64,000 nt of DNA from Halalkalicoccus tibetensis. GTDB taxonomy: Archaea > Halobacteriota > Halobacteria > Halobacteriales > Halalkalicoccaceae. Made by a program: the position numbers and the translations under genes. Location of the stretch: contig NZ_JBBMXV010000004.1 of the NCBI RefSeq assembly GCF_037996645.1, positions 149,684 through 213,683 on the forward strand. The letters run 5' to 3'. This document shows positions 1 to 64,000 of the stretch, one piece after another. Below the pieces are notes generated by a model that saw only the letters and a list, made by a program, of their open reading frames with translations, was not told where the DNA came from and did no database searches. Numbering within the stretch: position 1 is the first letter of the stretch; each line of letters begins with the position of its first letter.

Positions 1-50
1 AAGGACATGAAAAGGGCGAGGCGCGAGTGCCAACGAGCGCCGAGGGCTTT

Positions 51-1664
51 CTAGAACCCGATCGCCTGTCCGTCCTTTCGGGGATCGGAGCCGCCGATCA
101 GGGTCCCCTCGTCGTCGCGATGGACGATCTGGCCGCCGCCCCAGTGGCCGCCGTCCTCGAAGAACTCGCTTTCCTCGACGATCTCGTGGCCCCGCTCGCG
201 CAGTCCCTCGACTACCTCGTCGGGGATCCGCGTCGTCTCCAGTGCGACTCGCTTGCCCTTGAGCCACCGGAACCGCGGCATGTCGAGGGCGGCCTGGGGG
301 TTCAGCCCGTCGACCATGTGCGCGGCGACCTGTAGGTGGCCCTGGGGCTGCATCGAGCCGCCCATCACGCCCCATGAGGCGCGAAAGCCGCCGTCCTCGC
401 GCAACATTGCGGGGATGATCGTGTGGAACGGGCGTTTCTCGGGCGCCAGCCGGTTGGGATGATCGGAATCGAGGCTGAAGGAGTGGCCTCGGTTCTGGAG
501 GGCGAACCCGCCGGCGGTGAGCCCGCTGCCGAAGCTCATGTAGACGCTGTTGATGAAGGAGACGGCGTTGCCCTGCGGATCGACGACGGTGAGGTACACG
601 GTGTTCGCGTGCTCGCCCGCCCGCGCGCCGTACTCGCCGGCCTCGCTTCCGACCTCGTCCGCGCGCTCGCTCGCGTACTCCGTCGAGAGCATCGTTTCGG
701 TGGGTACCTCGACGTGTTCGGGGTCGCTTACGTGGGCGTAGCCGTCGGCGAACGCGAGCTTGGTCGCCTCGATGAGCCGGTGTATGCGCTCCTCGTTCGT
801 CGGCTCGCCCTCGATCCCCAGCGCCTCGGCGACGTTCAACGCCTCGAGCGCGACGATCCCCTGGCCGTTGGGCGGGTGTTCGAGCACCTCGACGCCGCCG
901 TACTCCGTGCTGATCGGTTCCTCCCACGTGCTCTCGTGGGCCTCCAGGTCGGAGAGCGAGAGGGTACCGCCGTGCTCGCGGACGGTCTCGACGACCTCCT
1001 CGCCGAGTTCGCCGCCGTAGAATACCTCGGGACCCTCGCGGGCGATCAGCTCGAGCGATTCGGCGAACGCGGGGTTCCTGAACCGTTCGCCGGGCTCGGG
1101 CGCCCGGTCCTCCGGGAGGAACGTCTCGGCGCTCGCGTCGAACTCGGCGATCCGATCGGCGGCGTTCCCCCACTGGCGGGCGACGTACTCGGTGACCGGC
1201 GCCCCGCCCTCGGCGTAGCCGATCGCGGGCCCGAGCAGATCGTCGAGCTCGAAGGTGCCGTAGGCGTCGAGAAGCGTCGCCCAGCCGTCGAGCGCGCCCG
1301 GTACCGTCACGGGCAGGCCGCCGTCGGCGGGCATGACCGGCTCGCCGTCCTCGCTCTCGTCGGTTCGCTCGCGGTACTCCTCGAGCTCCGCTTCGGCGGG
1401 CGCGCGCCCGCTGGCGTTGAGCGCGCGGTACTCGCCGTCGAACTGGGTCAGCGCGAAGGCGTCGCCGCCGATCCCGGTCATGTGTGGTTCGACGACGTTC
1501 AACACCGCGGCGGTGGCGACCGCGGCGTCGGCCGCGTTGCCGCCGTTCTCCAGCACCTGTGTTCCGGCTCGGGCCGCGAGCGGGTGGCTCGTGGCGACCA
1601 TGCCGTTCGGCGCCATCGTCGCCGATCGCCGGCCGGCGAACTCCCACGGGTAGTCGAACTCCAT
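51..1664 (-). CDS. ggt: Gamma-glutamyltransferase (Ntn hydrolase)
   Basis: This 537-residue protein has the gamma-glutamyltransferase fold. The N-terminal part carries GGNAADAAVA (about 41-50) and TGIGGDAF (63-70). The small-subunit start reads ...EHANTVYLTVVD, so Thr355 is the likely autocatalytic nucleophile. LQNRGHSF and RPFHTIIPAML follow, as in the family. It would hydrolyse or transfer gamma-glutamyl groups. Haloarchaea are known to use gamma-glutamylcysteine rather than glutathione, so that thiol is a plausible substrate (inference). No signal peptide is visible, which suggests a cytoplasmic enzyme. It lies downstream of, and on the same strand as, the AbrB-PhoU gene, with a 73-base gap. 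Confidence 0.9.
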   Translation of the reverse strand: MEFDYPWEFAGRRSATMAPNGMVATSHPLAARAGTQVLENGGNAADAAVATAAVLNVVEPHMTGIGGDAFALTQFDGEYRALNASGRAPAEAELEEYRERTDESEDGEPVMPADGGLPVTVPGALDGWATLLDAYGTFELDDLLGPAIGYAEGGAPVTEYVARQWGNAADRIAEFDASAETFLPEDRAPEPGERFRNPAFAESLELIAREGPEVFYGGELGEEVVETVREHGGTLSLSDLEAHESTWEEPISTEYGGVEVLEHPPNGQGIVALEALNVAEALGIEGEPTNEERIHRLIEATKLAFADGYAHVSDPEHVEVPTETMLSTEYASERADEVGSEAGEYGARAGEHANTVYLTVVDPQGNAVSFINSVYMSFGSGLTAGGFALQNRGHSFSLDSDHPNRLAPEKRPFHTIIPAMLREDGGFRASWGVMGGSMQPQGHLQVAAHMVDGLNPQAALDMPRFRWLKGKRVALETTRIPDEVVEGLRERGHEIVEESEFFEDGGHWGGGQIVHRDDEGTLIGGSDPRKDGQAIGF

Positions 1665-1737
1665 GGCTGGCGTCCGTCCCCCTGGGTCTTGAAAGGTGAA
1701 GAAGGGGCAAGTTCCGACCGGGCGTTCACGAGCCGGT

Positions 1738-2769
1738 CTATTTGATGGTCACGTGCTCGCTTTCCTCGTTGAGCGCGAGGTTTGCGGCAATCTCGGCGTT
1801 GCGCATGGCGAACTGGGCGGTCTGCTGGAGGCTCACCAGCACCTCCCGGACCTGTAGCAGGTCCTCGTTGTCCATCTCGGGGAGGTCGCTCAGGATCTCG
1901 TCCTCCCGATCCGAGATCTCCTTGAACAGTTTGCGCACCTGGATCGTCAGATCGTAGTCGCGTTCGACGGCGGCCTCGACCGCCAGCGCCGTGATCTCGT
2001 CGACCTGATCGGTGAACTCCCGGATCCGACGCATCGTCGCGCTGTCAACCGCCAGCCCGTGGTCTTCGGACTCCAGAACGATCTCGGCGATGTCCTCGGC
2101 GTTATCGGCAGTGAGCTCGAGGTTCTTCGCGATCGAGCGATAGCCGATCAGGGCAAAGCCGTCGTCTAACCCCACCGCCCGCGCCAACGTCGGGTTCTGG
2201 TAGGCGGTGAAGATCAGGCGAAGCAGGAGGACGAAGATCTTGTTGGCCTGTCGTTCGCGGTTGAGCGCACGCTGGGCCAGGTCGGGGTTGCCCATCGCGA
2301 GCGCCTTGACGGCCTCGCCGCGCATCGTGCTGCCGGTGTTCTCGAGGCGTTTAAGTAGGTTGTCGAGCGTGAAGTCCTCGGGATCGACCGAACACCGGAT
2401 CGCGATGTCCTCGGGAGTCTCCTCGATGACCCCGAGCCCCATGAGCTGGGTTTCTGCCTCGTAGACGGCGTTGATGTGGTCCGAAGAGAGCGCTCCCTCC
2501 TCCTGTTGGACGTGGATGATCCGTCGGCCGAGGACGTACTGGGCGACGATCGCCCGTTCGATGGCCTGCGCGTCGAGTTCGTCGGCGTGGATGATCGCCT
2601 CGCTTTCCTCCCGGTCGGCGGACTCGGGCATCACGGTCAGCGCGCCCTTGCTGCCGCGTCGCAGCGTCACCTCGTCCCCTTTCTCGACGTAATGCTCCTT
2701 CGCCCAGTCGGCCGGCAACGTCATCGCGAGCGTCGAGGGCCCCAGTCGCTGGACCTTGCGTGTATCCAT
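1738..2769 (-). CDS. AbrB-PhoU phosphate-uptake-type regulator
   Basis: A 343-residue protein. Residues 1-50 form a SpoVT/AbrB-like swapped-hairpin DNA-binding domain (RKVQRLGPSTLAMTLP, KGDEVTLRRG). About residues 110-335 form an all-helical PhoU-type region with two repeats. This fusion is common in archaea and is usually annotated as a PhoU-family transcriptional regulator. PhoU proteins act in phosphate signalling. The phosphate transporter in this window (56.0-57.2 kb) is far away, so the target is unknown. The stop TAA is at the left end, and the start at 2769 puts the AbrB motif right at the N terminus. Confidence 0.85.
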   Translation of the reverse strand: MDTRKVQRLGPSTLAMTLPADWAKEHYVEKGDEVTLRRGSKGALTVMPESADREESEAIIHADELDAQAIERAIVAQYVLGRRIIHVQQEEGALSSDHINAVYEAETQLMGLGVIEETPEDIAIRCSVDPEDFTLDNLLKRLENTGSTMRGEAVKALAMGNPDLAQRALNRERQANKIFVLLLRLIFTAYQNPTLARAVGLDDGFALIGYRSIAKNLELTADNAEDIAEIVLESEDHGLAVDSATMRRIREFTDQVDEITALAVEAAVERDYDLTIQVRKLFKEISDREDEILSDLPEMDNEDLLQVREVLVSLQQTAQFAMRNAEIAANLALNEESEHVTIK

Positions 2770-2842
2770 GTCACCAGTATATCCTGAGTGGTCTTAATAT
2801 TCACTCATTTCCCATTATATGTAACATAATCTATCCGGTGGG

Positions 2843-3907
2843 TTAGGAGACCTGCAACATACGCCGTTCGACCCGACCGACGCGGACGCGGGTCCAGCTC
2901 CGCAGCTCCTCGTCGAGCTCGGGATCGCCGGTGTCGACCCTGAGGACGCCCGTCTCGTCGAGCTTCGACCGGGAAGCGACGATCTCGACCTCGCACCGAC
3001 GGATCACGTCGGGCGAGAGCTGCTGGTTGCCCCGCCCGAAGACGAATCCCTGGCCGCCGATCGGCGAGACGACGATGACGTTTCGCTCGCCCAGCGCCGC
3101 GAGGACCTCCGACTCGCTTCCGTCCCGGACGAGCAGCTCCCCCTCTCGCCAGACGTCGACACCCAGCGCGCTCGCGTCGATCCCGAGCTCCGCTTCGATC
3201 GCGCCGACGGTGCTGCCGGGCGCGAAGACGTACGTGGTGTCGGGGTCGACCTCCGCGGCGAACCCCTTGACGAGCCCCTCGACGCTGCCGCCCCCGAGCT
3301 GTTTCGAGGACTGTAGCTCCTCGGCGACCGGGACGTCGACGACGGCCCTGAGGCTCGTGCGTACCTCACCCTCACGGTAGGCGTCCTCGTCGATGTCGCT
3401 GACCTCCCGCGATTCCGTGGCGTCGAAACTCGCCGCGATCCGGCCCGCGTCCTCCGGTGTGACGCCGAAGACCGACGAGTAGACCTTCACCCCGGCGGGA
3501 ACCCCGAGCACCGGCGTTTCGCTTCCTGCATCGGTCACTGTCTCGGCGACGTCCGTCGCGGTGCCGTCCCCGCCGACGAACAGGACGAGGTCGACCCCCC
3601 GCTCGAGGAACCGCCGAACTGCCTCGCGGGTGTCGGCCGCGGTCGTCCCTTCGTCGGGTTCGTGGATGATCTCGGGCGAAAAACCCGCCTCCCGGGCCTC
3701 GACCTCGCCCATCGGATCGCCGGCGGTCAGGAGCTCGACGTCGGAGGAGCGCTCCCGGAGGGCCTCCAGCGCAGCGACGGCCCGTTCGGGCGCGCGGGGT
3801 TCGGCGCCCCGTTCGCGGGCCTCCTCGACCTTGCCGTCGGTCCCCTTCAGCCCGACCCGCCCCCCCATGCCCGCGATGGGGTTCAGCACGAAGCCGATGC
3901 GTCGCAT
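2843..3907 (-). CDS. ATP-NAD kinase family protein (COG3199 type)
   Basis: The start is placed at the ATG giving MRRIGFVLNPIAGMGG. The open frame extends 69 bases further upstream, but those residues are basic and do not fit the family. Length is 354 residues. A Walker-like GGDGT motif (VLFVGGDGTATDV) and the N-terminal NPIAGMGGRVGLKGTDG are diagnostic of the archaeal ATP-NAD kinase group. This group is related to NAD kinase and diacylglycerol kinase, but its physiological substrate is not settled. It is transcribed divergently from the small gene at 4009. A second, degenerate NAD-kinase-like protein lies at 42.9-43.7 kb. Confidence 0.82.
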   Translation of the reverse strand: MRRIGFVLNPIAGMGGRVGLKGTDGKVEEARERGAEPRAPERAVAALEALRERSSDVELLTAGDPMGEVEAREAGFSPEIIHEPDEGTTAADTREAVRRFLERGVDLVLFVGGDGTATDVAETVTDAGSETPVLGVPAGVKVYSSVFGVTPEDAGRIAASFDATESREVSDIDEDAYREGEVRTSLRAVVDVPVAEELQSSKQLGGGSVEGLVKGFAAEVDPDTTYVFAPGSTVGAIEAELGIDASALGVDVWREGELLVRDGSESEVLAALGERNVIVVSPIGGQGFVFGRGNQQLSPDVIRRCEVEIVASRSKLDETGVLRVDTGDPELDEELRSWTRVRVGRVERRMLQVS

Positions 3908-3978
3908 ACCGACGGGTTCGATCCGACGGACAAAGAACGACCGGGTCGGCCGGCGTCGACCGGAGGCGGTTGTCAATA

Positions 3979-3986
3979 CTTATAAA
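3979..3986 (+). promoter_or_regulatory. TATA-like box for the 38-residue membrane protein
   Basis: CTTATAAA ends 23 bases before the ATG at 4009. This is the spacing expected for a leaderless haloarchaeal transcript and supports the tiny ORF downstream. Confidence 0.6.
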
Positions 3987-4008
3987 ACAGGGAAACACAG
4001 GTCGAGGC

Positions 4009-4125
4009 ATGTACCCGCTCCCGCTCGACCAGCACGGCACGATCCCGATCGAATACCTCGGCCTCCCGGTGCTCGTGGTCTGTCTCGTCGTGACGCTCGC
4101 GTGGCTGCTCTACTTCTACAGGTAA
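4009..4125 (+). CDS. Tiny single-pass membrane protein (38 residues)
   Basis: ATG at 4009, TAA at 4123-4125. The product begins MYPLPLDQHG and continues into one hydrophobic helix (about residues 18-37, LGLPVLVVCLVV...), ending YFYR. A well-placed TATA-like box 23-30 bases upstream supports expression. No recognised family. The architecture, a short polar N terminus with a single helix and an aromatic-basic end, resembles small integral membrane subunits, but no partner gene is adjacent. It sits between divergent and convergent neighbours, so it would be monocistronic. Confidence 0.55.
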   Translation: MYPLPLDQHGTIPIEYLGLPVLVVCLVVTLAWLLYFYR

Positions 4126-4250
4126 CATAACGGTCGTTAATCACATATACTCCGGCGTCGTGAGGGTGGCTACTGGCGGTCACGGACCGGCCGATAACCG
4201 CGATAGGGTGCCTCTGATAGAGGCCGGTCCGCTGGCCGCCAGCCTTCCCG

Positions 4251-4940
4251 CTACCCGTCGAGTTCGACGCGCTCGCGGAGCCAGTCTGCCGCGGCCTCGA
4301 CGGTCGCCTCGTCGGTCCCGATGAGCTTCAGACTGACCCCGTCGCCGGGGTAGCTCCCCACCGAGACGTCGAAGCGCTCCCGGAGCTCCGCCAGACGCGG
4401 AACGAGCTCGCTCTCGGGCTCGCTCGTCTCGACCCGGGCGACGTACCGGGGCTCGCCCTCGAACTCCCCCTCGATCGACTCGAACATCGCCTTCATCTCG
4501 CTCGGCACCCCCGGCAGGACGTAGATCCCCTCGACGACGGCGCCGGGGGCGACACCCGCCTCGTTGTGTAGCGGGCGCGCACCACGGGGCAGGTCCGCGG
4601 TCCCCGCGGTGAGTTCGTCGCGCTCGTAGCCTCCCTCCTCGACGAGCCACGCCAGCGCCTCCTCGTTTCGCTCGACCCCGCGGCCGATCGCCGCGGCGAC
4701 CCCCTCCATGGTGACGTCGTCGTGGGTCGGGCCCAGCCCGCCGGTGACGATCACCGCGTCGTACTCCGCGCGGTACTCGTTGACGACGCGGGCGATCTCG
4801 CCCACACGATCCGGCAGTACCGTCACGCGTTCGACGTCGACGCCCCGCTCGGCGAGGCGTTTGCCGAGCCACGCGGCGTTGGTGTTGATCGTATCGCCCG
4901 CGAGGATCTCGTCGCCGACGGTGACCACCGCGACGTGCAT
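4251..4940 (-). CDS. Molybdopterin-binding (CinA/MoaB-like) domain protein
   Basis: Starts at MHVAVVTVGDEILAGDT; an in-frame ATG 33 bases upstream would lie inside the preceding gene and adds nothing conserved. The 229-residue protein has the MoCF_biosynth core: GDEILAGDTINTNAAWLGK at the N terminus and VTGGLGPTHDDVTMEGVA in the middle. It matches the stand-alone N-terminal domain of CinA, without the nicotinamide-nucleotide amidase domain. The exact substrate is unknown; candidates are pyridine-nucleotide repair or molybdopterin-type binding. It is the last gene of the tfe-DUF2110-DUF5803-cinA run, 29 bases after DUF5803. Confidence 0.8.
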   Translation of the reverse strand: MHVAVVTVGDEILAGDTINTNAAWLGKRLAERGVDVERVTVLPDRVGEIARVVNEYRAEYDAVIVTGGLGPTHDDVTMEGVAAAIGRGVERNEEALAWLVEEGGYERDELTAGTADLPRGARPLHNEAGVAPGAVVEGIYVLPGVPSEMKAMFESIEGEFEGEPRYVARVETSEPESELVPRLAELRERFDVSVGSYPGDGVSLKLIGTDEATVEAAADWLRERVELDG

Positions 4941-4969
4941 GCCCGCCGTTAGGGACGGCGGAGTAAAAC

Positions 4970-5716
4970 TCACCCCATTCCCGGCGGCGGCCCGCTGTCG
5001 TCGTCGATGTCCACGTCGAGCCCCGCCTCCTCGCGCCGGCGCTGGAGCTCCTGGATCTGCCGGTAGACGTACGCCCCGGCGATCGTCGCGCCGATCGAGG
5101 CGACCACGATCAGTCCGCCGAACAGGTAGACGTCACGTTCCTGGTAGTAGCGCACGGAGATGGCGTCGGCGTCCATCTCGTCCCAGGTGATGTGGGTCTG
5201 GTCGTCGACGACCTCGGTCTCGTGGCCGCCCGGCCGGATGTTCGCGAGCACGAAGTTGTCGACGCGGTAGCCCGGCGGGAGGATCACCTCGTAGGAGCCG
5301 TCGACGAAGGTGTCGGTCGCGAAGTTCCGGGTCTGGGAGTCGGAGGTGAAGGCGAGCTGGCCGTTCTCGGCGGGCAGGTGGACGTAGACCTCGGAACGTG
5401 TCTCCTCGACCTCGATCTCGTCCATCCCTACCACCGTGCCGTCGGGATACCGGAACTGCACCGCCCGGACGTCGATCGGGTTGTCGTCACCGTAGCGCGT
5501 CGACTGATGGAGCCGCACCGTCTCCCGGTCCTCGATCGTGTAGACCGCCTCGTACTCGCCGTCGGTGACCTCGATGGTTCCGTCGGCGTCGGTGTCCCAG
5601 TCGTAGTCGGCGTCCTCCTCGAGCCCCTCCTCGCTGGTCGTCGAACCGAACCCCGCACAGCCGGCCAGAAACAGCAGCGCGACCAGCGAGACCAGCGCGA
5701 GCAGTCGGCGGTTCAT
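4970..5716 (-). CDS. DUF5803 family lipoprotein
   Basis: Starts at MNRRLLALVSLVALLFLAGCAG, a signal peptide with a lipobox-like LAGC (Cys about residue 20). The mature region is acidic and beta-rich, and a single transmembrane helix follows (VYLFGGLIVVASIGATIAGA) before a charged tail ending GPPPGMG. The protein would be anchored at both ends, with most of it outside the cell. This matches the halobacterial DUF5803 family, whose function is unknown. The start overlaps the end of the DUF2110 gene by 4 bases, indicating translational coupling in the tfe operon. Confidence 0.8.
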   Translation of the reverse strand: MNRRLLALVSLVALLFLAGCAGFGSTTSEEGLEEDADYDWDTDADGTIEVTDGEYEAVYTIEDRETVRLHQSTRYGDDNPIDVRAVQFRYPDGTVVGMDEIEVEETRSEVYVHLPAENGQLAFTSDSQTRNFATDTFVDGSYEVILPPGYRVDNFVLANIRPGGHETEVVDDQTHITWDEMDADAISVRYYQERDVYLFGGLIVVASIGATIAGAYVYRQIQELQRRREEAGLDVDIDDDSGPPPGMG

Positions 5717-6390
5717 GAACCGATGACACACCGCAGTTCCGAGGTGAGGTACGGCCCGATCGCCGAGAGCAGCCCCGGCGGGTCGGTCCCCTCACGGCAG
5801 ACGACGCTCTGCTCGAGCAGGCCGAGCCGCTCGACCGTGACGATGTCGTTTGCGTGGCCCGCACGGTTGACAGTCGCGCGCACCTCCCCACGGGTGGCGT
5901 TGTTGACGTTCACCCGGCCGGTACCCCGGGTCCAGTCGTAGAGCCGGTCGCGCTCGGCGTCGGCCAGCCTGGAGGGTTCGTCCCCGTCCCCGTAGACGAA
6001 TCTCATGGGAAGGTGCTGGACGAGGCCGAAGCGCTCGACGAGCTGGGCGGGCCGCCCCTGGCCGAGGCCCAGCTCCCCGGCCGGGATCCGTATCTCGCGG
6101 CCGGCGTCGAGGACGAACCCCTCGTCGTCCCACGACTGTAGCGTGCCGACGTAGCTCTCTCCCTCGGTGAACTCGTCGGTGATCTCGCCCCACTCCTCGC
6201 GCAGCGCGTTGCGGGCGACGGTGGCGTCCTCGCCGTCGACGCTCACGGTGGGGAAGTCGTCGTGGCGAACGCCGACGTCGTACTCCACGTCGAGCTCGCC
6301 GATCGCGTTCTCGACGAGCGACCGGAGCCCGTCGAGCGCCTGCTCGCGCGACTCGCCGTGGACCGTCACCTTGGTTGCGAGGACGACCAT
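5713..6390 (-). CDS. DUF2110 family protein
   Basis: The start at MVVLATKVTVHG (cat at 6388-6390) shares one base with the stop codon of tfe, so translation is probably coupled. The longer in-frame extension runs back inside tfe and is not used. The 225-residue protein matches the archaeal DUF2110 family. It has no transmembrane segment. The central region (VGTLQSWDDEGFVLDAGREI) looks like an OB-fold-type strand pattern. The family is conserved next to TFE in archaea, so a link to transcription or RNA handling is plausible but unproven. Confidence 0.8.
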   Translation of the reverse strand: MVVLATKVTVHGESREQALDGLRSLVENAIGELDVEYDVGVRHDDFPTVSVDGEDATVARNALREEWGEITDEFTEGESYVGTLQSWDDEGFVLDAGREIRIPAGELGLGQGRPAQLVERFGLVQHLPMRFVYGDGDEPSRLADAERDRLYDWTRGTGRVNVNNATRGEVRATVNRAGHANDIVTVERLGLLEQSVVCREGTDPPGLLSAIGPYLTSELRCVIGS

Positions 6391-6914
6391 TAGGCCTCGC
6401 TCTCGACGTTGAGCTCGCCCCGTAGTTCGTCGATCCGGCGTTCCATCGCGTCGACGAGCCTGTCGTTGTCCATCGATTCCAGCGGCGAGCCACACTCGGG
6501 ACACTCGAAGCCGAAGTCCATCGCCTCGCCGAACTCGAAGCGGATCGAGCAGACCTCACAGAGGTAGAACTCGTGGTCGCTCTCGTAGCCCTCGCGGTCC
6601 TCTAGGGCGTCGAGCAGGCGCTCCATCTCCTCGGCCAGGTTCTCCGGGATGTTCTCGTACTCGAAGGTCCACAGGTAGGTCAGCCAGCCCGAGTCCTCGT
6701 CGCGCAGCCGACGGTAGCTCGCGAGGTCGTTCTCGTAGAGGATGAACAGCGCCCGGCGTACGTCGTTGAGCTCCAGGTCGAGCTCCTCGGCGAGCTCCTC
6801 GTCGGTGACCTCCCCGTCGGGCGGCGCGGCGGCGACCGGCATTCCCTTCGGCCCCACCAGCTCGTGCAAATACTTCTGTATGACGGGGTCCTCGAGTAGA
6901 TCCTCAAAAGCCAT
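6390..6914 (-). CDS. tfe: Transcription initiation factor TFE, alpha subunit
   Basis: A 174-residue protein with the two expected parts. The N-terminal extended winged helix spans about residues 1-95 (DEELAEELDLELNDVRRALF, then the arm around YLWTF). The C-terminal zinc ribbon has Cys119, Cys122, Cys138 and Cys141 (CEVC...CPEC). TFE helps TBP and TFB open promoter DNA and stabilises the RNA polymerase open complex. It is the first gene of a four-gene run (tfe, DUF2110, DUF5803, cinA-like). A TATA-like TTAAC box lies 25-30 bases upstream, suggesting a leaderless mRNA. Confidence 0.95.
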   Translation of the reverse strand: MAFEDLLEDPVIQKYLHELVGPKGMPVAAAPPDGEVTDEELAEELDLELNDVRRALFILYENDLASYRRLRDEDSGWLTYLWTFEYENIPENLAEEMERLLDALEDREGYESDHEFYLCEVCSIRFEFGEAMDFGFECPECGSPLESMDNDRLVDAMERRIDELRGELNVESEA

Positions 6915-6938
6915 TAACCGCCATTACATTGCTCCCCG

Positions 6939-6944
6939 GTTAAG
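6939..6944 (-). promoter_or_regulatory. Putative TATA box of the tfe operon
   Basis: CTTAAC on the minus strand, 25-30 bases before the tfe ATG. The spacing fits a leaderless transcript. Confidence 0.45.
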
Positions 6945-7015
6945 TCTTGCCAACTACTCCGTTCTACGGGGCGTGCCTGACGACCCCGATCGTAGGGGAG
7001 GGCTCGTGGACCCGT

Positions 7016-7564
7016 TCACCCCGAGTCGGTAGACTCGACCTTCTTCCCCGTCTCCTGTGGGATCACCCGCTGGTCGGCGTCCTCCCACTCCCGCTCCAGC
7101 TCTCGGCCCTCGAACAGCCGGTCGAGGAACACCGCGAGACCCGCCACCTCCGAGTGGGGCTGGTTGGTGACGCCGACGTTCCAGTCGGCGTGTTCGTAGA
7201 TCCCGAACGGGACCTTCTCGCCGCCGACGACGACGAGGAGGGGCTCACCGGACTCGCCATGGGCCGCGCGGATCTCGCTCTCGACGTCCTGGACCCGCTC
7301 GCCGTACATCGTCAGGTGAACCACGCTCCCCTCCCACCCCCGAACGAGCGCCTTCTGCGAGCTCGAGAGCTCGACCGCGAAGGGGCCGCCGAAGCGGGTC
7401 GTGATGTCCTCGACGGTCTCCTTCGACTGGCCGGCGTTGTCGGGGAGGATCGCCCGGTCGGCGCCGAGCGCGCGGGCCGTGAGCCCGACGTGGGTCGTCA
7501 TCCGCTCGTCGCGGCCCGGCCGGTGGCCCAGCCGGCAGACGGCGACCTCCGGTGTGTCGTGCAT
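7016..7564 (-). CDS. tRNA (cytidine(56)-2'-O)-methyltransferase Trm56
   Basis: A 182-residue SPOUT-class protein. The N terminus, VAVCRLGHRPGRDERMTTHV, is typical of archaeal Trm56, and the knot region carries LLVVVGGEKVPFGIYEHADW and VGVTNQPHSEVAGLAVFLDR. Trm56 methylates the ribose of C56 in the T-loop of tRNAs with S-adenosylmethionine. Length matches the core enzyme. It is divergent from the small membrane gene at 7637, with a 72-base shared intergenic region holding both promoters. Confidence 0.9.
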   Translation of the reverse strand: MHDTPEVAVCRLGHRPGRDERMTTHVGLTARALGADRAILPDNAGQSKETVEDITTRFGGPFAVELSSSQKALVRGWEGSVVHLTMYGERVQDVESEIRAAHGESGEPLLVVVGGEKVPFGIYEHADWNVGVTNQPHSEVAGLAVFLDRLFEGRELEREWEDADQRVIPQETGKKVESTDSG

Positions 7565-7636
7565 GGGACCGATCGGCCCGGCAACGGGTAGGCGGTTTCG
7601 GTTCGGTTTTTACCCCGGCGACGCCAGTGATCGACA

Positions 7637-7855
7637 ATGAGCGCGCTCGATCGTCTCGGCGAGTACGTCCGCGAACACCGCGGGGGACTGCTGACGGATT
7701 TCGTCTTCGCCCTCGCGTGGGTGACGCTGGTCAACGTCATCTTCGTCGTCGTCGACGGCCCCCAGTGGGCCTACTACATGCTCATGCTCGCGGGCGTCCT
7801 CGCGTACTTCGGGTTCGTCTGGAGCCTCGAGATCGCGAGAGAAGGGAGCGGTTAG
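7637..7855 (+). CDS. Small two-helix membrane protein
   Basis: A 72-residue protein with two predicted transmembrane helices (LLTDFVFALAWVTLVNVIFV and YYMLMLAGVLAYFGFVWSL) separated by a short loop with DGPQW. The N terminus is charged. No known family recognised. It converges on and overlaps by 4 bases the stop region of the universal stress gene on the other strand. Confidence 0.7.
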   Translation: MSALDRLGEYVREHRGGLLTDFVFALAWVTLVNVIFVVVDGPQWAYYMLMLAGVLAYFGFVWSLEIAREGSG

Positions 7856-8313
7856 TCGTCCTGGCGGGCGTCGACGACGAGCACGGGTCGGTGGGTCGTC
7901 CGCAGGACCCGTTCGGCGACGCTGCCCAGCAGGACCCGCGAGACGCCGCTGCGGCCGTGCGAGCCCATGACGATCATGTCGGCGTCGTGCTCGTCGGCGT
8001 AGCTCGTGATCACGGTGTGGGGGCGCCCCGCGGCGATATGTTCGACCGTCGGAACGCCGCTTTCCTCGGCGCGCTCGACGACACGGTCGGTCGCATCGCG
8101 GGCCTTCCGTTCGACCTCCTCCATCTCGCCGAACTTGCCGGCCCGGATGCGATCGACCTGTTCGGTGCCGAGGCTGAGGTCCATCGCGTCGGTGTCGACG
8201 ACGTACAGCGTGTGCAGCGTCGCGCCGTACGTCTCGGCGAGATCGATCGCGCGTTCGACCGCCAGTTCCGCGACGTCGCTTCCGTCCGTCGGGACGAGTA
8301 TCGTGTCGTACAT
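7852..8313 (-). CDS. Universal stress protein (UspA family)
   Basis: A 153-residue single-domain Usp. It begins MYDTILVPTDGSDVAELAVE and ends with the ATP-binding signature MGSHGRSGVSRVLLGSVAERVLR (G-2x-G-9x-G-S/T pattern), then RPVLVV. It lies one base beyond the sodium:solute symporter large-subunit gene on the same strand. The pair is frequent in haloarchaeal acetate or solute transport loci, where Usp proteins are thought to modulate the transporter (inference). A second Usp gene is at 55.2 kb. Confidence 0.92.
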   Translation of the reverse strand: MYDTILVPTDGSDVAELAVERAIDLAETYGATLHTLYVVDTDAMDLSLGTEQVDRIRAGKFGEMEEVERKARDATDRVVERAEESGVPTVEHIAAGRPHTVITSYADEHDADMIVMGSHGRSGVSRVLLGSVAERVLRTTHRPVLVVDARQDD

Positions 8314-8314
8314 A

Positions 8315-9982
8315 TCAGTTCTCCGTCTGGGTGTTCGAGACGTCCTCGCCGCCGTCGGTGGCGGCGACCTCTTCGGCGCTCTGCATCCGGCTCATCGGCT
8401 CGGGGCTGTGACACTGGCGGACCAGCCGCTTGACGCGCTCGGGCGGGTCGTCCGTCACGAGCGAGACGCCGATGATGATCGCGAAGACCGTCGGCACGGT
8501 CACCAGCGACGAGGACGTCGCCGGGATCGCGGCCGCGAGCGCGGGGACGAACGGCTCCTCGAGCCCGATCCCCTGTGCGCCGAACTCGTTGACGATCGTC
8601 ACGACCGAGACCGTCAGCCCGAAGACCATGCCGGCGAGCGCTCCTTCCCTCGTCGTGCGCTCCCACCACAGCCCGAGGAAGAAGACGGGGAACATCACGT
8701 TGCCCGCGATCGCGAAGGCCGCCGCGACCAGCGCCGCGATCAGGCCGACGTTTGCGACGCCCGTCAGCGTCACCAGGATGCCGAGGGCGACGATCGTCAC
8801 GCGGCCGACGATGATCTGCTCGCGCTGGCTCGCGTCCTCCTTGTAGAGGTTCGTGTAGATGTCGTGGGCGGCCGCCGAGGAGCCCGAGACGAACAGCCCG
8901 GCGGTCGTCGCGAGCGCCGCGGCGATCGCGCCCGCCGCGACGAGGCCGACGAGCCACTCGGGCAGGCCCGCCAGTTGAGCCGTCAGGACGACGACGACGT
9001 CACCCTGGTCTCCCGAGAACGGGAACTCCAGGCCGGCCGTCTGGTCGAACAGGATGGTCCCGAAGGCGGCGTAGGCGGCGGTGCCCCAGTAGAGCAGGCA
9101 GATGAAGAAGAGCCCCCAGACACAGGACCACCGGGCCGTGCGCTCGTTGTCGACCGTGTAGAACCGAACGAGGACGTGGGGGAGCCCACACGTCCCGAAG
9201 ATCAGCGTGAAGGCCAGCGCGACCCATTCGTAGTAGCCCGCGTTGGCGAAGGGCTCGGTGAACTCGGCGGCGATCATGTCCGAAACGTACGCGGCCTCGG
9301 TGCCGAACTCGAGGAACGGCATCACCGTCGAGTAGCCCTGCGAGAAGCCGACGGCGTACATCCCTGCGATGAACGCTCCGATCAGGATGACGTACTGGAT
9401 GGCCATGTTCTTCGTCGTGCCCAACATTCCCGAGAGCGCGACGTAGATGATCGTGATCGTCATCAGCATGACCACGCCGACCTCGTAGCTGGTGCCGAAG
9501 ACGTACATCGACATCAGCCCCATGCCACGGGCCTGGCTGACGGCGTAGACGTACGCGATGACGATCGTCGTCACCGCCGCGATCGCGCGGCCGGTCTCGG
9601 AGTAGAAGCGGTCGGCGACGAAGTCCGGCGCGGTGTACTTCCCGAACCGGCGGAACTGCGCGGCCAGGAAGATGAGCAGGATGAAGTAGCCCGTCGTCCA
9701 GCCGACGAGATACGCCAGTCCGAAATAGCCGGAGACGGCTATCGTTGCGGCCACGCCGAGGTAGCTCGCCGCGCTCATCCAGTTGGCACCGATCGCCATC
9801 CCGTTTTCGATGTTCCCGATACCGCGACCGGCGACCCAGAGGTCGTCGACGTCGGCGACACGGAAGAACAGCCCGACGCCCAGGAACAGCGCCAGCATGG
9901 CGAAGACGGTGATCGCCGGGATCAGCTTGAACCCGATGTCGAGCCCCTCGGGGATGACCTGTAGCGCCACGGCGTCGATCAT
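8315..9982 (-). CDS. Sodium:solute symporter, large subunit (acetate permease-like)
   Basis: A 555-residue protein with about 13 transmembrane helices of the SSS family (ANWMSAASYLGVAATIAVSG, FGTCGLPHVLVRFYTV, AAAIAAALATTAGLFVSGSS). The similarity is to the ActP/VC_2705 type. It pairs with a DUF4212 small subunit whose stop it overlaps by 4 bases. Acetyl-CoA synthetase genes lie immediately upstream, so acetate or a similar short monocarboxylate is the likely sodium-coupled substrate (inference from context). The C-terminal tail is charged and cytoplasmic. Confidence 0.9.
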   Translation of the reverse strand: MIDAVALQVIPEGLDIGFKLIPAITVFAMLALFLGVGLFFRVADVDDLWVAGRGIGNIENGMAIGANWMSAASYLGVAATIAVSGYFGLAYLVGWTTGYFILLIFLAAQFRRFGKYTAPDFVADRFYSETGRAIAAVTTIVIAYVYAVSQARGMGLMSMYVFGTSYEVGVVMLMTITIIYVALSGMLGTTKNMAIQYVILIGAFIAGMYAVGFSQGYSTVMPFLEFGTEAAYVSDMIAAEFTEPFANAGYYEWVALAFTLIFGTCGLPHVLVRFYTVDNERTARWSCVWGLFFICLLYWGTAAYAAFGTILFDQTAGLEFPFSGDQGDVVVVLTAQLAGLPEWLVGLVAAGAIAAALATTAGLFVSGSSAAAHDIYTNLYKEDASQREQIIVGRVTIVALGILVTLTGVANVGLIAALVAAAFAIAGNVMFPVFFLGLWWERTTREGALAGMVFGLTVSVVTIVNEFGAQGIGLEEPFVPALAAAIPATSSSLVTVPTVFAIIIGVSLVTDDPPERVKRLVRQCHSPEPMSRMQSAEEVAATDGGEDVSNTQTEN

Positions 9983-10446
9983 CGCGTCTCACCGCCGTCG
10001 GATCGCGGCTCCGACGAGGATCCGGAGCCCTCGGCTCCCTCACCGCCGTCGGCCGCCGTGGCCTCTTCGGTGGATTCGGGCTCGGGCTGGCCGTGTTGGA
10101 CGTCATATTTCTCGTCGAGCTTGTCGCGTCGCCAGGCGTAGAACACCGAGAGCAACAGCGCGCCAAGCGGGATCCCGATGGCCGTCACCATGAACAGCGT
10201 CGGGGTGCCCGCGATCCGGTGGGCGTCGGCGGCCTGAGGCGCGATCGCCGCGACCGTCACCGGGCCGAAGACGATCACGATCCAGGCGGCGAACGTCGCC
10301 CAAACCACCTTCAGGTGGTCCCGCATGAACGGGGTTTGGGGCTTGAACAGGTTGATCCGCGTGTCCAAGTAGTTGGCCGTCTGGACGGTCCCGCCGTCGG
10401 GTCTGGTCTCCGCAGGGTCGTCGTCTGAGTCGGGTTCGGTCGACAT
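9979..10446 (-). CDS. DUF4212 sodium:solute symporter small subunit
   Basis: A 155-residue protein with two transmembrane helices (VVWATFAAWIVIVFGPVTVA and LFMVTAIGIPLGALLLSVFY) and the conserved NLFKPQTPFMRDHLKVVW-type region before the first. DUF4212 proteins are small partners of SSS permeases. The C terminus is a long acidic, serine-rich tail (EEATAADGGEGAEGSGSS), usual for halophiles. Stop and start overlap with the large subunit implies co-translation. It is 83 bases downstream of acs. Confidence 0.9.
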   Translation of the reverse strand: MSTEPDSDDDPAETRPDGGTVQTANYLDTRINLFKPQTPFMRDHLKVVWATFAAWIVIVFGPVTVAAIAPQAADAHRIAGTPTLFMVTAIGIPLGALLLSVFYAWRRDKLDEKYDVQHGQPEPESTEEATAADGGEGAEGSGSSSEPRSDGGETR

Positions 10447-10529
10447 TTTTTGGTTTTTAATGGTGTTAGTTGGGGTCGGCGCGGATCCCCGGCTGTCCGC
10501 GTCGAACCGGAGAGAAGCGCGCCGGGTGG

Positions 10530-12521
10530 TCAGTCGTTCTGCACTCGCTGTTGGATCTCGCTGACGACGTCGGGGTTGCGCAGCGTCGACGTGTCGCCGA
10601 GCTCCTCCTCGTTGGCGATGTCCTCGAGCAGCCGGCGCATGATCTTGCCCGAGCGGGTCTTGGGCAGCTCGTCGGTGAAGACCACCTGCTCGGGACGGGC
10701 GATCGGCCCGATGGCGTCCTCGACGCCCGCGACGATTCCCTTACGGAGGTCCTCGTCGCCCTCGTGGCCGTCCTCGGTGATCACGTAGGCGTAGACCGCC
10801 TCGCCCTTCATCTCGTGGTCGCCGCCGACGACGGCGGCCTCGGCGACGCCCTCGACGCCGACGATCGCCGACTCGATCTCCATCGTTCCCAGCCGGTGAC
10901 CGGAGACGTTGAGCACGTCATCGACACGGCCCAACACGGTGATGTAGCCGTCCTCGTCGATCTTCGCGCCGTCCTCGGGGAAGTACACCCACTCGTCCGA
11001 ATCGGGATCCGAGTACTCCCGCCAGTACTCGTCGATGAACCGGTCGTCGTTCTTATAGAGCGTCCGCAACATCCCGGGCCAGGGCCGGTCGATGGTGAGA
11101 TAGCCGGCCCGGCCGGCCTCGACCTCCTCGCCGTTAGTGTCGACGACGTTCGCGCTGATGCCCGGCAGGGGCGGACCGGCCGAGCCGGGTTTCATGGTGC
11201 CGATGCCCGGTAGCGTCGTGACCATGTGACCTCCGTTCTCGGTCTGCCACCAGGTGTCCACGACCGGGCACTCCTCGTCGCCGATGTGCTTGTAGTACCA
11301 CTTCCAGGCGCGGGGGTTGATGGGCTCGCCGACGGTGCCGAGCAGCCGCAGGCTCGAGAGGTCGTGTTCGTTGGGGTACTCCTCGCCCCACTTCATGAAC
11401 GCGCGGATCGCCGTCGGCGCCGTGTAGAGCTGGGTGACGTCGTAGTCCTCGACGATCTCCCAGAGGCGGTCCTTCTCGGGGTAGTCGGGCGTCCCCTCGT
11501 ACATCACGCTGGTGGTACCGAGCGCGAGCGGCCCGTAGACGATGTAGGAGTGGCCGGTGATCCAGCCGATGTCGGCCGAACACCAGTAGGTGTCCTCGGG
11601 CTTGACGTCCAGCACCGCGTGGGTCGTCCACGCCGTGTAGGCGAGATAGCCGCCGGTGGTGTGTTTCACCCCCTTGGGCTCGCCGGTGGTGCCCGAGGTG
11701 TACATCAGGAACAGCATGTCCTCGGCGTTCCGGGTCACCGGTTCGACCTCCGCGCCCTCGTGGTCGGCGATCAGGTCGGCGTAGTCGAGCTGGTCCTCGC
11801 CCAGGTCGTGGCCGAAGCCCTCCTCGCCGAGGCGGTCGACGACCACCGTCGTGGTGTCGTGGTCGACGTCATCGAGCCCCTCGTTCGCCTTCTCGAGGTG
11901 GTCGAGCGCGTCCCCGCGGCGGTAGTAGCCGTCGCAGGTGATCAGGAACTCCGAGTCCGCAGACTTCATCCGGGTCGCGAGCGCGTCCGCGGAGAAGCCC
12001 GCGAACACCACCGAGTGCGGTGCGCCGATCCGGGCACACGCGAGCATCGCGATCGGGAGTTCGGGGATCATCGGGAGGTACATCGTCACGACGTCGTCCT
12101 CCTCGACGCCCAGCTCCCGGAACGCCGCCGCCGTCTGGTTCACCTCCTCGTAGAGCTCGTCGTAGGTGTAGGTGCGCGTCTCGTCGGTCGGTTCGCCCAC
12201 CCAGTCGATGGCGACCTCGTCGCCGCGGCCCTCCTCGATGTGGCGGTCGATGCAGTTGTAGGCGGCGTTGAGCTCGCCGTCGCCGAACCACTCGTAGAAC
12301 GGTGCGTCCTCGTCGTCGAGCACCTCCGTGTACTCCTCGTCCCAGTCCAGCAGATCCGCGGCCCCCTCCCAGCAGTCGGGCCAGTTCTCCTCGAACTCCT
12401 CGTAGATCCCCGGATCCGAGACGTTCGCCTGCTCGACGAACTCCTCCGACGGCTCGAAGGAGTCCTGTTCGGCCAGCCGTGCCTCGAGTTGAACGTCCTC
12501 GTCCTCGTTGTCACCAGCCAT
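10530..12521 (-). CDS. acs: Acetate-CoA ligase (AMP-forming), copy 1
   Basis: A 663-residue adenylate-forming enzyme. The P-loop-like motif YTSGTTGEPKG lies about a third of the way from the C terminus, and the C-terminal domain ends with PKTRSGKIMRR, whose lysine is the conserved catalytic (and acetylatable) residue. It makes acetyl-CoA from acetate, ATP and CoA. The start at MAGDNEDE is chosen because it lies at a sensible distance from a TTTACTA-like box; an ATG five codons upstream is possible. Copy 2 is at 14.3 kb. Together with the symporter pair it forms an acetate uptake and activation unit. Confidence 0.93.
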   Translation of the reverse strand: MAGDNEDEDVQLEARLAEQDSFEPSEEFVEQANVSDPGIYEEFEENWPDCWEGAADLLDWDEEYTEVLDDEDAPFYEWFGDGELNAAYNCIDRHIEEGRGDEVAIDWVGEPTDETRTYTYDELYEEVNQTAAAFRELGVEEDDVVTMYLPMIPELPIAMLACARIGAPHSVVFAGFSADALATRMKSADSEFLITCDGYYRRGDALDHLEKANEGLDDVDHDTTTVVVDRLGEEGFGHDLGEDQLDYADLIADHEGAEVEPVTRNAEDMLFLMYTSGTTGEPKGVKHTTGGYLAYTAWTTHAVLDVKPEDTYWCSADIGWITGHSYIVYGPLALGTTSVMYEGTPDYPEKDRLWEIVEDYDVTQLYTAPTAIRAFMKWGEEYPNEHDLSSLRLLGTVGEPINPRAWKWYYKHIGDEECPVVDTWWQTENGGHMVTTLPGIGTMKPGSAGPPLPGISANVVDTNGEEVEAGRAGYLTIDRPWPGMLRTLYKNDDRFIDEYWREYSDPDSDEWVYFPEDGAKIDEDGYITVLGRVDDVLNVSGHRLGTMEIESAIVGVEGVAEAAVVGGDHEMKGEAVYAYVITEDGHEGDEDLRKGIVAGVEDAIGPIARPEQVVFTDELPKTRSGKIMRRLLEDIANEEELGDTSTLRNPDVVSEIQQRVQND

Positions 12522-12596
12522 GGTATAAACGGTCAATACGGAACATGGGTAGTAAACATGGGATCTAGCTGTGCAAAACGTCCTGATATTCCGTGA

Positions 12597-14243
12597 TCAT
12601 TCCCCCTCGAACAGCAGCTCGAGGAGCTCGCGCTGGCCCTTCCGGAGGTGGCTGTGCAGCGTCGGCGAGGAGACGCCCATGGCGTCGGCGACCTCCTCGG
12701 CGGTGCTGCCCCGCGGCCAGTCGAAGTAGCCCCCGAAGTACGCCGCCCGCAGCGCCGCCCGCTGACGGTCGGTCAGGCGGTCGATCGCCCCTCGCTTGAA
12801 CCCCTCGACGGTGTTCGCGTCCCGTTCCGCCGCCTGTTTGCCGGCGAGCCGGGTGTCGGGAAACGCCTCGGTCAGTCGGTCGACGAGCGCGCGGAGGTCG
12901 GTATCGTAGGCGCATTCGGCGAGGATCCGCGCCTCGCCGCCCTCGATCGTCGCCTCCTCGACGGTCGCGCCGTAGTCGGTCAGCAGGAGGAGCGGACAGT
13001 CGCCGGAGACGACCAGCTCCACCAGCGCCCCCGAGTCGCGCCCCTCGACGAGCCGCCCGTCCTCGATCCCGCGGCGTTCCGCGAGATACTCGAGGACCGC
13101 CGACGCGCTCGCGTCCGATAGCGTCAGATAGTAGACGAGCGCCGACTCCGAGGTCGAGACGATCGACTCGAGGACGAACCGACAGTCGAAGCGCCCGGCG
13201 GCCGCGACCAGCGCCGAGCGCGTGTCGTCGCTGTGGAACTCGAGCTCGAGGACCGTATCGGCGAGCAGCAGCTTCCGGCGGCGGATCGCCGTGATCGCGT
13301 GGCCGACCCGCCGGCCCACGACCCCGAGGCGCTCGCGATCGTCCCCGTCGGTCGGGCGGCGGAACCCGACGCTGAGCGTCCCGTATCGCGTCTCGCCGTA
13401 ACGGATCGGAGCCGTGACGACGTTCGCGGCGTCGGGCCCCCCAGTCTCGCTTCCCCCGTCCGCTTTCTCCCGGAGGTCCCGAACCGATTCGGGGTCGATC
13501 CCCGAGACGGCCGCCGGCTCGCCCCCCGAATCGAGCTCCGGCGAGTCAATCCAGGCGAACCCGTACCGATCGGCGAGCGCCTCGCAGACCCGCGCCTCGA
13601 CCTCCTCGCGCGTCGAGGCGTCGAGCAGCGCCGAATCGAGCGCCGGCGTCCCGACCGCCGCCTCCCGCCCCCCGTCCTCGAAGGCGTCGAGCAGCTCCTC
13701 GGTCGTCGGCGCCCCGAGATAGGGCTCGAGCGCCTCGAGGCTCCCCCAGCCCCCGATCGCCCGGACCACCCGCGGCGGGATCCCTTGCTCCTCGATCAGG
13801 GTTCGGGCGAAGCGTCGGCGCAGGTCCTGCACCGTGATCCCCTCGAAGCGCGCCTCGCCGGTCCGCTCGGCCGCGCGGTCGGCGACCCCCCGGACGAGCA
13901 TCTGGACGCGCCGGGGCGTCACGTCGACGACCCGCTCGTCCTCCCCGATCCCGTTGCTGTTGACGTACCGCGAGAGCTCGCGCTCGACGTCCGGCGGCAG
14001 GTACGCTTCGCGGCTCCCCTCGCCCTCGGGGACGGTCAGGAGGAACCGATCGGGGTCGCTCCGCACGCGCGAGACGTGCGAGGGACGGATCGCGGCCATC
14101 TCGGCCGCGCTGAGGCCGACCTCGGCCCCCAGGCGGACGAGCAGCCGTTCGCGGTAGGTCGCGGCCGCCTCCAGCAGCCGATCGTAGTCCGCCCCCTCGA
14201 GCTCCCTCCCCGCTTCCCCCGTTCTCGCGACGCTTTCGACCAT
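12597..14243 (-). CDS. Bat-type regulator: degenerate recombinase + sensor + HTH_10
   Basis: A 548-residue regulator between the two acs genes, in the same orientation. Residues 1-185 resemble the catalytic domain of a tyrosine recombinase (EVGLSAAEM, ITVQDLRRRFARTLI, GGWGSLEALEPYL). The first catalytic Arg is replaced by Ser45 and the His by Gln139, so catalysis is not expected. A GAF-like sensor follows (about 200-340). The C-terminal bacterio-opsin-activator region ends in an HTH_10 domain (LTDRQRAALRAAYFGGYFDW, VSSPTLHSHLRKGQ). It probably controls the neighbouring acetate genes (inference from position). Confidence 0.85.
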   Translation of the reverse strand: MVESVARTGEAGRELEGADYDRLLEAAATYRERLLVRLGAEVGLSAAEMAAIRPSHVSRVRSDPDRFLLTVPEGEGSREAYLPPDVERELSRYVNSNGIGEDERVVDVTPRRVQMLVRGVADRAAERTGEARFEGITVQDLRRRFARTLIEEQGIPPRVVRAIGGWGSLEALEPYLGAPTTEELLDAFEDGGREAAVGTPALDSALLDASTREEVEARVCEALADRYGFAWIDSPELDSGGEPAAVSGIDPESVRDLREKADGGSETGGPDAANVVTAPIRYGETRYGTLSVGFRRPTDGDDRERLGVVGRRVGHAITAIRRRKLLLADTVLELEFHSDDTRSALVAAAGRFDCRFVLESIVSTSESALVYYLTLSDASASAVLEYLAERRGIEDGRLVEGRDSGALVELVVSGDCPLLLLTDYGATVEEATIEGGEARILAECAYDTDLRALVDRLTEAFPDTRLAGKQAAERDANTVEGFKRGAIDRLTDRQRAALRAAYFGGYFDWPRGSTAEEVADAMGVSSPTLHSHLRKGQRELLELLFEGE

Positions 14244-14249
14244 GTTTCG

Positions 14250-14277
14250 TATCTCTCCCGAAACGCGAAAGGGAGAT
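14250..14277. promoter_or_regulatory. Imperfect palindrome at the bat-type gene promoter
   Basis: ATCTCTCCC and GGGAGAT flank GAAACGCGAAA just upstream of the regulator's ATG (14243). The GAAACGCGAA word recurs at 14323-14332 (inverted) and 14337-14346. An operator for autoregulation is a reasonable guess, not shown. Confidence 0.4.
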
Positions 14278-14322
14278 AGGGTTGTCGGTCCGACGGCCCG
14301 CGAAACCGTATTCGGGATCCGT

Positions 14323-14346
14323 TTCGCGTTTCAAGAGAAACGCGAA
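14323..14346. terminator. Perfect 10-bp hairpin after acs copy 2
   Basis: TTCGCGTTTC-AAGA-GAAACGCGAA directly abuts the stop codon of the second acs gene. A terminator is possible, but no T-run follows on either strand. The same sequence word occurs in the regulator's promoter palindrome, so it may instead be a protein-binding site. Confidence 0.4.
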
Positions 14347-16287
14347 TCAGAGCTCGTCGTCGGTGGCCTCGATCTCCCCGACGACCTCGGGGTTTCGCAG
14401 CGTCGAGGTGTCGCCCAGCGGCTCCTGGTTCGCGATGTTCTCGAGCAGCCGGCGCATGATCTTGCCCGAACGGGTCTTGGGCAGTTCGGGCGTGAAGACG
14501 ACGGCCTCGGGTCTGGCGAACGGACCGATCGCCTCCTCGACGCTCGCGACGATCCGCTCGCGCAGCGCCTCGCTCGGCTCGTGGCTGTGGTCGGTGCTGA
14601 CGTAGGCGTGGACCGCGGTCCCGTCGCGTTCGTGATCGCCGCCGACGACGGCGGCCTCGGCGACGCCCTCGATATCGACGATGGCGCTCTCGATCTCCAT
14701 GGTTCCCAGGCGATGGCCCGAGACGTTGATCACGTCGTCGACCCGGCCGAGCACCGTGATGTAGCCGTCCTCGTCGACTTTCGCGCCGTCGCCGGAGAAG
14801 TAGACCCAGTCGTCGCCCTCCGAGAACGGTTCCCAGTACTCGTCCCGGTAGCGCTCGTCGTCCCCGTAGAGGCTCCGGAACATCCCCGGCCACGGCCGGT
14901 CGACGACGAGGTAGCCCGTCTCGCCGGGATCGACCGGCGATCCGTCCTCGCCGACGACGCGCGCGCCGATCCCCGGGAGCGGCGGGCCCGCCGAGCCGGG
15001 CTTCATCGACGAGACCCCTGGCAGGGTGGTGACCATCATCCCGCCGGTCTCGGTCTGCCACCACGTGTCCACGACCGGGCAGTCACCACCGCCGATATGC
15101 TCGCGGTACCAGTTCCAGGCCCGTGGGTTGATGGGCTCTCCGACGGTGCCCAACAACCGCAGCGAGGAGAGGTCGTGCCCGTCGGGGTACTCCTCGCCCC
15201 ACTTCATGAACGCCCGAATCGCGGTGGGGGCCGTGTAGAACACGTCGACGGCGTTCCGTTCGACGATCTCCCAGAGCCGCGAGCGATCGGGGTAGTCCGG
15301 CGTCCCCTCGTACAGCAGCGTCGTCGTCCCGAGCGCGAGCGGGCCGTAGACGGTGTAGGAGTGGCCGGTGATCCAGCCGATGTCGGCCGAACACCAGTAG
15401 GTGTCCTCGGGTTCGAGGTCGAGCACCGCCCGGGAGGTCCAGGCGGCATAGGAGAGATACCCCCCCGTCGAGTGGGTGATGCCCTTTGGCTCGCCGGTGG
15501 TGCCGGAGGTGTACATCAGGAACAGCATGTCACCGGCCTCGCGCGGGACGGGGTCGACGGTCGCGCCCGCGTGGGCGAACAACAGCTCCCCGTAGTCGTA
15601 CTGGCCGGCGTCGAGGCCGTGATCGAGGTCGGGTCCGAGGCGATCGACGACCACCGTCGTCACCTCGCGGTCGAGCGCCATGAGCGCGTTGTCGGCCTTG
15701 CTCTTCTGGTTGAAGGCGTTGCCCCGGCGGTAGTAGCCGTCGCAGGTGATCAGGTACTCCGAGTCGGCCGACTCCATCCGGGTGGCGAGCGCATCGGCGG
15801 AGAACCCCGCAAAGACGGCCGAGTGGGGTGCCCCGATGCGCGCGCACGCGAGCATCGTGATCGGGAGCTCGGGGATCATCGGGAGGTAGATCGTCACGAC
15901 GTCGCCCTCCTCGACGCCCAGGTCGCGCAGCGCTGCGGCGGCCTCGTTGACCTCGCCGTAGAGGTCCTGGTAGGTGTAGGTGCGCGTCTCGCGGCGCTTT
16001 CCCTCCCACTTGAGCGCGGCCTGGGTCTTGCGGCCCGCCTCGATGTGGCGGTCGACGCAGTTGTAGGCGGCGTTGAGCTCTCCGCCGGGGAACCACTCGT
16101 AGAAGGGCGCGTTCGCGTCGTCGAGGACCCGATCGTGTTCGCGGTGCCAGTCCAGGAGGGCGGCCGCTCGCTCCCAACAGTCGGGCCACTCGTCCTCGAA
16201 CTCCTCGTAGATCCCCGGATCCGAGACGTTCGCCTGCTCGGCGAACGGACGGGGCGGCTCGTATCGCTCGTCCGCGGGGGCGGTCAT
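14347..16287 (-). CDS. acs: Acetate-CoA ligase (AMP-forming), copy 2
   Basis: A 646-residue paralogue of the enzyme at 10.5 kb, with the same motifs: YTSGTTGEPKG, SADIGWITGHSY, WWQTETGG and the C-terminal PKTRSGKIMRR. The start MTAPADERYE is chosen because a TTATTC box lies 26-33 bases upstream (16313-16320); an ATG five codons earlier gives MNVHTM, mirroring the same extension in copy 1. Sequence similarity between the two is high across the length, which points to duplication. Differential regulation by the intervening Bat-type protein is a plausible reason for two copies. Confidence 0.92.
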   Translation of the reverse strand: MTAPADERYEPPRPFAEQANVSDPGIYEEFEDEWPDCWERAAALLDWHREHDRVLDDANAPFYEWFPGGELNAAYNCVDRHIEAGRKTQAALKWEGKRRETRTYTYQDLYGEVNEAAAALRDLGVEEGDVVTIYLPMIPELPITMLACARIGAPHSAVFAGFSADALATRMESADSEYLITCDGYYRRGNAFNQKSKADNALMALDREVTTVVVDRLGPDLDHGLDAGQYDYGELLFAHAGATVDPVPREAGDMLFLMYTSGTTGEPKGITHSTGGYLSYAAWTSRAVLDLEPEDTYWCSADIGWITGHSYTVYGPLALGTTTLLYEGTPDYPDRSRLWEIVERNAVDVFYTAPTAIRAFMKWGEEYPDGHDLSSLRLLGTVGEPINPRAWNWYREHIGGGDCPVVDTWWQTETGGMMVTTLPGVSSMKPGSAGPPLPGIGARVVGEDGSPVDPGETGYLVVDRPWPGMFRSLYGDDERYRDEYWEPFSEGDDWVYFSGDGAKVDEDGYITVLGRVDDVINVSGHRLGTMEIESAIVDIEGVAEAAVVGGDHERDGTAVHAYVSTDHSHEPSEALRERIVASVEEAIGPFARPEAVVFTPELPKTRSGKIMRRLLENIANQEPLGDTSTLRNPEVVGEIEATDDEL

Positions 16288-16362
16288 CGTGTGAACGTTC
16301 ATGAGGATCGACGAATAAGTTTTCGCCCCCGACGACAGCCATTTCTACACGGCGGCGGTACT

Positions 16363-17127
16363 GTGAGTGTGCAGATCGTGGGCTACGAGTCGGGGGCCGG
16401 AGACGGGGAGCCGGCCCTGCTTCTCGCATGGGAGGGGGCGCTCGAACGCGAGCCGCTGCGCCCGGGCGATCCCCTCGAGTACGCCCTCGGCGAGCGCCGC
16501 TGTGCGGGAACGATCACCGACGAGGGTCATCGAGCGTGCCCGAACTCCGATGCCCCCTACTGCGAGGACCACAGCTACACCTGGGTCTGTGCGCGCTGTA
16601 CGGGCACCTGCCTGAAGGACCAGATGGACTGTTTCGAGGAGCACGCGGTCTACCTCGCCGCCTTCGCCCCGGCGACGTTCAAGGTCGGCGTCACCAAGGC
16701 GTGGCGCCTCGAGACCCGCCTGCGCGAGCAGGGCGCCGACCGCGCGGCCCACCTCCACACGGTGTCGAACGGCCGGATCGCCCGCGAGATCGAGAGCGAG
16801 ATCGCCCGCGAGGTCGGCGACAGCGTGCGCGTCCCGACGAAGATCCGCGGGCTGGCCGCCCCGGTCGACGCCGCGGCCTGGGACGCGCTCGTGGGGGAGT
16901 ACGATCCCATCGAGACGTTCGCCTTCGAGTACGGCCTCGCGCTCACCGAGCGCCCGGTCCGGGAGACGATCGCGAGCGGAACGGTTCTGGGAACCAAGGG
17001 GAGGGTCCTGGTGCTCGAACGCGGCGCGACGACCTACGCGGTCGACATGCGCGACCTCGTGGGCTACGAGGTCCGCGAGGGCACGAGCGATCGCGCGCTC
17101 CAGTCGAGCCTGGGCGCGTTCGGCTGA
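16363..17127 (+). CDS. DUF2797 family protein
   Basis: A GTG start at 16363 gives MSVQIVGYESG; the open frame extends far upstream only because the opposite-strand acs gene has no stops in that frame. The product is 254 residues. Cysteines (RRC...RACPNSDAPYCEDH...CARCTGTCLKD) suggest a zinc-binding module, and the core FAPATFKVGVTKAWRLETRL resembles a GIY-YIG-like fold described for DUF2797. Function unknown. Its TGA stop lies inside the 8-base target duplication of the insertion that follows. Confidence 0.82.
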   Translation: MSVQIVGYESGAGDGEPALLLAWEGALEREPLRPGDPLEYALGERRCAGTITDEGHRACPNSDAPYCEDHSYTWVCARCTGTCLKDQMDCFEEHAVYLAAFAPATFKVGVTKAWRLETRLREQGADRAAHLHTVSNGRIAREIESEIAREVGDSVRVPTKIRGLAAPVDAAAWDALVGEYDPIETFAFEYGLALTERPVRETIASGTVLGTKGRVLVLERGATTYAVDMRDLVGYEVREGTSDRALQSSLGAFG

Positions 17128-17130
17128 AAT
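17123..17130 (+). repeat. Target-site duplication, left copy (GCTGAAAT)
   Basis: GCTGAAAT directly abuts the left inverted repeat and is repeated exactly at 18748-18755 next to the right one. Confidence 0.8.
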
Positions 17131-17147
17131 GGCTCCGTTGAAATGCT
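17131..17147 (+). repeat. Left terminal inverted repeat
   Basis: GGCTCCGTTGAAATGCT, matching the right terminus in inverted orientation at 14 of 17 positions. Confidence 0.7.
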
Positions 17148-17353
17148 CTACAGATGATCTATTAGAGATACCCAGCGTTACATACAGGAGAAGGAAGTAA
17201 CGGGACAGCAATCAACCTCACCGGTAGCTGGCAAGAACAGCATGCGAGGTACAGAGTATGAGTTCAGCACAACTACTTCGCTCGTTTCGAGCGGATCTAG
17301 TAATCTAACAACCACTATTCAGTAAATTCATCTGTGTAATTATATACCATGTC

Positions 17354-17362
17354 ATAATATAT
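17354..17362 (+). promoter_or_regulatory. TATA-like box inside the insertion
   Basis: ATAATATAT lies 28-36 bases before the ATG of the AlbA/Schlafen gene. A second AT-rich box (AATTATATA) is at 17338-17346. The cargo gene thus seems to carry its own promoter. Confidence 0.45.
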
Positions 17363-17389
17363 GCTGTGGATCCCAACAGATGATAGGAT

Positions 17390-18589
17390 ATGCTCACAGA
17401 AGACTGGGAGGAACTTTCCATTGAGACTCTTATTCGAGCTATAGAAAACGGGTACTCAGAAGGAAAGGAGCTTGAATTCAAACGTCAGCAAAACCCGGAT
17501 GAAGTAGGCCACAAACAGACGACAGTTGGAGAGGTGATTTCGTTCGCAAACGCGAGTGGCGGTGATCTCGTCATTGGGATGGCCGAGGATGAAGGAGTAG
17601 CATCCGGACTCTGGCCAGTCCAGTATGACGATGTTGACGATGAGAAGAATCGTTGGATTGATATTATTAAACGGAATACAGATCCGGAACTTCCACAACA
17701 TCTCATCGACATTAAACCCGTGGAGGTCACAGACGACTATGCGGAATATGTTGATGACGACTGTCCATTACAAACAGGTTATGTTCTCGTAACCCGAGTC
17801 CAACGCAGTTGGCGAGCCCCACACCGGGAGACACTGAAACACCAGTTTTATGAACGGAGTTCAGGAGGGAAGACCGAGTTAGATACTGGGGCAATTCGAC
17901 AGGCAATGTTCCAAGGCGAATTACTCACCGAAAGGGCGCGCGAGTTTCGTGATAATCGGCTTGCTGCAATCCGTGCTGATGATGTGACGGTACGGATGAA
18001 GTCTGACCCGAAAATGGTCCTCCATGTCGTTCCGAGTAATGCCTTCTCTCTTGAACGCTTGATCGATCCGTCTGCTGCGGCTCCAGACCAAGCAGATCAG
18101 GATGTTCCTTCTCTTCTGCATCCAAGAGGAATTATTGGTAACTGGACACGGTATACTGCTGATGGCTTTCTTCGTGCACAAACTGATTCGGAAGACTGGT
18201 GTACGAGTTATACGTTAACGTTCCGTTCTGGCGTCATCGAGGCACTAACTACAAATTCGTATATCGAGGACTCTGAATACATTTCTTCGGGGCACGTTCG
18301 GAACTGTCTGGAAGAGGGACTTCCAACATACGAGGAGTTCCTAGTTCATCAAGGCGGTACGTATCCAATATACTGTTTCTTAAGCGTACTCGGGGGGCAG
18401 GGACTTCCAGTACAGGAAACTTCCCATCGAAAACCTGATGATCTGGAGAGGATTGACCGAGATGTGGCTCAATTACCAGCAGTTCGGATTGAGTCCTCCC
18501 AGACCGATCTCGGTACTATAATCAATGAACTGCTTGATTCCTTATATAATGCGAGCGGAAGGGCTCAGGAGATGAGATCTGAGGATTGA
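17390..18589 (+). CDS. AlbA_2/Schlafen-domain putative ATP-binding protein (cargo)
   Basis: A 399-residue protein of markedly lower GC content than its neighbours. Residues about 10-65 hold the AlbA_2 (Schlafen-type) signature: EGKELEFKRQ, then VISFANASGGDLVIGMAEDE. This domain occurs in putative transcriptional regulators and in nucleases linked to phage defence. The C-terminal 250 residues match no domain I can name; they contain VTVRMKSDPKMVLHVVPSNA and a late LPAVRIESSQTDLGTIINEL. It is the sole gene of a transposon-like insertion. A regulatory or antiviral role is only a guess. Confidence 0.75.
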   Translation: MLTEDWEELSIETLIRAIENGYSEGKELEFKRQQNPDEVGHKQTTVGEVISFANASGGDLVIGMAEDEGVASGLWPVQYDDVDDEKNRWIDIIKRNTDPELPQHLIDIKPVEVTDDYAEYVDDDCPLQTGYVLVTRVQRSWRAPHRETLKHQFYERSSGGKTELDTGAIRQAMFQGELLTERAREFRDNRLAAIRADDVTVRMKSDPKMVLHVVPSNAFSLERLIDPSAAAPDQADQDVPSLLHPRGIIGNWTRYTADGFLRAQTDSEDWCTSYTLTFRSGVIEALTTNSYIEDSEYISSGHVRNCLEEGLPTYEEFLVHQGGTYPIYCFLSVLGGQGLPVQETSHRKPDDLERIDRDVAQLPAVRIESSQTDLGTIINELLDSLYNASGRAQEMRSED

Positions 18590-18730
18590 GTATAGTTTTC
18601 GGTTGTGCTGCATTTGCGCGCTGTATTCAGTACAACTCTATTAATATCACTAATAACTGACAGAAGAACTTGTGTTAGATTCGCACGAACTACCTAACGG
18701 TTGTTTCGGTAGCGAGGATGTCGAATTAAT

Positions 18731-18747
18731 AGAATTTCCACAGAGCC
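18731..18747 (-). repeat. Right terminal inverted repeat
   Basis: AGAATTTCCACAGAGCC on the plus strand; its complement GGCTCTGTGGAAATTCT matches the left terminus. Confidence 0.7.
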
Positions 18748-18755
18748 GCTGAAAT
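18748..18755 (+). repeat. Target-site duplication, right copy (GCTGAAAT)
   Basis: Exact copy of 17123-17130, immediately outside the right inverted repeat and five bases from the stop codon of the next gene. Confidence 0.8.
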
Positions 18756-18759
18756 AGGA

Positions 18760-19671
18760 TCAGTCGTCGGCGCGCGCTTCCGTGCCCGCGAGCATTTCGA
18801 TGACCTGCATCACGCCCGAGTTGTCGTCCCGGCCTATGTCGTTGCCGACCATCGACTTGTAGAGCTCGTGGGCCAGTTCGGTCTGGGGCATCGGGGCGCC
18901 GAACGCCTCGCCCGCGTCGGTGGCGATCCGGAGGTCCTTGTACTGGTACTCGGCGAAGAACCCTGGATCGAAGTCGCCCTGGATCATGTCCGGCGCGCGG
19001 TTGTCGAGCGTCCAGCAGCCCGCCGCGCCCCCACTGATGGCGTCGACGACGCTCTCGAGGTCCGCGCCCGCTTGGCTCGCGAACACCAGCGCCTCGCTGA
19101 CGCCGACCATCTGGGCGGCGACGACGATCTGGTTCGCGGCCTTGGTCGTCTGGCCCGCGCCGCTCGGGCCACAGTGCGTCACCGTCTCGCCCATCACGTC
19201 GAGCAGGTCGCGCTGCTCCTCGAGGGCCTCCTCGCTTCCCCCGACCATGATCGAGAGCGTCCCCTCGATCGCTCCCTCCTCACCACCCGAAATCGGTGCG
19301 TCGAGCAGTTCAATACCCAATTCCGCGAGCTCCGCGGCAATCTCCTCGGTGACCGTCGGCGAGATCGTCGAGTGATCTATGACAACCATTCCGTCGCTCA
19401 GTCCCTCGGTTATCGGACTGTCCTCGTTCTCATCACCGAGGATGATCCGCTCGACGTCCGGCGAGTCGGGGAGACACATGAGAACTACGTCGCTTTCTTC
19501 GGCGACACCCGCGGGGGATTCCCCATTCTTGCCGCCGTGCTCGACCAACTCCTCGACGGGGTCCGCAGAACGGTTGTGCCCGACAACGGGATACCCTGCA
19601 TCGAGGAGGTTTTTCGCCATCGCCAATCCCATGATTCCGAGTCCGACGAAACCGATCGTTTTGTCTGGCAT
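18760..19671 (-). CDS. 3-Hydroxyisobutyrate dehydrogenase family NAD(P)-oxidoreductase
   Basis: Starts at MPDKTIGFVGLGIMGLAMAK, the classic N-terminal dinucleotide-binding GxGxxG. The ORF extends 24 codons further but without family similarity. At 303 residues it has DAPISGGEEGAIEGTLSIMVGG (substrate-binding DxPxSGG), GPSGAGQTTKAANQ with the catalytic Lys, and a helical C-terminal domain ending KDLRIATDAG. It would reduce or oxidise a beta-hydroxyacid such as 3-hydroxyisobutyrate or tartronate semialdehyde; substrate cannot be assigned. The 3' end lies beside the insertion at 17.1-18.7 kb. Confidence 0.88.
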   Translation of the reverse strand: MPDKTIGFVGLGIMGLAMAKNLLDAGYPVVGHNRSADPVEELVEHGGKNGESPAGVAEESDVVLMCLPDSPDVERIILGDENEDSPITEGLSDGMVVIDHSTISPTVTEEIAAELAELGIELLDAPISGGEEGAIEGTLSIMVGGSEEALEEQRDLLDVMGETVTHCGPSGAGQTTKAANQIVVAAQMVGVSEALVFASQAGADLESVVDAISGGAAGCWTLDNRAPDMIQGDFDPGFFAEYQYKDLRIATDAGEAFGAPMPQTELAHELYKSMVGNDIGRDDNSGVMQVIEMLAGTEARADD

Positions 19672-19794
19672 CTCGGCGAATCGTCTCGCGCTAGCAGTAA
19701 ATACGTTGAGCATCCACACAGAAATCGCCTGCAAAAACCGCAAACAGGTCGGCGGTTCGATCCGTGTTCCGAATTAGCACTCGATGACCATCGG

Positions 19795-20019
19795 TTATTC
19801 CATCGACTCGGCGATCTTCTCGATAGCCAGTACGGCTCTCCAGAGCAGGTACAGCAGTACGCCCGAGAGGATGATTCCGACCCACGCAACGAGCACCGGA
19901 AGAATGGGTTGTGCAAGCAGGATCGTGTACAGGAGGCTCAGCCCCACCAATGCCCAAATAGCGAAGACAAGGTATTTGCTCTGATCCGTGTCGAGGAACT
20001 CGTTATTTCTGACGAACAT
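19795..20019 (-). CDS. Small two-helix membrane protein in an AT-rich patch
   Basis: Start chosen at MFVRNNEFLDTDQ; an ATG 14 codons upstream is also open. About 74 residues with two hydrophobic helices (KYLVFAIWALVGLSLLYTIL and ILPVLVAWVGIILSGVLLYL) and a short basic/acidic tail. No family recognised. It lies on the same strand as, and upstream of, the hydroxyisobutyrate dehydrogenase gene. Confidence 0.6.
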   Translation of the reverse strand: MFVRNNEFLDTDQSKYLVFAIWALVGLSLLYTILLAQPILPVLVAWVGIILSGVLLYLLWRAVLAIEKIAESME

Positions 20020-20142
20020 GTGATAATAAACACTATGAAATGATAAAATCTTTTGGTTCATGTGTTTGGTAGTGCCACTCTATGTCTGTTTGAGAAAACA
20101 GTATTTCAGAAACTAGATTTTTATATTTTCCAGTAATATTAT

Positions 20143-20373
20143 TTATATAGATGTAGGCGGAATACGACCTTGGTTTCTTTTTCGGAAATAAAACGCCAGA
20201 ACAAGGATTCCGCCGATCATTGGTAGTGCAATGAATGCGATGAAGAATCCAATTGCCCACAAGTCTGCCGTATTCATGTTTCGTTTTTCCCCGTCTTGAT
20301 AGATCCATATGGCTCCAAGAATCCCTGAAAGAATTCCAATGGATAATGGTAAATGAAGGTCAATCTGAAACAT
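20143..20373 (-). CDS. Small membrane protein, two to three helices
   Basis: A 76-residue protein. A helix near the N terminus (LPLSIGILSGILGAIWIYQD) is followed by a charged loop (EKRNMNTADL) and another long hydrophobic segment (IGFFIAFIALPMIGGILVLA) before a basic end (FRKRNQGR). No family recognised. Codon use and AT-rich flanks differ from the surrounding chromosome. Confidence 0.55.
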   Translation of the reverse strand: MFQIDLHLPLSIGILSGILGAIWIYQDGEKRNMNTADLWAIGFFIAFIALPMIGGILVLAFYFRKRNQGRIPPTSI

Positions 20374-20427
20374 TTTAACGATATTTCATGAATGTTCTAG
20401 CCAATTCTGGAAATCAGAGATTATTAC

Positions 20428-21402
20428 TTAGCAGGTCGAACTGTGAATGTTCCATGTATGGGTCAGTTCGTACGCTAACCCCCATGTAGCTTCGGCTTCA
20501 AGAGCGACGACATCTTGGTCACCAGAGCAATGTGCGGGATCCGAAACGACGTGGCTACCGGGGTAGAACCAGCTTGTTCCGCTGTTCGGGATGTCGTTTG
20601 TCCACGACACAGTAGCGCCCGCATTATTGAGGCCCTGGGTAATGTCTCCGTCCGCGTTGAAGGTCCAACTCAGATCAGCGGACGGCGGGAATCCGATACT
20701 AGCGGTTGTGGTACCAGATCCGGTTGTTGACGGATCAGCATCGTGGAGGCTTTCGTTGTTCAGTTGACTGACGCTCCAATCGTGTTCGATGTTGATGTGG
20801 CGGTTGTATGGATTAATCGTATCGTCGGTACTCGCAGCGCTTGTTCGAAATGCGTTGCGTTCTTGAGCTGAATCACGAATGCGGTACCGCTCGTAATTGT
20901 TGTTCAGTTCCCCCCAGTGGTCGGTTAAGTGAGCCTGATTGTCTCCGATATAACTCCAATCTGGCCCCGCACTGACCGACTGGATCGAAACATCTTGCTG
21001 CTCAAGAGAATCTTCCTTGTCATCAGCCTTATCGTGGGCTTCTGCCTCTTTCTCTTCGACTGTTGAACCGTAGTACTGGCTCAAGCTTCCGTGAGAATCG
21101 ATCCGAGCGAGGTATTCAACGATCTCGTGATCTCCCCCAAATTCAGGCACTGCCCAATCGTTGAGAGAGGACTCGCTTATTCGCGGGTTGCGAGCGACGA
21201 CTTTTTCAAGACGCTCTCTTGTCTCCTCGAAAGAGAGGGGGCTCTTATACGTTCCCTTTAGGCGAACGATCACGGGTTCATCTTCAGACGCAGCAACAGG
21301 AGCGGTGCTTCCGATACCGGCAACCGACATTACTCCGACTGCCTTGAGCAATTTCCGTCGGCTAACACCACCTCCATCAGCATCTGTATGATTGGTGGGC
21401 AT
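20428..21402 (-). CDS. Tat-exported protein of unknown function
   Basis: A 324-residue protein with a twin-arginine signal (SRRKLLKAVGVMSVAGIGST, about 14-33) and a probable cleavage after VAASE. The mature part has an acidic linker rich in Lys, Glu and Asp (about 115-140). A serine/threonine/asparagine-rich C-terminal region follows, ending ...HTWNIHSSTC, with two cysteines in the last 40 residues that could form a disulphide. No catalytic motif is recognised. Composition is less GC-rich than the neighbours, suggesting transfer. Confidence 0.6.
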   Translation of the reverse strand: MPTNHTDADGGGVSRRKLLKAVGVMSVAGIGSTAPVAASEDEPVIVRLKGTYKSPLSFEETRERLEKVVARNPRISESSLNDWAVPEFGGDHEIVEYLARIDSHGSLSQYYGSTVEEKEAEAHDKADDKEDSLEQQDVSIQSVSAGPDWSYIGDNQAHLTDHWGELNNNYERYRIRDSAQERNAFRTSAASTDDTINPYNRHINIEHDWSVSQLNNESLHDADPSTTGSGTTTASIGFPPSADLSWTFNADGDITQGLNNAGATVSWTNDIPNSGTSWFYPGSHVVSDPAHCSGDQDVVALEAEATWGLAYELTHTWNIHSSTC

Positions 21403-21547
21403 ATATAATCAGAAACCACGTCCTATGTATTAAAACTATTTTTAGTAGAATTGAATCACCGGCAGATAGTGTGTAATATTCTTCCCCACGCTGGACCCGG
21501 CAGGAGACAACCCAACCCTTTTCGGTTCGGCCGAAGAACCCGGGGGC

Positions 21548-21946
21548 ATGGCAGAAGACAACGGCGAGAGCGGCGAGCCCGGCGAGGGTGGCGAGGAGGA
21601 GAAATCGTTCCGCGAGCGCGTCGAGGAGATCCGCGAGCAGCGCGAGGCCGAGGGCGGGCCCGACGGCGAGGGCGAGGGCTCCCGGGAGGAGCGCCTCGAG
21701 GAGATGATGGGCGGCGGCGGTGGCGGCCCCGGCGGCATGGGCGGCAACCCGTTCGCCCAGATGATGGGCGGCATGATGGGCGGCGGCGGTGGCGGCCCCG
21801 GCGCGATGGGCGGCGGCCCCGGTGGCGGCGGTCCCGGCGGCGAGGGCGACAACGAGCAGCTCGTGCGCGAGGTCCGTCAGCTGCGCGACGAGGTCCGCGA
21901 CGTCAATCGACACCTCGAGCGCATCGCCGACTCCCTCGAGGACTGA
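21548..21946 (+). CDS. Gly/Met-rich low-complexity protein with coiled-coil ends
   Basis: A 132-residue protein in three parts. The N-terminal half is acidic and helical (EEKSFRERVEEIREQREA). The middle is Gly/Met/Pro-rich and repeats MMGGGGGGPG twice (about 53-62 and 75-84), from a DNA repeat. The C-terminal helix QLVREVRQLRDEVRDVNRHL has heptad spacing and ends in ADSLED. It reads as a scaffold or oligomerising protein. Function unknown. Confidence 0.7.
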   Translation: MAEDNGESGEPGEGGEEEKSFRERVEEIREQREAEGGPDGEGEGSREERLEEMMGGGGGGPGGMGGNPFAQMMGGMMGGGGGGPGAMGGGPGGGGPGGEGDNEQLVREVRQLRDEVRDVNRHLERIADSLED

Positions 21947-22113
21947 GGCACCGGGAGCTCCGACCGGCATCGAACACCGCTTTTTCGCGTCCCGTCGTAT
22001 CCCGTGCCCCGACGAGCCTCCCGGCTACCGATCAGGGTTCGCCGTCACGGGGTCACCGATCGAGTCCCCTCACCGTGTCGAACTTCATAAAGGAAGAGGG
22101 GAGCAGAAGAACC

Positions 22114-22344
22114 ATGCAAGGACGGACTCCGGACCCAACGAACACGCCGTACAGCCCCCACCTCCGTGCGATACGGTCGGCGATAGCCGCGCTGGCGCTC
22201 GCGGTGCTGGCCGTTCCACTACTCTCCCAGGGGGGCGGCGAGCTCGGGCTCTGGTTCGTGGCGGGCGCGCTCCTCCTGCTCGCCCATGCGTTTGCGGTGC
22301 CGGCGTGGGATCGGTACGAGTCGCCCCGATCGCACAAGAGCTAA
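22114..22344 (+). CDS. Small membrane protein (76 residues)
   Basis: Start at the ATG giving MQGRTPDPTNTPYSPHLRAI. Two hydrophobic stretches (IAALALAVLAVPLLSQ and LWFVAGALLLLAHAFAVPAW) suggest a two-helix membrane protein, with a polar tail ending SPRSHKS. The gene stops 28 bases before the Rpp21 gene and may share its transcript. No family recognised. Confidence 0.6.
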   Translation: MQGRTPDPTNTPYSPHLRAIRSAIAALALAVLAVPLLSQGGGELGLWFVAGALLLLAHAFAVPAWDRYESPRSHKS

Positions 22345-22372
22345 ACGGCCCTGCCGTCCTCTTCGAGGTAGT

Positions 22373-22651
22373 ATGTCCATCGCCCGCGAGCGCATCGACC
22401 GACTGGAGGCGCTGGCCCGCGAGGCCGCCGCCGAGGGCGAGGACGACCGGGCCCGCGAGTACGTCGCGCTCGCGCGGCGGATCGCCGAGCGGAACCGCCT
22501 TCGGTTCCCCCGGTCGTTCGAGCGGGCGACCTGTAGTCGCTGTGATCGGTACCACCGTCCGGGCCGCAACGCCCGCGTCAGGCTGCAGGACGGCCACGTC
22601 GTCGTGACCTGCGAGTGTGGTGCCCACGGCCGATACCCCTATCGCTCGTAG
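22373..22651 (+). CDS. rnp4: RNase P protein component 4 (Rpp21/Rpr2)
   Basis: A 92-residue protein. The N-terminal helices (IARERIDRLEALAREAAA, YVALARRIAERNRLRF) are followed by a zinc ribbon formed by Cys54, Cys57, Cys80 and Cys82 (CSRC...CECG). This arrangement defines Rpp21. With Rpp29 it helps the RNase P RNA bind and cleave pre-tRNA leaders. It starts a compact run with YhbY and MscS, a known archaeal arrangement. Confidence 0.9.
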   Translation: MSIARERIDRLEALAREAAAEGEDDRAREYVALARRIAERNRLRFPRSFERATCSRCDRYHRPGRNARVRLQDGHVVVTCECGAHGRYPYRS

Positions 22652-22720
22652 CTTCTCCGTAGCTCGCCCGTACGTCCGCGGATCGAACGTTCAAAGTGTG
22701 CCGGCCGTATAGCGGGGGTA

Positions 22721-22978
22721 ATGAGCGACCAGCGAGACGTGCAGGACCTCCGCAAGGAGGCCCACGAAACGGACGTGACGGTGTGGGTCGGTAAGAGCGG
22801 GATCGACGCGGTCACCGAGGAGCTCGACGACCAGCTCTCGGCCCGCGAACTGGTGAAGGTGAAGTTCCACCGGGCGGCCCGCGGCGGGACGACGACCGAG
22901 GCGCTCGCCGAGGAGCTCGCCGACGCGGTCGACGCTACCCTCGTCGAGACGCGGGGCAACACGGCGGTGTACCACTGA
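22721..22978 (+). CDS. YhbY family RNA-binding (CRM domain) protein
   Basis: An 85-residue CRM/YhbY-fold protein. Typical features: LRKEAHETDVTVWVGKSGID near residue 10-28, then ELVKVKFHRAARGGTT. YhbY-type proteins bind RNA and associate with ribosome precursors in bacteria. The gene sits between Rpp21 and MscS with its stop overlapping the MscS start, so it is part of that transcription unit. Confidence 0.9.
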   Translation: MSDQRDVQDLRKEAHETDVTVWVGKSGIDAVTEELDDQLSARELVKVKFHRAARGGTTTEALAEELADAVDATLVETRGNTAVYH

Positions 22979-23865
22979 TGGTGCTGGAGGGGGTCCTCGT
23001 CGATCTCGGGCTCGCGCAGGGTCCGGCGGCCGCGATCGACGGCGCGATCCGCTTTCTCGTCGCGTTCGTCGTCCTCCTGCTGGTCGGGCGCGCGCTCGTC
23101 CTGCCGGTCCTCGACCGAGCCTTCGAGAGCCGCGACCTCGATCCCCACGCCCGCCGCCCGCTGCGGAAGCTCGCGTGGTTCGGGCTGCTGTTCGGGATCG
23201 TCGCGGTCGCCTTCGGCTTCGCGGGTTACGGGAACTTCCTCACCTCGCTGGCGACGATCGCCGCCGCCGCGGCGCTCGCGATCGGGATCGCGATGCAGTC
23301 GGTGATCTCGAACTTCGTCGCCGGCGTCTTCATCTTCACCGAGAAGCCGTTCCGGATCGGCGACTGGATCGAGTGGGATGGCGGCGAGTACTCGGGGATC
23401 GTCGAGGACATCAGCCTCCGCGTGACGCGGGTGCGTACCTTCGACAACGAGCTCGTCACCGTCCCGAACTCCGAGCTCACGGACAACGCGGTGAAGAACC
23501 CCGTCGCGAAGGACAAGCTCCGACAGAAGTTCGTCTTCGGCGTCGGCTACGACGACGACATCGGGCAGGCGAGCGATATCATCATCGAGGAGGCCGAGGA
23601 CCACGAGGAGATCCTCGAGAGCCCCGAGCCGACGGTCAGGCTCACGGAGCTCAACGACTCCGACGTCGGCCTGCAGTCGCGCTACTGGATCGCCGACCCC
23701 GCCCGCGCGGACTTCGTTCGGATCCGCGGGGAGTACGTCCAACGGGTGAAGGAGCGCTTCGACCGCGAGGCGATCGACATTCCCTACCCGTATCGCACCC
23801 TCGAGGGCGGCCTCTCCGTCGAGAGCCTCGATTCGCTCCGCCAGGGCGGCGAACCGGCCGAGTAG
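22978..23865 (+). CDS. MscS-family mechanosensitive channel
   Basis: A 295-residue protein. N-terminal transmembrane helices (AIRFLVAFVVLLLVGRALVL, LAWFGLLFGIVAVAFGFAGY) lead to the pore helix AIAAAAALAIGIAMQSVISN (Ala/Gly-rich, as in MscS TM3). A beta-domain follows (FRIGDWIEWDGGEYSGIVED, RTFDNELVTVPNSELTDNAV). It would open under membrane tension to release solutes on hypo-osmotic shock. Start overlaps the stop of yhbY (TGATG), so the two are translationally coupled. Confidence 0.92.
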   Translation: MVLEGVLVDLGLAQGPAAAIDGAIRFLVAFVVLLLVGRALVLPVLDRAFESRDLDPHARRPLRKLAWFGLLFGIVAVAFGFAGYGNFLTSLATIAAAAALAIGIAMQSVISNFVAGVFIFTEKPFRIGDWIEWDGGEYSGIVEDISLRVTRVRTFDNELVTVPNSELTDNAVKNPVAKDKLRQKFVFGVGYDDDIGQASDIIIEEAEDHEEILESPEPTVRLTELNDSDVGLQSRYWIADPARADFVRIRGEYVQRVKERFDREAIDIPYPYRTLEGGLSVESLDSLRQGGEPAE

Positions 23866-23925
23866 GCCACGGCATCTGCAAGTCGAGAACTGATTTAGAT
23901 ACGTATCGCAGTGCGGTGTGGGTGT

Positions 23926-24102
23926 ATGATGCGCTACGTCTGTACCGACTGCGATTGGCACGTCGACTCGGACGGATCGATCGCTGACGACCTCGGCGCG
24001 CTGGCCGTCGAGCATCACGTTCGTTTCGGACACCCGGTCGAACTGAGGAACGGCGACCGCCCGCGGGACGAACGGACGGCCGACAATCCGGTCGAGACGT
24101 AG
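23926..24102 (+). CDS. Small DUF1059-like protein with a CxxC pair
   Basis: A 58-residue protein starting MMRYVCTDCDWHVDSD, with histidines at EHHVRFGH. The Cys-x2-Cys and the two His residues could bind one zinc ion, as in DUF1059-like small proteins. A TATA-like TTTAGATAC lies upstream. Function unknown. Confidence 0.65.
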   Translation: MMRYVCTDCDWHVDSDGSIADDLGALAVEHHVRFGHPVELRNGDRPRDERTADNPVET

Positions 24103-24134
24103 CTCGCGGGCGGTTCGTCGTTCTTCGACGGTTC

Positions 24135-24782
24135 TTATCGCTCGTCCTGGCTGTTGGCGACGCCGCTCGTGATGATCGCCTGGACGCTCTCCTCGACGGT
24201 CATGTCGACGTCGATCACCCGCTTCTCGGGGACGTAGATCAGGAAGCCGCCCATCACGGGGTTGGGCGCGAACGGCACGAAGATCGTCAACATCTCGTCG
24301 TAACCCGCTGCCGCGACCATCTCCGCGGGCGGCCGTCCCGTCAGGTAGCCGATCGTGTAGGTACCGTCCCGCGGGAACTCGACGAGCTTGACGTCCTGAA
24401 AGCTCTCGACGTCGCTCTCGATGAGGATGTCGCTCATTCGGCGGAAGCTGTTGTAGATCGAGCTCACGCCGGGGATCGACTCCATCGCGGCGTGAAAGCC
24501 GCCCTCGATGCGCTCGCCGTCGGTGTGCTCGGCGACGAGCCCCACGACGACGATCAGCGCGATCAGGGTGAGGATCGTCGTCAGCTGGACGATCGGGTCG
24601 GCGACCTCGACCTCCGCGTAGTCCGCGAGCCAGACCACGGGGTTGAGCGTCTGGGCGACGAAGCTCAGGACGAACCCGAGGACGATCAGCGTGAGGATGA
24701 ACGGGATCGTGATCGCGGTGCCGGTGATCACCGACTGGCGGAGGCGCTCGCGGAGGGAGGGCCGGCGCTGCGGGGAGGGCAT
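24135..24782 (-). CDS. DUF502 family membrane protein
   Basis: A 215-residue protein with two N-terminal transmembrane helices (GTAITIPFILTLIVLGFVLS and LTTILTLIALIVVVGLVAEH) and a soluble beta-rich domain with FPRDGTYTIGYLTG, FVPFAPNPVMGGFLIYVP and SVQAIITSGV, the DUF502 signature. Function unknown. The start at 24782 is the first ATG after a GC-poor upstream region containing the palindrome CATATCTGATATG. Confidence 0.85.
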   Translation of the reverse strand: MPSPQRRPSLRERLRQSVITGTAITIPFILTLIVLGFVLSFVAQTLNPVVWLADYAEVEVADPIVQLTTILTLIALIVVVGLVAEHTDGERIEGGFHAAMESIPGVSSIYNSFRRMSDILIESDVESFQDVKLVEFPRDGTYTIGYLTGRPPAEMVAAAGYDEMLTIFVPFAPNPVMGGFLIYVPEKRVIDVDMTVEESVQAIITSGVANSQDER

Positions 24783-24800
24783 GCCCAGTAAGAATTACCT

Positions 24801-24813
24801 CATATCTGATATG
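24801..24813. promoter_or_regulatory. 13-bp palindrome upstream of DUF502 gene
   Basis: CATATCTGATATG is a perfect 6+1+6 inverted repeat, 19-31 bases before the DUF502 start. It may be the promoter TATA region, an operator, or both. Confidence 0.35.
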
Positions 24814-24931
24814 AATGTCGGTTGCACTCGCCTGGCGGGAACCGAGTGACGTCCGTGGAGACACCGGGTAGTCGTGGTTCTGGTGTGGTCGCTCGGGCGA
24901 GCCGCCGGCTGCTCGGAAGAGGTATGCGTAT

Positions 24932-25246
24932 GAATGGTGGACGCCCGGGGTTGCCCGGCGTTCCGGCGCGGGGAGTCCCGGTTGCCTCCTCCACCCCGCG
25001 ATCCGTCGAGCGACAGGTGTCCGATGGCCCGCTGCTCACTTCCGTGCCTGACGGATTTCCATCGGCCAACCGCGACGGCACGTCCCTGCGGACGCTCGCC
25101 GCGGACCGCTGTCCCCGACGGACGAGGTTTCTCAGTTGGCTCCCGGGGCCCGCGCCGGTCGGACCGGACGCGCCCGGGGTTCGGTCCCCGCTGAAGACCG
25201 TAGTGCGGGTTTCGAGCAGGGCCTAACTGCCCGACCTAGTCCATTC
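24932..25246 (-). ncRNA. SRP (7S) RNA
   Basis: The minus strand carries the conserved SRP54-binding helix 8 core GTCAGGCACGGAAGTGAGC (25027-25052 region): a GGAA tetraloop closed by CAC/GTG and followed by the AGCAGC bulge. Near the 5' end, GGTCGGGCAGTTAGGCCC and GGGGACCGAACCCC match the archaeal Alu-domain (helices 2-4) pattern. The two ends pair: GAATGG (5') with CCATTC (3'). The resulting length, about 315 nt, fits archaeal 7S RNA. It would scaffold SRP19 and SRP54 for co-translational membrane targeting. Ends are approximate. Confidence 0.88.
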
Positions 25247-25263
25247 CTCACTACTCGCGTCGA

Positions 25264-25272
25264 CCATAAGAG
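25264..25272 (-). promoter_or_regulatory. TATA-like box of the SRP RNA gene
   Basis: CTCTTATGG on the minus strand ends about 18 bases before the inferred RNA 5' end. This supports transcription from here and suggests the 5' end lies a few bases in. Confidence 0.45.
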
Positions 25273-25299
25273 GGTTTCGCCTCACCGCCCTCGTGCGCT

Positions 25300-25719
25300 T
25301 TACAGCACGCCCAGCGCCCGCGCGTAGAGACCCGCGGCGACCGCCGTGAGTGCGGAGAAGGCCAGAACGAACCAGCGGTGATACGCGAGCCAGTCCTGGG
25401 TGGTGATCCCCGTCACGGCGTCGGGCGTCAGCGAGACGATCCACTCGATCGACATCACGGTCATGAACAGCCCGATCACCAGCGCCGCGCCGGCGATCGT
25501 CACCGGGTCCGAGCGTTCGCCGAGCCCCGCCCCGAGGACGACGATCGCGACGGCGGCGAAGACGCCGACGAGCCGCGGACCGAAGAAGCCGGCCTCGTAG
25601 TAGATGGCGAGCCCGGTCGCGGCGTCCTCCGGGAGGGCGACGTAGGGCGCGATGACGGCGCCGATGACGGCCAGGCAGGCGGCGATCCCCAGCTGCGGGG
25701 CGCGTCGCGTGAGGTCCAT
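25300..25719 (-). CDS. Membrane protein, four predicted helices
   Basis: Starts at MDLTRRAPQLG (cat at 25717-25719); the open frame extends 21 codons further without similarity. About 139 residues with four hydrophobic segments (IAACLAVIGAVIAPYVAL, LVGVFAAVAIVVLGAGL, IAGAALVIGLFMTVMSI, WFVLAFSALTAVAAGLY). No family can be named with confidence. It reads toward, and ends 27 bases before, the SRP RNA promoter on the same strand. Confidence 0.65.
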   Translation of the reverse strand: MDLTRRAPQLGIAACLAVIGAVIAPYVALPEDAATGLAIYYEAGFFGPRLVGVFAAVAIVVLGAGLGERSDPVTIAGAALVIGLFMTVMSIEWIVSLTPDAVTGITTQDWLAYHRWFVLAFSALTAVAAGLYARALGVL

Positions 25720-25805
25720 ATCGGGGGGTTCGGCCGACCGGAACCTAAAGTCGGCGTTCACGGACGAACGTAACACCCACATAGCACCGGAAAAAACGAT
25801 GGGGT

Positions 25806-26162
25806 ATGGGACTCGGAAGCACCACCAAGAAGATCCAGATGATGGCCGACAAGGCCGAACAGCTCTACGCGCAGCTCAACGAGGTCAAGAAACAGCTCGA
25901 GGACCTCCGCACGAAGGTCGACACGACCCACGACACGATCTCCGAGCTCGAGGTCCGCCACCAGCAGAACCGCGCGATCCTCGAGGCGCTCGCCGAGGAG
26001 CAGGGGATCGACGTCGAGCAGGTGATCACCGACGCCTCGATCGAGGACGCCGAAAGCCGGACGGGCGACGACGGGCCCGACGCCGCCCCCGACGAGGTCG
26101 CTCCGGGCGAGCCTGACGAGCCCGCCGGGACTACCGGAACCGCCGGCGACGACGCCGCCTGA
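25806..26162 (+). CDS. DUF5798 family coiled-coil protein
   Basis: A 118-residue protein. MGLGSTTKKIQMMADKAEQL is followed by heptad-rich helix (QLNEVKKQLEDLRTKVDTTH), then IDVEQVITDA and a Pro/Asp/Glu-rich disordered tail. This matches the haloarchaeal DUF5798 family. Likely an oligomeric coiled coil; function unknown. A promoter region of about 25 bases precedes the ATG. Confidence 0.75.
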   Translation: MGLGSTTKKIQMMADKAEQLYAQLNEVKKQLEDLRTKVDTTHDTISELEVRHQQNRAILEALAEEQGIDVEQVITDASIEDAESRTGDDGPDAAPDEVAPGEPDEPAGTTGTAGDDAA

Positions 26163-26203
26163 ACCGAGACCAGTTAAGTAGCTCCGGCAAGCATTGCCAG
26201 TCG

Positions 26204-27178
26204 ATGAGCGCCCCTCCCGTCGACAGCGTTCTGGAGACCGTGGGTCGGACGCCGCTGGTCTCCCTGCAGGCCGCCCCCGATTCGGTCCCCGTCTACGCCA
26301 AGCTCGAGTCGTTCAACCCCGGCGCGAGCGTCAAGGACCGCATCGGGAAGTACATGCTCGAACGGATGCTCGAGCGGGGCGACGTCTCGCCGGGCGGGAC
26401 GGTGATCGAGCCCACCGCCGGCAACACGGGGATCGGGATCGCCGTCGCGGCCGGCCAGCTCGATCTGGACGCCGTCTTCGTCGTCCCCGAGCGATTTAGC
26501 GTCGAAAAACAGCAGCTCATGGCCGCGCTCGGTGCCGAGGTGATCAACACGCCCACCAGCGAGGGGATGGGCGGCGCGATCGATCGGGCCCACGAGCTCG
26601 CCGAGGAGCTCGACGACAGCGTGGTCCCCCAGCAGTTCGCGAACCCGCTGAACACCGAGGCCCACTACGAGACGACCGCTCCCGAGGTTTACGGGGCGCT
26701 GGAGGGCGAGGTCGGTGCGGTCGTCGCCGGCTGCGGGACCGCGGGCACGCTGATGGGCCTTGCGAGGTATGCCCGCGAGCAGGACCCCGGCACCTACATC
26801 GGGGCGGTCGAACCCGAGGGCTCGCTGTACGCGACGACCAAAGGGGCCGAAAGTGAGGAGGGCGAGTACAAAACGGAGGGGATCGGCACCCACGACCCCG
26901 CGACCAACGAGCTGTTCGAGCCCGAACTGGTCGACGACGTGCTCCAAGTGGGCGACCGGGAGACCCACGACGAGCTCAAACGCCTCGCGAGCGAGGAAGG
27001 GCACTTGGTCGCCTCCAGCGCGGGCGCGGCGAGCGTCGCCGCGGTACGAGTGGCCGAGCGGATCGCGGCGGGCGAACTCGAGGTCCCCTACGACAGCGTG
27101 GTTACGGTCTTCCCGGACTCGAGCGAGCGATACCTCTCGAAGGGGATCTATCGGGAGTTCGAGGAGTGGGAGGATTAG
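26204..27178 (+). CDS. Cysteine synthase family (PLP beta-synthase)
   Basis: A 324-residue PLP-dependent enzyme. The Schiff-base lysine lies in NPGASVKDRIGKYML (Lys about residue 44). TAGNTGIGIAVAA binds the substrate carboxylate, and CGTAGTLMG binds the cofactor phosphate. The overall order fits O-acetylserine or O-phosphoserine sulphhydrylase, or cystathionine beta-synthase core; the acceptor cannot be decided. The regulatory CBS domain is absent. It converges on the CoA-binding protein gene and overlaps it by 4 bases. Confidence 0.9.
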   Translation: MSAPPVDSVLETVGRTPLVSLQAAPDSVPVYAKLESFNPGASVKDRIGKYMLERMLERGDVSPGGTVIEPTAGNTGIGIAVAAGQLDLDAVFVVPERFSVEKQQLMAALGAEVINTPTSEGMGGAIDRAHELAEELDDSVVPQQFANPLNTEAHYETTAPEVYGALEGEVGAVVAGCGTAGTLMGLARYAREQDPGTYIGAVEPEGSLYATTKGAESEEGEYKTEGIGTHDPATNELFEPELVDDVLQVGDRETHDELKRLASEEGHLVASSAGAASVAAVRVAERIAAGELEVPYDSVVTVFPDSSERYLSKGIYREFEEWED

Positions 27179-27588
27179 GGTGCGTGCAGGCGCTGGTGTT
27201 CGACCTTCATACAGCGGTCGGGAACGACGTGGATCCCCGCCTCCTCGGCACGGGCTTCGGCGTCGGGATCGGAGATGCCGAGCTGGAGCCAGAGCACCTT
27301 GGCGTCGTCGCGTTCGAGGGTCTCGTCGACGATCCCCGCCACCTCCTCGCTCGGGCGGAAGACGTCGACGATGTCGATCTCCTCCTCGACGGCCGAGAGC
27401 GAGTCGTAGGCGCGCTCGTCGAGGATTTCGTCAGCGTTCGGGTTGACCGGGATCACGTCATAGCCGTGTTCGGTGAGGTATCTCGGGATCTCGTGGGCGT
27501 CCTTGCCCGGGGTTGACGAACAGCCGACGACGGCGACTGTGCGAAGGCCGAGCAGCTCGCGCAACTCGGCATCGCTCTCGACTGGCAT
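27175..27588 (-). CDS. CoA-binding domain protein
   Basis: A 137-residue Rossmann-fold protein of the CoA-binding (COG1832/YccU) type: TVAVVGCSSTPGKDAHEIPR near the N terminus, then GYDVIPVNPNADEILDERAY. It ends with PDRCMKVEHQRLH, as in the family. Function unknown; some members protect enzymes or bind CoA. It overlaps the end of the cysteine synthase gene by 4 bases, tail to tail. Confidence 0.88.
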   Translation of the reverse strand: MPVESDAELRELLGLRTVAVVGCSSTPGKDAHEIPRYLTEHGYDVIPVNPNADEILDERAYDSLSAVEEEIDIVDVFRPSEEVAGIVDETLERDDAKVLWLQLGISDPDAEARAEEAGIHVVPDRCMKVEHQRLHAP

Positions 27589-27646
27589 ACACGGACCGAG
27601 TACGCCCCTCGGAATAACGCTTCTGACCGCGGCCGATCCTACGCGA

Positions 27647-28495
27647 TCAGACCGGAACGACGGGCGCGGCCCGCCCGAGGACGAACGCCGCCGCCGCGAG
27701 GAACATCCCGTACTTCAGGCGCTTCTGGCCCGCCGTCGGGTCCCGAAAGCTCGTCGCTGCCGCCCAGAGCATCACGGCGTTCGCCGGGAGCACGGCGAGC
27801 AGGTAGAGGTCGCCGAGCTCGCCCAACAGGTACGGAAGCGGGCTCGCGAGCACGGCCACGAGGAGACAGGCGATGCCGACCCACAGCGCGGGGCGCTCGC
27901 CGATCGCGATGGGCAGCGTGTTCAGCCCCTCCTCGCGGTCGCCCGCGACGTCCTCGACGTCCTTGATCACCTCCCGCGTGAACGTCGAGAGGGCGGCGAG
28001 AACGAACAGCACGCCCGGCGCGGCGACGTTTCCCACCGCGGCGCCGCCGAACAGGAAGGTGCTGCCCCCGAGGGCGGCGACGACGGCGTTTCCAACTCCA
28101 GGGAGACCCTTGAACAGCTGCGTGTAGGCGACCAGCAGGAGGAGGTTCACGATAGCGATCCCGATCGCCAGCGGCGGGAGGGACAGCGCGAGGACGACGG
28201 CCCCGGCGAACAGCGCGAGGCTGAACGCGAGCGCGCCCCGCGGCGAGACGGCTCCTCTAGGAATCGGGCGGCCGGGCTGGTTGATCCGGTCGATCTCCCG
28301 GTCGAAGTAGTCGTTGATCGCGTTGCCCGCGCCGGTGGCGAAGACGGTCGCGCCGGCCGCGGCGCCCGCGGCGAGCGGGGCGTCGAGCAGCCCGCCGGCG
28401 ACGAACGCCCCGATCAGGGTCAGGACACCCGCGACGAGCGCGTTGACCGGCCGTGTGAGCTCGAGCAGCCCCCGCCCCGTCGCCCTGACAGCCAT
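27647..28495 (-). CDS. UbiA prenyltransferase (archaeal lipid DGGGP synthase)
   Basis: A 282-residue UbiA-superfamily protein with about eight transmembrane helices. The first Asp-rich motif is NDYFDREIDRINQPGRP; the second is KDVEDVAGDREEGLNTLP. In archaea this family member is usually digeranylgeranylglyceryl phosphate synthase, which adds the second geranylgeranyl chain to glycerol-1-phosphate in membrane-lipid synthesis. The Mg ions bound by these aspartates hold the prenyl diphosphate. It follows the creatininase-like gene, 39 bases downstream. Confidence 0.88.
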   Translation of the reverse strand: MAVRATGRGLLELTRPVNALVAGVLTLIGAFVAGGLLDAPLAAGAAAGATVFATGAGNAINDYFDREIDRINQPGRPIPRGAVSPRGALAFSLALFAGAVVLALSLPPLAIGIAIVNLLLLVAYTQLFKGLPGVGNAVVAALGGSTFLFGGAAVGNVAAPGVLFVLAALSTFTREVIKDVEDVAGDREEGLNTLPIAIGERPALWVGIACLLVAVLASPLPYLLGELGDLYLLAVLPANAVMLWAAATSFRDPTAGQKRLKYGMFLAAAAFVLGRAAPVVPV

Positions 28496-28534
28496 TACTC
28501 GCCCTCCACGAGCGGGGGGGATAAAAGGCCCGTC

Positions 28535-29308
28535 TCAGCCCGACCCCTCGAGCGCCTCGACGAGCGAGGCGGTCTTCGAGACCACCCGTTCGACCAGCGC
28601 CTCGCCCGCCTCCGCGCTCGCGGCGGTCGGATCGCCGAGGTTCCCAGTCGGTGTGAGCTCGTCCATCTCCTCGGCCGAGAGCGCCCAGCCGACCTCGTTG
28701 TCGCCGAGAGCGTCGTAGTCGGTTAGCGGGAGCGACTCGTCGGGTCCCGCGACCGGCTCCGCCCGGTCCATCTCGACGAGCTCGGGAAAGAGCGCGAGCA
28801 TCATGCTCGTCTCGAACTCCGAGGCGTGAAAGGACAGCTCGCTCTCGCGGATCTCGCTTGCGACGTCCGCGAAGAGGGTCACGAGGGGAACGTGGAACGC
28901 CCGTATCCCGTGGTCGGTTCTGAGGTCCCGGACCACGATCTCGAGCTCGGGGTCCTGGACGAGGTAGTGGCCGTTCACCAGCAACACGTTCTCGATGCCC
29001 CACTCGCCGGCCGAGACGCAGACGTCCCGGACGTACCGCCGGAACGTCTCGCTCTCGACGGTGACGGTCCCCGGCTTGAACGTGTGATGGGGACTCACCC
29101 CGTAGGGGATCGCGGGCGCGAGCAGGCAGGGGCTCCGCTCGGCGATCCGTCGACAGACCGCCTCGGGCATGAAGGTATCGACACCCAGCGGGAGATGCGG
29201 GCCGTGCTGTTCGGTGCTTCCCACGGGGAGCAACAGCGTTCCCGTCTCGTCGGTCGCGGCGTCGAGCTCCTCCCACGTCAGGTCGGCGATGGCGTAGCTC
29301 TCGATCAC
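28535..29308 (-). CDS. Creatininase-family amidohydrolase
   Basis: A 257-residue protein. Metal-binding motif GSTEQHGPHLPLGVDTF (Glu, His, Asp ligands) near the start, then NVLLVNGHYLVQDPELE and SFHASEFETSMML with further His/Glu ligands. The family includes creatininase, the FAPy hydrolase ArfB and the mycofactocin peptidase; substrate is unresolved. Likely cytoplasmic and metal-dependent. Upstream of the UbiA gene on the same strand. Confidence 0.9.
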   Translation of the reverse strand: MIESYAIADLTWEELDAATDETGTLLLPVGSTEQHGPHLPLGVDTFMPEAVCRRIAERSPCLLAPAIPYGVSPHHTFKPGTVTVESETFRRYVRDVCVSAGEWGIENVLLVNGHYLVQDPELEIVVRDLRTDHGIRAFHVPLVTLFADVASEIRESELSFHASEFETSMMLALFPELVEMDRAEPVAGPDESLPLTDYDALGDNEVGWALSAEEMDELTPTGNLGDPTAASAEAGEALVERVVSKTASLVEALEGSG

Positions 29309-29354
29309 GTCGTTCCCTTCCCGGACCCGGTAATAAGTGATCCTGCCGGGCCAA

Positions 29355-29540
29355 TCAGCGCTTCTCGATCCGGTAGATGACGCCGACGTCGCTCGTCGAG
29401 AGGTCGGCCCGGCGCTGGCTCGCCTCGCGATGGGTCTCGAACGGTCCCTCGACCACCGTTTCGCCGGTGAGGATGTAGTAATCCGACACGGATTCCGTTC
29501 GCGAACCCCGCGGATAGCCGTTTCGCTCGCCCGATCCCAT
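29355..29540 (-). CDS. Small conserved-type haloarchaeal protein (61 residues)
   Basis: Reads MGSGERNGYPRGSR then DYYILTGETVVEGPFETHRE and ends VGVIYRIEKR. The pattern resembles short haloarchaeal proteins of unknown function with a YYIL...G...GPF...A strand/helix core. A start further in is possible (V18 region), since the first 15 residues are not clearly conserved. Divergent from the 68-residue gene downstream. Confidence 0.55.
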   Translation of the reverse strand: MGSGERNGYPRGSRTESVSDYYILTGETVVEGPFETHREASQRRADLSTSDVGVIYRIEKR

Positions 29541-29673
29541 GCAGGTGCAAGCCGAATTATTAGATATATACAGTGACTTCGTTCATTCCCGTCCGGGACG
29601 ACGTGGGGCGTTCATCCGCAGCCTCGTTACTGCCCCCGTCCCCGGAACATCGAACACACTCATACCGCTATCC

Positions 29674-29880
29674 ATGGGCCACTCACAACGACAGTCGGAA
29701 CCGAAGGGGGAACTGCGTCCACAATCAACGGCCGTCGACGAGCCGCCCACGAACGAGAACGGCGAGTACGTCTGTAGTCGCCGTTGTGCGAACGGAACGC
29801 GCTGCATGATCACGGTCTCGCTCCCGAACATATCGTGTCACCAGCACGATCAGTCGAAGCCAATCGTCACCGAGGAGTGA
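29674..29880 (+). CDS. Small Cys/His protein, DUF5763-like
   Basis: ATG at 29674 gives a 68-residue protein whose C-terminal half reads VCSRRCANGTRC...ISCHQHD. The C-x3-C-x5-C...C-x2-H spacing resembles the small zinc-binding DUF5763-type motif. An open frame starts earlier at 29539, but those residues look like shadow coding. No function can be stated. Confidence 0.45.
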   Translation: MGHSQRQSEPKGELRPQSTAVDEPPTNENGEYVCSRRCANGTRCMITVSLPNISCHQHDQSKPIVTEE

Positions 29881-29968
29881 GCGAAAGGGGGACCCGCGAC
29901 CCTCGGCCCGATCGAGGCGACGGGACTCGCGCGCCACATACATAGGCCTCGACCCCCTATCGAACGGT

Positions 29969-30502
29969 ATGACGAGCGAAACTGCGACGTTCGGCGGCGG
30001 CTGTTTCTGGTGTACCGAGGCCGCGATGAAGGAACTGGAGGGTGTCAGGTCGGTCACCTCGGGCTACGCCGGCGGCGAAACCGCGGACCCGAGCTACGAG
30101 GCGGTCTGTTCGGGAAGCACGGGCCACGCGGAGGTCGTCCAGGTCGAGTACGACCCCGGGACGATCACCTACGACGAACTGCTCGAGGTCTTCTTCGCGA
30201 CCCACGACCCGACCCAGCTGAACCGCCAGGGCCCCGACGTCGGCAGCCAGTACCGATCGATCGTGCTCGCCCACGACGACGAGCAGCGCGAGCAGGCGGC
30301 GGCCTACATCGAGGCGCTCAACGAGGAGTACAGCGACGACGTCGTGACCGAGCTCGAACCGCTCGAACGGTTCTGGGCGGCCGAGGAGCACCACCAGGAC
30401 TACTTCGAGAAGAACCCCACCGACGCCTACTGCCGGATGCACGCCCAGCCGAAGGTCGAGAAGGTCCGCGAACGGTTCCAGAGCAAGCTCCAGCAGGCCT
30501 GA
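29969..30502 (+). CDS. msrA: Peptide-methionine (S)-S-oxide reductase MsrA
   Basis: A 177-residue MsrA. The active-site Cys12 is in GGGCFWCTEA, with Cys15 next to it, and EGVRSVTSGYAGG and DPTQLNRQGPDVGSQYRS follow, matching the family. It repairs methionine-S-sulphoxide in proteins after oxidative stress. The gene is monocistronic with its own upstream region. Confidence 0.95.
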   Translation: MTSETATFGGGCFWCTEAAMKELEGVRSVTSGYAGGETADPSYEAVCSGSTGHAEVVQVEYDPGTITYDELLEVFFATHDPTQLNRQGPDVGSQYRSIVLAHDDEQREQAAAYIEALNEEYSDDVVTELEPLERFWAAEEHHQDYFEKNPTDAYCRMHAQPKVEKVRERFQSKLQQA

Positions 30503-30670
30503 CCCGGGCGATTTCCCGGCGCGTGCATCGTTTTCCAGCCCTACCCATCTGGACCTCGGGCCGTCCCCCTCCTTTCGACGGCCCGTCACCTCGTTGTCGT
30601 CCTATCGGCATCGACACCGTTCTCGATCCGTTCCCTGCCACTCTTCGACTACGGTCCCACCTAATCCATT

Positions 30671-30682
30671 CCGTATATATAG
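30671..30682 (+). promoter_or_regulatory. TATA-like box and SD-like site of the lipoprotein gene
   Basis: CCGTATATATAG, followed by GAAAGGAGT (30714-30722) 12 bases before the ATG at 30735. The strong Shine-Dalgarno-like site is unusual beside the mostly leaderless genes here, and it supports that start. Confidence 0.45.
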
Positions 30683-30734
30683 TCGAAACAAAATTATCGG
30701 AATAGATAAATAAGAAAGGAGTCAATAGGCTGCC

Positions 30735-31241
30735 ATGCAACGGAGGAAATTCCTACTGACGACCGGCGCGGCGACCACGGCGCTCCTCGCGGGTTGCACC
30801 GGCGACGACGAGGAGGAAGACGACGCCGACCTCGACGACGCCGAGGCCGAAGCCGCCGAGGACGAGGACGGAAACGGTGGGGACGAGGAGGAAGAAGGGG
30901 ACGGAGGGGACGAAGAGGACGACATCGACCCCGAGGAGGCCCTCGAGGACGAGGACACCGAATCGACGGTCGAAGGGTTAGAGCTCGTCGAACACGAGCT
31001 CGTCTCGGACGAGTTCAGCGCCCAGGTCGAGGGCGTCGTCGCGAACGAGACGGGCGAGGAGCTCGGCTACGTCGAGGTCGGCGTCGTCCTCTACAACGAG
31101 GAGGAACAGCGTATCGGGGACTCCTTTACCAACACGACGGACCTCCCCGACGGCCAGGAGTGGGCCTTCGAGGTCCTGCTGACGGAGGACGCCGACGACA
31201 TCGACGACTACGACATCACGGTGACCGACAGCGCGTTCTGA
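30735..31241 (+). CDS. Tat-exported lipoprotein with an FxLYD-like domain
   Basis: A 168-residue protein. Twin-arginine signal QRRKFLLTTGAATTALLAGC, with a lipobox ending at the Cys, is followed by a highly acidic linker (residues about 25-75). A beta-rich domain (LVSDEFSAQVEGVVANETGE, VEVGVVLYNEEEQRIGDSFT) resembles FxLYD-type modules. Anchored outside the cell by a lipid. Function unknown. The acidic linker is typical of haloarchaeal surface proteins. Confidence 0.75.
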   Translation: MQRRKFLLTTGAATTALLAGCTGDDEEEDDADLDDAEAEAAEDEDGNGGDEEEEGDGGDEEDDIDPEEALEDEDTESTVEGLELVEHELVSDEFSAQVEGVVANETGEELGYVEVGVVLYNEEEQRIGDSFTNTTDLPDGQEWAFEVLLTEDADDIDDYDITVTDSAF

Positions 31242-31422
31242 ACCGATCGGGCCGTAGGGGGTCTTCGGGGACACACGGTCCGACGGTCGATCGATCAGCG
31301 ATCTCGGCAGCCGAATCAGTGCCGTACGAACCCGAATCGATCACATCGGAGAACGCCGTCGAGCTCTTACCGTGACGGTTCCGGGGAGAGCCACCGTGTC
31401 CGATCGACCCGGTCCGCCGTGA

Positions 31423-31818
31423 CTACCGACGGCCGAACTTCCAGACCGCGGACGACCCGGCCACAGTCATGACCAGCCCGGCGACCGCGGACGCGATGAT
31501 CCCCAGCTCCAGACCGGCGGTGAGGCTCTCGCCCGCCACGATGACGATGAACCCACCCAGCGCGGCAATGGCACCGGCAGTCGTCTTTCGCCACTCCATC
31601 CAGGCGAGAAGTCCCACCAGTGCCGCGACCGAGACGGTGACGAGACCGTCGGAGTCGATCCCCCAGAGGGACGGACCGACGTGCGTCCAGACGAGGAACC
31701 CGCTCGTCAACGCCCCGACGGACGCCACGAGTACGGACTGTCGCTCCGTCGATGCGGTCTCCAAGCTGGCGTCGGACTGACGGCCGTCTTTCGTGTTCAC
31801 GATCGAGTCACCCTCCAC
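31423..31818 (-). CDS. Membrane protein, about four helices
   Basis: A 131-residue protein with several hydrophobic segments (VLVASVGALTSGFLVWTHVG, LVTVSVAALVGLLAWMEW, AGAIAALGGFIVIVAGESL, IIASAVAGLVMTVAGSS). Polar first 28 residues. No known family recognised. Intergenic regions on both sides are longer than usual, which suggests single-gene transcription. Confidence 0.6.
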   Translation of the reverse strand: MEGDSIVNTKDGRQSDASLETASTERQSVLVASVGALTSGFLVWTHVGPSLWGIDSDGLVTVSVAALVGLLAWMEWRKTTAGAIAALGGFIVIVAGESLTAGLELGIIASAVAGLVMTVAGSSAVWKFGRR

Positions 31819-32204
31819 TGGCCACGCGAGACCGATAACGCCTGTGTTGTCGCCTGTTGCTCATTCGTTACTCAGGTCGGACGCCTCGAACTGCTGACGG
31901 TCCTGGTGATCGTCACGCCGAGCTTCTGCCGGTCGAAGCCGATCGAAACGGGGTCAGATCGCCAATCATTATACACCTCGTGTGACACACCGTTGAACTT
32001 CACCCCCGCCTACCGAGTCCGCTCTGTGTGGCTACTCTCGGATACCGACATCTCTTCGATACTTCCCTACGGTTTGGCTCCTGCCGATCGCACGAAGGCG
32101 ACGACCCGGAACATGGAACGACTTTGGATCAATCGACGGTTTCGTGGGTTCTTTTATAGGGCTCCCGACGCCGTCGTTTGGATTCAGTTCGATAGGAAAA
32201 CGCA
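31819..32204. other. Intergenic stretch, 385 bases, no gene seen
   Basis: I find no credible reading frame, RNA signature or repeat here. The right end abuts the 3' end of tRNA-Arg, which is transcribed leftwards. Confidence 0.5.
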
Positions 32205-32279
32205 TGGGCGCTGCAGGATTTGAACCCGCGGCAGCTTGGTCCGAAGCCAAGTACTCTGTCCAGACTGAGCTAAGCGCCC
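32205..32279 (-). tRNA. tRNA-Arg (anticodon TCG)
   Basis: The minus strand folds as a 75-nt cloverleaf. The acceptor stem GGGCGCT pairs with AGCGCCC, with A as discriminator. The anticodon stem CTTGG/CCAAG holds the loop CTTCGGA, giving anticodon TCG (Arg, CGA). The T-arm is GCGGGTTCAAATCCTGC. No CCA is encoded. A TATA-like box (ACTTATCAAC, minus strand) lies about 24-33 bases upstream. Confidence 0.95.
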
Positions 32280-32302
32280 GACACCTCCGATTCGGGGCTG
32301 GC

Positions 32303-32312
32303 GTTGATAAGT
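32303..32312 (-). promoter_or_regulatory. TATA-like box of tRNA-Arg
   Basis: ACTTATCAAC on the minus strand, 24-33 bases before the tRNA 5' end. Confidence 0.5.
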
Positions 32313-32324
32313 CCCGCGATTCTC

Positions 32325-32639
32325 TCAGAGATACGCCAGCCACCCGGCGAGCATCAGCACCACGCCGATCCCCATCCCGCTGTAGTTGATCATCCCGCTT
32401 GGGGTCATCAGCTCGCTGTAGACGATCAGCGGTATCGCCACGACGATCAGCGAACGGATCACCCATTTTCGCCGGCTCGAACCGCCCGACGTAGCGTCCG
32501 CCTCCAGATCCCGTCTGCTCGCCATCAGCTCGCCCGCCCGCTGTACACAGTCGTGTTCCGTCGAAAGTCGCCCCTCGATCCGCTCGCGCCACTCGCGCTC
32601 CTCGGCGTCCCTCGCATGGACGGCCGCTCGATCGCTCAT
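32325..32639 (-). CDS. Small membrane protein (104 residues)
   Basis: Starts MSDRAAVHARDAEEREWRER (a second ATG lies one codon upstream). Charged helix with HDCVQRAGELM, then two hydrophobic helices (WVIRSLIVVAIPLIVYSELM and YSGMGIGVVLMLAGWLAYL). Function unknown. It is the next gene upstream of tRNA-Arg, with 45 bases between them. Confidence 0.6.
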   Translation of the reverse strand: MSDRAAVHARDAEEREWRERIEGRLSTEHDCVQRAGELMASRRDLEADATSGGSSRRKWVIRSLIVVAIPLIVYSELMTPSGMINYSGMGIGVVLMLAGWLAYL

Positions 32640-32746
32640 CACCCCCCGTTCCCCTTCACCGTGCTTAACCCTTTGTCAGACGTATAGAAAGTTTGTGACA
32701 CGTTCCTCGTCGTTTTTATCCCTGTCCTTGGAATGTCCGGCAGGGG

Positions 32747-32754
32747 CTATAAAG
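32747..32754 (+). promoter_or_regulatory. TATA box for the gene at 32778
   Basis: CTATAAAG, 24-31 bases before the ATG at 32778; a leaderless arrangement. Confidence 0.55.
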
Positions 32755-32777
32755 GGCTCTCTCGTGTAGCATCGGGT

Positions 32778-33122
32778 ATGGTACTCGGATCGATCGTCGC
32801 GTTCGTCGTTGCACTGCTCGTCGGTGGGTTGGCGATCTACCTCAGCGCCAACGTCGTCATGGACGTCCAGGACTACAGCCACGCCGTGATCACGGCGCTC
32901 GTGGGGGCCATCGCCTGGGGGCTGACCGCCTGGATCCCGCTGTTCGGACCGATCCTCGCGCTGATCGTCTGGATCGGCGTGATCAACTGGCGCTACCCCG
33001 GCGGCTGGGTCGACGCCGCGATCATCGGCGTCATCGCGTGGCTCGCCGCGCTCGCGCTGCTGTTCGTGCTCAACAGCGTTCTGGGCCTCGGCGTCGGCGC
33101 GTTCGGCGTCCCGGGCGCCTAA
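32778..33122 (+). CDS. Four-helix integral membrane protein
   Basis: ATG at 32778 gives a 114-residue protein consisting almost entirely of membrane helices (VAFVVALLVGGLAIYLSANV, AVITALVGAIAWGLTAWIP, ILALIVWIGVINW, AAIIGVIAWLAALALLFVLN) and ending GVGAFGVPGA. No family recognised. An upstream extension of 15 codons is open, but the TATA-box spacing favours this start. Confidence 0.65.
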   Translation: MVLGSIVAFVVALLVGGLAIYLSANVVMDVQDYSHAVITALVGAIAWGLTAWIPLFGPILALIVWIGVINWRYPGGWVDAAIIGVIAWLAALALLFVLNSVLGLGVGAFGVPGA

Positions 33123-34213
33123 TCGGCCCGTAGTTCTTCGTTCACCAGTTCGACGGCGTCGCGGACCGCTCCGATCGAGGAGAGGTATCCGGCGCCGACG
33201 CTCGCCTTGAGCGCGAGCGCCGCCCGTCCCCGCAGCACGGTCGGGCCGACCTGCGCGACCGCGCCGTCGCCGATACTGACGAGCCAGCCCGGCGAGTCGA
33301 ACGAGAAACGCTCGGGCCGGGGACTGAAGCCGCCCGATCCGCCCCCGACCAGCGCCGCGAGGCTCTTCGCGACCACGCGGGCTTCGCGGATCGCCGCCTG
33401 CGCGCTCGCGGGGACGGGCTCGCCGTCGTCGTCGATCACGCGGGCAGTGTCGCCGACGACGAAAGTCCGCGAATCGAGCCGCAGGTCGCTTCGGACCCCG
33501 GGGCGCTCGCCGCCGAAGGCGCTCGGCCCGCGGATGCCGCCGGTCCAGACGAAGGTATCGTAGGGGATCGACCCGTCGGCCGTCTCGACGGCGTTTTCGG
33601 TCGCGCGCTCGACGGTCGTCCCCGTCCGCACGTCGACGCCCCGCGATCCGAGCTCCTCCGCGACCGCCGCCCGGAAGTTCGCCGGGAAGTTCGGGGCCAC
33701 GCTGTCGAACCGTTCGAGCAGGACCACCGAGAGCTCCCGGTCCATCGCGGCGATCTCGCCCGCGACCTGCACGCCCGAGAGCCCCGCTCCGCCGACGACC
33801 ACTCGCGACCTACCCTCGACGCTCGCGCGGATCGCTTCGGCGTGTTCGAGGCGCTTCAGCGGGATCGAGAACTCCTCGACGCCCGGCAGGCCGTAGTAGT
33901 TCGTTTCGGCGCCGAGACAGACCGCCGCGTAGTCGTACTCGATATCGCCGTCGGACGTGTGGATCACGCGCGCGTCGCGGTCAACCGCCTCGACGGTCGC
34001 CTCCCGGACCTCCACCCGATCGAACAGCGAGTCGAGCGAGAGGCTGATCGCGTCCGCGAGGTCGGGCCGGCGGATCACGCGATGGAGCTCGTGTTGGATC
34101 AGGTGGTCGGGGTCCCGGTCGACGAGAACGATCCCGGCGTCCGGGAGCTCCCCTTCGAGGCGCTTCGCGAGCGTGACACCGGCGTAGCCCGCCCCACAGA
34201 CGACGATTCGCAT
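33119..34213 (-). CDS. NDH-2-like FAD-dependent oxidoreductase
   Basis: A 364-residue two-dinucleotide-fold protein. The FAD Rossmann motif is MRIVVCGAGYAGVTLAKRLE, the NAD(P) motif RVVVGGAGLSGVQVAGEIAA, and the late FAD Asp motif SRTFVVGDTARVID. This is the layout of type II NADH dehydrogenase and sulphide:quinone reductases. The usual active-site cysteines for sulphide oxidation are not evident. A likely role is NADH oxidation with quinone reduction at the membrane face. A paralogue sits at 47.3 kb. Confidence 0.85.
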   Translation of the reverse strand: MRIVVCGAGYAGVTLAKRLEGELPDAGIVLVDRDPDHLIQHELHRVIRRPDLADAISLSLDSLFDRVEVREATVEAVDRDARVIHTSDGDIEYDYAAVCLGAETNYYGLPGVEEFSIPLKRLEHAEAIRASVEGRSRVVVGGAGLSGVQVAGEIAAMDRELSVVLLERFDSVAPNFPANFRAAVAEELGSRGVDVRTGTTVERATENAVETADGSIPYDTFVWTGGIRGPSAFGGERPGVRSDLRLDSRTFVVGDTARVIDDDGEPVPASAQAAIREARVVAKSLAALVGGGSGGFSPRPERFSFDSPGWLVSIGDGAVAQVGPTVLRGRAALALKASVGAGYLSSIGAVRDAVELVNEELRAD

Positions 34214-34234
34214 ACGCTCGATACGGAGGGCGGG

Positions 34235-35197
34235 CTAAAAGAGGTGGTCGTCGACCGTCCGGGCTGGGCCACCCACTTCCCAGACGTGGGTCTCGACGCC
34301 CGCCTTCGCTACTTCGTCTTCGACCCGCTCGACGTGCTCCTCGGTGGTGTTGACGTAGACGCTCGCGCCCGTGTCAGTCGAGTAGTAGACCGGCACGCCC
34401 TCCTCGCGGAGCTCGCGCACGCGATTGAATATCTCGATCGTCTCGGGCTGCCAGTAGACCCAACCCGCGGGTCCGGTCATGGTCGTCGCCGCGAGCGAGA
34501 GCGAGTCGTGTTCGGCGAGCTCGAAGGTCCGCTCGAAGTCGCCCTCCCGAAGCGCGTCGCGCAGTTCGGCGATCTGGCCGTGCATGTGGGCCATCCGCGC
34601 CTGGAACATGTGGCTGTCGGCGGCTTCTTCATGAGCTTGCTCTGTCTCCTTATACGAGGGGACGAGCCCGCCGACGATCCGCAGCTCCTCCTCGAGCTCG
34701 GTCTCGATCCGCTCGGAGCGACAGTCCTCGTCGTTCAACCCGGTATGGAGGTGGCTGAACGCACCCGTGACCGCGCGCGCAGCCGACGACGAACCCCGGC
34801 GGGCGACTGTCGAGATCTCGGGCCGCGAGAGGTCGAGCTCCGCGGCCGCACAGAGCGCCATCGCCGCCGCGGCGAAGCCCGACGACGAGGAGCCGAAGCC
34901 GACGTTCGACTGAAAGGAGTTCTCGCTTTCGAGGCGCACCCGGTCGTCGAACCCGCCGAGCTCGCGGACGCGATCGACCACCATCTCGACGCGCTCGCGG
35001 CCCCGTCCCGTGAGCTCCTCGCCGCCGACGACGTAGACGTCCTCATCGGCGCCGAACTCCGCGGTCGTCTTCGTGTGGCTCGGCGCGGTACAGACGCTGA
35101 TCGAGTCGTGATACGGCAGCCTGAGCTCCGGGTCGCGCATCCCGTGGTACTTCGCGAGCCCCTGGATAGGATGGGCGATCGCGGTCGCTTTCTTCAT
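34235..35197 (-). CDS. Phosphomevalonate decarboxylase (MvaD type)
   Basis: A 320-residue GHMP-fold protein. It starts at MKKATAIAHPIQGLAKYHGM; the ATP-binding Gly-rich part (NVGFGSSSSGFAAAAMALCA) is about residue 95-115, and FSHLHTGLNDEDCRSERI follows. In haloarchaea this decarboxylase acts on phosphomevalonate to give isopentenyl phosphate in the archaeal mevalonate pathway. The family assignment is solid; whether substrate is mono- or diphosphorylated cannot be read from the sequence. Confidence 0.88.
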   Translation of the reverse strand: MKKATAIAHPIQGLAKYHGMRDPELRLPYHDSISVCTAPSHTKTTAEFGADEDVYVVGGEELTGRGRERVEMVVDRVRELGGFDDRVRLESENSFQSNVGFGSSSSGFAAAAMALCAAAELDLSRPEISTVARRGSSSAARAVTGAFSHLHTGLNDEDCRSERIETELEEELRIVGGLVPSYKETEQAHEEAADSHMFQARMAHMHGQIAELRDALREGDFERTFELAEHDSLSLAATTMTGPAGWVYWQPETIEIFNRVRELREEGVPVYYSTDTGASVYVNTTEEHVERVEDEVAKAGVETHVWEVGGPARTVDDHLF

Positions 35198-35289
35198 ACC
35201 ACGACCGGCGGGTGACTGGCGCATAAACGCTGTGTTGTCCGACCGGCGCGGATCGAACCGCTCAACACGCCAGCCCCTCGACTCCCGGT

Positions 35290-35973
35290 ATGGGAACCCG
35301 ACTGGACTCGCCGGAGGCGCAGGCCGCGGAGGTCGTCGACCGCCTCTCCGTTGAGTACCCCGATACGACCATCTCGCTTCGTTTCTCGAACCGGCTCGAA
35401 CTCCTCATCGCGGTGATCCTCTCGGCCCAGTGTACCGACGAGCGGGTCAACCAGGAGACCGAACACCTCTTCGCGAAGTACGACGGGCCCGAGGAGTACG
35501 CGAACGCCGATCAGGAGGAGCTCGCCGAGGACCTCAGCTCGATCACCTACTACAACAACAAGGCGGGCTACATCCGCGAGGCCTGCGGGATCATCGTCGA
35601 GGAGCACGACGGCGAGGTGCCCGACACGATGAGCAAGCTGACCGATCTACCGGGCGTCGGCAGGAAGACCGCGAACGTCGTGCTCCAGCACGGTCACGAG
35701 CTCGTCGAGGGCGTCGTCGTCGACACCCACGTCCAGCGCCTGACCCGTCGGCTCGGGATCACCGAGGAGCGCTCGCCCGAGAAGATCGAACGGGTGCTGA
35801 TGGAGCTACTCGCGCGCGAGGACTGGCAGGATTTCACCCACCTGTGTATCAGCCACGGCCGGGCGACCTGCACCGCGAGGAACCCGGACTGTTCGGAGTG
35901 CGTCCTCGAGGACGTCTGTCCCTCCTCGAAGCTCGACAGCGAGGTGGACCTCGCGAGCGGCGAGGCCTGGTGA
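35290..35973 (+). CDS. nth: Endonuclease III (DNA glycosylase/AP lyase)
   Basis: A 227-residue HhH-GPD protein. The hairpin LTDLPGVGRKTANVVLQHG carries the catalytic Lys (GRKTA) and VVDTHVQRLTRRLG the catalytic Asp. A [4Fe-4S] cluster is formed by Cys194, Cys201, Cys204 and Cys210 (C-x6-C-x2-C-x5-C). It removes oxidised pyrimidines and cleaves the AP site in base-excision repair. Divergent from the mevalonate decarboxylase gene. Confidence 0.95.
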   Translation: MGTRLDSPEAQAAEVVDRLSVEYPDTTISLRFSNRLELLIAVILSAQCTDERVNQETEHLFAKYDGPEEYANADQEELAEDLSSITYYNNKAGYIREACGIIVEEHDGEVPDTMSKLTDLPGVGRKTANVVLQHGHELVEGVVVDTHVQRLTRRLGITEERSPEKIERVLMELLAREDWQDFTHLCISHGRATCTARNPDCSECVLEDVCPSSKLDSEVDLASGEAW

Positions 35974-36028
35974 GCCGGCGCGGGCGGGCCGAACCGTTTT
36001 CATCCTCCGTCGAGAAGGCGAGGGTGTC

Positions 36029-36265
36029 ATGACTGAATCAGACGAACACGGCCGGGACGTCGAACTCGAGAAGGAAAAGGACGAGGAAGAGGAGGCCGAC
36101 GTCGACGAGGAAATCGCCGAGAAGGACGAGGAGGAGCTCCAACGCCAGCAGGAGGAGGAAGTCGAGGAGAAGCTCGACGCTGAGGACGAACAGCGCGAGG
36201 CCGCCGCCGAGGAGACGGCCAACCCCGACGCCCACCGCGACGAGCGACCGTACAACAACGGCTGA
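36029..36265 (+). CDS. Highly acidic, helical low-complexity protein
   Basis: A 78-residue protein dominated by Glu, Asp, Lys and Gln (EEEADVDEEIAEKDEEELQR), with Ala-rich tail and DRHEDERPYNNG-like end. No transmembrane segment or motif. It would be a long charged helix. Conservation is unknown; the reading frame is clean and begins shortly after nth, but a low-complexity sequence gives weak coding evidence. Confidence 0.5.
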   Translation: MTESDEHGRDVELEKEKDEEEEADVDEEIAEKDEEELQRQQEEEVEEKLDAEDEQREAAAEETANPDAHRDERPYNNG

Positions 36266-36272
36266 CCCGGTC

Positions 36273-36761
36273 TCAGACCGCCGGTAGGACGTAGTTCAGC
36301 GCGAACTGGGCGACCCCCAGGACGTACGCGACCAGCCAGCACAGCACGTAGCCGATCACGCCGACGCGCAGCCGGAAGCGCCACGCGCCCATGTTCTCGT
36401 GGAGGTCGTCGATGTCAACCTCCTGTCCGGGGTCGCCGTAGAGGTCGTGGCCGTACTTAGCTTGGAAGATCCGGACGATGCCGGTGAGCGCGAACAGGAG
36501 GAAGGCGTAGGCCTGGACGCCGAAGACGGCGTGCATCGCCTGGACCCCGGTGAGCTGATCGAGCAGGCGCGGGGCCATCCAGAGCACGACCGGCCCCGTC
36601 GTCAGTACGAGACCGGTGACGATGTATTTGAGGTGGCGCGTCAGCACCGCCCAGGTCACCGGCTCGTTCTCGACGATGATCCACGCCCCGTAGAGGTAGA
36701 ACGGGAAGCTCACCGTCACCGACACCAGGGCGATCGTCGCCCACACGGCTGCCTCGACCAT
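36273..36761 (-). CDS. Membrane protein beside the cytochrome bc operon
   Basis: Start at the ATG giving MVEAAVWATIALVSVTVSFP. About 162 residues with four hydrophobic segments (IALVSVTVSFPFYLYGAWII, YIVTGLVLTTGPVVLWMAP, AVFGVQAYAFLLFALTGIV, GVIGYVLCWLVAYVLGVAQF) and a cytoplasmic-looking loop YGHDLYGDPGQEVD. It matches a haloarchaeal membrane family that is normally encoded near the Rieske/cytochrome b genes. It is divergent from the DUF-type gene at 36.85 kb. Role unknown. Confidence 0.7.
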   Translation of the reverse strand: MVEAAVWATIALVSVTVSFPFYLYGAWIIVENEPVTWAVLTRHLKYIVTGLVLTTGPVVLWMAPRLLDQLTGVQAMHAVFGVQAYAFLLFALTGIVRIFQAKYGHDLYGDPGQEVDIDDLHENMGAWRFRLRVGVIGYVLCWLVAYVLGVAQFALNYVLPAV

Positions 36762-36849
36762 CACTGGCGCTTGGCGTGGGGGCGCGTTAAGCGGCCCGGA
36801 TCCGCCCGTCCCGGAACACGTATGCCTGCGCCGGTCCAACCGCCGGGCA

Positions 36850-37617
36850 ATGGCTGACGGTCGATCCTCGAGCGACGAGGGGACCCGGAGCGACGAGCCC
36901 GAGCGACCGCCGCTCGACGAGGACGTCGACTTCGACGACTTCGGGCCCGAGGACATGGCGCGGATGGACGCCGACGACTGGGAGGCGGCGTTCGATCCCG
37001 ACTCCTGGATCACCGGCCGGGAGCTGATCGATCGGGTCGAGGCCGACCTTCAGCGGCGGATCGCCGATCGGGACGTCTTCGCGGTGCTCGAACGCTTCGA
37101 GGACCCTCCACGGATGCTCGCCTACTCGGACGAGGGGTACGCCATCGTCTACCCCGACGGCAGCGTCGAGGGCCGGGGGACGGTGGTCCGGGACGTGAAG
37201 CCGACGGTCGCGCTCTGCTCGATGGACGACTACGAGGTGCCCGACCCGCCCGAGGAGTGGTCGCTGCCCGATCCGCAGGAGGTCCCGGAGGGCAGCGGCG
37301 ACCTCGGCAACAAGATGCTACAGGTAATCGCCTTCGGGCTGTTGCTCGCGGGGATCGCCGCCTTCGTCGGGCTGTTCGTCGGCGACGTGGGTGATTCGGC
37401 GGTGATCGTCCTGGTCGTCTCGATCCTGTTCGTCATCGCGAGCGTCTTCCTCTTCCTGGTCGTCGCCAACGCACGCCTTTCGGATCGCTTCCGCGCCGTC
37501 GAATACCGCAACCGCCTCCGTGCGGCGGGCGCCGAGTCGGGCGAGCGCCCGGAGTTCGTCCCCGTCGAGGACGGTGAACTCGTCCCGCTCGAGGAGGGTC
37601 GAGAGGGCGCCGAATAG
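36850..37617 (+). CDS. Membrane-anchored protein upstream of halocyanin
   Basis: A 255-residue protein. The first 150 residues are acidic and soluble (FEDPPRMLAYSDEGYAIVYP, VVRDVKPTVALCSMDDYEVP). Two transmembrane helices follow (VIAFGLLLAGIAAFVGLFVG, AVIVLVVSILFVIASVFLFL). The C terminus ends near REGAE. This type of gene heads the bc-complex locus in haloarchaea. No enzyme signature is visible; it may help assemble the complex (inference). Confidence 0.72.
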   Translation: MADGRSSSDEGTRSDEPERPPLDEDVDFDDFGPEDMARMDADDWEAAFDPDSWITGRELIDRVEADLQRRIADRDVFAVLERFEDPPRMLAYSDEGYAIVYPDGSVEGRGTVVRDVKPTVALCSMDDYEVPDPPEEWSLPDPQEVPEGSGDLGNKMLQVIAFGLLLAGIAAFVGLFVGDVGDSAVIVLVVSILFVIASVFLFLVVANARLSDRFRAVEYRNRLRAAGAESGERPEFVPVEDGELVPLEEGREGAE

Positions 37618-37699
37618 GACGCCTCGTCCGGTCCCCGCGAGCATCCCGAGTCAGCGTCATCGGTGGGTTTAAGCGAACACGGTCCTGAATCCTGCCTGT

Positions 37700-38326
37700 A
37701 TGAAGAGGCGGGAGTTTATCACGGCGGCGGGTGTCGGGAGCGCCGCGACAGCGGTCGGTGCGACCGGCGCCGTCGGTACCGCGGCCGCCCAGGAAGACGA
37801 GGAGCCCGACTGGGGCGAGTTCGTCGAGGACGCGCCGAACTTCGACGAGACCGAAGACCTGCGCGGCGAGGAAGAGGTCGAAGTGACCGTCGGCGCCGGC
37901 GACGGCCTCCAGTTCGAGCCGGCGGCGATCTGGGTCGATCCGGGGACGAACGTCGTCTGGGAGTGGACCGGCGACGGCGGTGGCCACAACGTCGCGAGCA
38001 CCGAGGGCGAGGAGTTCGAGACCGACGTCACCGACGAGGCCGGCTTCACTTTCGAGCACACCTTCGAGGAGGAGGACCAGATCAACGAGTACGAGTGTAC
38101 GCCACACACCGCTCAGGACATGCACGGCGGGGTCGCCGTCGGCGACGGCGTCGAGACCCGGGAGGTGGCCGACGAGGGCGTCGTCGAGGACCCCACCGAG
38201 ATGGGCGTCCAGATCCAGGAGCACTACGTCGGGATCGGGGCGATCCTCATGATCACCGTCTCGCTGGTGTTCACGTTCTTCGTCCTGAAGTACGGCGAGT
38301 CGCCACACGCGAAAGGGGGTAACTAA
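37700..38326 (+). CDS. Halocyanin-like blue copper protein, C-terminally membrane-anchored
   Basis: A 208-residue protein. Tat signal MKRREFITAAGVGSAATAVG leads to an acidic linker and a cupredoxin domain. Copper ligands: the first His is in WTGDGGGHNVAS; the C-x2-H-x4-M cluster is in YECTPHTAQDMHGG. A transmembrane helix at the C terminus (YVGIGAILMITVSLVFTFFV) anchors it. As a membrane-bound electron carrier it could take the place of cytochrome c between the bc complex and an oxidase. It is followed one base later by the next gene. Confidence 0.88.
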   Translation: MKRREFITAAGVGSAATAVGATGAVGTAAAQEDEEPDWGEFVEDAPNFDETEDLRGEEEVEVTVGAGDGLQFEPAAIWVDPGTNVVWEWTGDGGGHNVASTEGEEFETDVTDEAGFTFEHTFEEEDQINEYECTPHTAQDMHGGVAVGDGVETREVADEGVVEDPTEMGVQIQEHYVGIGAILMITVSLVFTFFVLKYGESPHAKGGN

Positions 38327-38716
38327 ATGTCATCATCAGGAAGCACGTACGGCGATATCCACCGGTACGAGCCGGCCCGCGAGAGCACCGTCGCCGTCAT
38401 CGGAATCGTCCTCCTGACGCTCCTCGAGGTCGTGTTGGTCGGCCTGTTCACCTACGGGCTCGTGATGGCCTGGGGGACGACCCAAATCGGCAACATCTAT
38501 CTCGGGCTGCTGCTCGCACTGATCTTCATCGATCTGGCGTTCATCCTTGTGCTCTATCGCAAGGAGTTCCTCCCCGACGTGATGATCGTCAAGAAGCGAC
38601 GCCGGAAGTGGGAGGACCTCTACGTCCGCGAGGAGCAGGCCGAAGGACAGGAGTTCGCTGACGGCGCACTGGAACACTTCAAACGCGCGGTCTACCCGTA
38701 CTACAAGAAGAACTAA
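38327..38716 (+). CDS. Small bc-complex membrane protein
   Basis: A 129-residue protein with two transmembrane segments (TVAVIGIVLLTLLEVVLVGL, IYLGLLLALIFIDLAFILVL) and a charged C-terminal domain ending FKRAVYPYYKKN. Start abuts the halocyanin stop codon, and its stop lies two bases before the Rieske start. It belongs to a family restricted to this haloarchaeal operon and is presumably an accessory subunit. Confidence 0.75.
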   Translation: MSSSGSTYGDIHRYEPARESTVAVIGIVLLTLLEVVLVGLFTYGLVMAWGTTQIGNIYLGLLLALIFIDLAFILVLYRKEFLPDVMIVKKRRRKWEDLYVREEQAEGQEFADGALEHFKRAVYPYYKKN

Positions 38717-38718
38717 TA

Positions 38719-39864
38719 ATGTCAACAGAAGAAGACAAATATCCGGTCGAATCCGACCGCCGACGGTTCGTCAAGGGCGTCGTCGGCGCGGCGGCGATCG
38801 CCGGCATCGGTTCGACGGGCGCAGCGGCAGTCAACACCGCCACCCCGCCGACGGGGACCGGCGGCGGCGTCATCGACTTCATGGGGATCGAGCGAACGGG
38901 CGGTCCGGCCCCCCGTGGAATGCCGATCATCCCGGTCGAGATCGACGACGACGGCACCATCAGCGGTCGGTGGCCCGAGGTACAGGAAGTCGAGGTCGAG
39001 GGTCAAACGGAGTTCATCGCCGAGGAGGAGCTCGGCGGGCTCACCTACTCCTCGCAGTGGTACCAGTACTGCGGGAAACAGACCTCGCCGGCGCTGCTCC
39101 CCCAGGCCCAGCAGAACAACGAGTTCCTCTCCTCGCCCCAGTCGCAGTACGAGTGGCAGGGCGAGCTCGGCGAGGACGAAGCCTTGAACCTCGATCACTT
39201 CGACGACTACGAGGAGTGGGGCAACGAGATCGGCGACGACGGCGTCGGCAAGCCCGCCGCCGCGACGTGGCGCTCTGACGGCCTCGACGGCGGGGACGTC
39301 CTCGAAGTGATCGTCATCCGCAGCACGGCGATCGAGGAAGCGGCCGAGGAGGACGAGTTCCTCGAGGCCGCAACAGAGGAGGGCGTGTTTGCGTTCCTCA
39401 ACGTCTGTACGCACTTCTGTTGCATCCCCGGGTTCAAGGTCTCGGAGACCGCCGACAACATCGGCGCTGGAGACAGCGTCTTCTGTCAGTGCCACCAGTC
39501 GGTCTACGACCCCTTCTCGATCTTCGAGCAGTCGTTCATCTCGTTCCCGCAGCCCGACGACGTCGAGGAGCCCGAGGGTGGCGGCGACGACGAGGAGGAC
39601 GGCGATGGCGAAGAGGAAGAAGGCGGTGAAGACGAGGAGGGTGGTGAGGAAGAAGGTGGCGGCGACGAGGACGGCGGCGGTGATGAAGAGGAAGAAGGCG
39701 GAGAGGAAGGCGACGACGAGGTCGGCGAAGAAGGCGGCGGCGAAGGAGCCGACGAGGGAGACGAAGAGGACGCCGCCCAAGGCGGGGATGACGGTGCCGA
39801 GGGCGCCGAAGGTGCCGCGGGAGGCGGCGGAGAGGACGATAACGGCGGGGAATCGGGTCTATGA
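38719..39864 (+). CDS. Rieske iron-sulphur protein with long acidic tail
   Basis: A 381-residue protein. Tat-type signal SDRRRFVKGVVGAAAIAGIG at the N terminus. The Rieske cluster motifs are CTHFCCIPGF (Cys and His ligands) and FCQCHQSVYDPF (second Cys and His). The last 100 residues, after PQPDDVEEPE, are almost only Glu, Asp and Gly with Ala/Gln at the end. That tail would extend a negatively charged arm into the external medium. The gene overlaps the cytochrome b start by 4 bases (ATGA). It receives electrons from quinol. Confidence 0.93.
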   Translation: MSTEEDKYPVESDRRRFVKGVVGAAAIAGIGSTGAAAVNTATPPTGTGGGVIDFMGIERTGGPAPRGMPIIPVEIDDDGTISGRWPEVQEVEVEGQTEFIAEEELGGLTYSSQWYQYCGKQTSPALLPQAQQNNEFLSSPQSQYEWQGELGEDEALNLDHFDDYEEWGNEIGDDGVGKPAAATWRSDGLDGGDVLEVIVIRSTAIEEAAEEDEFLEAATEEGVFAFLNVCTHFCCIPGFKVSETADNIGAGDSVFCQCHQSVYDPFSIFEQSFISFPQPDDVEEPEGGGDDEEDGDGEEEEGGEDEEGGEEEGGGDEDGGGDEEEEGGEEGDDEVGEEGGGEGADEGDEEDAAQGGDDGAEGAEGAAGGGGEDDNGGESGL

Positions 39865-40661
39865 GCCTCGAACGCAAGGACGAGCACGATCACCGCGGCT
39901 GGATGCAGGAGCGGGATCTGACCCCCATCGAGCAGGGCTATCTGATGACCCTGATGTGGCTCGACAAGCGCTTTCGCATCGTCGACTATCTGGAGCTGCT
40001 GGAGACGATGTACTACCGGGTCAACCTCCAGATGCCCAAGAGCCACACCGAGCAGTACAACCTCGACAACAAGTTCTGGTACTGGTACCCGCTGTACTCG
40101 CTGGGGGCGTTCTCGACGATCGCATATATCGTCGCGGCGGTGACGGGGGCCTTACTGGGCTTCTACTACGCGCCCTCGACCGCCGACGGGATGGAGGAGA
40201 CCGTCGCGTACGACGACGTCGTCTTCATCATGCAGGACCTGAACTTCGGGTACTTCCTCCGGAGTCTGCATCGGTGGTCCGCCCAGATCATGACCGCGGC
40301 GGTGTTCCTGCACATGCTGCGGGTCTACTTCACGGGCTCGTACAAGGAGCCCCGGGAGGTCAACTGGCTGATCGGGATCGTCCTGATCAGTCTGACGATG
40401 GTGTTCGGCTACACGGGCTACCTGCTGCCCTGGAGCCAGCTGTCGTACTGGGCCGGCCAGATCGGCGTCGAGATGGCGCTGTCGATCCCCTTCATCGGCG
40501 AGTGGATCGCGCAGCTGATCTTCGGCGGGTTCAGCCTCGACGCATCGACACTCCAGCGGATGTACATCCTGCACGTGTTCATCCTGCCGTTCGTGGTGAC
40601 GGCGCTGATCGCCATCCACATCGGCATCGTCTGGATGCAGGGAATCGCGGAGCCACACTGA
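39861..40661 (+). CDS. Cytochrome b, N-terminal subunit (b6-like)
   Basis: A 266-residue protein with four core transmembrane helices. The haem ligands are a first His pair, SLHRWSAQIMTAAVFLHMLR (H-x13-H), and a second pair, YILHVFILPFVVTALIAIHI (H-x14-H). The 14-residue spacing is the b6-type arrangement. It ends before the C-terminal part, which is a separate gene at 40668. This subunit holds the two b haems that move electrons across the membrane between the quinol sites. Confidence 0.93.
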   Translation: MSLERKDEHDHRGWMQERDLTPIEQGYLMTLMWLDKRFRIVDYLELLETMYYRVNLQMPKSHTEQYNLDNKFWYWYPLYSLGAFSTIAYIVAAVTGALLGFYYAPSTADGMEETVAYDDVVFIMQDLNFGYFLRSLHRWSAQIMTAAVFLHMLRVYFTGSYKEPREVNWLIGIVLISLTMVFGYTGYLLPWSQLSYWAGQIGVEMALSIPFIGEWIAQLIFGGFSLDASTLQRMYILHVFILPFVVTALIAIHIGIVWMQGIAEPH

Positions 40662-40667
40662 TCGACA

Positions 40668-41453
40668 ATGAGCGAAGAAAACGACACACAGACCGACGGG
40701 GGAGAGCCCCAGACCGATGGTGGCGGCGGCGTTCCGGCCGTTCCGCCGGACGACGAGACGCCCACCTGGCGCGAGCGTAAGGAACGAACCCAGGGCCTCT
40801 CGCGGCTGACCTACGAGTACTTCGAGCGCTCGCGGCGCGAGGACGAGGACCTCAGGCGCGAGTCGACGTACGTCGAGCGCGACGTGCTCGCCTTCCCGAC
40901 CTGGCCCCACGAGACCATCCGGAACCTCGCACTGACGTGCTTCTTCCTCGGCATGATGTTCTTCGTGGCCGCGGCGCTGCCGCCGCACATGCCGTCGCCG
41001 GCGGACCCGAGCTCGACGCCCGAGGTCATCCTGCCCGACTGGTATCTCTACTGGTCGTTCGGCCTGCTGCACCTCGACCCGATCAATCCCGAACTCGCCA
41101 TTCTCGGCGGCGAGAAGCTGATGAGCGACCGCGTCTACGGCGTGATGGCGAACATCGTCGTCGTCAGCTTCATCGCGATCGTCCCCTTCCTCAACAAGGG
41201 GAGCGCCCGTCGGCCCGTCGAGGAGCCATTCTGGGCGGCGCTCGGCGTCGCCGGGATCGTCCTCGCGATCACGCTCGCCGCGCTGCCGCTACAGGACCTG
41301 ATCGATTTCATCGCGACGGACCTGCTGTTCAACCTGGCGTTCTTCCTGCCGCTGATCGCCTTCTTCATCAGCTACGCGATCCTGAAGACGATGCGCGAGG
41401 GCTACATGTACTCGCTCAACCGGCGGTACTACCGGCTCCGACCGCCGAGGTAA
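40668..41453 (+). CDS. Cytochrome b, C-terminal subunit (subunit IV-like)
   Basis: A 261-residue protein. A disordered Gln/Asp/Gly-rich start is followed by TWREKERTQGLSRLTYEYFE-like polar residues and about four helices. The quinol-site signature is ILPDWYLYWSFGLLHLDP (PDWY, where many families have PEWY). It ends YSLNRRYYRLRPPR. Split N- and C-terminal cytochrome b genes match b6f rather than standard bc1. Six bases separate it from the N-terminal gene. Confidence 0.9.
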   Translation: MSEENDTQTDGGEPQTDGGGGVPAVPPDDETPTWRERKERTQGLSRLTYEYFERSRREDEDLRRESTYVERDVLAFPTWPHETIRNLALTCFFLGMMFFVAAALPPHMPSPADPSSTPEVILPDWYLYWSFGLLHLDPINPELAILGGEKLMSDRVYGVMANIVVVSFIAIVPFLNKGSARRPVEEPFWAALGVAGIVLAITLAALPLQDLIDFIATDLLFNLAFFLPLIAFFISYAILKTMREGYMYSLNRRYYRLRPPR

Positions 41454-41479
41454 TACGGCTCCCCGCCTAACCTCACAGC

Positions 41480-41782
41480 ATGTCGGAGTCGTCACCGGAA
41501 CCGTCGGACGACGGGGTCGTCGTCCCGATGCGCGTCTACAAGACCGTCACCGTGTTCTCGACGCTGTTCGCGGTCGTCGGCGTTGTCGGGGGGTTCGTTC
41601 TGCTCGACGTCGCCACCAACCGCGCACAGGCCGATCTCGGGGACGTGAACCCGCTGCTCGCGCTGCTGGGCGTGGCACTGATCGTCGTTTCGGCGGCCAC
41701 CTACGCCTTTTCGACTCGCTTCCGGGCTGCGGAAATGGGAAACGCTAAAGAGAGCGAGGACGAAGAATCGAACAATGGCTGA
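41480..41782 (+). CDS. Small membrane subunit of the bc operon
   Basis: A 100-residue protein with two transmembrane segments (TVFSTLFAVVGVVGGFVLLD and NPLLALLGVALIVVSAATYA) and an acidic C-terminal end. It follows the cytochrome b C-terminal gene by 26 bases and overlaps the next gene by 8. Accessory subunit or assembly factor of the complex. Confidence 0.7.
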   Translation: MSESSPEPSDDGVVVPMRVYKTVTVFSTLFAVVGVVGGFVLLDVATNRAQADLGDVNPLLALLGVALIVVSAATYAFSTRFRAAEMGNAKESEDEESNNG

Positions 41783-42050
41783 CGAGTTCATGAAAGGGTT
41801 CGGGATCCTGATGGGGTCCGGACTGCTCTGGTTCACGATCGCGTCGTGGTTCAACACCCCCGGGTTCGAGGACACGCAGCTGATCGCGCCCAATCCGGAC
41901 GACGTCGGCCTCTACGCCGAGGTCCTGATCGCGGTCAAGGACATCGCCTTCTGGTTCGCGATCCTCGGCGCGCTCACCTTCTGGATCGTCATCCCCGCCG
42001 CCCGCGAGGGCCGCCGCGCCTACGAGGAGCGCCAGCGGAACGCCGACTAA
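41775..42050 (+). CDS. Small membrane subunit of the bc operon (last gene)
   Basis: A 91-residue protein: MADEFMKGFGILMGSGLLWF begins a hydrophobic helix, an extramembrane stretch (GFEDTQLIAPNPDDVGLYAE) follows, then a second helix (IAFWFAILGALTFWIVIPAA). Ends with EERQRNAD. It overlaps the previous gene by 8 bases. Probably the last member of the operon. Confidence 0.7.
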   Translation: MADEFMKGFGILMGSGLLWFTIASWFNTPGFEDTQLIAPNPDDVGLYAEVLIAVKDIAFWFAILGALTFWIVIPAAREGRRAYEERQRNAD

Positions 42051-42469
42051 CCGCTCGTTCCCGACGGCCACGGTCCTCGACCGTCGGCGGATCGGCGCCG
42101 ACGGCCTGACCAGCGATTCCCGGTCACTGTCCCGGGACCGATGGTTCCGCCGTGTTCTCCGTTCCATCCTCTCTTCTCCATCACACTCTATATCGTTCGC
42201 ACTCCTTCCCGTATCTATACCAGCGAGTAGCGAGTCGATGCCGATCGAGCCAACGGCCCGTCAGTCCGTCAGACGTGGCACTTGGGACTCGCGTCCGGGG
42301 ACAGGTCAACGCGAACACGGGACGCTTTGCGGTCGAGGGATGAGAAGAAGGCGGAACGAAAACGCGGTTGACAAAGACCTTTCAAAGGTGCGACGGACGA
42401 GACTGGAGACTGAACGCGGGACGCGAGAACGAGAGTCCGGGGTAGCTCGCCGCGAGTCGACCGGGACGC
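42051..42469. other. Intergenic stretch, 419 bases, no gene seen
   Basis: A 79-codon frame on the plus strand (from 42238) is basic and repetitive in Arg, looks unlike the window's proteins, and overlaps the next gene's end, so I do not call it. No RNA or repeat signature is evident. Confidence 0.5.
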
Positions 42470-42904
42470 TCAAATGACGGGCGTCCAGAACGCGCCGAAC
42501 GCCGTGAAGAGCGCCGCGAACCCGCCGTAGATGACGACGAACAGCGTCGCGCCGATGGCGGCCTTCGGGGCCTCGAGCGGGCGGTCGGTGCGGGCCTCGA
42601 CCAGGCGCGACTCGAACTCAAAGAAGTCCGAGATGAACGCCGCCAGGGCGAAAGACGCGAGCGCGACGCCGAAGTGTAGGTCCACAAGGACGTAGTAGAA
42701 CGTCGCGAAGACGAGCGCGAGCGTCGTCAGTTCGTGGAGGGTGTGCCGCTCGATCCCGTCGGCTCCGTGCTCTTCGGCCTGTGAGACGTGCGAACGGTGC
42801 GCGAGGAGTCTCGTCACGAGGTTTGCGAGCGCGAGAGCGAAGACGATGAACGGGATCGCGAACGCGAGCGCCCCGTCGATCGCCTCGAGCTGCAGGGGTA
42901 GCAT
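42470..42904 (-). CDS. Membrane protein after the bc operon
   Basis: A 144-residue protein with four transmembrane helices (ALAFAIPFIVFALALANLVT, LTTLALVFATFYYVLVDLHF, GVALASFALAAFISDFFEFE, AIGATLFVVIYGGFAALFTA) and a polar loop RSHVSQAEEHGADGIERH. It points toward, and ends beside, the bc operon's last gene, convergently. Likely part of the same respiratory locus (inference). Confidence 0.7.
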   Translation of the reverse strand: MLPLQLEAIDGALAFAIPFIVFALALANLVTRLLAHRSHVSQAEEHGADGIERHTLHELTTLALVFATFYYVLVDLHFGVALASFALAAFISDFFEFESRLVEARTDRPLEAPKAAIGATLFVVIYGGFAALFTAFGAFWTPVI

Positions 42905-42928
42905 ATGCGGATAACGGTCGTTCGTCCA

Positions 42929-43666
42929 TTAGAGTGTTTCCAATTCTCGTCCCCGCGGATGGAGCGTCCGCATGCGACCCCCGACGGTCAATCCGACGCT
43001 CCGGCCGGCCTCGACGGAGCCATGGTTGGTTCCGTCGACAAGCAGCGACACGGCGCCCTCCTCGCGAAGCACCGACAGCGAGAGCCCTCCCGACTCCAGC
43101 ACCCAGTGGCCCGACTGGGTGTGGAAGGGGGCGATCGGAACGGCACAGACCACCGCCGCCGTCGGCGAGAGCCTCGGTCCGCCCGCCGCGGCGGCGTAGC
43201 CGAGGCTCCCCGCGGGGGTCGCGACCACGATCCCATCCGCCCGGAAGGACGCGACACGCTCGCCGCGGGCGTCCCCGATCGCGTACTCCGAGATCCGCGC
43301 CGGCTCGCTGGTGACGAGGGCGACGTCGAACAGCGCGCTCGCCACTGACTCGTCGCCCATCGAGACGTCCAACAGCGGGCGATCGTACTCGCGACCGTCC
43401 GCGAGGGCCTCGCGGATCGCCGCCCGATCGTCTACGCCGGGTCCGATCCCGGTATCAAGCGCCAACACCGGGGCCGACGGACGGCCCGTGGCGACCTCGA
43501 GGAGGTCGTCCTCGCCGGCGGTGACGATGGCCGACGCGTCGCTCGCTATCGACGTCGGCGTCGTCCGATTGACGGCATGGCCCGCCCCCTCGATCGTCTC
43601 GATCACCCGCTCGGGAACCCCGACGGCGGAGACCGTCACCGCCGGCTCACCCGGGATCGATCGCAC
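42929..43666 (-). CDS. NAD-kinase-like protein with degenerate ATP motif
   Basis: A 245-residue protein. The C-terminal half shows the NAD kinase hallmark FRADGIVVATPAGSLGYAAA (the DGLIVSTPTGS equivalent) and the strand block VLREEGAVSLLVDGT. The N-terminal catalytic GGDGT motif is replaced by AGEDD (residues 50-54), and the NE-type substrate motif is not evident. It is therefore probably not a normal NAD kinase; a regulatory or altered-specificity role is possible. It adjoins the M28 peptidase gene on the same strand. Confidence 0.7.
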   Translation of the reverse strand: MRSIPGEPAVTVSAVGVPERVIETIEGAGHAVNRTTPTSIASDASAIVTAGEDDLLEVATGRPSAPVLALDTGIGPGVDDRAAIREALADGREYDRPLLDVSMGDESVASALFDVALVTSEPARISEYAIGDARGERVASFRADGIVVATPAGSLGYAAAAGGPRLSPTAAVVCAVPIAPFHTQSGHWVLESGGLSLSVLREEGAVSLLVDGTNHGSVEAGRSVGLTVGGRMRTLHPRGRELETL

Positions 43667-43706
43667 ATGTCACCGGCTACGCCCCGCAGGCCAAAAGCCC
43701 CCGGGA

Positions 43707-45017
43707 TCACTCGTCGTAGGGCCAGTCGCCGATCACGCGCATGCCGGTCGCCTGATCCTCCGCCTCGAGCGCCGCCGCGATCTCCTCGGGCGAACGGTGC
43801 TCAACGCTCACGTCCTCGCGCGCGAGCTCGACGACGAGCTCCGTGAGCACGATCGCCTGCTCGCGCAGGTCCCGAACGTCGACCTTCTCGAGGGTGTCGG
43901 CGAACGTGTGGCCCCAGCCGCGACCCTGCTCGCCGGTGTCGCTCATGACGTGATAGCCCGGCACGCCCCACTTCACGAACGGCCAGTGGTCGCTGTGGGG
44001 ACCCATCCGCGGAATCGTCCTCACTGGATGGGAGAAGCGCTCCGCGACCCGCTCGGCCGCCGCTTCGAGTTCGGGGAAGCCGTGGGTGTAGAACTCGAGC
44101 GTGCGCCCCCGGACGACGCCGTCGCTGTTGACGATCGCTTTTATCGAACCGTGCTCGGCGTTCGCGGCGTGGTGTTCCGAGCCCACCAGTCCCACCTCCT
44201 CGGCGCCGTAGACGACGAACTCCACGCGGGTCTCGAGCTCGTCCGATCGCTCGGAGAGGGCGTTCGCGATCTCGACGACCATCGCGGTCCCCGCCCCGTT
44301 GTCCGCGGCGCCCTCCGCGATGTCGTGGGCGTCGACGTGGCCCGTCACGAGGATCGCCTCGTCGGTGTCGGGGCCCATTTCGGCGTGAACGTTGTAGCTC
44401 GTCGCGTCGTCGATCCCCGCCTCGACCGAGACGGTCAGCTCCGCGCCGTCGAACCGCCGGGCGAGGCGCGCGCCGACCTCGCTGCTGACGCCTACTGCCG
44501 GAACGTCGCCGATCGGGTCCGCCTCGGTTCCCACGCTCCCCGTCGGCGGCAGACAGCCCTCGACGTGGTTGCGATAAATGAAGGCGGCCGCGCCGCCCTC
44601 GACCGCGTAGTAGTACTTCTCGCGGCGGTGGATGTAGCGGTCGAAGTAGTCGGGGACGTCGCTTCGGACCATCACGACCTTCCCCTCGATCTCCGCCTCC
44701 TCGAAGTCCTCGGGCAGCCCGTAGCCCAGATCGACCAGCTCGCCGCTCGCGTCCTCGCTCGGGCTGCGGGGCAGCGCGATGCAGTCCTGTACCGTCCCCC
44801 CGGCCCGGATCTCGCTGTCTTCCCGGACCCAGCCCTGGATGGGGAACGCCTCGAGGCGTGCGTCCCGCGCGCCCGCTTCTGCGAGCGCGTCGCGAGTCAG
44901 CTCCGCGCCGCGGCGCTCGCCCTCGGTGCCCGCCATCCGGTCCTCGAGGTCGACGAGCGCCTCTAAGTGATCCCATCCGGCGTCGCTCGTGAACGTCCGT
45001 CCGATCCACTCTGTCAT
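43707..45017 (-). CDS. M28-family zinc peptidase
   Basis: A 436-residue protein with the M28 aminopeptidase layout: TGHVDAHDIAEGAADNGAGT (metal ligand His-Asp and the central Asp), VYGAEEVGLVGSEHHA (Glu catalytic and ligand), and PHSDHWPFVKWGVPGY near the end with a final His ligand. An inserted PA-like region is present (VVMVRSDVPDYFDRYIHRRE). No signal peptide is visible, so it may be cytoplasmic. Substrates unknown. Confidence 0.9.
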   Translation of the reverse strand: MTEWIGRTFTSDAGWDHLEALVDLEDRMAGTEGERRGAELTRDALAEAGARDARLEAFPIQGWVREDSEIRAGGTVQDCIALPRSPSEDASGELVDLGYGLPEDFEEAEIEGKVVMVRSDVPDYFDRYIHRREKYYYAVEGGAAAFIYRNHVEGCLPPTGSVGTEADPIGDVPAVGVSSEVGARLARRFDGAELTVSVEAGIDDATSYNVHAEMGPDTDEAILVTGHVDAHDIAEGAADNGAGTAMVVEIANALSERSDELETRVEFVVYGAEEVGLVGSEHHAANAEHGSIKAIVNSDGVVRGRTLEFYTHGFPELEAAAERVAERFSHPVRTIPRMGPHSDHWPFVKWGVPGYHVMSDTGEQGRGWGHTFADTLEKVDVRDLREQAIVLTELVVELAREDVSVEHRSPEEIAAALEAEDQATGMRVIGDWPYDE

Positions 45018-45125
45018 ACGCTGGCGTGGACCGGACTATGGCCTAAGCGTTTCGTTTCGAAACTCCGCCGATCAGTTCCGATACACGAGGAAACAGCTAT
45101 GATCTGATAGAACGTCGGACAGGTC

Positions 45126-45401
45126 ATGTTACTGTTCGGCCTCTCTGCGTTCTGCCTCCTGATCGGCTGCTGGGTAGCGGTAAGTGCAAAGCGGGCTGGC
45201 GGCCCATCGCCGGCTGCCCGCGGGCTGGGCGTCGCGGCGGTGCTGTTCGTGTCGCCCTTCGTCGTGTTCTTCGCGGTCGGTTCGATGCTCACCGGCACTC
45301 TCGCCGCGGTGCTCATGGCGATCCCGGTTGCACTGCTCGGGTTCGGCGCGTACGTGTTCGCGACGGGGACGGTGCCGACGAAACTGCGTGCCCTTCGATA
45401 G
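45126..45401 (+). CDS. Small membrane protein, three helices
   Basis: A 91-residue protein of mostly hydrophobic sequence (LLFGLSAFCLLIGCWVAVSA, GVAAVLFVSPFVVFFAVGSM, LTGTLAAVLMAIPVALLGF). Convergent with the arginase gene. No family recognised. The 85-base repeat begins about 70 bases beyond its stop codon. Confidence 0.6.
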   Translation: MLLFGLSAFCLLIGCWVAVSAKRAGGPSPAARGLGVAAVLFVSPFVVFFAVGSMLTGTLAAVLMAIPVALLGFGAYVFATGTVPTKLRALR

Positions 45402-45471
45402 TCGCTTCGGCCGGTCTCTCGTAGACCTCAAACCCCTGATCGGATGCGAACCGAGCGCGCGGAGCGCGCTC

Positions 45472-45556
45472 GGAGGTTTTTGCGCCCAGCGCGGGACCAG
45501 CGGTCCCGCGGGCCGTGCGAACGGGCGCTTCGCGCCCGTGAGCAGAGAGCGGTTCG
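45472..45556 (+). repeat. 85-bp inverted repeat, left copy
   Basis: Matches 48452-48536 in inverted orientation at 84 of 85 positions. It contains palindromes such as GCGGGACCAGCGGTCCCGC and GGGCGCTTCGCGCCC, and begins with a GGAGG-T-run end. The two copies flank arginase, the HTH gene and the second NDH-2-like gene. Confidence 0.85.
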
Positions 45557-45596
45557 GTCGCTTTGCGACCGAATCCCGAGTCGGAAAAAGGTGCGT

Positions 45597-46505
45597 TTAG
45601 AGGATCCGTTTGCCGAGCGCGCTCGCGGCGAGCTCGACGGCGAGGCTCGCGGTCTCGTTCTCGGTATCGAGGATGGGGTTCACCTCCACCACTTCGAGCG
45701 AGCGCAGCGACCCCTCGCGTGCGACCATCTCGAGGGCGGCGTGGGCCTCGCGGTAGGTGACGCCACCGCGGACGGGCGTGCCGACGCCGGGGGCTTCCTT
45801 GGGGTCGAGCCAGTCGAGGTCGAGGCTGGCGTGGATCCCGTCGGTGTCGTCGCCGGCCACCGCGAGGGCGTCCTCCGTGACGGCGGTGATCCCCCGTTCG
45901 TCGATGTCGGACATCGTGTAGGCGGTGACGGGGCTGTCGCGGATCGCGAGGCGTTCCTCCTCGTCGAGGCTCCGGAGGCCGACCAGGGCGACGTTTTCGG
46001 GGTCGACGCCGGGCGCGTTCGCCCAGGGAGTATCGACAAAGGAGCCGTGGCCCAGCGCCGCGGCCATCGGCATCCCGTGGACGTTGCCGCTGGGGGAGGT
46101 CTCGGGGGTGTTGAAGTCGCCGTGGGCGTCGAACCAGAGCACGCCGACGTCCGCGTCGCGGCTCGACCCCTGGATCGAGCCGATGGCGATCGAGTGATCG
46201 CCGCCCAGGACCAGCGGGAACTCCCCCGCCGCGCAGGCCTCCGCGACCGACCTCGAGAGTCGCTCGCAGACGTCGCGTACCTCCTTGAGGAACTTCGCGG
46301 AACCGGCCCGGGGCTGCTCGGCATCCGGGTCCCGCTCCTCGGCGCGTGGGACGCTCAGGTCGCCGTGATCGAGACATTCCACGTCGCCGGTAGCCAGTCC
46401 CTCCGCGAGCCCGGCGTACCTGATCGCCGAGGGACCCATGTCCACGCCACGGCGATCGGCGCCGTAATCGAGCGGCGCGCCGATGATCCTGATCCGTTCG
46501 GTCAT
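45597..46505 (-). CDS. rocF: Arginase
   Basis: A 302-residue ureohydrolase-fold protein. Manganese ligands appear in GGDHSIAIG (His104), WFDAHGDFN (Asp126, His128, Asp130) and HASLDLDWLDP (Asp229, Asp231). The overall pattern favours arginase over agmatinase: APGVGTPVRGGVTYREA follows the last metal motif. It hydrolyses arginine to ornithine and urea. Divergent from the HTH gene at 46.66 kb through a promoter region with a palindrome. Confidence 0.9.
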   Translation of the reverse strand: MTERIRIIGAPLDYGADRRGVDMGPSAIRYAGLAEGLATGDVECLDHGDLSVPRAEERDPDAEQPRAGSAKFLKEVRDVCERLSRSVAEACAAGEFPLVLGGDHSIAIGSIQGSSRDADVGVLWFDAHGDFNTPETSPSGNVHGMPMAAALGHGSFVDTPWANAPGVDPENVALVGLRSLDEEERLAIRDSPVTAYTMSDIDERGITAVTEDALAVAGDDTDGIHASLDLDWLDPKEAPGVGTPVRGGVTYREAHAALEMVAREGSLRSLEVVEVNPILDTENETASLAVELAASALGKRIL

Positions 46506-46519
46506 GCCCGTTCAATCGC

Positions 46520-46535
46520 ATATATATGAATTAAG
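46520..46535 (-). promoter_or_regulatory. AT-rich TATA region of the arginase gene
   Basis: TTAATTCATATATATG (minus strand), about 15-30 bases before the arginase ATG. Confidence 0.5.
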
Positions 46536-46593
46536 TCTGCGGATTTGTCCTCGGATTCACTAGACATTACCGGTGTATACCACCGGCGGGTCA

Positions 46594-46605
46594 CGGTTCG
46601 AACCG
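46594..46605. promoter_or_regulatory. 12-bp palindrome between arginase and the HTH gene
   Basis: CGGTTCGAACCG, with a related ACCGG...CCGG arrangement 16 bases to the left. Located between two divergent promoters; a good candidate operator for the adjacent HTH protein (inference). Confidence 0.35.
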
Positions 46606-46627
46606 GTCTGCCAACGTATTCGTCGCA

Positions 46628-46633
46628 TTTAAG
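46628..46633 (+). promoter_or_regulatory. TATA-like box of the HTH gene
   Basis: TTTAAG, 25-30 bases before the ATG at 46658. Confidence 0.45.
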
Positions 46634-46657
46634 CGAACCTGTCCCGAACGTAACGGT

Positions 46658-47191
46658 ATGTCATCGATCGAACTCACGCCGAGTCAGAAGACGATCCTCA
46701 CCGCGTTGATCAACCTCCATCGTGAGGCCGAGGACGCGGTGAAGGGCGAGGAGATCGCGGGGGAGGTCGACCGCAACCCCGGAACGATCCGCAACCAGAT
46801 GCAGAGCCTGAAGGCGCTCCAACTGGTCGAGGGCGTCCCCGGGCCGAAGGGCGGCTACAAGCCGACCGCGACCGCCTACGAGACGCTCGACGTCCAGCAG
46901 ATGGACGAGCCCGCGGCGGTACCCCTCGAACACGAGGGCGAGCCGGTCGAGGACGTCAACATCGAGGAGATCAACCTCTCGAACGTCCACCACCCCGAGC
47001 TCTGTCGGGCGGAGATCCACATCCAGGGCTCGGTCCGCGAGTACCACGAGGGTGACTCGGTCACCGTCGGCCCGACGCCGCTCTCGAAGCTCCTGATCGA
47101 AGGGACCCTCGACGGAAAGGACGACACCAACAACATCCTCATCCTCCAGATCGACTCGATGGAAGCGCCCGTCGGCGAGCCGTCTCACTGA
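46658..47191 (+). CDS. Winged-helix transcriptional regulator
   Basis: A 177-residue protein. The N-terminal domain is a winged helix (LTPSQKTILTALINLHREAE, GEEIAGEVDRNPGTIRNQMQ, then LQLVEGVPGPKGGYKPT as wing). The C-terminal 80 residues are acidic and beta-rich (VNIEEINLSNVHHPELCRAE) with a possible ligand- or oligomer-binding role. It resembles archaeal Rrf2/HTH-type regulators without CBS domains. It may control itself and the divergent arginase gene. Confidence 0.75.
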   Translation: MSSIELTPSQKTILTALINLHREAEDAVKGEEIAGEVDRNPGTIRNQMQSLKALQLVEGVPGPKGGYKPTATAYETLDVQQMDEPAAVPLEHEGEPVEDVNIEEINLSNVHHPELCRAEIHIQGSVREYHEGDSVTVGPTPLSKLLIEGTLDGKDDTNNILILQIDSMEAPVGEPSH

Positions 47192-47262
47192 GGTCTGTCA
47201 ACGTCCCACACTCCGGTTCGGGTTTCAACAGCTTTGTATCAGTGGCTCGCCGAGTGGCCCAT

Positions 47263-48414
47263 ATGACAGAGCAGGTCGTCGTGCTCGGGGCCGGGTACGC
47301 CGGTGCGGGCGCCATCCCAGAACTCGAAAACGAGCTGAGCGACGCACAGATCACGTGGATCTCGGATACTGACTACCATCTCGTCCTCCACGAGTCCCAC
47401 CGCGTGATCCGCGATCCCTCCGTGCGAGAGCACGTCACGATCCCCGTCGACGAGATCAAGTCGCCCTCCACGCGCTTCATCGAGGGCGAGGTGACCGACC
47501 TCGACACCGACGACCGGGTCGTCACCCTCGCCGACGACACCGAGGTCGACTACGACTACGTGTTGGTCGCGCTCGGCTCCTCGACGGCCTACTACGGCAT
47601 CCCCGGGCTCGACGAGCACTCGCTCACCCTCAAGAACCTCGACGACGCCCTCGGGATCCACGAGGCGGTCAAGGAGGCCGCACGCGAGGCCACCCGCGAC
47701 GAGCCCGCACAGGTCGCGATTGGCGGCGCGGGACTCTCGGGTATCCAGAGCGCCGGCGAGGTCGCGGAGTTCCGCGACAAGCACAACGCGCCCATCGAGA
47801 TCTCGCTGATCGAGGCGCTTCCGGAGATCATGCCCGGCCAGGACCCCGAGCTCCAGGGCGCGGTCAAGAAGCGCCTGCTCGACGCCGACATCGAGATCAT
47901 GACCGACGATCCCATCACGGAGGCCGACGAGGACGCGATCCACTTCGACCAGGGCGAACCGCTGGAGTACGACGTCTTCGTCTGGACCGGCGGCATCACC
48001 GGCCGGGAGTGCCTCGAGAACGCGAACGTCGAGAAGGAGCACAACCGGATCGTCGCCGAGTCGACCTTCCAGACCGACGACGAGCGCGTCTTCGCCATCG
48101 GCGACTCGGCGATCGTCGATCAGGGCGAGAGCCCCGCACCGCCGACCGCACAGGCCGCCTGGCAGGCCGCCGAGCTCGTCGGCGAGAACATCGCCCGCGC
48201 GAGCGAGGGTCGCCCGCTGAAGACCTGGACGTTCGAGGACAAGGGGACGCTCATCTCGATCGGCGACCGGGCGGTCGCGCACAACGTCCAGGCGATGCCG
48301 ATCAACACCTTCGGCTGGTTCGGCGCCGAGACCCTGAAGAAAGCCGTCGCGGCCCGATGGATCAAGGACGTCTCCTCGGCGAAGCGCGCGAAGCGCGCCT
48401 GGAAGTATCTCTAG
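47263..48414 (+). CDS. NDH-2-like FAD-dependent oxidoreductase, second copy
   Basis: Starts at MTEQVVVLGAGYAGAGAIPE; an ATG seven codons earlier is inside AT-poor leader. A 383-residue protein with FAD Rossmann motif at the N terminus, NAD motif IGGAGLSGIQSAGEVAEF, and ERVFAIGDSAIVDQGESPAP as the second FAD motif. It probably oxidises NADH and reduces quinone at the membrane. Paralogue of the enzyme at 33.1 kb. It lies between the two copies of the 85-base inverted repeat. Confidence 0.87.
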   Translation: MTEQVVVLGAGYAGAGAIPELENELSDAQITWISDTDYHLVLHESHRVIRDPSVREHVTIPVDEIKSPSTRFIEGEVTDLDTDDRVVTLADDTEVDYDYVLVALGSSTAYYGIPGLDEHSLTLKNLDDALGIHEAVKEAAREATRDEPAQVAIGGAGLSGIQSAGEVAEFRDKHNAPIEISLIEALPEIMPGQDPELQGAVKKRLLDADIEIMTDDPITEADEDAIHFDQGEPLEYDVFVWTGGITGRECLENANVEKEHNRIVAESTFQTDDERVFAIGDSAIVDQGESPAPPTAQAAWQAAELVGENIARASEGRPLKTWTFEDKGTLISIGDRAVAHNVQAMPINTFGWFGAETLKKAVAARWIKDVSSAKRAKRAWKYL

Positions 48415-48451
48415 CAACGGATCTTTTTACTCGTCGGGTTCGCGCTTCGCG

Positions 48452-48536
48452 CGAACCGCTCTCTGCTCACGGGCGCGAAGCGCCCGTTCGCACGGCCCGC
48501 GGGACCGCTGGTCCCGCGCTGGGCGCAAAAATCTCC
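48452..48536 (-). repeat. 85-bp inverted repeat, right copy
   Basis: Inverted partner of 45472-45556 with one mismatch. It starts 37 bases after the NDH-2-like stop codon. Beyond the repeat is a T-rich stretch (ATTTTTTGGAGG on the minus strand) that recurs near 55.99 kb. Confidence 0.85.
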
Positions 48537-48602
48537 TCCAAAAAATCGCGGCTCGCTCCCCTCGTTCGCTCGCCGCGTCCGCGGTTACGATGTCGGGCTC
48601 AC

Positions 48603-49427
48603 TCAGTCCAGACTCAGCCCCGCGTGCCACCGCTCGGCACCCGTCTCCGCCTTCACCTCGTCCATCCGCGCCAGCAGCTTCACCGCGAGCGAGGCGGTCT
48701 CGCTGGCCTTTCCCTCGCCCTCCGTGCGGAACTCGCCGGTAACGCGGTTGGCGTAGACCGAACAGACCGCGCCCGCGCGCAGCCCGTAGACGTTCGCGAT
48801 CGTGAGGATCGTGCTCGCCTCCATCTCGATGTTCTTCACGTTCGCCTCCCGGAGCTCCTCGACGAGGTCGGCGCTCCCGGCGGCCTCGAACCCCTCGAAC
48901 CCCGGTCGCCCTTGCCCCGCGTAGAAGGAGTCGGCGCTCATCGTGATCCCGGTGTGGTGGTCGTAGCCCAGCCGCTCGGCCGCGGCGATCAGCGCACAGA
49001 CCACCTCGTGGTCGGCGCTCGCGGAGTAGTCCTCGCGGACGTACTCGTCGCTGGTGCCCTCCTGTCTGACCCCACCGGTAGTGATCACCAGATCGCCGAC
49101 GTCCATCCCTTCCTGGATCGCGCCACACGAGCCCACTCGGATGAACGTATCGGCGCCGATCCGCGCGAGCTCCTCGACGGCGATGGCAGCGGAGGGTCCG
49201 CCGATCCCCGTCGAGGTCACGCTGATCGGCGCGCCGTCGTAGCTCCCGGTCAGTGTACGGTACTCCCGGTGGTTCCCTTTCTCCTCGAAATCGTCCCAGA
49301 ACTCCGCGATCGTCCCGACGCGTCCGGGGTTGCCCGGGAGGAGAACCGAGGGCGCGACGTCGTCGGGCCCGACCTCGATGTGGTACTGTTCGTCGGCGTT
49401 GGGGTCCTCGCTGTCGTCGGCCGGCAT
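48603..49427 (-). CDS. Uridine/nucleoside phosphorylase
   Basis: A 274-residue PNP/UDP phosphorylase-family protein. VLLPGNPGRVGTIAEF near the start binds phosphate; VSVTSTGIGGPSAAIAVEEL and FIRVGSCGAIQEGMDVGDLV are classic; NIEMEASTILTIANVYGLRA holds the ribose-contacting Glu. It would cleave uridine with phosphate into uracil and ribose-1-phosphate. Cytidine deaminase and a mutase follow on the same strand upstream. Confidence 0.88.
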   Translation of the reverse strand: MPADDSEDPNADEQYHIEVGPDDVAPSVLLPGNPGRVGTIAEFWDDFEEKGNHREYRTLTGSYDGAPISVTSTGIGGPSAAIAVEELARIGADTFIRVGSCGAIQEGMDVGDLVITTGGVRQEGTSDEYVREDYSASADHEVVCALIAAAERLGYDHHTGITMSADSFYAGQGRPGFEGFEAAGSADLVEELREANVKNIEMEASTILTIANVYGLRAGAVCSVYANRVTGEFRTEGEGKASETASLAVKLLARMDEVKAETGAERWHAGLSLD

Positions 49428-49478
49428 GGGCCGAGGATTCGCGTTCACGGCGCAAATAACCGCGCCATTCGACGTCGC

Positions 49479-49871
49479 CTACTCCAGATGCTCCCGGGTG
49501 ATCGTGTTCGGCAGCAGCTCCCCGAGGGTGTACTTCTCGTAGCCCTCCTCACCGTCGCAGACGATCGGGAACCCCTCGCGACAGAACTCCGCGAGCGTCT
49601 GTCTGCACATCCCGCAGGGGGTGACGCCGTCGCGCTTGCTCGAGCTCACGGCGAGCCTGGCGAAGCCACGATGCCCGGTCGCGATCGCCTGCGAGAGGGC
49701 GACCTCCTCGGCGTGGAGGCTGTTGGAGTAGTTGGCGTTCTCGATGTTACAGCCGGTGAACACGGTGCCGTCCTCGGTCTCGAGGGCCGCCCCGACCCGG
49801 TACTCCGAGTAGGGCACGTGGGCGTGTTCCTGTGCCTCACGGGCGGCCTGAACGAGGTCCTCGATCTCCAT
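49479..49871 (-). CDS. cdd: Cytidine deaminase
   Basis: A 130-residue enzyme. The catalytic HAE (His53-Glu55) and zinc ligands PCGMC (Cys86, Cys89) are present, and FTGCNIENANYSNSLHAEE matches the family. It converts cytidine to uridine, which the adjacent phosphorylase can then cleave. It is 51 bases upstream of the phosphorylase gene. Confidence 0.95.
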   Translation of the reverse strand: MEIEDLVQAAREAQEHAHVPYSEYRVGAALETEDGTVFTGCNIENANYSNSLHAEEVALSQAIATGHRGFARLAVSSSKRDGVTPCGMCRQTLAEFCREGFPIVCDGEEGYEKYTLGELLPNTITREHLE

Positions 49872-49903
49872 GGCTCACGTACGGACGGGGGGTTGATAAA
49901 CGC

Positions 49904-51247
49904 CTACTCGTCGACCGCCGCCTCGATGACCGCCGTCGCCTCCTCGATCAGCCGTTCGACCTCGTCGCTCTCGGCGTAGAGGCGGACGTACGGTTCGGTC
50001 CCGCTGGGGCGGACGAGGATCCACGAGCCGTCGGGCCACTCCAACCGGACCCCGTAGGCGGTATCGACCGCCGCGTCGGGGAACGCCTCGGGCAGCGCGC
50101 TCTCGAGGCGGCCCATCGTGCGCTCCTTGAGTGCGTCGGGGCAGTCGACGGCGACCTTCCGGTAGGGGCGTTCGGTCACCGGCTCGCGAAGCGAGCCGAC
50201 CCCGCCGGCCTCGCCGACCAGCCGGGCCAGGACGGCGGCGCTCGCGACGCCGTCGATCCAGCCGCCGAAGGCGGGGTGGATGTGCTTCCAGGGTTCGGCG
50301 GCGAAGACGACGTCGCCGCCCGATTCGCGAACGCGGGCGATCCCCTCGTGGAGCGCGCCCAGCCGGACGCGCTCGACCCGGCCGCCCGCGGCGTCGACGC
50401 GCTCGTCGATCCGCGCGGAGGCGTTGGGCGTCGTGACGACGACGGGGTCGGTTCCCTCGAACTCCCGGACGTAGCGCTCGGCGAGGATCGCCAGTATCGT
50501 GTCCTCGTGGACCACCTCACCGTCCCCGTCGACGACCACGATCCGGTCGGCGTCGCCGTCGTGGCCGATCCCGACGTCGTGGGGACCGTCGGCGACGAAC
50601 GCCCGGAGGTCCGACAGCGTCTCGGGGGTCGGCTTGCTGCCCCGGCCCGGGAAGTGGCCGTCGACGTTCGCGTTCAGCGTCGTGACCGCGGCGCCGAGGC
50701 TCGTCAACACCTGCGGGGTCGCGAGGCTCGCCATCCCGTTCCCGCAGTCGACGGCGATCCGCAGTCCCTCCGCGCTCTCGCCGAGCCCGCGGGCGTACTC
50801 GACGACCGCGCGCCGGTAGCGATCGAGGGCGTCGCGCTCGATCGAGTCGCCCCATTCGTCCCACTCGGCCGGGCCCGTTCCCGCGGCGAGGGACTCCTCG
50901 ACGTCCGTCTCGGCCCCGCGATCGAACTCGACGCCGTCCGCGAAGAGCTTGATGCCGTTGTCGGCGGGCGGGTTGTGCGAGGCGGTGAGCATCACGCCGT
51001 AGCGCCCCTGCGAGGCGAAGGCCACCGTCGGGGTGGGGACGACGCCGATCCGGATCACCCGGCTGCCGGCGCTCTCGAGGCCGGCGGCCATCGCGTCGGC
51101 GAGCGCGGTCCCCGTCTCGCGCCCGTCGCGTCCCAGAACGACCGTTCGATCCTCCCGACCGACGGCTTGTCCGACGGCGAGACAGACGGAAGGGGTGACC
51201 CGGTCGCGTGCGGGCCCGCGGATACCCGCGGTTCCGAACTGGATCAT
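49904..51247 (-). CDS. Phosphohexomutase family enzyme (possible phosphopentomutase)
   Basis: A 447-residue alpha-D-phosphohexomutase-fold protein. The phosphoserine loop is LTASHNPPADNG (Ser90) and the metal loop is GIGHDGDADR. The C-terminal phosphate-binding site RPSGTEPYVRLY is clear. The family includes phosphoglucosamine and phosphomannomutases. Its position beside cytidine deaminase and uridine phosphorylase suggests it may handle ribose-1-phosphate instead (inference). Specificity cannot be read from sequence. Confidence 0.88.
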   Translation of the reverse strand: MIQFGTAGIRGPARDRVTPSVCLAVGQAVGREDRTVVLGRDGRETGTALADAMAAGLESAGSRVIRIGVVPTPTVAFASQGRYGVMLTASHNPPADNGIKLFADGVEFDRGAETDVEESLAAGTGPAEWDEWGDSIERDALDRYRRAVVEYARGLGESAEGLRIAVDCGNGMASLATPQVLTSLGAAVTTLNANVDGHFPGRGSKPTPETLSDLRAFVADGPHDVGIGHDGDADRIVVVDGDGEVVHEDTILAILAERYVREFEGTDPVVVTTPNASARIDERVDAAGGRVERVRLGALHEGIARVRESGGDVVFAAEPWKHIHPAFGGWIDGVASAAVLARLVGEAGGVGSLREPVTERPYRKVAVDCPDALKERTMGRLESALPEAFPDAAVDTAYGVRLEWPDGSWILVRPSGTEPYVRLYAESDEVERLIEEATAVIEAAVDE

Positions 51248-51287
51248 ATAGCGGCGCTTTCGCCGGCAGGCATATAGGTCCCGCCCA

Positions 51288-51758
51288 TTAGAGCTCGACG
51301 CCGCTGGGGATCAGGCTGTGCTGGCGAAGCAGGTTCCCCTCCTCGTCGTAGACGAGGAACGTCGACTTCTCGTAGGTGATGAGCTCCTCGCCCTCGACGC
51401 GGATCAGCACGCGGTAGCGCTCGTCGGACTCCGATTCCTTGCCGTAGGCGCGCGCGGCGCGGATGAACCGGAGGACGTCCTCGGCCTCCTCGTTCAGCTC
51501 GAGGACGAAGTCCCCGGTGGTTCGATTGGTGACGCTCACGACCCCGGTCGTCCCCGGCGCCTCGACGTCGCCCTGGAGCCGGAGCGCGACGTCGGTCTGG
51601 CTCGCGGAGAGGCGTTCGCCGTCGAAGCCGGTCAGGCGCTCCTCGAGCTCGTCGACCGGGCCCTCGAAGTCGATGACGACCGTCGGCGTCGCTGGCTCAC
51701 CCCCTTCGTCCACCCAGTCGATCCCCCGCACGTCGAGCGTGAAATACTCGCGCCTCAT
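51288..51758 (-). CDS. Haloarchaeal protein of unknown function (DUF579x-like)
   Basis: A 156-residue acidic, beta-rich protein: MRREYFTLDVRGIDWVDEGG, PTVVIDFEGPVDELEERLTG, then TGDFVLELNEEAEDVLRFIR. No transmembrane segment or catalytic motif is seen. It belongs to a small haloarchaeal group with an uncharacterised domain. Divergent from the methyltransferase gene. Confidence 0.65.
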   Translation of the reverse strand: MRREYFTLDVRGIDWVDEGGEPATPTVVIDFEGPVDELEERLTGFDGERLSASQTDVALRLQGDVEAPGTTGVVSVTNRTTGDFVLELNEEAEDVLRFIRAARAYGKESESDERYRVLIRVEGEELITYEKSTFLVYDEEGNLLRQHSLIPSGVEL

Positions 51759-51890
51759 CGATTACCGGAGCGTACGAACCGCGAGGCCATGAACGTAACG
51801 CCGGCCCCCTCAAGGGTATCGGGACGGGCACCGCCGTTCTCCCGGCGCTCGACCGGAGCGGGTTTGGCACGCGGCGTCCGATCCCCTCCC

Positions 51891-52526
51891 ATGGACGACC
51901 CGCGGACCGTCCGCGAGACCTACGACCGGATCGCGAGCCACTTCGCGTCGACCCGCGAACACGCCTGGCCCGAGGTCGAACGGTTCCTCGCGGACCACGA
52001 GGGCCGGCTCGGCCTCGATCTGGGCTGTGCGAACGGACGCCACGCCCAGCTGCTCGCAGGACGGGTCGATCGCGTCGTCGGCGTGGACGTCAGCCGCGGG
52101 CTGCTCGAGGAGGCCCGAACCCGATCGCGCGAGCGGGGCTTCGACGCCGAGCTCCTGCAGGGCGACGCGGCCCGCATCCCCCTTCGGGACGACCGGGTCG
52201 ACCTCGCGGTCTACATCGCGACGATCCACCACCTGCGCGACCGCGAGCAGCGGGTCCGGAGCCTCGACGAGCTCGCACGGATCCTCGCACCCGGGGGTCG
52301 GGCGCTGGTGAGCGCCTGGAGCACGGTCCATCGGAAGTTCGACCGCGGGGAGGGGTTCGACACGACGGTCGACTGGACGTTACCCGGCGGGGAGACGGTG
52401 CCGCGGTTCTACCACATCTACGCGCCCGAGGAGTTCGAGGCCGACGTCGAGGACAGCGCGCTCGTGGCCGAGTCGTTCGAGGTCTCGAGCGGGAACTGCT
52501 ACGCGGTGGTGGGAAAGAAACAGTAA
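51891..52526 (+). CDS. Trm9-like class I methyltransferase
   Basis: A 211-residue SAM-dependent methyltransferase. It starts at MDDPRTVRETYDRIASHFAS; the frame is open for 191 codons further upstream, but that part looks like shadow. SAM motif: LGLDLGCANGRHAQLLAG. The later IATIHHLRDREQRVRSLDEL closely follows the IAVIHH signature of Trm9/ABH8-type wobble-uridine methyltransferases, which work with a Trm112 partner in archaea. Located 133 bases upstream of tRNA-Gly(TCC), a known substrate type for yeast Trm9. Confidence 0.82.
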   Translation: MDDPRTVRETYDRIASHFASTREHAWPEVERFLADHEGRLGLDLGCANGRHAQLLAGRVDRVVGVDVSRGLLEEARTRSRERGFDAELLQGDAARIPLRDDRVDLAVYIATIHHLRDREQRVRSLDELARILAPGGRALVSAWSTVHRKFDRGEGFDTTVDWTLPGGETVPRFYHIYAPEEFEADVEDSALVAESFEVSSGNCYAVVGKKQ

Positions 52527-52608
52527 GGCCCTTAACCGGGGCAGGGCTACTGCGTGATAGCTGCGTTCGCCCGTTCGCGCCGGATCGGCGCGGGCGAAGC
52601 GCCGGTGT

Positions 52609-52631
52609 CCCCGTGAACGAAGTGAACGGGG
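52609..52631 (+). repeat. Hairpin element with GAACGAAGTGA loop
   Basis: CCCCGT and ACGGGG flank the loop GAACGAAGTGA. The loop word nearly repeats in the next hairpin (GAACGGAGTGA), 13 bases away. Confidence 0.5.
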
Positions 52632-52636
52632 GCTCG

Positions 52637-52663
52637 GCGCAAGCGAACGGAGTGAGCTTGCGC
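52637..52663 (+). repeat. Hairpin overlapping the 5' end of tRNA-Gly
   Basis: GCGCAAGC and GCTTGCGC form an 8-bp stem around GAACGGAGTGA. The last four bases are also the first four of the tRNA acceptor stem, so the hairpin competes with the mature tRNA fold. Confidence 0.55.
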
Positions 52664-52730
52664 CGGTGGTCTAGCGGTATGACTATGGCCTTCCAAGCCA
52701 TCGACCCGGGTTCAACTCCCGGCCGGCGCA
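52660..52730 (+). tRNA. tRNA-Gly (anticodon TCC)
   Basis: A 71-nt cloverleaf. The acceptor stem GCGCCGG pairs with CCGGCGC, with A as discriminator. The anticodon stem ATGGC/GCCAT holds the loop CTTCCAA, giving anticodon TCC (Gly, GGA). The T-arm is CCGGGTTCAACTCCCGG. No encoded CCA. No clear TATA box is visible upstream, so it may be cotranscribed with the methyltransferase gene before it. Confidence 0.95.
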
Positions 52731-52853
52731 TTTTCCGAGCGTAATCGGCGAGCAGCCGGCTGGCCGTAAGCGTCGGAGGGAATCGGGACGCCGTGGCACG
52801 TTCGCGCGTGGCGCAGCACACTATTTAACCGTCCGCCACACATACGAGTACCC

Positions 52854-53138
52854 ATGAGCGAAGAAGGCGGCCGAAAGAACCTCCGCATGCCCGACGACGA
52901 CGAGATGTTCGCCGTCGTCACCGACATGCTCGGTGGCGGGCGCGTCAGACTCCAGTGTAACGACGGGAAGGAACGCATGGGCCGGATCCCCGGCCGGATG
53001 CGCTTTCGGACCTGGATCAACGAGGACGACGTCGTCCTGATCGAGCCCTGGGACTGGCAGGACGAGAAGGCGGACATCGAATGGCGATACGACAGCCAGG
53101 ACGCCGCCCAGCTGCGGCGCGAAGGCCACATCGACTGA
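52854..53138 (+). CDS. Translation initiation factor aIF-1A
   Basis: A 94-residue OB-fold (S1-like) protein: [20 protein letters not shown], then [20 protein letters not shown] and [20 protein letters not shown] match archaeal and eukaryotic eIF-1A. It binds the small ribosomal subunit A-site region and helps start-codon selection. TATA-like TATTTAACC precedes the ATG at about 30 bases. Confidence 0.95.
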
Positions 53139-53228
53139 CGACCTTTTCGAAGCATACCGACACGACCAGCGGCGCCGCCGGAAGGATCATGCCCCAGGGT
53201 TTTGAGCGTCGGGATCGTCGTTCCCTCC

Positions 53229-53522
53229 ATGGACGAGATGGACGTTCCCGATCCGGAGCTCGGCATGGCGACGATCGTCTTCGAGACGCCCGACGGCGAG
53301 ACCGACCAGTTCACCGTCGAGAACGAGTACATCATCTATTTCCAGGACCACTGGCAGGTCAAGGCCGGCGAGGACGACGACGGTAACGACGTCGTCCGGC
53401 GGATCCCCAAGGAGAAGGTCTTCTACGTCGAGCGTTCCGTCGAGGAGTTCCAGGACCGCATCGACGCGCTGCTCGACCGGGCGAAGGACCGCTTCGACCT
53501 CGACAACCTGAACCTCGGGTAG
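53229..53522 (+). CDS. Acidic haloarchaeal protein of unknown function
   Basis: ATG at 53229 gives a 97-residue protein (MDEMDVPDPELGMATIVFET, then QFTVENEYIIYFQDHWQVKA and VFYVERSVEEFQDRIDALLD). An earlier non-ATG start nine codons upstream is possible. It is acidic with an alternating beta pattern followed by a C-terminal helix. Family unknown to me. Confidence 0.65.
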   Translation: MDEMDVPDPELGMATIVFETPDGETDQFTVENEYIIYFQDHWQVKAGEDDDGNDVVRRIPKEKVFYVERSVEEFQDRIDALLDRAKDRFDLDNLNLG

Positions 53523-53538
53523 ACCACTCGGCGCGACC

Positions 53539-54654
53539 ATGCACCGCCGTACCGCGCTTCGAACGGGGGCCGCGCTGTTCTGCGGGACGACGCTCGCCGG
53601 CTGTCTCGACACCCTCGGCTCCGAGTCGGCCTGGCGGGACCTCGTCATCGACCGGCCCGACGAGATCTACGTCCCCCCGAAGGCCGACGGGATGGTCGTC
53701 TGGGCCAACGAGACGAACGGAGAGAGCGAGGAAGGCGGGCGCGAATACGCGCTCGCGCTCTCGGCGACCCGCCCGCACCGCTTCTGGACGGTCACGGGCA
53801 GGGAAACCAACCAGATCTCGATGCGCGACGCCCACTCGGCACACCTGATGGTCTCGGTCTGGGAGCCCGAGTCGGGTCGGCTCCTCCCGGCGGAGGTCCG
53901 GATCTCGATCGAGCGCAGCGGCGAGTCCGTCCTCGACCGGACGCTCTGGCCGATGCTCTCCCAGCGGATGGGGTTTCACTACGGCGACAACGTCGCACTG
54001 CCCGACGCCGGCGAATATCGGGCCTCGGTCCGGGTGCTCCCGCTGGGGATCGCCTACCGAGGCGGGTTCGAGGGCGGCTTCGAGCCCGCGTCCTTCGACC
54101 TCGGGTTCGAGTACGACCCGGACGGGATCGAGGCCCTCGACCTGACGGTCCACGAGGAGTCCCGGCGCGGCCGGTCCGGCGCGGTCGAGCCGATGGAGGG
54201 CGATCACGGGCACGGGCACGAGGACGGCGACGGGAACGACCACGAGGACCACGACGGTCCCTCACACCCCCCGGTTCCGATCGCGCCGCCCGCAGAGGCG
54301 TTCCCCACGGTCGTCGGTGAGGAGCAAGCCGGCGACTATCGGCTCGTCGTCGCGACGGCCGACCACGAGGAGGGGACCTACCTGATCGCCTCGCCGCGGA
54401 CCCCCTACAACGGGTTCCCGTTGCCGTTCTGTTCGCTGTCGGCAGAGGTCGATCGCGGGTCGTCGGGCGCCGAGTCGGTGTCGCTCGCCGAGGCGACCGA
54501 TCCCGAGTTCGGCCACCACTACGGCGCGGTGGTCGAATCCTTTTCGGGGGCCGAGCTGACTGTCGGCGTCGAGTCACCCCCACAGATCACGCGCCACGAG
54601 GGATACGAGACCGCCTTCTTCGATCTCCCCGAGCTCAGTCTGCGGGCTCCGTAG
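53539..54654 (+). CDS. Exported lipoprotein with iron-transport-associated Tp34-like domain
   Basis: A 371-residue protein. Signal MHRRTALRTGAALFCGTTLA with lipobox LAGC. The first half contains a beta domain with LMVSVWEPESGRLLPAEVRI and DNVALPDAGEYRASVRVLPL, reminiscent of Tp34/FTR1-associated periplasmic iron proteins. A His/Asp/Glu-rich stretch follows (GDHGHGHEDGDGNDHEDH), which could bind metal. The second half is another beta domain. Likely a surface-anchored metal-binding protein (inference). Confidence 0.65.
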   Translation: MHRRTALRTGAALFCGTTLAGCLDTLGSESAWRDLVIDRPDEIYVPPKADGMVVWANETNGESEEGGREYALALSATRPHRFWTVTGRETNQISMRDAHSAHLMVSVWEPESGRLLPAEVRISIERSGESVLDRTLWPMLSQRMGFHYGDNVALPDAGEYRASVRVLPLGIAYRGGFEGGFEPASFDLGFEYDPDGIEALDLTVHEESRRGRSGAVEPMEGDHGHGHEDGDGNDHEDHDGPSHPPVPIAPPAEAFPTVVGEEQAGDYRLVVATADHEEGTYLIASPRTPYNGFPLPFCSLSAEVDRGSSGAESVSLAEATDPEFGHHYGAVVESFSGAELTVGVESPPQITRHEGYETAFFDLPELSLRAP

Positions 54655-55135
54655 CGGGTTCACGGGGGTCGCCGCGCCGATCCGCGAGCCGGAGGACCAG
54701 CAGCCCGGCCCCGAGCATCAGCAGGCTGACGGCGACCCAGTGGGGGTTCCAGGCTTCGGTACCGTGAACCACGTTGTGCAGATCGAGCAGGTAGTGGTTG
54801 ACGACGCCGTCGAAGACGTTGAAGACGCCCGCGCCGACCAGCGAGGCGCCGACGACGACCAGCGAGGACAGCGGCCGGGTCGCACGGTTCGCGGTCCGCC
54901 AGAGCATCGCCGCGCCGACGGTCGCGACCAGCAACATTCCCATCGAGAACAGCCCGTCGAACATGACGTTCGTCCGCAGCCCGTCGTAGGTCAGCGGGTC
55001 GTAGTACCCCGAGAGCAGGTGATGGGTCTGGAAGATCTGATGGAAGATCATCACGTCGATCAGCGCGCCGAACCCGAAGCCGAAGACGCCGCCCCACAAC
55101 AGCAGTGAACGGCGATGGCCGTCTGTATCGCTCAT
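54635..55135 (-). CDS. DUF2243 family membrane protein
   Basis: A 166-residue protein matching DUF2243: LLLWGGVFGFGFGALIDVMI followed by FHQIFQTHHLLSGYYDPLTY, then two more helices and VFDGVVNHYLLDLHNVVHGT. Four transmembrane helices. Conserved histidines may bind a metal. Function unknown. It overlaps the lipoprotein's 3' end on the opposite strand by 20 bases. Confidence 0.85.
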   Translation of the reverse strand: MSDTDGHRRSLLLWGGVFGFGFGALIDVMIFHQIFQTHHLLSGYYDPLTYDGLRTNVMFDGLFSMGMLLVATVGAAMLWRTANRATRPLSSLVVVGASLVGAGVFNVFDGVVNHYLLDLHNVVHGTEAWNPHWVAVSLLMLGAGLLVLRLADRRGDPREPATEPAD

Positions 55136-55190
55136 GGGCGGGGTTTGCGGGTCAGTCCCAAAAGCGTGTGCCCGGAGCGCGCAACCCCGA

Positions 55191-55586
55191 TCAGGGGATG
55201 AGCGTCACCGGCAGGTCGCTCTCCTCGATGACCGCCTCCGAGGCGCTGCCGACGACGAACCGCTCGAGGCGGTTGCTGGTCGCCCGCCCCATCACGACGT
55301 GGTCGTAGCCCCGCTCTTCGGCGATCCCGATGACCCGCTGGCCGACCTTCCGGGCCGCTCCCGACTCCGTGACGACCTCGGTCTCGATCAGCTCGGGCTC
55401 GGCGTCAAGGCCCGCTTCAGCGATCGCCGCGCGCGCCCGCTCGAACAGCTCGTCGGTGGCGTCGGTGCGTTCGGCGGCGAAGTGGATCACGGCGAGGCCG
55501 GCGTCGAAGCCGCGTGCGAACTCGATGCCGAAGCGGAGCGCGTCGAAGCTGCTGTCCGAGCCGTCGATCGGGACGAGGATCTGCAT
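55191..55586 (-). CDS. Universal stress protein (UspA family), second copy
   Basis: A 131-residue Usp domain. It begins MQILVPIDGSDSSFDALRFG and ends VVMGRATSNRLERFVVGSAS, the phosphate-loop region (G-2x-R-pattern variant), then VIEESDLPVTLIP. Likely ATP/AMP-binding stress regulator. Shorter than the copy at 7.9 kb and divergent from it. Confidence 0.85.
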   Translation of the reverse strand: MQILVPIDGSDSSFDALRFGIEFARGFDAGLAVIHFAAERTDATDELFERARAAIAEAGLDAEPELIETEVVTESGAARKVGQRVIGIAEERGYDHVVMGRATSNRLERFVVGSASEAVIEESDLPVTLIP

Positions 55587-55652
55587 ATCCCGTCACACGC
55601 GCCCCGGGTAAAAAGTGGGCAGGCTTTCGGCTCCCCGGCCCCATCATTCCCC

Positions 55653-55928
55653 ATGGGCTGTGAACTCTGCGGGCGTGCGGTCGAGACTACGACCCACCAC
55701 CTGATCCCGAAGAACCGCAAGGATAGCCCGACGGTCCAGCTGTGTCAGCCCTGCCACAAGCAGGTCCACGCGACGTTCACCAACCACGAGCTCAAACAGG
55801 AGTACGACACGATCGAGGCGCTGCGCGAGGCCGATCGCCTGCAGTCGTTCGTCGAGTGGATCAGCAAGACCGACAAGACCGACGTTCAGGTCGACGAGAG
55901 CGATCGGGTCCGGCGGTGGCGGGGATAG
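55653..55928 (+). CDS. Small HNH-type endonuclease-like protein
   Basis: A 91-residue protein starting MGCELCGRAVETTTHHLIPK. CxxC (Cys3-Cys6), the HHLIP His pair and CQPCHKQVHATF (Cys-x2-CH-x3-H) match the HNH finger with a bound metal. A helical end follows (FVEWISKTDKTDV). HNH nucleases are common in mobile and repair contexts; whether this one cleaves DNA is not known. Confidence 0.72.
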   Translation: MGCELCGRAVETTTHHLIPKNRKDSPTVQLCQPCHKQVHATFTNHELKQEYDTIEALREADRLQSFVEWISKTDKTDVQVDESDRVRRWRG

Positions 55929-55970
55929 CGGCCGATCGCTCAGTCCTCATCGTGACGGGGAACGCGAGCC

Positions 55971-55999
55971 GGCGCGGTGAAGCCGCGCCGGGATTTTTT
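55971..55999 (+). terminator. Hairpin followed by a T-run
   Basis: GGCGCGG-TGAAG-CCGCGCC followed by GGGATTTTTT: a strong stem and a T-run 43 bases after the HNH-like stop. The T-rich part resembles the end of the 85-base repeat at 48.5 kb. Confidence 0.5.
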
Positions 56000-56021
56000 G
56001 GAGGAGTAAAAAGGTCCGTTC

Positions 56022-57191
56022 TCAGAACCCGAAGACCGGGACGAACCGGAAGACGAGGTACGCGCCGACGGTCGCGAGCACCGGCACGAAGTTCTGGACG
56101 ACGATCACCCGCGCGGTCGTGGTCGGGTCGAAGAGGTCGGACGTTCGGGGCAGGTCCTCGGGGCGCTCGTCGCCGATCGGGGGCAGCTCCTCGCCCTCGG
56201 TGTCGGCCGCGAGCGCCCCCACCGAAACCTGGCCCTCGCCGGCGACGGTTTCCGAGGCGGTCGCGGTGCGGGTCGCCCGTCCCCAGCCCAGCCCGATGAT
56301 GCTCATCGTCGAGACGACGACCAGCTGGACGGGGATGCCGATCGCCGACAGCAGGGTGACGATCGTCGCCGAGACGACCATGACGACGACGGCCGCCGTC
56401 AGCGGCAGGTTCGTGATGTCGTTGCCCATCGTCTCGAGGGTCCGCCGGGCGATGGTGAACGCGCCGATGGTGACGGCGATCCCCGCGATGAGCACGCCCC
56501 AGCTCATCGAGAGGGCGCCGCTTCCCACCAGCGGCGCGACGGCGTTGGCGACGTTCGACGCGCCCGAGCTGAACGCCATGTAACAGCCGATGGCGACGAC
56601 GATCAGCGAGCCGGTGACCTCGCGGCGATCGGCGTCGTCGGCGGCGCGGATCCGCGGGATCGACGAGCCCCGATCGACGATCCACAGGTTCGTCTCCCGT
56701 TTCGAGATGGCGACCCACTCGTTGATCCGGGCGTAGAAGTACCGCCCGATCACGCCGCTGACCCAGAAGGCGACGACGGGCGCGACGATCCACCACGAGA
56801 CGATCTCGCCCATCGTCGCCCAGTCGAGCGTCCCGGTCGCGATCCCCAGCCCGGCGATCGACCCCACGGCCGTCATCGACGTCGAGGCGGGAACCCCGAA
56901 GACGTTGCCCGCGAACAGGGCCAGCCCGATGAAGAACAGCACGGCGATCCCCGTCTCGAGGGTCAGTATCGTTCCCGGGACGAGGTCCTCGCCGAGGGTC
57001 TCGACGACCGCCGGGCCGATGAGCCAGCCCCCGACGAAGAAGAACACCGACATGAGCGCCGCCGCGCCGAGCTTCGAGACGACGTTCGCGCCGACTGCCG
57101 GCCCAAAGGAGACGCCGGTGGTCGATCCGCCGATGTTGTATCCGACGAAGACGGCGACGACGATCCCGATGACGAGGAGTGCCTCGACCAC
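56022..57191 (-). CDS. Inorganic phosphate transporter (PiT family)
   Basis: A 389-residue protein with the PiT double repeat. N-terminal repeat: FVGYNIGGSTTGVSFGPAVG. C-terminal repeat: FSSGASNVANAVAPLVGSGA (the GxNDxAN-equivalent positions). About ten transmembrane helices. It would import phosphate with H+ or Na+. A cytoplasmic loop lies in the middle (around IPRIRAADDADRREVTGSLI). Its stop region abuts the hairpin terminator at 55.98 kb. Confidence 0.9.
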   Translation of the reverse strand: MVEALLVIGIVVAVFVGYNIGGSTTGVSFGPAVGANVVSKLGAAALMSVFFFVGGWLIGPAVVETLGEDLVPGTILTLETGIAVLFFIGLALFAGNVFGVPASTSMTAVGSIAGLGIATGTLDWATMGEIVSWWIVAPVVAFWVSGVIGRYFYARINEWVAISKRETNLWIVDRGSSIPRIRAADDADRREVTGSLIVVAIGCYMAFSSGASNVANAVAPLVGSGALSMSWGVLIAGIAVTIGAFTIARRTLETMGNDITNLPLTAAVVVMVVSATIVTLLSAIGIPVQLVVVSTMSIIGLGWGRATRTATASETVAGEGQVSVGALAADTEGEELPPIGDERPEDLPRTSDLFDPTTTARVIVVQNFVPVLATVGAYLVFRFVPVFGF

Positions 57192-57236
57192 GACGGAACC
57201 AACGGACGGTCGTGATATAAGGGATACTACTCGGGA

Positions 57237-58037
57237 TCAGAGCTCGATGCGCTGGACGAGCTCGTTCTCGCTTCTGGTGTTGAGCGCGACGATCCGGATG
57301 AACTCCTCGAGCCCCGAGTCGTCGAGCTTCGCCTTCAGCAGGCTATCGACCTGGTAGACGCCCGCCGCGTCGGTCATCTCGATGGCGACGTGGACCGGGA
57401 CGTCCTCGCCCTCCTGGAGGGAGACGCGCTGGATCGCCTGGCTCGAGACGGTGTTGATCCCGCGTCCGCCGCGCTCATAGGGGTTTCTCGAACGGCCCCG
57501 TTCCATGTCGAGGCCGTCACAGACCCGGATGACGCCCGCCTCGCGGGTCAGGGGGACCTCCTCGGTGTGGTGACAGAGGATCGCGTGCAGCACCTCGCCC
57601 TTCACTCGTACCTGCTCGCCGAGGTCGTAGAACTCCGGAAGGATCCGGTCGAGGACGTCCGCGGCCAGCGGGATCGAGTAGTAGGCGTGGTCCGAGCGGT
57701 GGACGACGTGGCCGATGTCGTGGAGCTTCGCGGCCAGCGCGATGATCACCGGCTCGTCCTCCTCGGCCAGCCCCTGGTCGCGTGCCCCGTTGAACTCGAC
57801 GCCGCCGCGCTTGAGCAGGTCGTAGAGACAGAGCGCGCGGTTCAGCACGATCTCGATGTGTTTCGACCCGTGATCGTTGTAGCGCATCCGGGTGACCGGG
57901 TTGACGTTCTGGGCCTCGAGATAGACCCGGATCTCCTCGTCGTTCTCGACGTAGGAGAGCACCTCGTTGAGCTTCTCGTCGGGGAAGGCGTGCTCCGCGT
58001 CGGGGTCGTACTGTCTGTTTTCGGTCGTCTCGGCCAT
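57237..58037 (-). CDS. HD-domain metal phosphohydrolase
   Basis: Starts at MAETTENRQYDPDAEHAFPD; a 36-codon basic extension upstream is open but not family-like. A 266-residue HD-superfamily protein: YNDHGSKHIEIVLNRALCLY (first His) and AAKLHDIGHVVHRSDH (HD pair and flanking His) give the metal site. Likely a phosphohydrolase, nucleotide or other substrate unknown. On the same strand as, and next downstream of, the peroxiredoxin gene. Confidence 0.85.
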   Translation of the reverse strand: MAETTENRQYDPDAEHAFPDEKLNEVLSYVENDEEIRVYLEAQNVNPVTRMRYNDHGSKHIEIVLNRALCLYDLLKRGGVEFNGARDQGLAEEDEPVIIALAAKLHDIGHVVHRSDHAYYSIPLAADVLDRILPEFYDLGEQVRVKGEVLHAILCHHTEEVPLTREAGVIRVCDGLDMERGRSRNPYERGGRGINTVSSQAIQRVSLQEGEDVPVHVAIEMTDAAGVYQVDSLLKAKLDDSGLEEFIRIVALNTRSENELVQRIEL

Positions 58038-58072
58038 ACTCCCGTTCCGTTCGCGAGGTAGAAAAACCCCCT

Positions 58073-58549
58073 TCAGGCGGCGTCGCCCGCGGCCTCCGCG
58101 ACCTCGTCGTAGTCGGGCTCGGCGCCGGGGTCGTCGCTCACCCATGCGTAGGTGACCTCGCCGTCGGCGTCGAGGACGAAGACGGCGCGCTTCGCGACGC
58201 CGTGATAACCCATCTCCTCGAAGTCCATCTCCGCGTCGTAGGCGTCGATGATCTCCTTGTTCGTGTCGCTGACGAGGCCGAACTCCAGACCCTCCTGCTC
58301 GCGGAACTCGTTGAGCGCGAAGGGGGTGTCGACGCTCACCCCGTAGAGGGTCGCGCCGCTCTCCTGGAGGCGGTCGAGGTCGCCCTGGAGCGTGTTCATC
58401 TCGGAGGTACAGACGCTCGTGAACGCGCCGGGGAAGAAGGCCAGTACGACGGGGCCGTCCCCGAGGTTCTCGGAGAGCGTGAACGGCTCGACGTCGCCGT
58501 TCGCGAGCGGTGCGGTGAAGTCGGGGGCTGCGTCGCCTACGTCTACCAT
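58073..58549 (-). CDS. Peroxiredoxin (1-Cys type)
   Basis: A 158-residue AhpC/TSA-fold protein. The peroxidatic Cys47 is in FFPGAFTSVCTSEMNTLQ; it is the only cysteine in the protein, so it is a 1-Cys enzyme that needs an external thiol. It reduces hydroperoxides. The external reductant may be a low-molecular-weight thiol such as gamma-glutamylcysteine (inference). Located between the HD gene and the Xi-class transferase-like gene on the same strand. Confidence 0.9.
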   Translation of the reverse strand: MVDVGDAAPDFTAPLANGDVEPFTLSENLGDGPVVLAFFPGAFTSVCTSEMNTLQGDLDRLQESGATLYGVSVDTPFALNEFREQEGLEFGLVSDTNKEIIDAYDAEMDFEEMGYHGVAKRAVFVLDADGEVTYAWVSDDPGAEPDYDEVAEAAGDAA

Positions 58550-58611
58550 ATCAGGGCCAACGACCGCCGGCCGGAAACAGGTTGTGTTCGCGGCGAGCCC
58601 CGTTCCGAGGC

Positions 58612-59598
58612 TCAGTCCGCTCGGGCCAGCGCCGCCGGCGGTTCGCCCTCCAGTTCGCCGCGGTCGTGGGGCGCCTCGAAGTCCAGATCCGGCCCGCGCG
58701 CGATGATCCGCGTGGGAGTGACGTCCGGGTGGGTGGTGTAGTAGTGTTCCTTGATGTGGTCCATGTCCACCGTCTCGGCGACGCCGGGGGTCTGGTACAG
58801 GTCGCGCAGATACGGCCAGAGGTTCTCGTAGTCCCGGATCTGCATCACGTTACACATGAAGTGGGTGTGATAGACCTGATCGAATCGAACGAGGGTGGTG
58901 AACATGCAGACGTCGGCATCGGTGAGGCGGTCCCCGGCGAGGTAGCGCTGCTCTCCGAGGACCGAATCCCAGTGGTCGAGCGCCGAGAAGAGGTCGTCGA
59001 TGGCCTCGTCGTAAGCCTCCTGTGAGCCCGCAAAGCCCGCCCGGTAGACCCCGTTGTTGATCGGCTCGTAGATTGCGTCGATGATCTCGTCGACCTCCTC
59101 GCGATAGCCTTCGGGATAGAGGTCGACGTCGCGGGTCGCCTGCTCCTCGAACTCGGTGTCGAGCATCCGCAGGACCTCGCGGGACTCGTTGTTGACGATG
59201 GTCCCTTCCTCCTCGTCCCAGAGCACCGGGACGGTCACCCGGGCGGTGACGTCGGGGTCGGCCTGCACGTAGAGCTCCCGGAGGTAGTCGGCGCCCAGCA
59301 CCGGATCCTCGGTACAGCCCTCCTTCTCGGGGCTGAACTGCCAGCCGTCCTCGTCGCGGAAGGGATCGACCACCGAGACGGAAATCGCGTCCTCCAGGCC
59401 CTTCAGCGAGCGCGCGATCAGGGTCCGGTGGGCCCATGGGCAGGCATAGGAGACGTAGAGGCGGTAGCGGCCGGCCTCGGCGGGGAACTCCTCGCCGATC
59501 CAGTCGCGGAAGGTGGTCTCCTGGCGCTCGAACGCGCCGTCGTCGTTCGTCGTCTCGTAGGCGTCGGTGCGCCACTCGCCGTCGACCAGTTGGTTCAC
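58612..59598 (-). CDS. Xi-class glutathione-S-transferase-like reductase (YqjG/ECM4 type)
   Basis: A GTG start at 59598 gives a 328-residue protein beginning MNQLVDGEWRTDAYETTNDD. The thioredoxin-fold active site is YACPWAHRTL with Cys53; PCPWAHR-type sites are diagnostic of Xi-class glutathionyl-hydroquinone reductases. The helical C-terminal domain includes YLAGDRLTDADVCMFTTLVR. Haloarchaea make gamma-glutamylcysteine instead of glutathione, so the thiol substrate is probably that one (inference). Same direction as peroxiredoxin. Confidence 0.85.
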   Translation of the reverse strand: MNQLVDGEWRTDAYETTNDDGAFERQETTFRDWIGEEFPAEAGRYRLYVSYACPWAHRTLIARSLKGLEDAISVSVVDPFRDEDGWQFSPEKEGCTEDPVLGADYLRELYVQADPDVTARVTVPVLWDEEEGTIVNNESREVLRMLDTEFEEQATRDVDLYPEGYREEVDEIIDAIYEPINNGVYRAGFAGSQEAYDEAIDDLFSALDHWDSVLGEQRYLAGDRLTDADVCMFTTLVRFDQVYHTHFMCNVMQIRDYENLWPYLRDLYQTPGVAETVDMDHIKEHYYTTHPDVTPTRIIARGPDLDFEAPHDRGELEGEPPAALARAD

Positions 59599-59630
59599 GT
59601 GAACTCTACGGCTCGGAGATATAAAACCGC

Positions 59631-59867
59631 TCAGCCCGCGTCCGGGACGGAGGTTATCACGTACCACTCGTCCCACTCCTCCTCGCTTTCGGGCCGCGAG
59701 CGGCGCTCGACCTCGACGCCGTAGGCGGTCTCGTCGGCGTGGTCGGCACAGACCGGCCGTACCTCGTCGTCGACGCCCCGGACGTAGATCCCGCCGCGCG
59801 GGTCGATCTCGTCGTCGCAGTCCTGACAAGCGATCGAGGGCGGGAGGGTCCGGCCGATCAGCTCCAT
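59631..59867 (-). CDS. Small zinc-ribbon-like protein
   Basis: Starts at MELIGRTLPPSIACQDCDDE; an ATG 13 codons earlier is open too. A 78-residue protein with CQDC and a later Cys-Ala-Asp-His (PVCADHADE) that could make a small zinc site. The end is acidic (RPESEEEWDEWYVITSV). Divergently arranged between the GST-like and pheT genes, on the same strand. Function unknown. Confidence 0.6.
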   Translation of the reverse strand: MELIGRTLPPSIACQDCDDEIDPRGGIYVRGVDDEVRPVCADHADETAYGVEVERRSRPESEEEWDEWYVITSVPDAG

Positions 59868-59922
59868 GGTCGGCGTTGGCCCGCCACCGTGATAAGTGAT
59901 GGTCACTACCGCGCCCGTCAGT

Positions 59923-61626
59923 TCACTCCAGCGCGTCCAGCCGGAATTCGAAGGCCGCGACGGGGAGCTCGAGGTCGTGTTCGACGAGAACGGCGGGGTG
60001 GATCTCGCCGACGATTCCGGCTTCCTCGCCGTCGAGCACGACCGAGGCCGCCCGTCCGTCGATGAAGGAGGGGTGCTCGGTCGGCGGCGTCTCCAGCTCG
60101 ACGTCGAAGCTCCGCGCGAGCGCCTGCAGGCGGCCCTTGGTGTCCTCGTAGGAGGCGTCGGTCCGCGCGAGAACGCCGGCCACCGTGCGCCGCTCGGCGA
60201 CGCCCGTCTCTGTCGAGTCGTCGAGCTCGGCGGCGAAGCCGACCTCCGCGAGGTCCTGGGGGTAGGATCGATGCGTGTTGTTCTCGAGGACCATCAGCAG
60301 CGAGGGCAGCGCCCACGTGCGGACGATCGTGTAGTCCTCGCTGTAGGGCTCGCGGATGGTCGCGGGCTCGCCGGCGCCGAGGACGCCCTCGCCGGGCTCT
60401 ATGCCCATCCGTTCCGCATTCTCGGCCTCGTTGGTGAGGTGGAAGTTGAGCGTGTCCTCGAAGCCGAGCCCGACCAGGACGTTCCGCGTTGCGTCCTCCA
60501 GCCGAGTCCGTTCATGGCGCCCGCCGACGGTGCTCACGTCGGGGTAGCTGGGGATCAGCCCGTCGAAGCCGTAGGCCCGGCCCACGTCGTCGATCAGGTC
60601 CACCGGATGGAGGACGTCGACGCGATAGGGCGGGATCTCGACGTCGTAGGCGGTCTCCTCGCCGAGTACCTGGGTCGCGGACAGCCCCGAGCGCTCGAAG
60701 CAGTCGATGAGCGTCTCGGGGTCGAACTCCATGCCGAGCATCCGCTCGATGCGGTCGTGGGAGACGCGCTTTTCACGAACTTCGAAATCCGGCCTGAGCA
60801 GCGTGCCGTCGGGGTGCTCGACCTCGACCTCCTCGATCGTCGCGCCGCGGGCCGACAGCGCGTAGCAGACGATCGCGCACATCCGGTCGATCGTCCACTG
60901 GTCGGTGCCCGTGAGCTCGACGAACAGCTCCCGCGAGTCCGTCGAGACCTCCGTGCGCCGCCCGTTGATCACCGGCGGGAACGAAAAGAGGCCGAGCTCG
61001 TCGTAGATCGCCGGATACCGGTCGTAATCCTCGACGAGGTCGGCGTACTCCCGTCCCGTGGCGTGGTCCTCGAGCACCTCCGCGGGCGTGAGCTCGCGGT
61101 CGGAATCGAGGGGGACGAACCGTGGCTCGTCGGGCTCGACGCCCGTATACCGGATCGACGGGCCGGCCTCCTCCGAGAGGGACTTACCCTTCAGCATCGT
61201 CAGGTCGTGGATGCCGATCGCGCCCTTCGCGCGTTTCCGGCCCATCGTCGCGTGGAGCTTCTCCTGGAGCTGGATCAGCGAGTCTAGCCCCGCCTCGTCG
61301 AGGTCGACCCCGCGGATCACCGCGCCGGTGACGTAGGGTCGCTCCTCGGGAACGTCGTCGATCTCGATCGTCCAGTCGGGGTCGTTCGTCGGCGGGACGT
61401 AGGTGCCCCGCTCCTCGCCGTAGTGATACCTGAGCGAGCGCGCGACCCCCTCGACCGAGAGGCGATCGAGCCGGTCGGGCGCGAACTCGAACTGGAGCTC
61501 GCCCTCCTCCGTCTCGCCCTCGTACTCCAGGCCCAATCCGAACAGGTCGTCCTTCAGCCGGTCGTCGTCCTTGTCGGTGCCCGTGAGCTGTCGCAGTTCG
61601 TCGGGATCGATGTCGACGACGGGCAT
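59923..61626 (-). CDS. pheT: Phenylalanyl-tRNA synthetase beta subunit
   Basis: A 567-residue protein with the archaeal PheT layout: VVDIDPDELRQLTGTDKDDD at the N terminus, the B3/B4-like domain (about 120-280, HATMGRKRAKGAIGIHDLTM), B5 domain, and a class II-like catalytic-fold domain with SYPDVSTVGGRHERTRLEDA. It pairs with PheS to form the (alpha beta)2 enzyme. Its start overlaps the stop of pheS by one base. Confidence 0.95.
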   Translation of the reverse strand: MPVVDIDPDELRQLTGTDKDDDRLKDDLFGLGLEYEGETEEGELQFEFAPDRLDRLSVEGVARSLRYHYGEERGTYVPPTNDPDWTIEIDDVPEERPYVTGAVIRGVDLDEAGLDSLIQLQEKLHATMGRKRAKGAIGIHDLTMLKGKSLSEEAGPSIRYTGVEPDEPRFVPLDSDRELTPAEVLEDHATGREYADLVEDYDRYPAIYDELGLFSFPPVINGRRTEVSTDSRELFVELTGTDQWTIDRMCAIVCYALSARGATIEEVEVEHPDGTLLRPDFEVREKRVSHDRIERMLGMEFDPETLIDCFERSGLSATQVLGEETAYDVEIPPYRVDVLHPVDLIDDVGRAYGFDGLIPSYPDVSTVGGRHERTRLEDATRNVLVGLGFEDTLNFHLTNEAENAERMGIEPGEGVLGAGEPATIREPYSEDYTIVRTWALPSLLMVLENNTHRSYPQDLAEVGFAAELDDSTETGVAERRTVAGVLARTDASYEDTKGRLQALARSFDVELETPPTEHPSFIDGRAASVVLDGEEAGIVGEIHPAVLVEHDLELPVAAFEFRLDALE

Positions 61627-63125
61627 CAGTAGGTCACCTCCGCGTTCCGGAGGAACTCGATGTCCGCAAGCGTCCCATGGAGGTCGCGGATGTCCTCGGC
61701 GCCGGTGATGAGCATCGCGAGGCGTTCGAGGGCCAGTCCCCAGGCCATCACGTCACACTCGACGCCGAGCGGCTCGAGCACCTCGGGGCGGAACATCCCC
61801 GAGTTCCCGATCTCGATCAGCTCGCCCGTCTCGGGGTGGTGGCCGAACAGCTCGAAGCTCGGCTCGGTGTAGGGGTTGTAGTGGGGCTTGAACTGCAGGT
61901 CGGTGATGCCGAAGCGCTCGTAGAACTCGGTGAAGGTGCCCTTCAGATCCCGTACTGATAGATCGTCGGCCATCACCCAGCCCTCGATCTGGAAGAACTC
62001 CAGCAGGTGGGTCGGATCGAGCGTGTCGTTTCGATACACCTTCTCGACCGAGAAGTAGCGCTGGGGCGGTTCGAGCTCGCCGACCGCCTCGCCGGAGAGG
62101 TAGCGCATCGACAGCGAGGTGGTGTGGCCCCGCAGGTCCATCCCGCGGGCGACCTCCTCGGTCCACGGCGAGTGATACCCGTCGCCGTCCGCGCCGACGC
62201 CTTCCAAGTGGGCCGAGCGCACGCGTTCGAGGAGCTCCTCGGGGAGTTCGTCGGCCTCGTCGGGCCGCTCGAGGGCGAACTGGTCCCAGTGCGTTCTCGC
62301 GGGGTGGTCCTGGGGCATGAACAGCGCGTCGTTGATCCAGAACTCCGAGTCGACGTGCGGGCCGTCCATCTCCTCGAAGCCCATCCCGACCAGGACGTCC
62401 TTTACGCGGTCCGCGGTCTGGCGGAGGACGTGCTTCTTCCCGCCGACTACTTCGGCGGCGTCTGCCTCGACGTTGTACTCGGCGAACTCCACCTCCTCCC
62501 ACTCGCCGGTCGTGAGCAGTTCGGGGGTGAGCTGGCCCACCGTCTCGCTCTCCTCGATCCCCTCCATCAGCGCGGTGACGCCCGCGTCCGTCAGCGTCAC
62601 CGAGCGGACCGTCGACTCGCGGCGGGAGACGAGGTCGCGCCGATCGAGGGTCGACAGCACCAACTCGTCGGTCACGGGCTCGCCGGCGTCGATCAGCGCC
62701 AACGCGTCGGCCTCCTCGTCCTCCTCGCGATCGGTCGCCGAGAGCTCGCCCGAGTCGATCTCGCCGTATCCCTTCCGGGCGTAGTTCGACAGCGCGATGT
62801 CGACCTCGCCGCCTTCGAGGCCCGATCGACCGATGACCTCGCCCATCGGGACGGGTTCCTCGTCGGCGTCGAGCTCGAGGGCGGCCTCGTGGAGCCGTCG
62901 CTCGGGCAGTCCCATCTCGGCGTACTGCTCGCCCTCCTCGGTCAGCGAGACGCCTTCGATCGCCTCCTCGGAGACCTCGAGCAGCCCCTCCTCCTCGAGC
63001 GCGAAGACCGCGCCGGTGACGGTTTCCGGTTTTTCGCCGAGCTCCTCGGCGAGCTGTGCAATCGTGCGCTCCTCGGTGGCGCTTGCCGCCTCGAGGACCG
63101 CCGCTTGTGTCGATGGCAGTCGCAT
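61626..63125 (-). CDS. pheS: Phenylalanyl-tRNA synthetase alpha subunit
   Basis: Starts at MRLPSTQAAVLEAASATEER; seven codons upstream lies another ATG. A 499-residue protein: N-terminal winged-helix repeats (AQLAEELGEKPETVTGAVFA), then the class II catalytic domain with DHPARTHWDQFALE, the motif-2 region around LDPTHLLEFFQIEGWVM, and GNSGMFRPEVLEPLGVECDV near motif 3. It attaches phenylalanine to tRNA-Phe. Next gene on the same strand is thrS. Confidence 0.95.
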   Translation of the reverse strand: MRLPSTQAAVLEAASATEERTIAQLAEELGEKPETVTGAVFALEEEGLLEVSEEAIEGVSLTEEGEQYAEMGLPERRLHEAALELDADEEPVPMGEVIGRSGLEGGEVDIALSNYARKGYGEIDSGELSATDREEDEEADALALIDAGEPVTDELVLSTLDRRDLVSRRESTVRSVTLTDAGVTALMEGIEESETVGQLTPELLTTGEWEEVEFAEYNVEADAAEVVGGKKHVLRQTADRVKDVLVGMGFEEMDGPHVDSEFWINDALFMPQDHPARTHWDQFALERPDEADELPEELLERVRSAHLEGVGADGDGYHSPWTEEVARGMDLRGHTTSLSMRYLSGEAVGELEPPQRYFSVEKVYRNDTLDPTHLLEFFQIEGWVMADDLSVRDLKGTFTEFYERFGITDLQFKPHYNPYTEPSFELFGHHPETGELIEIGNSGMFRPEVLEPLGVECDVMAWGLALERLAMLITGAEDIRDLHGTLADIEFLRNAEVTY

Positions 63126-63196
63126 TCGTTGTGTGAGTGGTCGCAAAGCAGTCGTTTAGCGGTTCCGGACTCCGCGGGCTCGTCGAGCGGACGCGG

Positions 63197-64000
63197 CTAT
63201 TCGAGGAAGTCCGGCTCGGTGCGCTTCTGGCCGACCTCGCTGCCGAGGTGGTCGCGGAACTCGACCGGCGAGACGTCGTCGCGCTCGCGCTCGAAGCGAT
63301 CCCGGACCGAGACCGTGCCGGCCTCCTCCTCGTTGCCCCCGACGATCAGCATGTATGGAACGCGGTCGTCGTGCGCTGTTTGAATCTTCTTGCCGATGGT
63401 CCACGATCGGTCCTCGATCCCCACGCGGAACTCCGAGAGTTCGTCCTTGACCTCCTCGGCGTACGCGACGTTGTCGTCGCTGATCGGCAGGATCCGCACC
63501 TGCTCGGGCGCGAGCCACGTCGGGAAGTTCCCGTTGAAGTGCTCGATCATCACGCCCATGAACCGCTCGAAGCTTCCTAACAGAGCCCGGTGGACCATCA
63601 CGGGGCGGTGTTCCTCGTTGTCCTCGCCCGTGTAGGTGAGATCGAGGCGCTCGGGGATGTTGAAGTCGAGCTGGACGGTGCCGATCGTCCACTCCCGTCC
63701 GAGGGTGTCCCGGGCGTCGAGGCCGATCTTCGGGCCGTAGAAGGCCGCCTCGCCCTCCTCGACGTCGTAGTCGAGGCCCTCGTTCTCGAGGGACTCCCGC
63801 AGGGCCTCGGTGGCCTCCGACCAGACCTCGTCGCTTCCCACTGCCGTCTCGCCCTTCGTCTCGAGCTTGTAGATGACCTCGAGGTCGAACTCGGTGTAGA
63901 TCTCCTCGATAACGCGCAGCGTCTCGGTGATCTCGCGCTCGATCTGGTCGGGGCGGATGAAGGCGTGGCCGTCGTCCTGGGTCATGCCCCGGACCCTGAG
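63197..64000 (-). CDS. thrS: Threonyl-tRNA synthetase, C-terminal part (window cuts it)
   Basis: The reading frame runs past the end of the window; only the C-terminal 267 codons are seen. [20 protein letters not shown] is the class II motif-2 region of Thr[22 protein letters not shown]-type residues (motif 3 neighbourhood), [20 protein letters not shown] (motif 3) and the C-terminal anticodon-binding domain ([20 protein letters not shown]) follow. It attaches threonine to tRNA-Thr. Apparent internal ATG at 63985 is not the start. Confidence 0.95.

What the first reader, a model, noticed from the sequence alone, without database searches (positions are those of the whole stretch)
17123..18755. 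Transposase-less mobile element with exact 8-base target duplication
GCTGAAAT flanks a 1617-base AT-rich block on both sides. The block's ends are 17-base imperfect inverted repeats (GGCTCCGTTGAAATGCT and GGCTCTGTGGAAATTCT). No transposase is inside, so mobilisation must come from elsewhere. The left duplication contains the TGA stop of the DUF2797 gene, and removing the insert restores two convergent genes with their stop codons seven bases apart.
Basis: partly seen in the sequence, partly recalled or inferred. Interest (0 to 1): 0.78.

Follow-up and report, generated by a model that had tools for sequence, protein, structure and literature searches.

The report
Transposase-less haloarchaeal cassette carrying Schlafen gene
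A 1.6-kb jumping cassette without its own jumping enzyme sits between two housekeeping genes of a salt-loving archaeon, carries one probable antiviral (Schlafen-type) nuclease gene, and belongs to a large family of such gene cassettes whose ends match those of an IS5-type insertion sequence found across the whole order.

Summary
A 1,617-bp block (17131-18747, 47% GC against 67%) is flanked by GCTGAAAT on both sides, its ends match at 14 of 17 bases, and it encodes no transposase. Three same-genus genomes have the same convergent gene pair without the block. A consensus of that end occurs in 156 of 392 genomes (48 of 95 genera) of the order. Pairing ends by flanks gave 15 transposase-bearing and 11 transposase-less elements with exact 8-bp duplications (no hits in shifted controls), plus three MITEs in the host genome. 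Most transposase-bearing copies also carry an unrelated gene: a transporter-IS / mobile-insertion-cassette family. The cargo here is a 399-aa SLFN_AlbA_2 protein that keeps two of the three Schlafen catalytic acids; relatives lie beside restriction and TIR genes, so an antiviral RNase is likely (untested). The host assembly has no intact transposase of the matching clade; a same-genus genome has one. Real, of a known kind (MIC), but from an IS group I did not find described as carrying cargo.

The parts
17123..17130 (.). left target-site duplication GCTGAAAT; contains the TGA stop of the DUF2797 gene
17131..17147 (+). left terminal inverted repeat GGCTCCGTTGAAATGCT
17131..17280 (+). left subterminal region; first 57 bp 93% identical to host contig C6:201015 and 77-83% to ends in sister genomes; inner part related to a repeat found in 23 of 293 genomes
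17390..18589 (+). cargo gene, 399-aa SLFN_AlbA_2 (Schlafen-type) protein; E24 invariant, E29 E or D in homologues
18590..18747 (-). right subterminal region; last 55-75 bp is the transposase-distal end of ISHla2-type IS5 elements
18731..18747 (-). right terminal inverted repeat GGCTCTGTGGAAATTCT
18748..18755 (.). right target-site duplication GCTGAAAT
16366..17127 (+). flanking host gene, DUF2797 PF10977
18760..19668 (-). flanking host gene, 3-hydroxyisobutyrate dehydrogenase type (PF03446, PF14833)

Best explanation
The block is a non-autonomous DNA transposon of the mobile-insertion-cassette (MIC) kind. An IS5-family DDE transposase of the ISHla2-type group, made by another element in the same or a donor cell, recognised the two GGCTCTGTTGAAATCCT-type ends, moved everything between them and joined it into an 8-bp staggered cut at the junction of two convergent genes; repair of the cut made the GCTGAAAT repeats. 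Shown: duplication, ends, empty sites in relatives, a family of like elements with and without transposase. Inferred: which enzyme acted and that it acted in trans. The cargo is most likely a Schlafen-type metal-dependent RNase used in antiviral defence, so the cassette probably spreads a single-gene defence module (inferred from fold, conserved acids and gene neighbours; untested).
For: Exact TSD and ends. Empty convergent pair in three same-genus genomes. The right end aligns well with distal ends of transposase-bearing elements G185, G189, G003 and G096. The transposases score as IS5 above the curated cut-off (NF033579, E 1.5e-65) and are 81% identical to ISHla2, whose own ends are of this type. 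13 of 63 TSD pairs against 0 of 1512 controls, and 10 further exact TSD pairs with no control hits. Ten other transposase-less elements of 0.4 to 5 kb, most with different cargo genes. Three MITEs with exact TSDs in the host genome. Cargo: SLFN profile and PDB relatives CbCash, SLFN11, Schlafen 8, fold match to SLFN13 N-domain, conserved E24/E29; homologues sit beside Eco57I, GmrSD, TIR and HsdR genes.
Against: No intact transposase of the matching clade in the 97%-complete host assembly: one copy has an internal stop (C6:113728-114489) and the intact one (C6:100355-101173) lies between different ends, GGCCTTGTTGAAACCCT. The block's left end is only loosely like any other end. The block is single-copy and no second genome was found with the same cassette, so movement was not observed. 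In the larger anchor set 47 of 60 ends had no duplicated partner. The structure model has modest confidence (pLDDT 70.5; whole-chain TM-scores about 0.2).
Confidence: 0.85

Rival explanations
1. It is a decayed autonomous transporter IS: once transposase plus Schlafen passenger, it lost the transposase by internal deletion and is now a fossil.
For: Most transposase-bearing members carry one passenger gene between transposase and distal end; the host has only disrupted or partial clade-A transposases.
Against: No transposase remnant in the block; the left end is not the transposase-proximal end type; other cassettes lack the gene entirely yet have intact cargo and exact TSDs, so loss, if any, precedes the last move.
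Confidence: 0.3
2. The mobilising enzyme was an IS6-family transposase, which also makes 8-bp duplications and has similar GGNNCTGTT ends.
For: 8-bp duplication is the rule in IS6 (PMC7986276); the end sequence resembles IS6 ends (from memory).
Against: No IS6 DDE (PF13610) hit in the host genome; IS6-like hits in relatives do not lie in elements with paired ends of this type; every transposase found between these ends is IS5.
Confidence: 0.03
3. The block was moved by its own Schlafen protein acting as a recombinase.
For: It is the only gene inside.
Against: Other elements with such ends and 8-bp TSDs carry unrelated genes (HNH, HAD, zinc ribbon, membrane proteins); homologues of the Schlafen gene occur without such ends.
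Confidence: 0.01
4. The cargo is not a defence nuclease but an AlbA_2-type regulator or nucleic-acid-binding protein.
For: SLFN_AlbA_2 domains also occur in regulators (general knowledge); no PADLOC model hits the protein; the third catalytic acid varies among homologues.
Against: E24 is invariant and E29 is E or D, at the positions of the first two catalytic acids; the best solved relatives are Schlafens; neighbours of homologues are restriction and TIR genes.
Confidence: 0.3

Closest known systems
Mobile insertion cassettes (MIC231 of Bacillus cereus; term used in PMC3129680 and PMC6542083)
   Same: IS ends bounding a passenger gene, no transposase, mobilised by a related IS
   Different: IS5-family ends instead of the IS231 type; archaeal; many different cargos in one order; trans-mobilisation not shown here
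IS5 family, ISHla2-type elements of haloarchaea
   Same: GGCTCTGTTGAAATCCT-type ends, 8-bp duplications, distal-end sequence
   Different: no transposase; different left subterminal region; a 1.2-kb cargo gene
Transporter ISs (tIS)
   Same: passenger genes unrelated to transposition between IS ends
   Different: tIS keep the transposase; this block does not, though its relatives do
Haloarchaeal MITEs (Haloquadratum walsbyi, PMC3119063)
   Same: transposase-free, ends and duplication length set by a transposon
   Different: MITEs there are at most about 520 bp and only the ISH2-type one has a likely coding ORF; this block carries a full gene
Schlafen / CbCash proteins
   Same: SLFN_AlbA_2 core with the first two catalytic acids
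   Different: about 230 C-terminal residues without a named domain; activity untested

Membership tests
Mobile insertion cassette (MIC) | no transposase gene between IS-type ends | tested here: met
Mobile insertion cassette (MIC) | carries a passenger gene | tested here: met
Mobile insertion cassette (MIC) | target duplication of the length made by the cognate IS | tested here: met
   8 bp
Mobile insertion cassette (MIC) | moved in trans by the cognate transposase | not testable with these tools
   needs a transposition assay
IS5 family (full member) | encodes an IS5 transposase | tested here: not met
   so it is a derivative, not an IS
IS5-derived, ISHla2-type ends | terminal and subterminal sequence shared with transposase-bearing copies | tested here: met
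   right end strongly, left end only over about 17 bp
MITE | short and non-coding | tested here: not met
   1617 bp with a 399-aa ORF
IS6-derived element | ends shared with an IS6 transposase-bearing element | tested here: not met
Schlafen-type nuclease | SLFN_AlbA_2 domain | tested here: met
   PF04326 above cut-off
Schlafen-type nuclease | three catalytic acids | tested here: inconclusive
   E24 kept, E29 E/D; third (E66) varies in homologues
Schlafen-type nuclease | RNA cleavage | not testable with these tools
   needs biochemistry

The most novel reading that the evidence does not exclude
ISHla2-type IS5 ends form an order-wide gene-shuttling system in haloarchaea: one transposase group with a variable cargo slot, plus many transposase-less one-gene cassettes, moving defence and metabolic genes between chromosomes, plasmids and proviruses, with genes captured between the ends again and again.
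Probability: 0.45. Interest if true: 0.7.

Novelty: new variant of a known kind. Interest (0 to 1): 0.5.

Why it matters
Cargo-bearing transposase-less elements have hardly been described in archaea (in Haloquadratum only the ISH2-type one has a likely coding ORF, PMC3119063). If one IS5 group shuttles single genes, defence genes included, across half the genera sampled, it would explain part of the patchy gene content of haloarchaea. It also gives a way to find small cassettes that annotation misses, and a defined pair of ends for testing trans-mobilisation in laboratory strains.

Tried and rejected
IS6 as the mobilising family (my first guess from the end sequence): PF13610 gave nothing in the host, and hits in relatives lay in elements without such paired ends. 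Long terminal inverted repeats of about 140 bp: a global alignment of the two ends beyond the first 17 bp scored within the shuffle range. A genome-collection scan with the cargo as a single protein found no relatives; the six-frame search did. Cargo homologues do not sit between such ends, so the Schlafen gene could not be followed as a moving unit. Solo ends in the host and sister genomes (L172-L181) gave no duplicated partner within 9 kb. Viral contigs hold no close relative of the transposase; of seven contigs with the exact end only one (L224) has a paired element. Literature: no paper in the held library names ISHla2 or haloarchaeal IS5 cargo carriage, and the end sequence turned up only in unrelated papers. 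ISfinder could not be consulted.

Full report
Observation. The block 17131-18747 (1617 bp) is bounded by GCTGAAAT at 17123-17130 and 18748-18755, with terminal repeats identical at 14 of 17 positions. It has 46.8% GC against 67.0% for the rest of the window. Its only large ORF is 17390-18589 (399 aa), SLFN_AlbA_2 (PF04326, E 3.5e-14). The flanking genes are DUF2797 and a 3-hydroxyisobutyrate dehydrogenase.

Empty site. In three same-genus genomes (G003, G004, G006) the DUF2797 gene is followed within a few to about 20 bases by the same convergent dehydrogenase, without the block. The absence in three relatives together with the flanking duplication points to insertion in the window's lineage.

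The ends are a family. In the host genome the end pattern recurs as paired 124-125-bp MITEs, three with exact 8-bp duplications and one with a single mismatch, and as single ends. The first 57 bases of the left end recur at 93% identity at C6:201015. The last 55-75 bases of the right end recur across the order: matches to the right 158 bases in 49 of 293 genomes, and matches to a 65-base consensus that I composed from observed ends in 156 of 392 genomes and 48 of 95 genera.

Pairing by duplication. Among loci chosen for containing such ends, 13 of 63 inward-facing end pairs had identical 8-bp flanks, none in 1512 register-shifted comparisons. In 60 further loci anchored on the consensus end, ten had an exact duplicated partner, with no hit in three shifted registers of 3730 candidate pairs. 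Counting each element once (my tally), I find 15 with a transposase and exact TSD, 11 of 400 bp or more without a transposase and with exact TSD (this block, L074, L144, L145, L151, L162, L183, L224, L248, L285, L291), and three MITEs. This is a tally of selected loci, not a census. Many single ends (47 of 60) have no duplicated partner, as expected of old or rearranged copies.

The autonomous partner. The transposases between these ends are IS5 family by NCBIfam (NF033579, 221.6 bits, cut-off 140) and Pfam DDE_Tnp_1. The nearest named relative found is ISHla2 of Halorubrum lacusprofundi plasmid pHLAC01, 81% identical, whose ends are GGCTCTGTTGAAATCCT and GGCTTTGTTGAAATCCTATT. The block's right end aligns best with one end of G130 (itself transposase-less) and then with the transposase-distal ends of G185, G189, G003 and G096. 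Its left end resembles other cassette ends only loosely. The host assembly holds a clade-A transposase gene with an internal stop (C6:113728-114489), and an intact one of another clade within a 2547-bp element (L184 5682-8228) with TSD GATCTGGC and different ends. A same-genus genome (G003) holds an intact clade-A enzyme, 92% identical to the query enzyme. The trans-acting enzyme is therefore inferred, and may no longer be present in this host.

Cargo carriage is general. Transposase-bearing copies usually carry one more gene between the transposase and the distal end: redoxin (G007), RibD_C (G189), methyltransferase (G185; L280 by eye), a GNAT-like gene (L266, by eye), phosphate transporter PHO4 (host L184) and small membrane proteins or lipoproteins. 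Transposase-less ones carry an HTH gene plus DUF7521 (G042), zinc ribbon (G168), HAD plus FilR1 regulator (G130), GIDE (G275), TrmB, Panacea and a DpdA-like TGT (G134), and HNH (L224, on an IMG/VR contig beside an integrase gene). In the papers I could read, transporter ISs and MICs are known kinds (PMC3129680, PMC6542083, PMC7986276), and coding transposase-free elements in haloarchaea are rare (PMC3119063).

The cargo protein. Homologues were found in other genera (58% to 28% identity) and on IMG/VR contigs. A profile of the family matches CbCash (E 2.5e-5), SLFN11 and Schlafen 8. E24 and E29 align with the two glutamates of the Schlafen ExxxxE motif; E24 is invariant and E29 is E or D in all complete rows, while the third acid varies. 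An AlphaFold model (pLDDT 70.5) matches the SLFN13 N-domain best, with low whole-chain TM-score, so only the core is supported. The nearest archaeal homologue lies beside Eco57I-type and GmrSD restriction genes and a trypsin-like protein with a PADLOC candidate hit; three contig homologues (L233-L235) follow a TIR gene (tested for L233, by eye for the others) and precede an HsdR-type gene. PMC12839542 reports that several Schlafen-linked prokaryotic systems act in anti-phage defence through tRNA cleavage. A defence RNase is thus the best guess, not shown. PADLOC has no model for the protein itself.

Mechanism, step by step. Shown: insertion with 8-bp duplication; ends of an IS5 group; absence of transposase; relatives with transposase. 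Inferred: transposase in trans, cutting at both ends, joining to a staggered 8-bp target; spread of the gene as cargo. Not known: whether cassettes arise by loss of the transposase or by capture of genes between two ends; whether this copy can still move.

Verdict. Real, explained, and a good example of a mobile insertion cassette. The single insertion is of modest interest; the family behind it, an IS5 group with a variable cargo slot in half the genera sampled, is the part worth following.

Noticed in passing
L184 5682-8228 (host contig C6:98681-101227): An intact 2547-bp relative in the host genome with TSD GATCTGGC, an IS5 transposase of another clade and a PHO4 phosphate transporter as passenger.
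   Followed up: partly
L224 9928-10843 (IMGVR_UViG_2554235474_000003): A 916-bp transposase-less element with TSD TGGTACTC and an HNH endonuclease gene on a viral or proviral contig, at the end of an integrase gene.
   Followed up: partly
L162 7062-12152: A 5.1-kb transposase-less element with TSD ATTTATCC carrying a DpdA-like TGT, a TrmB regulator and a Panacea-domain gene, so cassettes can hold several genes.
   Followed up: partly
window 17228-17280 and L041, L044, L070, L071, L077-L080, L084, L087: A motif near GTGCGAGATACAGAGGATGAGTTCAGCACGAC recurs in intergenic regions of many haloarchaeal genomes, sometimes next to GGCTCTGTTGAAAT-type ends; its role is unknown.
   Followed up: partly
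L233, L234, L235 around 5400-10300: Schlafen homologues sit directly after a TIR or TIR-like gene and before an HsdR-type gene, a possible accessory defence module.
   Followed up: partly
L009, L043, L045: Single 57-bp left ends without a partner; L009 (host) and L043 (G006) also share flanking sequence, suggesting an old insertion common to the genus.
   Followed up: no
L004, L006, L008, L012 (host genome): Four 124-125-bp MITEs with ends of this type, three with exact 8-bp duplications.
   Followed up: partly

Follow-up and report, generated by a model that had tools for sequence, protein, structure and literature searches.

The window, a 64,000-nucleotide stretch of the Halalkalicoccus tibetensis genome, carries on its forward strand a 211-aa open reading frame for a Trm9-like SAM-dependent methyltransferase (51891..52526), recognized from the ORF, from homology and, as a putative HVO_1032 ortholog, from the synteny of its relatives. 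Exactly 133 nt further down on the same strand lies a gene for tRNA-Gly with anticodon TCC (UCC), placed at 52659-52731 by ARAGORN and at 52660-52730 by Rfam (RF00005); the latter span is used here. A TTTT immediately 3' of the tRNA (52731..52734, + strand) is a possible terminator. The neighbours of the pair in the window are a DUF5793 gene upstream on the opposite strand and the gene for aIF-1A next downstream. The nearest relative locus, from H. paucihalophilus, is 75% identical and has an identical upstream gene order. An earlier note, made from the letters of the window, had described a methyltransferase with an IATIHH-type signature and a tRNA-Gly(TCC) 133 bases downstream of it; the ORF indeed carries VYIATIHH, and both the two tRNA calls and the gap bear the description out.

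Two samples were used for comparison. One consists of 80 loci, the best 80 of 148 relatives, in which Halorubrum and Haloferax are over-represented. The other consists of 59 Halobacteria genomes drawn from the class, with possible species overlap with the 80 loci.

The enzyme and its probable substrates

The enzyme matched Methyltransf_11 of Pfam with 78.6 bits (cut-off 21.2), a class I SAM-methyltransferase domain. Only generic methyltransferase models exceeded their Pfam cut-offs, and none of the 25 NCBIfam families listed (of 34) reached its own cut-off. Among solved structures the top match was 5cm2_Z, with E = 5.9e-19 for the single sequence and, when a 30-homolog profile was used, E = 3.5e-26 (runner-up, 5.4e-15), so that homology to Trm9 is well beyond chance; chain Z of 5cm2 is Yarrowia Trm9 in the Trm9-Trm112 complex. 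When Yarrowia Trm9 was searched against the window genome, the window enzyme was the single match at E ≤ 0.001. 5cm2_Z was also ranked first by Foldseek for the AlphaFold model of the enzyme (pLDDT 87.5). The VIA-align score of 5cm2_Z against this model (Z = 20.3) was level with those of many unrelated class I methyltransferases, and the fold alone therefore does not settle the Trm9 identity. The assignment to a Trm9-type enzyme, made previously from the signature, thus agrees with the profile match, the reciprocal search and the Foldseek ranking alike.

Mutation of R29, H115, R241, Y243 or N271 of yeast Trm9 (R29A, H115A, R241A, Y243A, N271A) impairs tRNA binding (PMC5372719). Across the 30 homologs of the window enzyme, R22, H113, H114, R172 and N202 are invariant and Y174 is nearly so. 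R22, HH113-114, R172 and Y174 align to R, HH, R and Y of 5cm2, and we infer from this alignment that they are the counterparts of yeast R29, H115, R241 and Y243. N202 stands 28 residues from Y174, the spacing of N271; it falls outside the 5cm2 alignment and, by its spacing, would correspond to N271. The window genome also encodes Elp3 (TIGR01211, 775 bits, cut-off 350) and Trm112 (49.2 bits, cut-off 22). Trm112 of Haloferax volcanii is reportedly the subject of a study by van Tran in 2018. Out of the six Elp proteins, archaea have homologs of Elp3 only (PMC2584109). On these grounds archaeal Trm9 is the best identification for the window enzyme, whose Trm9 activity and partnership with Trm112 are predicted.

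A PilC-type pilus gene (a name assigned from sequence and PMC6985049) precedes the enzyme gene in 69/80 relatives. In H. volcanii, HVO_1033 is a pilus membrane protein and HVO_1034 a pilus ATPase (PMC6985049), and both are adjacent by number to HVO_1032, the proposed Trm9 ortholog (PMC5372719). Since PilC and PilB likewise precede the relatives of the window enzyme, the latter is taken to be the ortholog of HVO_1032. HVO_1032 has relatives at E < 1e-48 in Halobacteriales and Sulfolobales only, according to PMC5372719; an earlier paper had named HVO_0574 as the Trm9 candidate (PMC2584109).

In H. volcanii, U34 appears to carry a modification of unassigned chemical nature in tRNA-Gly(UCC), Leu(UAG) and Arg(UCG), and it is unmodified in Pro(UGG) and Ala(UGC) (PMC2584109). 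Together with the substrates described for yeast Trm9 (PMC5372719), this makes tRNA-Gly(UCC) the plausible substrate that it had been suggested to be. It is probably one substrate among several U34 tRNAs.

Conservation of the pair and a baseline for linkage

A same-strand tRNA-Gly(TCC) gene lies downstream of the enzyme gene in 69/80 loci (flanks up to about 4 kb). It is within 400 nt in 27 of the 80 and inverted in one; in 10/80 flanks of up to about 4 kb, three of them shorter than 3 kb, it was not seen. The gap is 53 nt in Halobacterium salinarum (L084), and Halorussus and Haladaptatus strains also have the adjacent layout; in Haloferax loci it is 2.6–2.7 kb, so that a distant tRNA would be expected in H. 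volcanii too. In the 59 genomes the enzyme has one match each (59/59), and the tRNA-Gly(UCC) pattern occurs once in 56 and is absent from three by pattern search. In 48/59 genomes the tRNA follows the enzyme gene on its strand by no more than 5 kb: at most 400 nt away in 29, from 6 families, and 1.2–3.9 kb away in a further 19. In the remaining genomes the two genes are on opposite strands within 2 kb (3), 13.6 kb apart (1), far apart (3) or on separate contigs (1). Conservation of the pair in relatives, which the earlier note had put forward as a check, is thus well beyond chance in both samples, and we conclude that the haloarchaeal enzyme gene and its probable substrate tRNA are long-standing neighbours.

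In three genomes (G039, G045 and G046) a tRNA-Gly(UCC) gene with a different body stands on the opposite strand, 0.3–1.8 kb off, as if replaced in place. We also considered aIF-1A, GlmM and DUF5793 as a conserved block with the enzyme gene and rejected it; within the flanks examined they were found at only 1, 3 and 4 of the 80 loci, respectively.

How much such linkage means was gauged from other tRNA genes. When the window genome was compared with one genome of another family, 19/44 tRNA genes had a retained coding neighbour (tRNAs masked, at least 80 aligned residues; a count from these two genomes only). The corresponding unmasked count, 25/44, is inflated by matches from the tRNA sequence itself. 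One of the 19, tRNA-Ala TGC, probably belongs to an rRNA operon. Conserved neighbours include genes for translation (CCA-adding enzyme, EF-1alpha, ribosomal protein S4) and, near tRNA-Gly(GCC), one for a putative RNA methyltransferase. The gene for the CCA-adding enzyme adjoins tRNA-Asn(GTT) and tRNA-Met(CAT) (L091, C2:465030), an arrangement kept in the second family.

A particularly close parallel to the layout of the enzyme/tRNA-Gly(TCC) pair is a Trm5-like gene (L089, 392-1575; C1:667828) that ends ~50 nt before tRNA-Thr(CGT) in both genomes and has a box A-like element just past its stop codon. Trm5 specifically forms m1G37. tRNA-Thr(CGT) of the window genome has A37 and is therefore no m1G37 substrate of the adjoining enzyme. 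Synteny as proof of coupling was dropped, as 19/44 tRNA genes keep a coding neighbour anyway, and adjacency is weak evidence for functional coupling of enzyme and tRNA.

Promoter-like element and leader of tRNA-Gly(UCC)

The H. volcanii dRNA-seq study proposes a CGAAA-like BRE and a TTWT-like TATA box as haloarchaeal promoter motifs (PMC4983044). The window holds a BRE/box A-like sequence, GTAAGGCCCTTAA, that overlaps the stop codon of the enzyme. Elements resembling box A were found with a simple expression 28–45 nt upstream of 25/43 tRNA genes of the window genome, and motif discovery in 91 tRNA upstream regions from two genomes (those of Gly-UCC, Gly-CCC and Gln-UUG excluded) yielded AACGAAACCCTTA. 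Scored with a BRE plus box A matrix from other tRNA genes, GTAAGGCCCTTAA was weak (best score 4.8; background 95th percentile 5.9 per 50 nt). The case for a promoter was therefore built on comparison between loci.

For this comparison a box A expression and a composite BRE/box A expression were used, both devised after viewing the sequences. A box A motif was found near the enzyme stop in 21/28 loci where the two genes are adjacent (1.3 expected) and in 0/42 non-adjacent loci (2.4 expected). In 68/71 loci the 300 nt before the tRNA contain the composite element (AGTAAGGCCCTTAA in the window; 52522..52535, + strand, over the stop codon at 52524-52526), with 1.9 expected from shuffles and 8/1400 random windows positive. 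The end of this element lies no more than 9 nt from the end of the stop codon in 23/28 adjacent loci, the stop codon being inside the TATA box in several; in the other five, the element ends 17 to 81 nt past the stop (four loci) or was not found (one). At non-adjacent loci the composite element stands before the tRNA (23 of these loci were listed one by one, and all were counted). As it stays before the tRNA when other genes intervene, the promoter appears to travel with the tRNA. At one locus (L020) the tRNA is preceded by an apparent remnant of the methyltransferase end (RRTKQ-stop) together with the promoter, 1.4 kb away from where the enzyme gene now stands. The claim that the tRNA had no clear separate promoter did not survive this comparison: tRNA-Gly(UCC) has a promoter-like element of its own, conserved and lying on the stop codon, between two genes that a dicistronic unit would leave without one.

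The leader between this element and the tRNA contains predicted hairpins. A first hairpin (52572..52596, + strand) has an 11-bp stem in the predicted fold. It is followed by a 42-nt unit (52599..52640, + strand) that opens with the first nine bases of the tRNA, copied exactly (GCGCCGGTG), and ends with a strand predicted to pair with this copy. An inverted repeat, CGGCGCAAGC/GCTTGCGCCG (52635..52665, + strand), links the unit's end with the tRNA's 5' end and offers an alternative pairing. A search for the motif GAACGAAGTGA with one mismatch allowed gave 4 matches in the window (1.2 expected).

Exact nine-base copies of the tRNA 5' end were found in the leaders of 23/71 loci, 31 copies in all (0.24 loci expected); these loci carry 15 genus labels, with the window and MAGs counted apart. 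In 30/31 cases the copy belongs to a unit of 42 or 44 nt, closed by a strand that can pair with 6 or 7 of its first 7 bases (control, 4.9%); for seven of these 30 units a length of 35 nt gives equally good pairing. Being exact, all 31 copies have T as base 8; in the folding prediction U8 is bulged out of the outer stem. In the 31 units, pair 3 of the outer helix is G-C in 15, A-T in 11, G-T in 1 and unpaired (G-G) in 4, pair 4 is C-G in 28, G-C in 2 and unpaired in 1, and pair 7 is unpaired in 12. When the leaders were compared with eight variants of the tRNA 5' end, 23 contained their own variant (one of them also a foreign one), 3 a foreign variant only and 45 none. Units lie between promoter and tRNA, sometimes in tandem, in the window and at L009, L022, L024, L052, L068, L073, L080 and L088. 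Of 29 loci counted as having a unit upstream of the tRNA, one (L063) is probably false, the unit being in the upstream coding region.

Elsewhere in the window genome, 2/46 tRNAs have copies of their 5' end in the leader, tRNA-Gly(CCC) and tRNA-Gln(TTG), the Gln copy pairing best at 39 nt; in the second genome the count was 0/45. At the tRNA-Gly(CCC) gene (L095, C1:64387) the copy of the tRNA's own 5' end is part of a 44-nt unit. The bare unit-like pattern is not enriched in the window genome (5 places, 6 for the reversed pattern), and two of the five places adjoin tRNA-Gly(TCC) and tRNA-Gly(CCC). Searches with Rfam 15 of window positions 51800-53200 (to E 5) and of seven relatives (to E 1) gave only tRNA (RF00005) above the gathering score; the sole sub-threshold match touching the leader (52527-52659) was EBER1, at E 1.3, which starts 7 nt before the tRNA. 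The number of units rises with the distance to box A (rho 0.81); this correlation was given no weight, being partly circular because box A was required upstream of all units. Copies of the last nine bases of the tRNA, often with the T arm and acceptor strand, were seen 65–285 nt downstream of the tRNA at L090, L094, L100, L112, L174, L203 and L044, and some close hairpins of 50–60 nt.

To our knowledge, leader units of 42/44 nt have no previous description. Among the titles and abstracts listed on haloarchaeal tRNA leaders, tRNA-end repeats and minihelices, nothing fitted except the dRNA-seq study, and the only literature match to the hairpin sequence was a chance match to a piece in an insect paper.

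Competing readings and known systems

The explanation we favour, with a probability of roughly two in three, is that an archaeal Trm9 gene and a separately promoted tRNA-Gly(UCC) gene are held together mainly by overlap of the promoter with the reading frame. Elp3 would make cm5U34, from which Trm9 with Trm112 would make mcm5U34, acting in trans on several U34 tRNAs. The single-copy tRNA-Gly(UCC) would be transcribed from the BRE/box A over the last codons and the stop codon of the enzyme, and its precursor would have, in the window, a leader of ~100 nt that RNase P would remove during maturation. The pair would be kept by this physical overlap, added to the general retention of neighbours by haloarchaeal tRNA genes; the position of the tRNA promoter on the enzyme stop codon is the simplest reason for the two genes to stay neighbours. 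In the 19/59 genomes with the tRNA 1.2–3.9 kb away on the same strand, the overlap would not be the sole force. If this explanation is true, deletion of the ORF in a species of the adjacent type would take the promoter of a single-copy tRNA gene with it, and a simple knock-out would therefore confound loss of modification with loss of tRNA. It would also name a candidate enzyme for the haloarchaeal U34 modification of so far unassigned nature.

Three other readings of the pair were weighed. The enzyme and the tRNA could be co-transcribed as a dicistronic RNA from which RNase P releases the tRNA. The same-strand arrangement within 5 kb in 48/59 genomes would fit, and so would the lack of a T4 run between enzyme gene and tRNA in all 28 adjacent gaps (0/28), owing to which read-through from the enzyme gene is possible, with the TTTT of the window coming right after the tRNA. 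In the H. volcanii dRNA-seq study, moreover, 39/52 tRNA genes have a nearby start site and tRNA-Gly(TCC) has none, for which the authors suggest an operon or multicistronic origin, while noting possible technical loss for some tRNAs (PMC4983044). However, a tRNA promoter at the enzyme's stop codon makes a joint transcript unnecessary, and both the close placement of the element in 23/28 adjacent loci and its relocation with the tRNA at non-adjacent loci, 42 of which have no box A after the enzyme gene, make co-transcription unlikely. That the enzyme is a Trm9 relative acting on another tRNA base or on a non-RNA target we regard as somewhat less probable still. The generic Pfam matches, the 0/25 listed NCBIfam families (of 34) at cut-off, a structural Z that leaves Trm9 unseparated from other class I enzymes, and the earlier candidacy of HVO_0574 would be compatible with such a target, but the sequence profile and the reciprocal search point to Trm9, and the RxY and IHH residues are retained. 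Least convincing to us is selection for the linkage itself, that is, retention of the pair because the enzyme acts on tRNA-Gly(UCC). The pair is adjacent in nine loci without PilB/PilC seen in about 4 kb upstream and also in the window, whose upstream genes differ, and the H. volcanii counterpart of this tRNA is reported to carry a modified U34. Yet the functionally unrelated PilC is linked just as often (69/80 and 69/80 loci), 19/44 tRNA genes keep a coding neighbour across two families, the Trm5-like gene keeps a place ~50 nt before a tRNA with A37, and Leu(UAG) and Arg(UCG), too, have U34 reported as modified.

The leader hairpins allow two readings of their own. It is an even call whether recombination or replication slippage at the tRNA gene left them behind as relics with no RNA function. 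A tRNA's own 3' end is often copied downstream of its gene (17/45 and 19/45 tRNAs in two genomes), Haloquadratum has documented cases of partial tRNA duplication by prophages, and outer-helix pair 7 is unpaired in 12/31 units and pair 3 is G-G in 4. Against this stand the 42/44-nt units closed with at least 6/7 pairs at 30/31 exact copies (control, 4.9%; seven of them pairing as well at 35 nt), and pairs 3 (G-C 15, A-T 11) and 4 (C-G 28, G-C 2) that track the tRNA's own sequence. Tentatively, and with more doubt than belief, we consider that the leader may instead be a new cis RNA element, in which one to three mini-tRNA hairpins of 42/44 nt process or regulate the precursor made from the promoter at the Trm9 end. 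The 5' strand of the outer stem would then copy the species' tRNA acceptor stem, with the pairing varying with it. A minimal RNase P substrate consists of two helices and a linker, a build that the units resemble. If the hairpins do act in this way, they would explain why start sites near tRNA-Gly(TCC) and tRNA-Gly(CCC) are missing in H. volcanii, and they offer a possible sequence-level explanation for these two tRNA-Gly outliers of its start-site map. The H. volcanii dRNA-seq data are independent support for unusual leaders of tRNA-Gly(UCC) and tRNA-Gly(CCC).

With Trm9 (yeast; the ABH8 methyltransferase domain in man; 5CM2), its closest profile match, the window enzyme shares the class I fold and the IHH and RxY residues, and the window genome likewise has Trm112 and Elp3 genes; in contrast to yeast Trm9, the window enzyme is archaeal, has 211 aa and is known here from its sequence and a model. 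HVO_1032 of H. volcanii has PilC and PilB as neighbours, as judged by gene number, as do relatives of the window enzyme, whereas the upstream genes differ in the window and in nine adjacent loci. tRNA-Gly(CCC) of H. volcanii is a long-leader tRNA-Gly (300 nt), and tRNA-Gly(CCC) of the window genome carries a 44-nt unit; the section of the H. volcanii study on these leaders mentions no hairpin units, and for the UCC isoacceptor it suggests an operon instead (PMC4983044). Within Haloferax, the leaders compared here were those of species other than H. volcanii.
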